DNA of 23,988 bases, taken from positions 1-23,988 of IMG/VR virus record IMGVR_UViG_3300009147_000027; one strand, written 5' to 3'. Made by a program: the position numbers and the translations under genes. This stretch comes from a virus. The notes under the pieces were generated by a model. The model saw only the letters and a program-made list of their open reading frames with translations, searched no databases and was not told the DNA's origin. Every line of letters starts with the position of its first letter. The first letter of the stretch is position 1. Below are positions 1-23,988 of the stretch, one piece after another.

Positions 1-114
1 GCAAGATCAACGCAGTTCAGGACGCAGTTCAAACAGTTCGTAGACGATCATGGAACGGTGGAGGAGGGCCATGGGCAAGGAGAAGAAAGAGATCCCGGCC
101 GATGTGTTGGCTGA
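1..114 (+). CDS. 3' end of a truncated upstream gene (uncertain frame)
   Basis: The window begins inside a coding region. Of the three plus frames, the one beginning at base 1 has the most GC-rich third codon positions and reads ...TQFRTQFKQFVDDHGTVEEGH before a TGA at 112-114. This would overlap the next gene by 44 bases. A second frame stops with TAG at 43-45 but has AT-rich third positions, so it is less likely. The fragment is too short to name a family, and its function is unknown. Confidence 0.3.
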   Translation, partial: ARSTQFRTQFKQFVDDHGTVEEGHGQGEERDPGRCVG

Positions 115-253
115 TGCTGATCAAGAATCCGGGCACTCCTTGTGGCGTCTGGACCCGGCTTTTGTTGAGGCGTTGAAAGTCGTCGTTGAAAGGCACCATG
201 AGGTTCTACGCAGGCTCACAGATGGTCCCAGGGAGGAAGATCTTGACCCGTGA
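71..253 (+). CDS. small hypothetical phage protein (60 aa)
   Basis: This is a short charged protein (MGKEKKEIPADVLADADQ...) with a helical, acidic C-terminal half (VEALKVVVERHHEVLRRL). I do not recognise the family. The start at 71 is chosen because a GGAGGAGGG run lies just before it at about 60-68. An in-frame ATG at 50 has no ribosome site. The gene is followed with overlap by the Cys-pair protein, in a tightly packed plus-strand run of small genes. There is no signal peptide or membrane segment. Such small charged proteins are common in actinophage accessory regions, and no role can be assigned. Confidence 0.7.
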   Translation: MGKEKKEIPADVLADADQESGHSLWRLDPAFVEALKVVVERHHEVLRRLTDGPREEDLDP

Positions 254-485
254 GATGACCTACTACTGCGAAGAGCCCAAGTGCGAGAACAAGCAGACCT
301 CGGCCTCGGAAGCCCGGCCCATCACCGGGTGGCTGTTGGTGGTCATGCGGCTACCTACGGAGAACCCGTACCTGTACGACTTCTGCTCTTGGGATTGTCT
401 GATGAAGTACGCGGCGAGCTTGGACCCACCGGAGGAGATCGAGTGGGAGACGATGGGGAGAGAGAAGAATGACCGAACTGACTGA
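243..485 (+). CDS. small zinc-finger-like protein (two Cys pairs)
   Basis: The protein contains YYCEEPKC near the N-terminus and FCSWDC about 45 residues later, two Cys pairs with the spacing expected of a small zinc ribbon or treble-clef fold. The pattern YDFCSWDCLMKYA resembles small zinc-binding proteins seen in many actinophages, whose function is unknown. Start choice: GGAGG at 232-236 sits 6 bases before a TTG at 243, whereas the ATG at 255 is 18 bases away, so TTG at 243 is slightly favoured; the ATG would give 76 aa. It overlaps the preceding gene by about 11 bases and the metallophosphoesterase by 17 bases, which suggests translational coupling. DNA, RNA or protein binding are all possible. 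Confidence 0.72.
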   Translation: MTREMTYYCEEPKCENKQTSASEARPITGWLLVVMRLPTENPYLYDFCSWDCLMKYAASLDPPEEIEWETMGREKNDRTD

Positions 486-1275
486 TCCGCTAGCTACGCC
501 CACAACCATTGCCTTTGCTGGCGATTGGCACATGAATGCACCATGGGCAGTCTCAATGATCCAAAATGTCTCGTACCAGGACGTTGACGTCATCATCCAT
601 GCCGGCGACTTTGGCTACACGTTCAACACCAGCTACCTGAACGCCCTGGAAGAGGCACTTGATAAGGCTGGGATCCATCTCCTTTTCGTGGACGGAAACC
701 ACGAGGACTACGAACAGTTGTACTCGTTTCCAGTGGGAGAGAACGGTCTCCGAGAACTGGCTCCGCATATCTGGCATGTTCCCCGGGGCTTCCGCTGGAA
801 CTGGGGCGGTGTGCGGTTCATGGGCATGGGTGGCGCGCATTCAGTCGACCGGCCCTGGCGCCAGCAGGGGATCTCGTGGTGGCCAGAGGAACTGATCACG
901 TTCACTGAGATCGCCAAGGCTGCCGCAGAGGGTCCAGTTGACGTGTTGGTTTCCCATGACTGCCCGAAAGAGGTGACCATCCCAGGCATTGACGATCGGG
1001 CGGAGAACCGGTACTCAGACTTCCCACCTGAGCAGTTGCAGTTGGCCCGTGCTCACCGGCAGAGACTGTCCATGGTGACTAGCGCGGTAACTCCGACGAT
1101 CATTGTGCACGGGCACTACCACCGGGCGTACGCAGCCCACGAGCAGTTTGAACATGGCGGCGTGATCGTCTGGGGTTTGGACTGTGACGGGACCAGTTAC
1201 CAGCAGAACATCCGGATAGTGGATTTGGTCGACATTCAGGCGGTTACTGGCCGTTCGCCAGAGTCAGACCAGTAA
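469..1275 (+). CDS. calcineurin-like metallophosphoesterase
   Basis: This is a 268-aa cytoplasmic phosphoesterase with the complete dinuclear-metal signature in order: GDWH (residues 18-21), GDFG (46-49), GNHE (76-79), SHDCP (162-166) and HGHYH (214-218). These are the ligands and catalytic His of the calcineurin-like family, whose members hydrolyse phosphomono- or phosphodiesters. A ribosome site (GGGGAGAG) precedes the ATG. It overlaps the zinc-finger-like gene and lies in the plus-strand run leading to the holin. Phage members of this family have been proposed to act on nucleotides or nucleic-acid ends, but the substrate cannot be read from sequence. There is no signal peptide and the length is normal for a single-domain enzyme. 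The family call is firm and the biological role is open. Confidence 0.93.
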   Translation: MTELTDPLATPTTIAFAGDWHMNAPWAVSMIQNVSYQDVDVIIHAGDFGYTFNTSYLNALEEALDKAGIHLLFVDGNHEDYEQLYSFPVGENGLRELAPHIWHVPRGFRWNWGGVRFMGMGGAHSVDRPWRQQGISWWPEELITFTEIAKAAAEGPVDVLVSHDCPKEVTIPGIDDRAENRYSDFPPEQLQLARAHRQRLSMVTSAVTPTIIVHGHYHRAYAAHEQFEHGGVIVWGLDCDGTSYQQNIRIVDLVDIQAVTGRSPESDQ

Positions 1276-1285
1276 GATCCCTGAC

Positions 1286-1561
1286 ATGGCTGAAGTTATC
1301 GCTGAAGGTGCTCACGATCATCCTCTACCGCCACGAGGTCGCCGTCCCCGCTATCCATGGGAGACCTGGCGCGATGGCCAGTGGCGCTTCGCCCGGGAGG
1401 GTGTGGACTACACCTGTACGTCCGCTTCTTTCCGGACCGCCGTATACGCCCACGCTCGGATAGCAGGAACGGCGGCGCACACCTACATGGTCGATGACGG
1501 TGTCGCTTTCGTGATCCTTGTCCACGAAGATGATCCGGTCCCAAGGTATCCCGGTATGTGA
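1286..1561 (+). CDS. small conserved-looking phage protein (91 aa)
   Basis: This basic, Trp/Arg-rich protein contains PRYPWETWRDGQWRFAREGVDYTCTSASFRTAVYAHARIAG. The layout WxxWxDGxWxxxxxGxDYxxxxxxFRxxxxxxA followed by a DDGVAFVI strand is familiar from small actinophage proteins of unknown function. It follows the metallophosphoesterase by 10 bases with only a weak ribosome site, so coupling is likely. It ends at TGA 1559-1561, just before a possible promoter. There is no membrane segment or catalytic motif. I can support it as a real gene from composition and packing, but not name its role. Confidence 0.78.
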   Translation: MAEVIAEGAHDHPLPPRGRRPRYPWETWRDGQWRFAREGVDYTCTSASFRTAVYAHARIAGTAAHTYMVDDGVAFVILVHEDDPVPRYPGM

Positions 1562-1562
1562 T

Positions 1563-1591
1563 TTGTCTACCCGAGGGTACGGGTGTAAGGT
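1563..1591 (+). promoter_or_regulatory. putative sigma-70-type promoter
   Basis: TTGTCT (1563-1568) and TAAGGT (1586-1591) are separated by exactly 17 bases in the only sizeable gap of the left operon. The spacer contains GAGGGTACGGG, related to the GGGGTAC words in the other control regions. It would drive the two small membrane proteins and the holin. An imperfect hairpin (GGTAG 1589-1593 with CTACC 1614-1618) overlaps its -10 and extends into the leader. This is sequence match only. Confidence 0.35.
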
Positions 1592-1637
1592 AGGAGTCAC
1601 GGAAAGTGATCTTCTACCACAAGGAGAACAGGAGCAC

Positions 1638-1814
1638 ATGAACTTCATCCTGAAGACGGTCGGCATCATTATCGTGATCCTTGGTGGGCTGGCCAGCTTC
1701 TTGGCCAGCCAGGAGGGCAACGACAGTGCCGTACGGGGCGGTGTGATCATGGCAGTGATCGGTCTCGCCGTAGCTGCCCTTGGTTCACTGTTCAAGTCCA
1801 AGGCAGGCAGCTGA
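1638..1814 (+). CDS. small two-helix membrane protein (58 aa)
   Basis: The protein reads MNFILKTVGIIIVILGGLASFLA, then a short polar turn (SQEGNDSAVRG), then GVIMAVIGLAVAALGSLF, with a basic tail. That is two hydrophobic segments in a hairpin. The ATG at 1638 is preceded by AAGGAG and GGAG in AAGGAGAACAGGAGCAC, so a longer in-frame start far upstream at 1518 is not needed. It is followed 5 bases later by another small membrane protein and then by the holin. The context suggests a lysis-associated membrane protein, such as an accessory holin or antiholin, but two-helix proteins in this position have various roles. Confidence 0.75.
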   Translation: MNFILKTVGIIIVILGGLASFLASQEGNDSAVRGGVIMAVIGLAVAALGSLFKSKAGS

Positions 1815-1819
1815 CCTCA

Positions 1820-2029
1820 ATGGACTGGCTCGCTGCTGATACCCCAGGTATCCCTGGGCAGCACATCCCCGGCCTTGATGAGCTGATGGGTCAACCATGG
1901 TTCTGGCCGGCGATGGCCGCCATAGGTCTAGCCATCGTGCTGTCCCGGCTCTGGAAGCACCCCAAGGTGCTCATCGCGGTGATCGCCGGTATCGCGGTCA
2001 CGTTGTGGGTGCTCAGCCAGATCGACTAG
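1820..2029 (+). CDS. small membrane protein, possible second holin or antiholin (69 aa)
   Basis: After a polar N-terminus (MDWLAADTPGIPGQHIPGLDELMGQ) come two hydrophobic stretches: PWFWPAMAAIGLAIVLSRLW and, after KHPK, VLIAVIAGIAVTLWVLSQ. The Lys/Arg residues between them fit a two-pass hairpin. It starts 5 bases after the preceding membrane gene with no clear ribosome site, so it is probably translationally coupled. It ends 8 bases before the large hairpin in front of the r1t-like holin. Several consecutive small membrane genes beside a holin are typical of actinophage lysis cassettes, where they act as second holins or antiholins. That role is inferred from position. Confidence 0.75.
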   Translation: MDWLAADTPGIPGQHIPGLDELMGQPWFWPAMAAIGLAIVLSRLWKHPKVLIAVIAGIAVTLWVLSQID

Positions 2030-2037
2030 TTCCCTTG

Positions 2038-2081
2038 AATCCCAACTCCACCTATCCTTCGGGGTATGTGGAGTTGGGATT
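2038..2081 (+). promoter_or_regulatory. long hairpin with UUCG loop burying the holin start codon
   Basis: AATCCCAACTCCAC (2038-2051) is the exact reverse complement of GTGGAGTTGGGATT (2068-2081). After one C-T mismatch the inner bases pair again (2053-2057 with 2062-2066, one G-U) and close on a TTCG tetraloop (2058-2061) flanked by C and G. The holin ATG (2066-2068) lies wholly within the paired region, and there is no purine-rich ribosome site outside it. The structure could block holin translation or attenuate transcription from upstream. It is followed by only three T residues, so it is not a canonical terminator. Confidence 0.65.
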
Positions 2082-2284
2082 TCTGGAAAAAAACCATCGA
2101 GCGTGCGATTAAAACGCCGCTTGAGGTGTATGTCATCGCTATTGGTGCTGATGGCGCGAACTGGTTTAGCGTCAACTACAACGACATGTGGAAGTTGGCA
2201 GTTGGTTCTATGATTGCCTGCGTTGCCGTGTCCCTTATCTCATCTCAGGTAGGCCCCACAAAAGACGATCCCAGTGTCGTTTAA
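2066..2284 (+). CDS. r1t-like holin
   Basis: This 72-aa protein begins MWSWDFWKKTIERAIKT, the hallmark N-terminus of the phage r1t holin family. A GADG turn and a hydrophobic C-terminal helix (WKLAVGSMIACVAVSLISS) with a short hydrophilic tail follow. Holins accumulate in the cytoplasmic membrane and open it at a set time so endolysin can reach the cell wall. No endolysin gene is visible here; it may lie left of the window. The start is placed by family N-terminal match. The ATG is buried in the 2038-2081 hairpin and lacks a normal ribosome site, so expression is probably restricted. Its TAA overlaps the stop of the convergent primase-helicase gene. Confidence 0.85.
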   Translation: MWSWDFWKKTIERAIKTPLEVYVIAIGADGANWFSVNYNDMWKLAVGSMIACVAVSLISSQVGPTKDDPSVV

Positions 2285-4848
2285 CGCCGCATAGTGCCCA
2301 GGACACCGAACATCATGTTCTGGGCCAGACCCTTCCAGTTGGACCCTTTCTCCCGCGTGTACTCGTATCCGAGGTTCTCGATCCGCCACTTGAACCGGCG
2401 ACTACCCAGTGGTCGCTGGAGGTTCAGGTTGCACCAGTCCACGTACTGAACGTAGAGGGCACGAGTAGCGACTAGGCCGTCCTCCTGGGCAAGGAGCGTG
2501 CCCTCCTCCAGGCTCTCGTGGACGAACATGGCGGCCGTGTCGGTCTCCAGCTTGTACTGGTCCACCTCGGAGCGCAGGGCATTCGGCTCGTTGCGCAACC
2601 CCTCCTCGCGGTACATGCGCACGCCCTCGATGAGCCAGTTGAGGATCCCGCTGCTCTCGGCCAGGAGTACCCGCTCAGCGAACGCCCCGACCTCCTGCTC
2701 CTCGCCTATAGGGCAGTCCATGCGGATCGGCTTGACCCGGCGCCAGATGGCATCGTCGTCGGAGGTCAAGGTGGGCAGGTGGTTGGTTGACATCCAAATG
2801 ACACAGTTTGGACGCCATGACACGAACTCGCCGTACAGGGGACGAGTTGTCAGGGTGTCGTTACCGGTGATTCGTTTGATCAGCTCCTCGTCCATGAGCG
2901 CGCCGATCGAGGTCTCCGAGAAGGTGACGAACCGCTTGCCCATGAGCAGGTGGAGGTCAGCCGGCAACGAGTCACCGCGACGGGACTTGAACGTGGACGC
3001 GGCAGCCGAGGCCCCGTAGTCACCGAAGATCAGTTCGATGGCCCGACACAGCTGAGACTTACCGGTACCTGAAGGTCCATGCAGGAGGAACACCGCGCGC
3101 TGGTCAGAGTCACCGAGCAGGGTGTACCCCAGAGCCCGCTGAAGGTAGTTCCGCATAGCCGTATCAGGAATGGCCCGTTCAATAAACTTGACCCATTCCG
3201 GAGCAGTTGCGTCTGGATTCCAGCTGGCGTTGAACTGCTTGGTGAGCATGTCCTTAGGATCGTGTGCGTGGACCTGGAGAGTGTCTAGATCCAGCGTGCA
3301 GTCCTTGAGATTGAGCAGGTTCCGCTTACTGTCAAAGTCCAGGACATTCGCCGTTACCATACTGGCGAACAAGCCAATTGCACCATTAACGTGTGTGGCC
3401 ATACCCGAAGAGCCATACCACTTGTTGATTTCCTTGAAGTCGCTGGTTCCCCTGGCCTGGTCGACCTCGGCCCGGAGGTACTCCATGACTCCCCGGTACT
3501 TCAAACTGACCTTGGCCCCCTTGTCGCGTGCCCAGTGGGTACCGGTCCAGTGTCGCCAGTGCTTGTCCTGGGATACGAACTTGAACGTGCCCTGAGCAAC
3601 TTCCGCTAGTCGTTCGGCGTTGCCAATGTCGTTGAGCATGTGCCTTTCACTGGGTACGTATTCAGGTTCGTGGTGACCGTTGCCGTTGGTGTCAGCTGGG
3701 CGCGGGGGCACGAAACTAGGCGCTTCAGTGATGGGCGTTATCTGTGCTATCTGAACCCCGTAACCTTGACTCCTGAGGGCCTTTGCGGCTGCGGAGAAAT
3801 CATTTCCATAGCCATTGATGATTGCCCATGCGGCACCCTTGGTGTAACACCTCCAGGGCTCGAATTCGGTCTCAGTGGTGAAGATGAATAGCCGATCCCT
3901 TTCCGCATTACGACCCGTGGTAGCCGAGTGTCCGTCACTCTTACGCTTTCCCGGCCTCGTCCAGTAGCGGGTACCACCCACGGTTTTGCTTAGCGTCCAC
4001 CCTTCAAGGATGTCAGCCCAATCGACCTTATTCTCGAAATCGTTAAATGGAGTTACTTCTGATCGATCACTGTTAATAGGAATGTATGAAAAGTGGGACA
4101 CGACGGGAGCCGTTGTTTCCAGAGTTGCCCTGGCCCTGTCCAGGTGCCCCTCCAGCTCCTGGAACGTGTACATCTGTCCGTCACCGTCACCGTGCACGAT
4201 CCGACACGGCTGTGGTCGACCCTCGACCTTGAGGTTCACTGTCCCAGGTATCCGGAGTACCCGAGCAAGATCACCAATTCCGGTGCCGTAGTGCCAGCTG
4301 AGTCGTTCGGCACCACGGGCAAGGATGTCCTGCCACCCCGTGGAGAGCGCCTTGACCCGCTCCAGCACGTCCTGGTCGGTGACCATCACTGGCTGCCTCA
4401 GCAGCCACCAGGGGTACAGCCCGCCACCGCTGTGGATCCACAAGGAAGGAGTGGGGAGTCCAGCTGCTCCTACGATCGAACGGGCCGTGCTCTCATCAGG
4501 GGGTAGCAGATTCTTGGTCTTGTGCCCCGGGCCGGCGATGTCGATGTCGGCCCAGAGCCCTGGAAACTCAAGGGAGTCGGACTCTCCGCCACGACCACCG
4601 AGCTTGGGTTCTTCCCGTAGCGTGCAGGCCCGCAAGTAGATCCCGGCTACCCGTGCCTCATGGCACTCTTCCACGTACCGTAGAAGATCATTAAGTTTGT
4701 CGAGGGTAAACGTACGCCCTGTCCAGCCGTTCGACGTGGACACATGGAGCAGGCCCTTGGAATCGCCATGAATCAGCTCAATAAAGGACTGTACTTGTGC
4801 CAGGTCCAGCCTGGACTGGCTAGATGTGGTGTCTACCTGTACAGTCAC
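2281..4848 (-). CDS. primase-helicase (AEP-like primase plus D5/SF3 ATPase)
   Basis: This 855-aa replication protein primes and unwinds phage DNA. The N-terminal third looks like an archaeo-eukaryotic-type primase domain: DID (101-103), HSGGG (139-143) and DLARVLRIPGTVNLK (193-207). The C-terminal half is a D5/P4-type superfamily 3 helicase: Walker A GPSGTGKS (591-598), an acidic strand RFVTFSET (639-646), polar motif MSTN (686-689) and an arginine pair IWRRVKP (about 703-704). The start is GTG, preceded by AGGGGGG with 8 bases between. The gene is convergent with the holin; the two stops share TTAA. Upstream lies a repeat and hairpin region, a candidate origin. It is transcribed in the same direction as the SSB-like, nuclease and regulator genes, though it may have its own promoter. 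Confidence 0.92.
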   Translation of the reverse strand: MTVQVDTTSSQSRLDLAQVQSFIELIHGDSKGLLHVSTSNGWTGRTFTLDKLNDLLRYVEECHEARVAGIYLRACTLREEPKLGGRGGESDSLEFPGLWADIDIAGPGHKTKNLLPPDESTARSIVGAAGLPTPSLWIHSGGGLYPWWLLRQPVMVTDQDVLERVKALSTGWQDILARGAERLSWHYGTGIGDLARVLRIPGTVNLKVEGRPQPCRIVHGDGDGQMYTFQELEGHLDRARATLETTAPVVSHFSYIPINSDRSEVTPFNDFENKVDWADILEGWTLSKTVGGTRYWTRPGKRKSDGHSATTGRNAERDRLFIFTTETEFEPWRCYTKGAAWAIINGYGNDFSAAAKALRSQGYGVQIAQITPITEAPSFVPPRPADTNGNGHHEPEYVPSERHMLNDIGNAERLAEVAQGTFKFVSQDKHWRHWTGTHWARDKGAKVSLKYRGVMEYLRAEVDQARGTSDFKEINKWYGSSGMATHVNGAIGLFASMVTANVLDFDSKRNLLNLKDCTLDLDTLQVHAHDPKDMLTKQFNASWNPDATAPEWVKFIERAIPDTAMRNYLQRALGYTLLGDSDQRAVFLLHGPSGTGKSQLCRAIELIFGDYGASAAASTFKSRRGDSLPADLHLLMGKRFVTFSETSIGALMDEELIKRITGNDTLTTRPLYGEFVSWRPNCVIWMSTNHLPTLTSDDDAIWRRVKPIRMDCPIGEEQEVGAFAERVLLAESSGILNWLIEGVRMYREEGLRNEPNALRSEVDQYKLETDTAAMFVHESLEEGTLLAQEDGLVATRALYVQYVDWCNLNLQRPLGSRRFKWRIENLGYEYTREKGSNWKGLAQNMMFGVLGTMRR

Positions 4849-4851
4849 GAT

Positions 4852-4910
4852 GAGTACCCCCCTACATGGTTACTGTGATCATTTGGAGTACCCCTCTTCT
4901 GGTTATGTGA
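4852..4910 (-). repeat. two direct repeats upstream of the primase gene
   Basis: Two imperfect copies of about 25-27 bases lie at 4852-4878 and 4886-4910, 34 bases apart. On the minus strand both read TCACA(G)TAACCA, then 3-4 variable bases, then (A/G)GGGGTACTC. The proximal copy contains the ribosome site of the primase-helicase gene. They could be operators or origin iterons. The GGGGGTAC part is also found in the divergent control region at 7030-7039. Confidence 0.5.
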
Positions 4911-4939
4911 CCAACGGGGAACAGGAAACGCACAGCAGA

Positions 4940-4963
4940 GGATCAGTAGGCTGAAGCTGATCC
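4940..4963. repeat. inverted repeat (7-bp perfect stem)
   Basis: GGATCAG (4940-4946) pairs with CTGATCC (4957-4963) around a 10-base loop. It is immediately next to a longer hairpin, with a single C between them. There is no T-run on either strand, so a terminator is unlikely. It may be part of an origin or a structured RNA. Confidence 0.45.
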
Positions 4964-4964
4964 C

Positions 4965-5001
4965 GATGCAGGGACCTCCTTGAGAAAGAGGTCCCTGCAT
5001 C
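4965..5001. repeat. inverted repeat (14-bp perfect stem) with a perfect Shine-Dalgarno sequence
   Basis: GATGCAGGGACCTC (4965-4978) is perfectly complementary to GAGGTCCCTGCATC (4988-5001) with a 9-base loop. On the minus strand one arm and the loop edge carry AAGGAGGT (4974-4981), a full Shine-Dalgarno sequence with no start codon at a usable distance. On the plus strand the same bases read ACCTCCTT, like the 16S rRNA 3' end. There is no T-run. Function is unknown; an RNA element or origin structure is possible. Confidence 0.5.
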
Positions 5002-5095
5002 ATGTGAGCCTCCGGTTAAACGAAAAGGTTTTCTGATCGTACGCCCAGCCGGTGGCTCGTGGTACCTTGCACTTCTGCAACTCTGCCTTCTCTGA

Positions 5096-5135
5096 AGCAA
5101 CCGCCCCGGACTTGCCATCCGGGGCGTTTGCTTTT
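5096..5135 (+). terminator. intrinsic terminator (plus-strand polarity, possibly bidirectional)
   Basis: CGCCCCGGA (5102-5110) pairs with TCCGGGGCG (5118-5126) around a 7-base loop and is followed by TTTGCTTTT (5127-5135). The stem extends with AAGCAA/TTGCTT after one mismatch. The T-run is on the plus-strand side, although no plus-strand gene ends nearby. On the minus strand it sits just after the SSB-like stop codon with a weaker run (GTTGCTTC), so it may also stop that operon. Confidence 0.65.
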
Positions 5136-5733
5136 AGAACGGGGCTTCGTTGTAGCTGGGATCCGAAGATGGGGGTGTCCGTGGATAAGCAGGCTGCTGT
5201 TGGCGCATCCGATCCAGAAGACTCTGCTGGGCCTGAGGATCTGGAACTGTATGAGGACTGGGACCTGGACTTGGGGGTGCCGTCACAGGGGCGATTGGTG
5301 CGACGGGTGACTGTGCAGTTGGTACGGGCGAAGCCGCGAACTCTGGATGAGTTGCGAGCCACGTCTGTGCCCGCCCTACCGCCACCTGATCCTGAGACGC
5401 CGACTCAAAAATGAACGGGGCCGTACGTCCAGGAGTACCTGCTCCTCGACCGATGCGACCCAGGAGAAGCTGACCCACACACGGACGGAGACCCTGAATG
5501 AGCTTGGACTGGAACCACAGCACGTTGCGGTAAACGTGACCCGCAGCTCCGTAGTCGTCCTTCTCGTCCATGTTCACCACGTCGCACGCGATGGCGTCTG
5601 AGGTCTCACCGGGTGGCGTGTACTGAGTAACAATTCCCGTTTTGTACTCCATGGGCCGCACAATGAGCAGCTGGCCCACAATGTCACGGGGGTTTAGCCG
5701 ATCCCCGCCACTAGGTTCACCGAATGGCTGCAT
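5134..5733 (-). CDS. SSB-like actinophage replication protein with EAPF tail
   Basis: This 199-aa protein has a globular, strand-rich N-terminal part (about residues 12-130: RDIVGQLLIVRPMEYKTGIVTQY ... VLWFQSKLIQGLRPCVGQLLLGRIGRGAGTPGRTAPFIF). A Pro/Ala/Gln-rich, probably disordered linker follows, ending in SYNEAPF. An ordered domain, a flexible linker and a C-terminal acidic-x-Pro-Phe tip are the build of single-stranded DNA-binding proteins, whose tip recruits other replication proteins. The N-terminal part resembles a conserved actinophage family I know only as hypothetical, so the OB fold is inferred. GAGGAG lies 6 bases before the ATG. It follows the nuclease gene by 14 bases, and the shared operon with nuclease and primase supports a DNA-metabolism role. 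Confidence 0.72.
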   Translation of the reverse strand: MQPFGEPSGGDRLNPRDIVGQLLIVRPMEYKTGIVTQYTPPGETSDAIACDVVNMDEKDDYGAAGHVYRNVLWFQSKLIQGLRPCVGQLLLGRIGRGAGTPGRTAPFIFESASQDQVAVGRAQTWLATHPEFAASPVPTAQSPVAPIAPVTAPPSPGPSPHTVPDPQAQQSLLDRMRQQQPAYPRTPPSSDPSYNEAPF

Positions 5734-5747
5734 TCTCTGCTCCTCTG

Positions 5748-6611
5748 TTACCAGCCGGGACAGCCGTGCTCATTGGCACCTACCCCGTCGTCTGGTGGTG
5801 TTCCTTGCCGATAGAACGGGCACCAACCACATAGCTTGGACGGTTGCGCTTCCACTTCAACCCAGCGGTGTGGGTTGTCGATCACATCCAGGGCGATGAG
5901 CTTAGCGCCGATGTTGTTGACCCTGTCAAGGGCCAGCTGGGCGATCGTGGGGTCATAGTCACCGACCCAGACCCACATGTCGGACAGCCAGCCAGCCCGA
6001 GGTAGGGCAACGAGGCACACCTTCTCAACCGGGAATCCCGCATTGATCTGCCCCATCCCGTACAGGTTGACCTGGATCACGTAACTCTCTGGGGGACCTT
6101 CCGCTTTGAACTTCGCGAGGTTCTTGGACGAGACCGTTTTCCAGTCGATGATCATTTTTCGTTCTGAGTCGTATAGGTCGCTGTGTCCCATGACCCAGTC
6201 GTTGGGGTGGACTCGTCGCTCGGTCAGATATCGCTGGAGCCCGTGGACTCTTTGGTAGTCAGTGACCGCCGCTTCGAGCCAGGTGTGGACTGCTGTTCCC
6301 ACAACAGCTGGCCAGTGGTCATAGTCATTGGCGAAAGGAATTCCAGCGATACGGTAGCCGAGTCGTCGATCACAGGCGTCACCGAGCTCAGAGGGACCGA
6401 TAGCCACTTGCTGGCTACGTGAAGAATTTTTGTCTGCCCACCCAATGACATCAGTGAGTTCCTTCCGAACCGCTAGTGCCTCACCTGTTATTGACCCCGG
6501 AGGGTCAACGAACTCAATCCAGGCTCCTGGACTTATCTCGTAGCAGGTGGGGTGTCGGGTCTGCCCTGGCTCGTAAGGCATCATTTCCTCACGGCATACG
6601 ACGCACTTCAA
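5748..6611 (-). CDS. PD-(D/E)XK nuclease, Cas4/RecB-like, with Cys cluster
   Basis: This 287-aa protein carries the RecB/Cas4-type nuclease motifs: GPSELGDACDRRLGYRIAG (72-90), His109 in VVGTAVHTWLE, Asp145 in GHSDLYD, Asp156-x-Lys158 in IIDWKT, and QVNLYG (Gln180, Tyr184). Cys80 with Cys261, Cys264 and Cys284 (CGWC...GC) gives the one-plus-three arrangement that binds a 4Fe-4S cluster in Cas4/AddB nucleases. A separate N-terminal CVVC...HPTC (Cys3, Cys6, His20, Cys23) looks like a zinc knuckle. The family cuts or resects DNA ends during replication or recombination. It starts with TTG, overlapping the TGA of the regulator gene by 3 bases, so translation is coupled. No Cas genes or CRISPR array are nearby, so this is a phage recombination nuclease. 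Confidence 0.88.
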   Translation of the reverse strand: MKCVVCREEMMPYEPGQTRHPTCYEISPGAWIEFVDPPGSITGEALAVRKELTDVIGWADKNSSRSQQVAIGPSELGDACDRRLGYRIAGIPFANDYDHWPAVVGTAVHTWLEAAVTDYQRVHGLQRYLTERRVHPNDWVMGHSDLYDSERKMIIDWKTVSSKNLAKFKAEGPPESYVIQVNLYGMGQINAGFPVEKVCLVALPRAGWLSDMWVWVGDYDPTIAQLALDRVNNIGAKLIALDVIDNPHRWVEVEAQPSKLCGWCPFYRQGTPPDDGVGANEHGCPGW

Positions 6612-7012
6612 CTGGGCTTCACCTCATACTTGTAGATGAACAGACCCAGAACTCCGAGATCTTCGTGGTCAAGTTCGCCTTCGGTACACCAGCGCATAAT
6701 CGTGGCGAGGCTGACTCCTAATTGCCACACGACGTTACTTACCGGCGTCAATTCATAGATGTCATGACCTGATAGCTCGTATTTATCCAGTTCCTTTTGT
6801 GCCGCCGTCCACCAGGAACCCACCTGCATTGCTGACGTTCTCTTCATTCCTTGTTTGCCCGTCTCCCATTTCCTCAGGCTGTCCGGAGACGTACCAATGA
6901 GAGCGGCGAGAGCGGTACGGGAAAGGCCCAGCTTGTCGCGGAGTTCTACAAGATCACCCTGTGTAGCGACGCTGAAACCAATTCGTACAAGGAGTTCGTC
7001 GCTGTCATCCAT
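6608..7012 (-). CDS. dual helix-turn-helix regulator (putative immunity repressor)
   Basis: This 134-aa DNA-binding protein has two recognisable HTH units. Residues about 18-55 (GDLVELRDKLGLSRTALAALIGTSPDSLRKWETGKQ) are an XRE/Cro-type HTH. Residues about 86-125 (VVWQLGVSLATIMRWCTEG ... DLGVLGLFIYK) look like the MerR/excisionase-type winged HTH used by Xis-like proteins. It is the first gene of the minus-strand operon and faces the terminase across a 72-bp control region. A TTGACA-17-TACTGT promoter ends 6 bases before its ATG and no ribosome site is present, so the mRNA is probably leaderless, as for lambda cI. It is probably autoregulatory and may set the lysis-lysogeny choice. It could instead be an excisionase or replication regulator. 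Confidence 0.85.
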   Translation of the reverse strand: MDDSDELLVRIGFSVATQGDLVELRDKLGLSRTALAALIGTSPDSLRKWETGKQGMKRTSAMQVGSWWTAAQKELDKYELSGHDIYELTPVSNVVWQLGVSLATIMRWCTEGELDHEDLGVLGLFIYKYEVKPS

Positions 7013-7047
7013 GCCAGGACAGTAGACCCCCGTACCCCCTATGTCAA
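7012..7047 (-). promoter_or_regulatory. promoter of the regulator operon, predicted leaderless
   Basis: On the minus strand, TTGACA (7047-7042) is a perfect -35 and TACTGT (7024-7019) fits the actinobacterial -10 pattern TANNNT, with a 17-base spacer. Six bases later comes the regulator ATG (7012), so transcription should begin at or next to the start codon. No Shine-Dalgarno sequence exists, which agrees with a leaderless message. Confidence 0.6.
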
Positions 7048-7072
7048 AGACCTGCTAGTGGACACCCTATGT
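7034..7072. promoter_or_regulatory. paired operator-like repeats in the divergent region
   Basis: ACCCCCTATGT (7034-7044) and ACACCCTATGT (7062-7072) match at 10 of 11 positions and are 28 bases apart. The first overlaps the -35 and spacer of the regulator promoter; the second touches the -10 candidate of the terminase promoter. That placement is what a repressor acting on both promoters would need. The partner protein is inferred to be the dual-HTH regulator. Confidence 0.42.
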
Positions 7073-7084
7073 ATTATATCGATC
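7072..7084 (+). promoter_or_regulatory. -10 element for the terminase (head) operon, possibly leaderless
   Basis: TATTAT (7072-7077) lies 7 bases before the terminase ATG at 7085, the distance at which transcription would start on the ATG itself. No Shine-Dalgarno sequence is present. No good -35 lies 15-19 bases upstream, so an activator or a different promoter may be needed. The terminase message could also come from elsewhere. Confidence 0.33.
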
Positions 7085-8611
7085 ATGGGATTGTCCCTGG
7101 CCAAACGATTCAGCATGTTGCCCAATGCTCTTCAAGAGGAATGGCTTAATAGCCTTTCTCAGGACATGCTTGAGGAAATTGACAGGGGTGAATGGTGGTG
7201 GACTGCACGTCCGGAGCAGATCCCACCTGACGGTGGATGGTTTGTGCTCCTCTACCTGGCTGGACGTGGCGCGGGCAAGACCAGGGCCGGGGCGGAATGG
7301 TTGATCTCTCGGGTCGAGGAATATCCAGTAGACCAGTCGGGGGCGGCTACTGAGCACTTGGTTGTAGCAGAAACACTTTCCGACGCAAGGACCATCTGCG
7401 TAGAAGGTCCCAGTGGGCTACTTCGGGTGCTTGATCGACGTGGTTACCAGCAAATCTCAGGGTTACGTGAACTGGGCGAGCGCACGTACCGGTACACCAA
7501 GAGCCCTAAACCTAAGCTGGAGATCGGACCGCCGGGTACCAAGATCTACTTCGAGGGGGCAGACAAGCCCGACGTTGGCCGTGGCTACAACGCATCATCC
7601 GGGTGGCTTGACGAGATCATCAAGTGGCCGTACCCCAAGCAGGCGTGGATAGAAGGCATCATGCCCTCGATGCGGGCCAACCTGGTGGGGGACCACCCCC
7701 GGATCCTGGTCACTACCACCCCCAAGCCACTCGACTTGTTGTATGAGTGGGTAGCCCGTGACGACGGTTCAGTTCACATCGTCCGTGGCTCCACATACGA
7801 CAACGCGGACAACCTGTCCGAGCAGGCCATGCAGGAGATGCGTACCCGGTACGAGGGCACCACGATCGGACGCCAGGAGTTGTACGGAGAGCTGCTGGAC
7901 TCCTTCGATGGAAGCCTGTTCCGTCAGGGCGACATCGACCGGTACCGGATCGACATCCCGCCAGAGTTGGCCCAGATTGCCTTGGGTGTAGACCCGTCGC
8001 TCACTGGCGAAAACGCGGAAATGGGCATCGTGGTCGTTGGTCGTGACCGCGAAGGACACCTGTACGTGTTGGGCGATGAGACAGTTCCCGGCACCGGCAA
8101 GTTGGTTGCGGAGTACGCCTGGGAGATTTTCACCCGGTATAAGTGCGACATGTTGATCTACGAGAACACTCAGGGCAAGGAGTGGCTCTCTCAGGTCATG
8201 CTCGATGCGTACAAAGAATTGAAGAGGCAGGGCTACTTCGATGGCAGCAAGTACCAGGCGCTATCTGGCCCGCCCATGAAAGCGGTCGACTCCAAACGGG
8301 GTAAGCGGCTACGTGCCCAGCCCGTTGCCATGCGCATGGAACAGGGGCGCATGCATCACGTCGGTTACTTCGATGCCCTAGAGCGGCAAATGGTCAGCTG
8401 GGTACCCGAAACAACCGCACGAACCCACCGGGACTCCCCCGACCGACTCGACGCACTCGTCCATGCCGCTTGGCATTTGATCGGTTTCGACAAGCGCCAG
8501 GTCAGTATCGCCCGACGCAAGGTCCGGGTCACTGCCCCTGGGGAGATGTATGTACCTGACTACTTCTCAGAGATAAGCCGAGCGGACGGTAGGCATCCAT
8601 CCTGGATGTGA
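7085..8611 (+). CDS. terminase large subunit
   Basis: This is the packaging motor ATPase and nuclease (508 aa from ATG 7085). The ATPase half has Walker A GRGAGKT (60-66), Walker B GWLDE (173-177) and the coupling motif TTTP (210-213). The nuclease half has the RNase H-like fold motifs GVDPS (Asp303), LIYEN and PDRLDALVHA, which supply the metal-binding acidic residues. It docks on the portal and moves DNA into the prohead. The open frame extends upstream to 6851, but that part is antisense to the regulator gene and lacks coding character. No ribosome site precedes 7085; leaderless initiation is plausible. In-frame ATG 7115 is an alternative. No small-terminase gene is seen beside it. It is first in the head gene run. 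Confidence 0.95.
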   Translation: MGLSLAKRFSMLPNALQEEWLNSLSQDMLEEIDRGEWWWTARPEQIPPDGGWFVLLYLAGRGAGKTRAGAEWLISRVEEYPVDQSGAATEHLVVAETLSDARTICVEGPSGLLRVLDRRGYQQISGLRELGERTYRYTKSPKPKLEIGPPGTKIYFEGADKPDVGRGYNASSGWLDEIIKWPYPKQAWIEGIMPSMRANLVGDHPRILVTTTPKPLDLLYEWVARDDGSVHIVRGSTYDNADNLSEQAMQEMRTRYEGTTIGRQELYGELLDSFDGSLFRQGDIDRYRIDIPPELAQIALGVDPSLTGENAEMGIVVVGRDREGHLYVLGDETVPGTGKLVAEYAWEIFTRYKCDMLIYENTQGKEWLSQVMLDAYKELKRQGYFDGSKYQALSGPPMKAVDSKRGKRLRAQPVAMRMEQGRMHHVGYFDALERQMVSWVPETTARTHRDSPDRLDALVHAAWHLIGFDKRQVSIARRKVRVTAPGEMYVPDYFSEISRADGRHPSWM

Positions 8612-8647
8612 TGCTAATATGCCGCGCCTTACCGTTACGCTGTTCTC

Positions 8648-8941
8648 GTGATCCATCCACTGATACTCCTGATCCTCGCATTGGCAGTGACCAGGGCGAG
8701 TCAAGTCATCGTGGACGACAAGATCTCCGAGCCGATTCGAATGGCCGCGATCCGTCGATTCGGCGAGGAGGGGCTACTGACTTATCTTGTTCACTGTCTA
8801 ATGTGCGTCTCGGTATGGGTGGGCATGATTGTCGCAGTCTATGCCTGGGCGGTTCTCGACCTTAATGTATGGCTTATTGGCCCGGTCGGGCTGGCTTTCT
8901 CTTACCTGGCGGTTGTGCTGAACAGGTTGAAGGGTGACTGA
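8648..8941 (+). CDS. DUF1360-like small membrane protein
   Basis: This 97-aa protein has an N-terminal hydrophobic segment (HPLILLILALAVTRASQVI), a polar stretch (DDKISEPIRMAAIRRFGEEG), the signature LVHCLMCVSVWVGMIVAVYAWAV with two Cys three residues apart, and a C-terminal hydrophobic segment. This matches the DUF1360 pattern of small phage and bacterial membrane proteins with a CxxC-VSxWVG motif, whose function is unknown. It starts with GTG at 8648 without a clear ribosome site; an in-frame stop at 8615 limits longer versions. Its TGA shares one base with the portal ATG, so the two are coupled. Its position between terminase and portal recurs in actinophages. A role in assembly at the membrane or in exclusion is possible but not shown. 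Confidence 0.78.
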   Translation: MIHPLILLILALAVTRASQVIVDDKISEPIRMAAIRRFGEEGLLTYLVHCLMCVSVWVGMIVAVYAWAVLDLNVWLIGPVGLAFSYLAVVLNRLKGD

Positions 8942-10761
8942 TGGCACTGCGTAAGAAGGGGACTCCGCCCGTCACCGCGCACACCTCTATGGCGGCGGCA
9001 CGACTTGACCTTAAGGCTCCGAACTGGAAGAGCTATCGGTTCCGTAATGAGCAGTGGCAGGTGGAAGCGTGGCGTTTCTATGACCTGATTGGCGAACTCC
9101 ACGCCGCTGCAAACTGGATGGGCAGTGCCTGTTCCCGGGTCCGTATTTACGTTGCTGACATCGATAAGTACGGACGGATCGGTGAAGAAGCGGCCGGTGA
9201 CGAGATCCAGGCCATCGCCGACAGCCTCTTTGGTGGGCCAGCAGCCAGAGCCGAGGCAATGCGTTCCATTGGCATTAACCTAACCATCGCCGGTGAGTGT
9301 TACATCGTTGGACGTTCCATCAACGGTGAACGAGATGAGTGGTACATCCTCTCCCCCAACTCCCTGCGATTTAACGGTGACGCGGTCAGCTGCGATCTCG
9401 GCTACGGCCACAAGGAGATGCTGCGACCCAACGCTGACATTGCCATTCGGGTTTGGACACCACACCCGCGAATGGGCTGGACTGCTGACTCACCAACTCG
9501 GGGATCACTACTGGCTCTACGGCAATTGGAGCTACTGACCCGACACACCTTCTCTCAGATCGATTCACGGCTCACCAGCGGTACCGGAATGCTTATCATT
9601 CCGCCGAAGATGGACTTCCCCGATGCGGACCCGGAGGAGACCCCTGCCGAGAGTGTGGTCCGGGTGCTCACCGACGCCATGACTGCCCCTGCCATTCAGG
9701 ACGGTTCGGCTCAGGCCGTGGTACCGATCGTGGTTGAGCGTCCTGCCGGTGAAGGTGAGAACAACAAGTTTGAGCTGCTCAGCTTCGAGTCTCCGCTGTC
9801 TAAAGAGGCTAAGGAGATGCGCGACGAGGCGATCCGTCGACTTGCGCTCAGCCTGGACATGCCGCCGGAGATCCTGCTTGGTACCGGGGACACGAACCAC
9901 TGGAGCGCCTGGCACATTGAGGAGTCCACCGTCAAGATCCACGTTGAGCCGATGCTCAACCGGATCTGCGACGCGCTCACGAAGGCGTACCTCCAGCCAG
10001 CCCTGAAGATCCTTGGTAAAGACACCGAGGCGTACACCTTCTGGTTCGATACAGCGCCACTGACGGTGCGTCCTAACCGGCTTCAGGACACCTTGAACCT
10101 GTACCAGCAGAATGTGGTGTCTCGGGAAGCGGTCCTGGAGGCGGGCTCGTACAACCCGAATACTGATGCGCCCGACGAGGACGAGGACAACCGGCGGTAC
10201 ATGCGTGAGCTACTGCTCCGCGACCCAAGCCTGTTCGCTATCCCCGAGGTTCGTGAACTCATCGGCATCACTGTCGAGTTCGCCGAGCCGGAACAGCCAC
10301 CACCGGGCGCACCTCCGCCACCGGCGCCAGATCAGTCCATAGAGGGTGCCAGCCCGGAGGCCCTGCCTCAGCAGCCAGCAACCACTGACGCTGTCGTGGC
10401 ATCTGTTGTGCCGGATCTTGTTCCACGAGCAAGTTCCACCATGGTGGCCGCTGACCTTCTCGTACATCACGCTCTTCGGCTCGCGGGCAAGAGGCTTCAC
10501 AAGAGCCGTGAACGTGATCAGTGGATGCACATCCCTGCCCACAAGTTGCACACCTTCATTAAGGTGCAGGACCGTGCACATGCAGAACGGATCCTGATGG
10601 GCGCCTGGGAGCACATGGACGTAGTCACCGGCGACCTTGACGTTAATCCAGACGAGTTCCGGCTGCTTTTGCACAATTACTGCATCGAGCTGCTCATTCG
10701 CTCCATGGAGCATGGTCGTTCGCTACTGTCCATGACCCTTACCAGGGGTGGCATGATCTGA
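8941..10761 (+). CDS. portal protein
   Basis: The 606-aa protein forms the dodecameric ring at the head vertex through which DNA passes and on which the terminase docks. Family-typical stretches are IGINLTIAGECYIVGR, WYILSPNSLRF, a long central segment GSLLALRQLELLTRHTFSQIDSRL, and LSLDMPPEILLGTGDTNHWSAWHIEE followed by the stem-like VEPMLNRICDALTKAYLQPAL. A Pro-rich disordered segment (about 440-480: EPEQPPPGAPPPPAPD) precedes a C-terminal helical domain (about 500-606) rich in Leu, His and Arg. The ATG overlaps the upstream TGA by one base, and the MuF gene starts one base after its stop. Length and order (terminase, portal, MuF) are standard. Confidence 0.95.
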   Translation: MALRKKGTPPVTAHTSMAAARLDLKAPNWKSYRFRNEQWQVEAWRFYDLIGELHAAANWMGSACSRVRIYVADIDKYGRIGEEAAGDEIQAIADSLFGGPAARAEAMRSIGINLTIAGECYIVGRSINGERDEWYILSPNSLRFNGDAVSCDLGYGHKEMLRPNADIAIRVWTPHPRMGWTADSPTRGSLLALRQLELLTRHTFSQIDSRLTSGTGMLIIPPKMDFPDADPEETPAESVVRVLTDAMTAPAIQDGSAQAVVPIVVERPAGEGENNKFELLSFESPLSKEAKEMRDEAIRRLALSLDMPPEILLGTGDTNHWSAWHIEESTVKIHVEPMLNRICDALTKAYLQPALKILGKDTEAYTFWFDTAPLTVRPNRLQDTLNLYQQNVVSREAVLEAGSYNPNTDAPDEDEDNRRYMRELLLRDPSLFAIPEVRELIGITVEFAEPEQPPPGAPPPPAPDQSIEGASPEALPQQPATTDAVVASVVPDLVPRASSTMVAADLLVHHALRLAGKRLHKSRERDQWMHIPAHKLHTFIKVQDRAHAERILMGAWEHMDVVTGDLDVNPDEFRLLLHNYCIELLIRSMEHGRSLLSMTLTRGGMI

Positions 10762-10762
10762 A

Positions 10763-11530
10763 ATGGCCACCAGAGATGAGATGCGTCGCCAGCGTGAGGC
10801 GGCGATGGACGCCGCTGAAGCCGACGTTCTCAAGGCCATCATTGACGCCCTGACCAAGTGGCTGGAAAGGGTTGCCGAAAAGGTACTAGCCGCATTTCGT
10901 CGGTTCGGGTCCCCACCTGATCCTTCAGGGGTATGGGCAACATCAAACAGCTGGGAGCACGAAGTTGATCAGTTGATCCATGGTCCGCTAAACGATGCAG
11001 CCGAACGAGGCTGGGAGCTGGCCAGTGATCGTTCATTCGTCACCAGTAACTCCTTCGTTCAGGCGCAGCTTGCGGTGACTAGGAACCTTCTTGTACGTAT
11101 TCCTGATGACACCTACAACCTAATCTTCGCCGAGATCAGTGACGGCATGAACAAGGGTGAGGACAACCGTCAGATTGCTGCCCGGGTAGACAAACTGCTC
11201 TCCATGACCCGCTCTGAACGGTGGAAGAACCGTGCCATCACTATTGCCCGGACTGAGACCATGCGCGCCTATAACGCTGGTGCGTATGGCTCAGGACTAC
11301 AGGCGGAGCAAATTGAAGGTGTCCCCATGACTAAGGAATGGTTGGCCACCGAAGATGCACGTACCCGACCAACCCACCGAGAAGCAGACGGTCAAGAACA
11401 ACCACTCAGTCAGCCATTTATCGTTGGCGGGTTCCCTTTGCAGTTTCCTGGTGATCCAATGGCGCCACCAGAAGAAGTCATCAACTGCCGCTGCAACATG
11501 TTGATGAAGGAGCGTGGCGATGGCCGTTGA
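10763..11530 (+). CDS. MuF-like minor head protein
   Basis: This 255-aa protein has a helical N-terminal half and a C-terminal phage Mu F-type domain (about 155-250). Its hallmarks are ITIARTETMRAYNAG, KEWLATEDARTRPTHREADGQ, FIVGGFPLQFPGDPMAPPEEVINCRC and the conserved final Cys pair. MuF proteins are minor capsid proteins near the portal, and some are injected with DNA. In many temperate phages this domain carries C-terminal toxin domains; here it ends right after the INCRC motif with no extension. The metalloprotease-like extension is instead on the next gene. The gene starts one base after the portal stop and overlaps the fused protease gene by 11 bases. Confidence 0.93.
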   Translation: MATRDEMRRQREAAMDAAEADVLKAIIDALTKWLERVAEKVLAAFRRFGSPPDPSGVWATSNSWEHEVDQLIHGPLNDAAERGWELASDRSFVTSNSFVQAQLAVTRNLLVRIPDDTYNLIFAEISDGMNKGEDNRQIAARVDKLLSMTRSERWKNRAITIARTETMRAYNAGAYGSGLQAEQIEGVPMTKEWLATEDARTRPTHREADGQEQPLSQPFIVGGFPLQFPGDPMAPPEEVINCRCNMLMKERGDGR

Positions 11531-13691
11531 TCTAAGCAGTCCAGGTGCTCGTACCCTGTTCGAATATTGGGTTCATGGCGAGGGCGCGCTCAAGGTCCGT
11601 TGGGGTACTGACGGTTCCATGGACCGGTGCATTCGACATCTCACTGGCAAGGTTCGTGACCCTGGTGGTTTGTGCGCGGAATACCACAAGGCAGCTACCG
11701 GTGAATGGCCAGCAGAAAAGGGCATCGAGTCGGCGGCCCAGACCATGGAGTTTGGTACTCGATGGATGGGACTCCTGGCCCCGGTTAACGCACCTACTGG
11801 CGACCGGCGCAAATTTGTACCCGGAGCCCTGAGCCACCGACCGCTACCCCTACCCCTGATGTGGCAGCGCATGTCCGTGGGGGGCAAGCACGACGGATCC
11901 GTGGTCATCGGCACCCTCGACAACATCCACATCGATAACAACAACGTGATCGGTGAAGGGGACCTGTTCGATCCTGACACCATCGGCATGCCTCGACTTG
12001 CCGAGGACATCGCCGAGGTGAGGTTCCTGCTTCAGAAGGGCGTGATTGGTCCAAGCGTGGACCTAGATGACGTGACCTTCGAGATGCGTAACGGTGAGGC
12101 CGTGATCGTGAAAGGTCGCATCTCGGCAGCAACGTTGCTCCCGGTGCCTGCGTTTGCGGAGGCCCGTGCGTTCCGCATCTTTGAAAATGGTGTCTTGGTT
12201 GCTTCATGTGGAGTGGACGAGGGGTTGGTGCTCCCTTTTGAGTTCATCACCCTGCGCGAATGGAAGGAGCAGAAGCACCCGCGCGGGTTCCATGGACGGT
12301 TCAGGGAAACGGCCCATGCGCCACGCATGAGCGCGCCGCACCCTCCGGCGGCACATAGGGCCAAGGAAGAGGAGAAGCCGAGGAAGCGGACTACGCAAAA
12401 GAGCCAGGGCAAGGCGACGAGCAGTGAAGGTGGGCGGCACAGCAAAAAAGAAGAAACAGCCGAGGATCTTAATAAGTTGACCGTTCCGCAGTTGCGCGTA
12501 CTGGCCAAGGAGAGAGGGGTCTACGTACCAAGCAGGGCTCGTAAGGCCGAGGTCATTGAGAAGATTATTGAGGACAAGAAGGACGCAGGCCCACGCACGA
12601 GAACCGTTAAGTCGAAGGACATCACGTCTGCTGAACAGCTAACCGTTGTTCAGCTAAGAGCAATTGCGAAGGACAACGGAATTCCGGTGCCGTCGAAACT
12701 TCGCAAGGCTGACATCATTAAGCACATTCAGTCATGGGAAAAGGGCAGGGGCAAGAAGGTTCTGCCTGGTTCATCCGAGACTGATTCTAAGGACGCAGCT
12801 GAGCGCGTATCCAGGAATGCAGCTAAGGAGGTGACCGGTAGTCCACGTACCTGGGACGAGATTCTTACCGAGGAAACTGGATTCGATTGGGTACCCATTA
12901 GGTCCTTGGAGGTTCCACATGGCGAGGGCTATGTAATCCAGCATGGCAGGGCATACCGTATTGACGGTGTGACATACCTTGTCGAGAATGGCTCATTTGC
13001 AAAGAGGGCTTTTGGTGGGACAATAACTCACGAGGACATTGTTAGGGAACTTCAGGAGGTTCATGACGGTCTCCCAGGAGCTTCCAGGTACCAGACCGGT
13101 TATGCGTGGCTGGCAGGACCTAACCCCAAGGACTCGTTCTGGGCCAAGCAGTACCAGATGCCAGGTTTCTCGTCATTGGCCACGGCAGGTCACGGGGGAG
13201 TTCGTATTTGGAACCGAATGGGTGCAGCTCGGACTCCAAAGTGGCACAAGGATTCACTTGCTCATGAGTTTGGCCATAACGTTTCTCAAAAGGTTGCACA
13301 TCGTTCCGATGGAGACCTCAGCGCGATAAGTGTTGCGTGGCGTCATGCTTACCACGCTGATACCAGCGCTAAACGACCAAGCAGCATTGAATTTACCCAT
13401 CATATTTTGCACGAGACTCATGGAATTGACATTAAGGTTGACCGTTCGAGGCTATTCCCTCATGGGGTAAGTGAATACGGAAAGTCTTCAGTAGGGGAGG
13501 ACTATGCCGAGTCGGTGAGCCATTACCTTCACGGTCCCGTGGGCTGGGGCAGGCGTACGCCAGATGGTCCATTGGAGCAGATCTACTTCAGAGACCTATT
13601 TCCACATCGGGCTGCGATCTTGGACCGGATCTTCCCCGAGATTGCGCGCGCCCAGAAGGCGGCAAAGCGGGCTCAGAAGCCGACACGATGA
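11520..13691 (+). CDS. capsid maturation protease fused to two SAP-like repeats and a HExxH metalloprotease domain
   Basis: This is a multidomain protein (723 aa from ATG 11520, which has AAGGAG 7 bases upstream; GTG 11514 is too close to it). Residues 1-60 (LFEYWVHGEGALKVRWGTDGS...) are an actinophage head-protein module. Residues about 75-230 are a prohead-protease-like domain (TGDRRKFVPGALSHRPLPLPLMWQ, GVIGPSVDLDDVTFE, GRISAATLLPVPAFAEA). Then come a HPRGFHGRF linker (254-262), a Lys/Glu-rich linker, two SAP/Rho-N-like helical repeats (317-354 and 374-409), and a C-terminal domain with HEFGH (582-586) and EDYAES (Glu664), the pattern of a gluzincin metalloprotease. HPRxxxGRF linkers often precede toxin domains in phage head proteins. 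Third codon positions look more AT-rich after about 12400, suggesting an acquired cassette. The capsid role of the front half is likely; an effector role for the rear half is inferred. Confidence 0.88.
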   Translation: MAVDLSSPGARTLFEYWVHGEGALKVRWGTDGSMDRCIRHLTGKVRDPGGLCAEYHKAATGEWPAEKGIESAAQTMEFGTRWMGLLAPVNAPTGDRRKFVPGALSHRPLPLPLMWQRMSVGGKHDGSVVIGTLDNIHIDNNNVIGEGDLFDPDTIGMPRLAEDIAEVRFLLQKGVIGPSVDLDDVTFEMRNGEAVIVKGRISAATLLPVPAFAEARAFRIFENGVLVASCGVDEGLVLPFEFITLREWKEQKHPRGFHGRFRETAHAPRMSAPHPPAAHRAKEEEKPRKRTTQKSQGKATSSEGGRHSKKEETAEDLNKLTVPQLRVLAKERGVYVPSRARKAEVIEKIIEDKKDAGPRTRTVKSKDITSAEQLTVVQLRAIAKDNGIPVPSKLRKADIIKHIQSWEKGRGKKVLPGSSETDSKDAAERVSRNAAKEVTGSPRTWDEILTEETGFDWVPIRSLEVPHGEGYVIQHGRAYRIDGVTYLVENGSFAKRAFGGTITHEDIVRELQEVHDGLPGASRYQTGYAWLAGPNPKDSFWAKQYQMPGFSSLATAGHGGVRIWNRMGAARTPKWHKDSLAHEFGHNVSQKVAHRSDGDLSAISVAWRHAYHADTSAKRPSSIEFTHHILHETHGIDIKVDRSRLFPHGVSEYGKSSVGEDYAESVSHYLHGPVGWGRRTPDGPLEQIYFRDLFPHRAAILDRIFPEIARAQKAAKRAQKPTR

Positions 13692-13839
13692 AAATCGTGG
13701 ACAACTCCGTACCATCTGAGAGAGTCTGGATGATTTCACCACGAACTGCCCTCTCCGGGCTATCGATGATATTTCCAGATTCATCTAGCATGATGATCTG
13801 TTCTTTTACGACCTTTGGCTCATCTACCGGCTCTGTCAT
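13588..13839 (-). CDS. small antisense ORF, candidate immunity or lysogenic gene (83 aa)
   Basis: On the minus strand, MTEPVDEPKVVKEQIIMLDESGNIIDSPERAVRGEIIQTLSDGTELSTIFIVSASE reads like a genuine acidic, soluble protein, while its last 25 residues are low-complexity and antisense to the 3' end of the metalloprotease fusion. It fills most of a 194-base gap with no convincing plus-strand gene. AGAGG lies 1 base before the ATG (weak), and CATACT, a -10-like element, lies 6 bases before it, so a leaderless message is possible. Its position opposite and downstream of a toxin-like domain suggests an immunity protein made from the prophage. There is no homology support; a chance ORF remains possible. 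Confidence 0.42.
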   Translation of the reverse strand: MTEPVDEPKVVKEQIIMLDESGNIIDSPERAVRGEIIQTLSDGTELSTIFIVSASEPALPPSGRAQSRGRSGPRSQPDVEIGL

Positions 13840-13885
13840 GCCTCTAGTATGACAAGAGCACTAGGAATCTCAGGGGCAGGTACAG

Positions 13886-15466
13886 ATGGCAGTTAATAGG
13901 ACATCCTGGAGAAGCGCTCCGATCGCCGATCGCGACCAGGAGTTTGATGCCGACGACGCCATTGCCCGCCTCATCCAGCGCAGCAGTACGCCTTCCGAGT
14001 TCGGTAAGGCGTTCCTGTACCGGGAGGATGGCGCGGACCCAGCGAACCGGGAGTCTTACCGGTTGCCCATTCTGGACGTGGTAGGTAACAAGCTCGCGCT
14101 CATCCCGCACGCTGTTTACGCGGCAGCTGCCCTCTTGTCCGGTGCCCACGGTGGTCTTCCCAACGTTCCGGATAAGCAGAAGGATCAGATCCGTGACGTG
14201 ATCAGCGAGATCTACGTCAAACTAAGGGAGACCTTCAACGACCCACGGATTAGGCCCCCTTGGGATCGGGGCCAGCCCCCCGAGCGCAGGAGCGACGCGA
14301 ACATGACCATCGACTACACATTCGGATTCAGTGAAGGCGACGAGGTCATGCTTCCGTTTACGGTGAACTATTACAACAACACCACCGGGACCACTAACCC
14401 CACCATTCCCACCATCACTCTCAGTCCGAACTTCACCCTCGTCGATGAGGATGAAGAGACAGGCGAGGAAGAGTTCGCGGTCAAGGGCGGGGATCCAGAC
14501 AAGCCGTACGGTGATGTGGAGTACGCCGACCCCGGTTACCGGGGTAAGGCCCGCTACCCCATCGACACAGAGAAGCACGTCCGTGCCGCCTGGTCGTACA
14601 TAAACCAAGAGGACAATGCGGCAGAGTACACCCCTGAACAGTTGAAGCAGGTAAAGGCTCGGATTGTGAAGGCGGCCAAGGAGCTGGGAATCGAAATCAA
14701 CGATTCCGAGGATGAGATGGCTAAGAAGAAGACGCAGAAGGACACGTACGCTGCCCTTGTGGCCGCGATCTCGTCAGTTGCACCTGACTCATCTGTATTC
14801 GAAGCTCCTACGCCTACAGGCCCGACCCCGTTGACCGTGACCGAGGATGGTCGCGTGTTTGGTCACCTGGCCCAGTGGGGTTCTTGTCATACCGGTATAG
14901 GCAACTCGTGCGTGTCCCCGCCTAAGAGCATCACCGGGTACAAGTACTTCCACACCGGTGAGGTTGTTTGCTCAGACGGTAAGCACCTTCCGGTTGGCAA
15001 GATCACCCTTGGTGTTGGTCACGCCAATGCGCAGTTGGGCTTCATCCCTGCTATTGAGCATTACGACTCGTCAGCAACCTGTGCTGCGATCGTTCAGGCC
15101 CGGGAAGACAAGCACGGGATCTTCGTCAGTGGGGTTACCGTCCCAGGACTCTCGGACGAAAAGGTAGCTGAACTACGTCGCTCTCCACTGTCTGGTGACT
15201 GGCGCCGGATTGGTGGAAACCTGGAACTGGTGGCCGCTCTTGCAGTGAACACCCCTGGATTCCCGATCGTGCGTGAGACCGATGGCAAGCAGATGAGCCT
15301 CGTTGCTGCCGGCATCGTTCAGGTCGAGACGCAGGTAACCGACGACACTGAGACTGGAGAGCGGCTGGACGTGACTTCTCGGGTCAAGGCGCTTCAGGAA
15401 TACCTTGAGGGCCTTGCTACGGAAGCTAGAATAAGGCGGTTCAAGAAACTCTCAGAAAAGGTGTGA
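13886..15466 (+). CDS. capsid assembly protein with second protease- or scaffold-like domain
   Basis: The 526-aa protein has three parts. Residues about 30-140 (ESYRLPILDVVGNKLALIPHAVYAAAALLSGAHGGL...FNDPRIRPPW) match a conserved actinophage head-protein module. Residues about 205-275 (YADPGYRGKARYPIDTEKHVRAAWSYINQEDNAAEYTPEQLKQVKARIVKAAKELGIEI) form a helical domain common in phage head proteins (I believe DUF6582). Residues about 300-470 (VFGHLAQWGSCHTGIG, GHANAQLGFIPAIEHYD, RRSPLSGDWRRIGGNLELVAALAVNTPGFP) match a family encoded just before actinophage major capsid genes and often called protease or scaffold; His in EHYD and Ser in LSGDW could be catalytic. An in-frame internal start at 14717 could give a separate C-terminal product. 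It precedes the 48-aa gene and the capsid gene. Confidence 0.88.
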   Translation: MAVNRTSWRSAPIADRDQEFDADDAIARLIQRSSTPSEFGKAFLYREDGADPANRESYRLPILDVVGNKLALIPHAVYAAAALLSGAHGGLPNVPDKQKDQIRDVISEIYVKLRETFNDPRIRPPWDRGQPPERRSDANMTIDYTFGFSEGDEVMLPFTVNYYNNTTGTTNPTIPTITLSPNFTLVDEDEETGEEEFAVKGGDPDKPYGDVEYADPGYRGKARYPIDTEKHVRAAWSYINQEDNAAEYTPEQLKQVKARIVKAAKELGIEINDSEDEMAKKKTQKDTYAALVAAISSVAPDSSVFEAPTPTGPTPLTVTEDGRVFGHLAQWGSCHTGIGNSCVSPPKSITGYKYFHTGEVVCSDGKHLPVGKITLGVGHANAQLGFIPAIEHYDSSATCAAIVQAREDKHGIFVSGVTVPGLSDEKVAELRRSPLSGDWRRIGGNLELVAALAVNTPGFPIVRETDGKQMSLVAAGIVQVETQVTDDTETGERLDVTSRVKALQEYLEGLATEARIRRFKKLSEKV

Positions 15467-15467
15467 C

Positions 15468-15614
15468 ATGGGCTGCGGTTGCGGTGGACAGAAAACGGAC
15501 AACAAAATGTATGTCGTGACCCTGCGCAATGGCACAACCCTGGAGGTCAGGGGTGAATTCGCCGCCAAGGTAGAAGTCACCAAAGGTGGCGGTGGAAGTT
15601 ACCGAATCAAGTGA
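15468..15614 (+). CDS. tiny MGCGCG protein (48 aa)
   Basis: ATG at 15468 begins MGCGCGGQKTDNKMYVVTLRNG and the frame ends in SYRIK with TGA at 15612-15614. The N-terminal Gly-Cys-Gly-Cys followed by a two- or three-strand sequence is a recurring tiny protein placed directly before the major capsid gene in actinophages; its function is unknown. AAAGGTG lies just upstream, and the start follows the previous stop by one base, so it is probably coupled. The two Cys could bind metal or form a disulfide. It is short, but the position, ribosome site and motif make it credible. Confidence 0.8.
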   Translation: MGCGCGGQKTDNKMYVVTLRNGTTLEVRGEFAAKVEVTKGGGGSYRIK

Positions 15615-15619
15615 CATGC

Positions 15620-15648
15620 TTGCTATTGCCTGACTATGTAGTTAATCT
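15620..15648 (+). promoter_or_regulatory. putative promoter upstream of the major capsid gene
   Basis: TTGCTA (15620-15625) and TAATCT (15643-15648) are separated by 17 bases in the 104-base gap before the capsid gene. The -10 fits TANNNT and the -35 matches TTGACA at four positions. An extra promoter for the most abundant virion protein would be sensible. This is sequence match only. Confidence 0.4.
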
Positions 15649-15681
15649 TCAGCTCAACTGATGCTGTGCTAGGGGCCGGTC

Positions 15682-15704
15682 GGTCGATGAGTTACATCGC
15701 GACC
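15682..15704 (+). promoter_or_regulatory. hairpin in the major capsid gene leader
   Basis: GGTCGATG (15682-15689) pairs with CATCGCGACC (15695-15704) around the loop AGTTA, leaving a two-base CG bulge. An outer GGGCC (from AGGGGCC at about 15671-15677) can pair with GGCCC beside the capsid start. That would enclose the GGAAGG ribosome site. It may protect the mRNA or tune translation. Confidence 0.38.
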
Positions 15705-15718
15705 CGTGGAAGGCCCTC

Positions 15719-17416
15719 ATGTTTGTCATTCCAGAGAACCTAAACCAGTACTCAGTTGCTGGTCTCAAGGACCTGGCGACAATCGCAGCCAAAGAGTTCG
15801 CCACTCTTCTCGAAAGCTTCCAGAACCCAGAGGACATCCCTGAGGAGAGCCTGGAACGTGCCGAGGCACTGAAGGAGTTCGGCGTTCAGGTTGCTGCGGA
15901 GATCGCTGTTCGTGAGGCCAAGGTTCAGCGTTTCACTGCGCTGAGCACCGCGCCCGAAGGTGACCCAGAGACCGAAGAGGTAGTCGAGCCCGCACCTGAT
16001 GCGGCGGTAGTCCCCGAGACTCCTCCTGTTGTTGAGCTTGCCATCGAGGGCGAGATCATCGACCCGAAGAAGACTCCGGTCAAGGTGGGCGTGAGCAACA
16101 TTGCCCCACATGCACCGCAGACCAAGGACACGAAGCGTAAGAGCATCGAGTTCCACAGCTTCATCGTCTCCGCAGACGTGGATGGTTACTCAACCGGATC
16201 TGAACTGGAGAGCTGGGAAGACATCGGTCGGGCGTTCGTTAACCGGACCCGTGGGTACAGCGGCAACCAGAGCATGCAGCATGGTGTTGCCAAGATCCGT
16301 AGGGATTACCCGGACGAGCTGATCGTTGACGACACCTGGTCAGGTGAGCAGCAGCAGGCAGTTTTGGAGTACGCCGCTAACGAGCGCCGTCTAGAGGGTG
16401 GGTCCCTCCTGGCCGCCGCTGGATGGTGTGCACCGTCCGAGACGCTGTACGAAACCTGCCTCCAGGTGAGCGCGGATGGCATGCTCGACACTCCTGAGGT
16501 TGTTGCTCGCCGTGGCGGTATCCGACACAACCAGGGCATCGACTTCTCGACCCTGTTCGGGGACGACTTCACCCTGCCGATCCCGGGCTACAACATCCTG
16601 ACCGAGGCCCAGGTAATTGCCGGTTCACCGACAAAGACCTGTGTGGCAATCCCCTGCCCGACCTTCGTGGATGACCGGCTCAACGTTGCAGCGCTCTGTT
16701 TGACCGGTTCGCTGCTCCAGAACCGTGGCTACCCAGAGTTCGTTGCCCAGTTCACCCAGGGCGCGATCACCGCATTTGGTCACCTCATCAACCGTGAGGT
16801 CATCGCCGCGATCGTCACCGGTTCAACAGCCGTATCCCTGGCCGCAGCTGAGCCATGGGTCAGCGACGGAACGGTCGTTTCACAGATTCTTCACGCGGTG
16901 GATCATGCAGCTACCGACATGAAGTACCGCCTACGTCTGGCACGGAACGCGACCCTTGAGGTTGTTTTCCCATTCTGGCTGTACCACATGTTCCGGGCTG
17001 ACTGGTCGCGTCGCACCGGCGTGGACGACCCGAACGTGAACGATGCACAGATCAACGCCTGGTTCGCCACCCGGAACATCCGTGCCCAGTGGGTTTATGA
17101 CTGGCAGGACTTCTTCTCCGGTGTCACCGGCGCGAACGGTGGATTCGGTGCGGCAACTGCGGTTACTGCACTCCCTGCCACAGTCCAGTTCTTGATGTTC
17201 CCAGCTGGCACTTGGGTTCTGGCTCGCCAGGACGTTATCCGGCTCGACTCCGTGTATGACGCTGCGAACCTGGCGAACAACCTGGTGACCCAGCTGTTCA
17301 TGGAGGATGGCTGGCTGCCAATGCGGATGTGCCCACTGTCCCGCGTCTACACAGTGCCGCTGTGCCCAAGTGGTGCAACAACCGCAACCCGCGCAGTGGA
17401 CTGCACCGTCGCGTAA
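15719..17416 (+). CDS. major capsid protein with N-terminal scaffold-like region
   Basis: The 565-aa protein has an N-terminal helical, acidic region (about 1-130, ending in a Pro/Glu/Val-rich linker) like a delta or scaffold domain removed by the capsid protease. An HK97-fold-like coat domain follows. Coat-typical stretches are FPAGTWVLARQDVIRLDSVYDAANLANN near the C-terminus and TQLFMEDGWLPMRMCPLSRVYTVPLCPSG. The order (assembly proteins before, small structural proteins after) and length fit. GGAAGG lies 6 bases before the ATG. It is preceded by a promoter-like element and hairpin and followed by a stable UUCG hairpin. The exact cleavage site cannot be placed. Confidence 0.92.
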   Translation: MFVIPENLNQYSVAGLKDLATIAAKEFATLLESFQNPEDIPEESLERAEALKEFGVQVAAEIAVREAKVQRFTALSTAPEGDPETEEVVEPAPDAAVVPETPPVVELAIEGEIIDPKKTPVKVGVSNIAPHAPQTKDTKRKSIEFHSFIVSADVDGYSTGSELESWEDIGRAFVNRTRGYSGNQSMQHGVAKIRRDYPDELIVDDTWSGEQQQAVLEYAANERRLEGGSLLAAAGWCAPSETLYETCLQVSADGMLDTPEVVARRGGIRHNQGIDFSTLFGDDFTLPIPGYNILTEAQVIAGSPTKTCVAIPCPTFVDDRLNVAALCLTGSLLQNRGYPEFVAQFTQGAITAFGHLINREVIAAIVTGSTAVSLAAAEPWVSDGTVVSQILHAVDHAATDMKYRLRLARNATLEVVFPFWLYHMFRADWSRRTGVDDPNVNDAQINAWFATRNIRAQWVYDWQDFFSGVTGANGGFGAATAVTALPATVQFLMFPAGTWVLARQDVIRLDSVYDAANLANNLVTQLFMEDGWLPMRMCPLSRVYTVPLCPSGATTATRAVDCTVA

Positions 17417-17424
17417 CACGTGAT

Positions 17425-17452
17425 TCGGGGTCAGGGTTCGCCCTGGCCCCGA
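17425..17452 (+). terminator. GC-rich UUCG hairpin after the major capsid gene
   Basis: TCGGGGTCAGGG (17425-17436) pairs with CCCTGGCCCCGA (17441-17452) through 12 pairs (one G-U) closing on TTCG (17437-17440). It starts 8 bases after the capsid stop. No T-run follows (TAACCAC), so it is more likely a partial terminator or an mRNA-stabilising element lowering expression of downstream genes relative to capsid. Confidence 0.5.
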
Positions 17453-17473
17453 TAACCACAAGGAGATTTAAGA

Positions 17474-17776
17474 ATGGCAATCGGCGCGAAGGCGTTTACC
17501 ACTTCCGGAACCACGGTCATCCACACCGGTCCGGTCAACTTTTACGGAATAACCCTGCGCAACGCAGCGGGTACCACCGACAACGTGGTTACCGTTTTCG
17601 ACAACACCGCAGCGTCGGGAACAGTTCTTGCCTCGTTTGGGCCACTGGCAACCGCCGGTGCCGCGAACTCGTTCGCCCAGGTGATATTCCCGGCAGCAAT
17701 CCGAGCAGCAATCGGAATTACTGTTGCCATTACCGGCACCACCCCGAACATCGTCGGTTCGGTCCTCGCCGACTAA
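17474..17776 (+). CDS. small structural protein, candidate head decoration (100 aa)
   Basis: This Thr/Ala/Val-rich, strand-forming protein (MAIGAKAFTTSGTTVIHTGPVNFYGITLRNAAG ... ITVAITGTTPNIVGSVLAD) has no charged helices, Cys or membrane segment. AAGGAG lies 8 bases before the ATG, a strong ribosome site fitting high expression. Its place directly after the major capsid gene and its beta-rich makeup suggest a head decoration or fibre protein. The pattern GITLRNAAGT...VFDNTAASGTV...I.FP.AI resembles small virion proteins in other phages, but I cannot name a family. Placement and composition are seen; the role is inferred. Confidence 0.75.
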   Translation: MAIGAKAFTTSGTTVIHTGPVNFYGITLRNAAGTTDNVVTVFDNTAASGTVLASFGPLATAGAANSFAQVIFPAAIRAAIGITVAITGTTPNIVGSVLAD

Positions 17777-17807
17777 TCGTCGACCAAGTGGCTGAAGGGA
17801 AAGTCCA

Positions 17808-18626
17808 GTGGCCGTAACTACTGGTCCGGTCTATATCGAGACACCGCCGACTCCTGCGGTGCCGCGATACGGGCTGTTCACGGTGGCTACCGGTCCACTG
17901 GACCTTCCTGTGCATGCCCGTAACGGTGGTCTTCAGTACCAAGTGGCCACCTGCGAGTTGCCCGATGGTTATGCAGTTGCCTGTACCCCAGCCACCAAGA
18001 CGTTTGATGCTGGTCCTGCCACCATTACCGGCAACCCGTTCGTAGTCCTGTCCACGTTCACTTGTGGAACTGTGGGAATGACTGAGGAGCGGGCTCGTGA
18101 GCTTGTTGTGGCTCGACTCAAGGCCGGCGAGCAGGCGGCGGTCGAGGCGATCTTCTCGGCGCAGGCCAACGGTCAGTCACCTGGTTTGTCCAACAACGCC
18201 GCCGTGGTCACTTTGGCTGCCGCTACCACCATCCCCGCCGCGATCTCGGCACTTGAGGACTGGCTTTATAGCCGGTACGGGTTGCCTGGCGTAATCCACG
18301 CTCCCGCTTCGGTGGGCGCCTGGATGATGGACCACACGCAGATGATCAAGGATGGGCAGATTTGGCGTACACCATTGGGTACGGCGGTCTCCTTCGGTAA
18401 CTATGCCGGTACCAGCGCCGTGGGCGCAGCTCCAGCCGCTAACCATGAATTCCTTTACATCACTGGTCAGGTAGCGGTATGGCGTACCCCTGACAGTGAG
18501 ATTTTCGTATCACCTTATGGGCAGACGATTAACCGGTCCACGAACCAAATGTTCATGGTGGCGGAACGCGAATATGTCGTCACGTTTGACTGCTTTGTTG
18601 CGACTATTGACGCGACCTTGGCATAA
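17808..18626 (+). CDS. virion structural protein, minor capsid-like (272 aa)
   Basis: The N-terminal part is strand-rich (VTTGPVYIETPPTPAVPRYGLFTVATGPLDLPVHARNGGLQYQV). A helical segment follows (ERARELVVARLKAGEQAAVEAIFSAQANG ... AISALEDWLYSRYGLPGVIHAPASVGAWMM), then a strand-rich end (FLYITGQVAVWRTPDSEIFVSPYGQTINRSTNQMFMVAEREYVVTFDCFVATIDATLA). The mix and the location between capsid and tail genes resemble actinophage minor capsid or coat-like proteins; coat-type folds often show such a pattern. The GTG start is preceded by GAAGGGAAAG. It follows the decoration candidate by 31 bases. The exact function is uncertain. Confidence 0.8.
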   Translation: MAVTTGPVYIETPPTPAVPRYGLFTVATGPLDLPVHARNGGLQYQVATCELPDGYAVACTPATKTFDAGPATITGNPFVVLSTFTCGTVGMTEERARELVVARLKAGEQAAVEAIFSAQANGQSPGLSNNAAVVTLAAATTIPAAISALEDWLYSRYGLPGVIHAPASVGAWMMDHTQMIKDGQIWRTPLGTAVSFGNYAGTSAVGAAPAANHEFLYITGQVAVWRTPDSEIFVSPYGQTINRSTNQMFMVAEREYVVTFDCFVATIDATLA

Positions 18627-18638
18627 GGGAGTTTGATC

Positions 18639-18896
18639 ATGGCAGTTGTTTACCCCGGCGCGGGCGAAGAGGCCGAGGTTGCGAATCGGCTCCTGGAGTT
18701 GGCCGAGAACCCAGCCGACGTCAAGGTAACCACCGACACGGCGGATAGTACTGGTCATGTGGCATTCATCGTTCCCGATGACCTGTTGGATGCATACCTC
18801 GCTGACCGGGACTCCGACGATGCCGAGGAGAACAAGCCCAAGCGCCGTGGCCGTCCACGCAAGGTAGCTGAAGCACCTAAGACCACGGAGGAGTAA
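18639..18896 (+). CDS. small acidic head-tail region protein with AT-hook-like tail (85 aa)
   Basis: ATG at 18639 is chosen because AGGGAG lies 8 bases before it; an in-frame TTG at 18633 is too close. The body (VYPGAGEEAEVANRLLELAENPADVKVTTDTADSTGHVAFIVPDDLLDAYLADRDSDD) is acidic. The end is basic: KPKRRGRPRKVAEAPKTTEE contains RGRPRK, the core of an AT-hook minor-groove DNA-binding motif. Such tails are frequent in small actinophage proteins near connector genes, but I cannot assign a role. Its TAA shares one base with the ATG of the major tail protein gene. A comparable PKRRG tail occurs in the 65-aa protein at 23036. Confidence 0.75.
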   Translation: MAVVYPGAGEEAEVANRLLELAENPADVKVTTDTADSTGHVAFIVPDDLLDAYLADRDSDDAEENKPKRRGRPRKVAEAPKTTEE

Positions 18897-19843
18897 TGGC
18901 CTCGATCTGTTTCCAGCCGTTCCGGGTTCCGATTGTTCGGGTGACCAAGACAGACGCCTGTGGCACCCCGGTTCTCAGCGCGTGCTCGTCGGTGACTACC
19001 AGTGGAATCATCACGGTGGAGCAGACCGCAGAGCTGAACGATCGCCAGGACTTCTTCGCCCTCAACGGTGATGGCCAGGCATGCATGGAGGACACCAGTC
19101 CACCGATCTTTAAGTGGATCAACGTCACTGTGACCTTCTGCAATGTTGACCCGGAAATGTTCAACATCATGACCGGTGAGCCACTTGTACTAGACGATGC
19201 GGCGAGCCCTAAGGCGGTTGGTTTCCGCACCCGGCGTGGATCCGTGAACACGTCGAACTTCGGCTTTGAAGCGTGGTCCCGGCTAGGTGGTTCCAGCAAC
19301 TGCGCCGAGGGTGTCGTGAACTACGGCTACTTCCTTCTGCCATGGATGGTTGAAGGAATGGTCGGGGACATGACCCTCCAGAATGGTCTCGCCAACTTCA
19401 CCGTCACCGCCCGGTCGCACCGCAACTCGCTGTGGGGTGTTGGTCCCTACACGGTTATTACGAACCAGACCGGACCCAACGCCGGTAACCCTGGCCCGTT
19501 GCTGACCGCGATCACTGCCGATGACCATCGGCACATCCAGGTGACGGCATTGGCCCCACCGGTTGAGTCTTGTGGCTGTTCTGCTCTGCCACTTGCTCTC
19601 GCGGTGGCACCTACCACGGGCCTTGCGGCGGTGGCGCGAGTCCTGACTGTGCCCACATCGCCAAGTGGTGGGTCGACCCTTCCGGCGGTTGTGGACTGGG
19701 GTGACGGCACGGCGCTTCAGCAGGTCACTGTAGGCCCGACCGTTAACCACACCTATGCTGCGCCAGGTACTTACACTGTGCGGTATTGGCCGAAGAACTT
19801 CTCTTCGCAGTACTACACGTCAGTACCGATTATCGTTTCATAA
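18896..19843 (+). CDS. major tail protein with C-terminal PKD/Ig-like domain
   Basis: The 315-aa protein has an N-terminal tail-tube-type domain (about 1-215), with segments typical of actinophage major tail proteins: VEQTAELNDRQDFFALNGDGQACMED, NVTVTFCNVDPEMFNIMTG, SNFGFEAWSRLGG and NSLWGVGPYTVI. A Pro/Ala/Thr linker leads to a C-terminal PKD/Ig-like domain (about 230-315) marked by VVDWGDGT, NHTYAAPGTYTVRYW. The tube domain stacks into the tail; Ig-like domains of this kind decorate the outside and may aid weak binding to cell surfaces. It starts on the TAA of the previous gene. It is encoded before several connector genes, which is not the most common order. Confidence 0.87.
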   Translation: MASICFQPFRVPIVRVTKTDACGTPVLSACSSVTTSGIITVEQTAELNDRQDFFALNGDGQACMEDTSPPIFKWINVTVTFCNVDPEMFNIMTGEPLVLDDAASPKAVGFRTRRGSVNTSNFGFEAWSRLGGSSNCAEGVVNYGYFLLPWMVEGMVGDMTLQNGLANFTVTARSHRNSLWGVGPYTVITNQTGPNAGNPGPLLTAITADDHRHIQVTALAPPVESCGCSALPLALAVAPTTGLAAVARVLTVPTSPSGGSTLPAVVDWGDGTALQQVTVGPTVNHTYAAPGTYTVRYWPKNFSSQYYTSVPIIVS

Positions 19844-19854
19844 GGGGGTGCCAT

Positions 19855-20637
19855 TTGCAGGTACCGTGCGGATGGGTTGTTGACCCAGCGTGCTGTAGCT
19901 CATGGGACACCCTAGATCCGGGAGTACAAGCCAACGCGGAACGGTATGCGATCCAGGTCATCTGGGCACGCACTGGACGCAGGTTCGGATTGTGCGAGAA
20001 GACCGTTCGTCCTTGTGGTCGTTACATAACCCCATGGCCGTCGATCGCCGGGTTTGAGTACAGCGCGGGCACGTGGATGATCCCATTCATCGATGGCTTG
20101 GGCGCATGGCGTAACTGTGTCTGCCCGAGCGAATGTTGCACGTGCCGACCCCTGTGTGAGGTGTTGCTCCCGGCACCGGTGAACTCGGTGAGTGAGGTGG
20201 TCGTTGATGGGGTCGTCATCACTGACACTGCATATCGAGTGGATGACTACAGGTGGTTGGTCCGGACGGACGGGGGTTGCTGGCCCGACTGTGTTGACTA
20301 CAACGTGGACTCGGGGGAGGGGTTCTTCGAGGTCACGTACCTGAAGGGCTGGCCTGTTCCAGATGATCTTTTGGTGGCAGCTGGAACGCTGGCGTGCGAG
20401 TTCGCCAAGGCGTGCATCGGGGACGGCACATGCCGCCTTCCTGGCCGCATCCGGTCACTAACCCGTACAGGTATTGAGGTGTCGTTCACGGACACCGACA
20501 CGCTCCTGCGTAACGGGCTTACCGGCATCATTGAGGTGGACCAGTTGCTCATGGCCTACAACCCCAACAACCTGGCCCGTGGTCCCCGTGTATGGACCCC
20601 GAGCAACACACCGCCACGAATAGTTACTAGTCCATAG
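19855..20637 (+). CDS. head-tail connector (Cys-rich adaptor-like)
   Basis: The TTG at 19855 is favoured because AAGGGGG sits 6-7 bases before it; an in-frame ATG at 19786 would overlap the tail gene deeply. The product is 260 aa. It begins LQVPCGWVVDPACCSSWDTLDPGVQANAERYAIQVIWARTGRRFGLCEKTVRPCGR, a pattern I know from actinophage head-to-tail adaptors. A Cys-rich loop (CVCPSECCTCRPLCE) follows, then a strand-rich middle (VSEVVVDGVVITDTAYRVDDYRWLVR) and a helical end. About 17 Cys residues suggest metal binding or disulfides in the virion. It is followed 8 bases later by a small structural gene. Confidence 0.82.
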   Translation: MQVPCGWVVDPACCSSWDTLDPGVQANAERYAIQVIWARTGRRFGLCEKTVRPCGRYITPWPSIAGFEYSAGTWMIPFIDGLGAWRNCVCPSECCTCRPLCEVLLPAPVNSVSEVVVDGVVITDTAYRVDDYRWLVRTDGGCWPDCVDYNVDSGEGFFEVTYLKGWPVPDDLLVAAGTLACEFAKACIGDGTCRLPGRIRSLTRTGIEVSFTDTDTLLRNGLTGIIEVDQLLMAYNPNNLARGPRVWTPSNTPPRIVTSP

Positions 20638-20645
20638 GACCCGAT

Positions 20646-21050
20646 ATGGCCAATGTTCTTTATGATCCGGCGAAGACGGCTCTGTTGAAGGCCGACTTGG
20701 ACCTAGACAATGACGTCCGGGTAATCCTTGTTGATCTGGCTGATTACACGTTTTCGGCGGCGCACGATTTCTTGGACGACGTCCCCGGGGCCGCCCGAGT
20801 AGCGGTCTCGGGCGCCTTGGTCAACAAGACTTTCGTGAACGGGGTTTTTGATGCCGATGACGTCACCATCAACTCGGTGACCGGGGACCAGTCCGAAGCA
20901 CTAATCCTTTATCAGCACACCGGTGTGGACGCCACATCTAGACTAATCGCCTTCTGGGATACGGGTGTTTCCGGTTTGCCGTTTACCCCCAATGGGTCCA
21001 ATGTGGTCATTACCTGGTCCGCTGGTGCCGCCAAGATCTTCGCGCTGTAG
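20646..21050 (+). CDS. small structural protein (134 aa)
   Basis: The protein reads MANVLYDPAKTALLKADLDLDNDVRVILVDLADYTFSAAHDFLDDV, then strand-rich segments, ending VVITWSAGAAKIFAL. This N-terminal pattern (YxPAKxxLLxxxIDLxxDxIRVxLVD) is frequent in a small phage virion protein family of unknown function, usually near tail or fibre genes. AGGAC precedes the ATG by 7 bases. There is no Cys or membrane segment. It is followed 5 bases later by a protein made of two similar domains. A structural or decoration role is inferred. Confidence 0.78.
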   Translation: MANVLYDPAKTALLKADLDLDNDVRVILVDLADYTFSAAHDFLDDVPGAARVAVSGALVNKTFVNGVFDADDVTINSVTGDQSEALILYQHTGVDATSRLIAFWDTGVSGLPFTPNGSNVVITWSAGAAKIFAL

Positions 21051-21055
21051 GCATC

Positions 21056-21880
21056 ATGACCTGGCCAATGATGGACTCAGGCATAGCCCTCTTGGGCGGG
21101 GCTGACACTGCTACCAGTTTGCCAACCACGCTCACGGCAAATGCGACTCCAAATGCTGATGGTGCATGGGTAGAGCTAATAACGCTGACTACATTTCCAG
21201 TGTCAAGCCTGATCCTTACGCTGATTAACGCCACTGCTACCGCCGGTGTAGCTCGGCCGATTCTGTTGGACATTGGTGTCGGTGGCGCTGGCAGTGAGAC
21301 GGTCCTGGTCTCGCACGTTTACATTGGCTCCCAGGCTGGTTCCCGCTACTACGAGTTGCCCATTCGGGTTCCTACTGGTACCCGGCTCTCGGCCCGTATC
21401 AGGGCGGCAGTGACTGTGGACACGGCACAGGTTCAGCTCATTGCTCGTGGTGGGGGCTGGAACCAGATAGCTTCAGCGTCACGAGCCACAACCTATGGCG
21501 ATGTCGGAGCTTCTTCATCGGGAACCCTGCTAACTGCCATTGTGGCTGGCAACACCAAGGCGGCCTGGACGCAGCTGACCGCGAGCACCACGAACCCGTT
21601 GCGGTGGCTATTGGTAAGTATCAGCGGCCCGGTAGATGAGGCAACGTGGACCTCACGGACCTGTCTGACGGACATCGGGTTCGGTGCAGCGGCGAGTGAA
21701 GTAGCGCTGATAAGTAACATTGCAGGTAGCTGGTCCAGCTCAGAGTCGTACACCGGTAATCCAATTCTCATTCCATGTGAGCTGCCCATTGGCACACGAT
21801 TGGTAGCCCGTTATCAGGCGGATGCCACCAGCGGTGCTCCTACTGAGCGGCCCTCCGTGGTCGTCATTGGATTCGACTAG
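21056..21880 (+). CDS. structural protein with an internal domain duplication (274 aa)
   Basis: The protein contains two similar beta-rich units, residues about 20-131 and 153-274. Each has a W-x-(E/Q)L-x-x-(L/S)T opening, an R..(I/C)L.DIG.G.A.SE..L.S segment, and ends with (V/I)P.GTRL.AR..A. The repeated unit looks like a jelly-roll-type domain found in actinophage structural proteins. It starts 5 bases after the previous stop without a strong ribosome site, so coupling is likely. No catalytic motif is visible. A fibre, decoration or receptor-contact role is possible. The duplication is seen directly; the fold is inferred. Confidence 0.78.
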   Translation: MTWPMMDSGIALLGGADTATSLPTTLTANATPNADGAWVELITLTTFPVSSLILTLINATATAGVARPILLDIGVGGAGSETVLVSHVYIGSQAGSRYYELPIRVPTGTRLSARIRAAVTVDTAQVQLIARGGGWNQIASASRATTYGDVGASSSGTLLTAIVAGNTKAAWTQLTASTTNPLRWLLVSISGPVDEATWTSRTCLTDIGFGAAASEVALISNIAGSWSSSESYTGNPILIPCELPIGTRLVARYQADATSGAPTERPSVVVIGFD

Positions 21881-21890
21881 GAGGTAGACC

Positions 21891-22223
21891 ATGGCACTTG
21901 CCGTTGAGTCGTCAGGATCGCAGACCGCCACTATCGGCGTGGAACACTCACTGGCCACTGTTGCTACCGCGAAGACTCGCGTCCTGGCGGTAGACCTGAA
22001 CAACCTTGTTGCCGGCGACACCGTCGAGCTGCGGATCAAGTCCAAGGCACGAGCTGCGGACACTCGTCGTGAGTGTTACCTAGCGACTTTCATTGGGCCA
22101 CTAGGCCAGCCGCTGTCCTTCTCGATCCCGGTACCTATGGCAGCAGCTGACGGGGAGTTCTCACTGAAGCAGACCGCCGGAACGGGACGCGCGTTTCCGT
22201 GGGCCGTGTACACACTCGATTAA
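21891..22223 (+). CDS. small beta-rich structural protein (110 aa)
   Basis: A strong AGGAGG lies 6 bases before the ATG. The protein (MALAVESSGSQTATIGVEHSLATVATAKTRVLAVDLNNLVAGDTVELRIKSKARAADTRRECYLATFIGPLGQPLSFSIPVPM ... TGRAFPWAVYTLD) is a likely single beta-sandwich with one Cys and no membrane segment. The sequence AVDLNNLVAGDTVELRIKSK resembles a small phage virion protein type without known function. It follows the duplicated-domain protein by 10 bases and precedes a connector with repeats. A decoration or fibre-associated role is inferred from neighbours. Confidence 0.77.
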   Translation: MALAVESSGSQTATIGVEHSLATVATAKTRVLAVDLNNLVAGDTVELRIKSKARAADTRRECYLATFIGPLGQPLSFSIPVPMAAADGEFSLKQTAGTGRAFPWAVYTLD

Positions 22224-22244
22224 TGAGTTGAGAGGAGTGGGCGG

Positions 22245-23036
22245 GTGTCCACCTACACCACGTACCTCGCCCACTATCTGGAAGATGCGGGCAGTGGGGC
22301 GCTCGATGTTCCCTCGATAGGTCCGGGTTCGGTACTGGGCACCCCTTCGGTTGATGCGTCTGGTGACGTATCGATAAGCCCACCATCCATTGGCCCGAAC
22401 ATCACACTGGGAAGTCCTACAGTTACGAGTACAGGTGATGCTTTTCTTGCTCCACCGTCCATTGGTCCGAACACGCAACTCGGCACCCCTGCGGTGTCGG
22501 AGCAACCTACGGGGCAGGTCGACATGACTATTCTGCCGATAGCCAACGCGCTGTTGGCCTGCCTGTGCACTGAAATTGCCTTGGTACCTGATCCCCCAGC
22601 GCAGTGCTGCTTGCGTACAGGTTTGACCGTGGTTCCAGGGGTTAGCCTCAACGAGGATGAGTGCTGTACCGGTCTAGCTTGGGTACGGTACGTGACCAGT
22701 TATCCATCCGAGCAGAACTTCCCAGAGCAGGATCCAGCACCTGGCGGTGGCTGCCCTCCGGACTGGTTTGCCGTGGTGCTGGAAATGGGCGTGGTGCGGT
22801 GTATGCCTACGGGGGACCTGTATGTCAACCCAACCTGTACCGAGTGGACCCTAGCCGCCACTAATGTCATGAACGATGATGCGGCGATGCGTCGGGCCTA
22901 TTGTTGTTTGCCGGTAGCGAATGACATGAAGATGCTTGGGGTATGGGAACCTCTACCTACTGAGGGACGCTGTACCGGTGGCATTCGAACCGTCACTGTG
23001 CAGGTACCTAACTGCGATGGTTGCGAGGAGTTGTAA
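22245..23036 (+). CDS. connector-like protein with an N-terminal 24-residue repeat arm
   Basis: The 263-aa protein starts with GTG, with GAGGAG upstream. Residues 22-86 hold three tandem copies of a 24-residue unit, (V/P)PSIGPxxxLG(T/S)PxVxxxGDxxxx, related to the P-x-I-x-x-x-x-x-(F/L)G-x-P-x-V repeats seen in phage structural proteins. The rest (about 92-263) is a Cys-rich module (ANALLACLCTEIALVPDPPAQCC, DECCTGLAWVRYVTSYPS, AAMRRAYCC) that I associate with actinophage head-to-tail connector or neck proteins. The repeat arm looks like an add-on that could project from the virion. Its TAA shares one base with the following ATG. Confidence 0.8.
   Translation: MSTYTTYLAHYLEDAGSGALDVPSIGPGSVLGTPSVDASGDVSISPPSIGPNITLGSPTVTSTGDAFLAPPSIGPNTQLGTPAVSEQPTGQVDMTILPIANALLACLCTEIALVPDPPAQCCLRTGLTVVPGVSLNEDECCTGLAWVRYVTSYPSEQNFPEQDPAPGGGCPPDWFAVVLEMGVVRCMPTGDLYVNPTCTEWTLAATNVMNDDAAMRRAYCCLPVANDMKMLGVWEPLPTEGRCTGGIRTVTVQVPNCDGCEEL
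22308..22502 (+). repeat. three 72-base in-frame coding repeats
   Basis: The three units lie at 22308-22379, 22380-22451 and 22452-22502 (the last partial). They encode PSIGPGSVLGTPSV, PSIGPNITLGSPTV and PSIGPNTQLGTPAV at a period of exactly 24 residues. The DNA copies differ at many synonymous positions, so the array is old or under protein-level selection rather than a fresh duplication. Confidence 0.72.
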
Positions 23037-23233
23037 TGGACAAGCGGACCGTCAGGGTGCTTACGTCGTTTGACATGATGACCATTGGCGACGTCTACGA
23101 AACAGAGGTTGACGAGCGTACAGAGGCCCTTGTTGCAGCTGGGTACCAGGAGTACGTGGACGTTCCCGAGGAACCCGTCGAGGAACCGGCAGTTGAGGAG
23201 CCCAAGCGTCGTGGCAAGGGTTCAGATCGATAA
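23036..23233 (+). CDS. small acidic protein with basic tail (65 aa)
   Basis: The ATG at 23036 overlaps the previous TAA and is preceded by GAGGAG. The protein is MDKRTVRVLTSFDMMTIGDVYETEVDERTEALVAAGYQEYVDV, followed by an acidic Pro-Glu-Val linker (PEEPVEEPAVEEP) and a basic end (KRRGKGSDR). The front half resembles small actinophage proteins located in the connector region, of unknown function. The start at 23021 is less likely because it lacks a ribosome site. The 3' end overlaps the next gene by 23 bases. The PKRRG tail recalls the 85-aa protein at 18639. Confidence 0.75.
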   Translation: MDKRTVRVLTSFDMMTIGDVYETEVDERTEALVAAGYQEYVDVPEEPVEEPAVEEPKRRGKGSDR

Positions 23234-23660
23234 GGCGCAGGCTCAGGCGTTTGTCAGTGAGCGTGCCTCGGTTCTGGTGTCCAGGACCGGGCGCAGAACG
23301 TTGAACGGAGCCAAGTCCCTGGTCCCGGTGAAGACCGGCGAGACGCGGGCGAGCTTGGGCATCCTCATGTTCAAAGTGACCCGCAACGGCGTCACGATGC
23401 GGGTCGGGTCAACCCTGAAGAAGGCGCACTACCTTCACGAGGGCACCAGACGCCACACCATTCGGCCCACCCACCGTAAGGCGCTCAAGTTCAATGCCGC
23501 AGGGGTGGTGTACATCCGAGCCAAGGTGCGTCATCCGGGCATTGGATCAACCCCCTACCTCACCGCAGCGCTACGTGCCGTGGCCATTCCGGAGGGGTTC
23601 ATTGTGGAGCGCTCGCTCCCCGCACGTCTAAGGCCACGGGAGGGTACCCTGACCCCATGA
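23211..23660 (+). CDS. HK97 gp10-like head-tail connector / tail completion protein
   Basis: GTG at 23211 has GAGGAG about 10 bases upstream and gives 149 aa. The core (KSLVPVKTGETRASLG ... MRVGSTLKKAHYLHEGTRRHTIRPTHRKALKF ... VRHPGIGSTPYLTAALRAV) matches the HK97 gp10-type family: LVPVxTGxxRxS, an (A)xYLHEGTRxHxIxP loop and a HPG...PYL end. These proteins join the head connector to the tail. It sits just before the tail chaperone, the usual place. Its TGA overlaps the next ATG (ATGA). The basic character (many Arg/Lys) fits a virion interface protein. Confidence 0.86.
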   Translation: MARVQIDKAQAQAFVSERASVLVSRTGRRTLNGAKSLVPVKTGETRASLGILMFKVTRNGVTMRVGSTLKKAHYLHEGTRRHTIRPTHRKALKFNAAGVVYIRAKVRHPGIGSTPYLTAALRAVAIPEGFIVERSLPARLRPREGTLTP

Positions 23661-23988
23661 CGGATCAGGTGAAGTACGTGATCGGGGATCGCGAGGTCGT
23701 TTTCAACCGGCCCACTGACGGACAGATCGCAGCCCTTATCAAACTCGTGGAGGGTATCCGTAAGGCGAATAGCGCACAGGCCAACAGTCAAGTCATGCGC
23801 CTGTTTGCCAGACTACTTGGCATCTTCGATGCCTTGATGGCGGACCCAGAAGACGTTGAGCACGTCGAGGACATGATGATCTCCGGCAAGTTGGACCTCA
23901 TGGAACTCATGAACGTGATCAAACAGTTCTCAGAGGACGAGGAAGCCCCCACCACCGGACCGAAGCCGCGAGCGCGGCGTGCCCGTAC
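23657..23988 (+). CDS. tail assembly chaperone, 5' part (cut by window end)
   Basis: The ATG at 23657 overlaps the previous stop (ATGA). The visible 110 codons encode MTDQVKYVIGDREVVFNRPTDGQIAALIKLVEGIRKA ... VEHVEDMMISGKLDLMELMNVIKQFSEDEEAPTTGPKPRARRAR. The (I/V)xFxRPTDGQIAAL opening, an all-helical middle and an acidic-then-basic end match siphophage tail assembly chaperones encoded before the tape measure gene. In this family a longer product often arises by programmed frameshift near the 3' end. That site would lie at or beyond the window edge, so it cannot be judged here. Confidence 0.82.
   Translation, partial: MTDQVKYVIGDREVVFNRPTDGQIAALIKLVEGIRKANSAQANSQVMRLFARLLGIFDALMADPEDVEHVEDMMISGKLDLMELMNVIKQFSEDEEAPTTGPKPRARRAR

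Follow-up and report, generated by a model that had tools for sequence, protein, structure and literature searches.

We analysed a 23,988-nt stretch of viral DNA (the window; positions 1 to 23,988 of IMG/VR record IMGVR_UViG_3300009147_000027) in which the gene of a holin, a lysis protein that punctures the membrane, lies between a unit of two small genes, TM1 and TM2, and a converging primase gene. The source virus is an uncultivated phage, the same virus as that of IMG/VR contig 3300006845_000030; over 5.3 kb the two records differ only at positions 124-126 (AGA vs GTT), so the second record gives no covariation signal. The holin has relatives in Mycobacterium and Gordonia phages and, together with the promoter style described below, they suggest that the host is an actinobacterium. 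The features of the locus are the following:

1563-1591, plus strand: candidate promoter of the TM1-TM2 unit (TTGTCT-N17-TAAGGT), from a consensus match only; the unit runs into the hairpin
1638-1814, plus strand: TM1, a small two-TM-like protein with a probable homologue in relative L004 and a good Shine-Dalgarno (SD) sequence
1820-2029, plus strand: TM2, a small two-TM-like protein with a homologue in L004; stop codon TAG at 2027-2029
2030-2035, plus strand: TTCCCT, a weak and doubtful -35-like hexamer (3/6 match, 17-nt spacing)
2037-2082, plus strand: RNA hairpin, from the minimum free energy (MFE) fold and shuffles; outer stem 2037-2051/2068-2082, inner stem 2053-2057/2062-2066, loop 2058-2061
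2053-2058, plus strand: TATCCT, a candidate -10 box (TANNNT) comprising the inner left strand and the first loop base, ending 7 nt before the ATG
2066-2284, plus strand: r1t-type holin gene, 72 aa, with an N-terminal motif common to actinophage holins
2281-4848, minus strand: D5-type primase/helicase (PF08706, 8.9e-22; phrog_1156), converging on the holin

The holin ORF matched the r1t-type holin profile PF16945 (5.7e-9; 36.4 bits vs a curated cut-off of 26.9) and phrog_443 (holin, 9e-11). Its frame opens after the TGA at 2036-2038, and the start at 2066 is well supported because this ATG is the sole ATG, GTG or TTG ahead of the conserved N-terminus.

The hairpin around the holin start codon

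In the MFE fold, the outer stem consisted of 14 Watson-Crick pairs and a terminal G2037.U2082 pair, and a 1x1 mismatch (C2052/U2067) separated it from an inner helix of 5 bp, including U2055.G2064, with the UUCG loop closed by C2057-G2062. This agreed to the base with an earlier, sequence-only reading of the locus, which had described a perfect 14-bp stem, a 5-bp inner helix and a C(UUCG)G loop. The folding energy, which that reading had proposed as a check, was -35.8 kcal/mol, compared to -16.2 +/- 2.5 in 200 dinucleotide shuffles (z -7.8), none of which was as low. The hairpin ranked as the most stable of its kind in the 36.9-kb virus; likewise, when no more than one mismatch was allowed, Watson-Crick stems ran to 16 pairs in the real genome and never beyond 13 in 60 dinucleotide-shuffled versions of it. 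The plus-strand RNA folded better than the minus-strand RNA (-35.8 vs -29.9 kcal/mol), since only the plus strand has the U.G pair and the UUCG loop, and this preference favours a role as RNA over a DNA palindrome. No Rfam family matched the element, and a search for tRNAs found none.

The holin ATG (2066-2068) lies within the right arm, of which codons 1-6 of the gene form part. The A and the G of the AUG are paired, while the U sits in the mismatch, giving unpaired probabilities in read-through RNA of 0.03, 1.0 and 0.0, respectively. Pairing to the anti-SD upstream of the ATG reached a mere -1.1 kcal/mol. The enclosed start codon, the lack of an accessible ribosome site and the arm made of the first holin codons, all part of the sequence-only reading, were thus recovered.

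We compared this start with about 55 distinct r1t-holin starts gathered from viral contigs. It had the weakest anti-SD pairing of the set (typical values were -6 to -14 kcal/mol) and the longest enclosing stem (20 pairs, against usually 4-8 and 11 in the next longest), which indicates that the arrangement is specific to this virus and no trait of r1t holins. Start codons within hairpins are mechanically not rare: in 1.1 Mb of DNA from related phages, 97 open ATG/GTG codons were enclosed by a hairpin with 13 or more pairs. Most of these are no demonstrated starts of genes, whereas the holin ATG is a conserved gene start.

Relatives carrying the same pairing of holin and hairpin were searched for in several ways. 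The holin scan of viral contigs and the TM2 alignment scan recovered the same virus only (3300006845_000030), and the phage records held no nucleotide relatives. In viral contigs the hairpin-arm pattern matched in three contexts, all of them unrelated. Among twelve primase-bearing relatives, PF16945 was present only in the same virus and in G008/L026; a terminase-alignment scan of 50 loci detected the holin in none except the same virus, and a search of bacterial genomes by terminase yielded no prophage. The holin, TM2 and terminase scans therefore returned no second virus with both holin and hairpin, so that nothing shows selection on the pairing, and we count this against the model preferred below.

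Other hairpins were observed in the window. Two strong ones, at 4965-5001 (-27.3 kcal/mol) and 5094-5134 (-26.9 kcal/mol), lie between gene 5134-5733 and the primase start, the latter with a T-rich plus-strand tail, although the genes on either side are encoded by the minus strand. A perfect 12-bp GC-rich hairpin without a U-tract (17425-17452, -24.5 kcal/mol) ends 21 nt before the ATG at 17474, and a similar hairpin in relative L029 (9390-9419) lies 22 nt before gene 8522-9367 on the minus strand.

Position of the hairpin and candidate leaderless promoter

The hairpin begins 7 nt past the TM2 stop codon, between convergent gene blocks, and is thus a stable stem following a stop codon, as looked for in terminators. 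The nearest relative, L004 (terminase 68% and primase 48% identical), carries in order the homologues of TM1 and TM2, a hairpin of 13 bp (14 nt past the TM2-homologue stop codon) and the converging primase, with no holin between the TM2 homologue and the primase. The two hairpins differ in sequence and share the position; their local similarity is marginal (p 0.03). A different hairpin at the same spot in L004, which has no holin there, makes the window hairpin terminator-like; a terminator is the simplest reading of its position, and it probably terminates transcription.

The U-tract, AUUUCU, is weak (T-score 2.8 or 1.4, according to the stem end chosen), as it is on both strands, and the hairpin was absent from the list of the terminator scan. 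In mycobacteria, 'I-shaped' terminators without a U-tract are described within 50 bp of stop codons, though the function of such U-less terminators is disputed in the literature (PMC12288462). Of 28 primase loci, 8 had a strong hairpin in the 450 nt downstream of the gene, where overall density predicts about 10%; this count excludes the window's own hairpin, as its wobble is lost on the minus strand and its loop is over the limit. Upstream of the primase, strong hairpins were present in 11 out of 35 loci in the wider family.

With TATCCT ending 7 nt before its ATG, the holin shows the sequence pattern of a leaderless gene, namely TANNNT 5-8 nt before the start and no SD. In actinobacteria, leaderless genes are marked by a TANNNT some 12 bp ahead of the start codon (PMC3160421), and they amount to about 14% in mycobacteria (PMC7148126). 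Across the genome, 22 of 1149 ATGs (1.9%) had TANNNT 6-8 nt upstream. This holin was the only one of the 97 start-in-hairpin cases with TANNNT at leaderless spacing and, among the holins surveyed, only this one and that of L026 had the motif 6-8 nt before the ATG. The r1t holin of L026 (contig 3300031949_000044, 1495-1755) has TACTCT-N6-ATG, no well-placed SD and no strong hairpin at the start, and is possibly another leaderless holin.

In an RNA beginning at A2066 the left arm would be missing and, by calculation, the AUG would be open, with unpaired probabilities of 0.95-1.0, 0.75-0.77 and 0.75-0.97 for its three bases. TATCCT at 2053-2058 may be a working promoter. Counted against this are the unconvincing -35, for which TTCCCT is the best candidate, and the shortness of TANNNT, which may occur by chance; several repressor promoters of relatives are likewise without a clear TTGACA.

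The repressor gene of the virus shows the textbook form of such a promoter. The HTH repressor-like gene at 6608-7012 (minus strand) is preceded by TTGACA-N17-TACTGT-N6-ATG (window 7010-7047). In about 20 diverged relatives, the repressor ATG or GTG likewise follows a TANNNT at a distance of 5-8 nt, in many of them with TTGAC at -35. From these sequences, the repressor messages are probably leaderless across this uncultivated phage family, and starts of the leaderless type appear to be part of its biology. The ORF at 1286-1561 (TAAGAT-N7-ATG, window 1273-1288) also has a weak SD and may be a second leaderless gene.

Proposed mechanism, rival explanations and known systems

Our preferred model, to which we give a probability of about 0.45, is a terminator combined with a translation lock on upstream RNA, from both of which the holin would escape through a leaderless promoter within the hairpin. 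On RNA from the TM1-TM2 unit, the hairpin would act in a terminator-like manner just past the TM2 stop; any RNA reading through would hold the holin AUG in the helix, with no SD, and little or no holin would be made from it. The holin would instead be expressed from a promoter whose -10 box is TATCCT within the hairpin. Its transcript would start at or beside A2066, leaderless and missing the left arm, and would be read by leaderless initiation of the actinobacterial kind. Lysis would then be uncoupled from upstream transcription and set by the internal promoter alone, so that its timing would result from the arrangement of hairpin and promoter.

The sequence-only reading had placed the timing of lysis in RNA structure. 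Silencing of the holin by RNA structure on upstream RNA is plausible, but the position of the hairpin indicates a terminator, and TATCCT-N7-ATG could act as a promoter; if it does, the lock would be absent from every holin message. That reading had itself named a start within the structure among its alternatives, and had also regarded a transcription start removing the left arm as contrary to it; TATCCT-N7-ATG, if used, would fit both.

Alternatively, the hairpin could be no more than an intrinsic terminator, either for the TM1-TM2 unit or, bidirectionally, for the convergent units, with a holin that moved in, a fortuitous overlap with its start and low expression by read-through without a dedicated promoter. 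UUCG loops are common in terminators, and the spacing from the TM2 stop, the hairpin at the same place in holin-less L004 and the frequent hairpins around the primase in relatives all agree with this. However, read-through RNA leaves the AUG paired and without an SD, so that a lysis gene expected to be important would hardly be translated; the U-tracts are weak on both strands and the resemblance to the L004 hairpin is marginal, and we consider this explanation unlikely. A conditional translational lock on the co-transcript, opened by ribosomes finishing TM2, by a protein or by an RNA, would draw on the TM2 stop codon 36 nt before the holin ATG, from which a terminating ribosome would cover the stem base, and on the cUUCGg loop and U.G pair, which favour a plus-strand RNA role. 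Such a ribosome would nevertheless reach the first few pairs only, there would be no SD even once the hairpin was opened, and neither an Rfam match nor a candidate factor or repeated motif was found in the genome, which leaves this lock rather improbable.

Two further explanations concern the DNA and the gene call. The perfect dyad arms flank the putative -10 box and the start, and the two 14-bp arms might be half-sites of an operator for a repressor sitting on the holin promoter; yet an inner helix with a U.G pair and a UUCG loop would be purposeless in DNA, and a genome search found the arm once as a hairpin, with no second copy within two mismatches in a comparable arrangement, so that an operator is very unlikely. 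The lack of an SD at ATG 2066 could instead point to a wrongly annotated start, with a shorter holin made from GTG 2126, but the conserved N-terminus (W..FW....ERA.KT) is encoded ahead of 2126 and would be lost; we give this the least credence of all.

Returning to the terminator and lock bypassed by a leaderless promoter, we also put forward, more tentatively, a single 46-nt element with three overlapping functions: it would end transcription from the upstream unit, lock translation on RNA that reads through, and provide the -10 box for a leaderless promoter of the lysis gene, with the holin made only from RNA starting at its own AUG. Such an element would resemble the T4 gene e device but work by the leaderless expression of actinobacteria. 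If true, it would be a compact insulation of a lethal lysis gene in actinophages, in which terminator, start codon and promoter share bases and leaderless translation replaces the ribosome site, and the T4 gene e principle would then also hold for phages of hosts that make wide use of leaderless mRNAs.

The sdi stem-loop of the lambda S holin chooses between two starts and leaves the SD; both cases have RNA structure at a holin start, but the window holin has a single start and lacks an SD. The start-associated sequences (SAS and ESAS) of cluster K phages likewise place an inverted repeat at phage gene starts, the SAS being a 13-bp GGGATAGGAGCCC in 11-19 copies per genome and the ESAS lying upstream of the start (PMC3203893). 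In the window, the element is instead single, unrelated and includes the start codon: GGGATAGGAGCCC is absent from 2030-2066, which places the element outside that family, and the arms are unrelated to the cluster K repeats and present as a single hairpin copy, in line with the difference from mycobacteriophage start-associated repeats that the sequence-only reading had suspected. The preferred model follows the logic of T4 gene e, whose lysozyme start is buried in the long RNA and exposed in the RNAs made from late promoters that lie within the left arm (PMC3014915). Both are lysis genes with the start region sequestered on long upstream RNA (here in a predicted fold). The T4 promoters in the 5' arm give RNA without the lock, and in the window the candidate TATCCT-N7-ATG, with its weak -35, would do so. 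T4, however, keeps an SD and its late promoters are read with phage gp55, whereas here there is no SD, the promoter would be a host-type TANNNT and the message would be leaderless; the window hairpin, a prediction from sequence, also sits where a terminator is expected. Actinobacterial leaderless genes (PMC3160421, PMC7148126) share TATCCT-N7-ATG-like spacing and the missing SD, but here the -10 box and the start are embedded in a strong hairpin, with no clear -35. Finally, the long stem, the poor U-tract and the location within 50 bp of a stop codon are those of the mycobacterial I-shaped terminators (PMC12288462), with the difference that here the next gene begins in the right arm.
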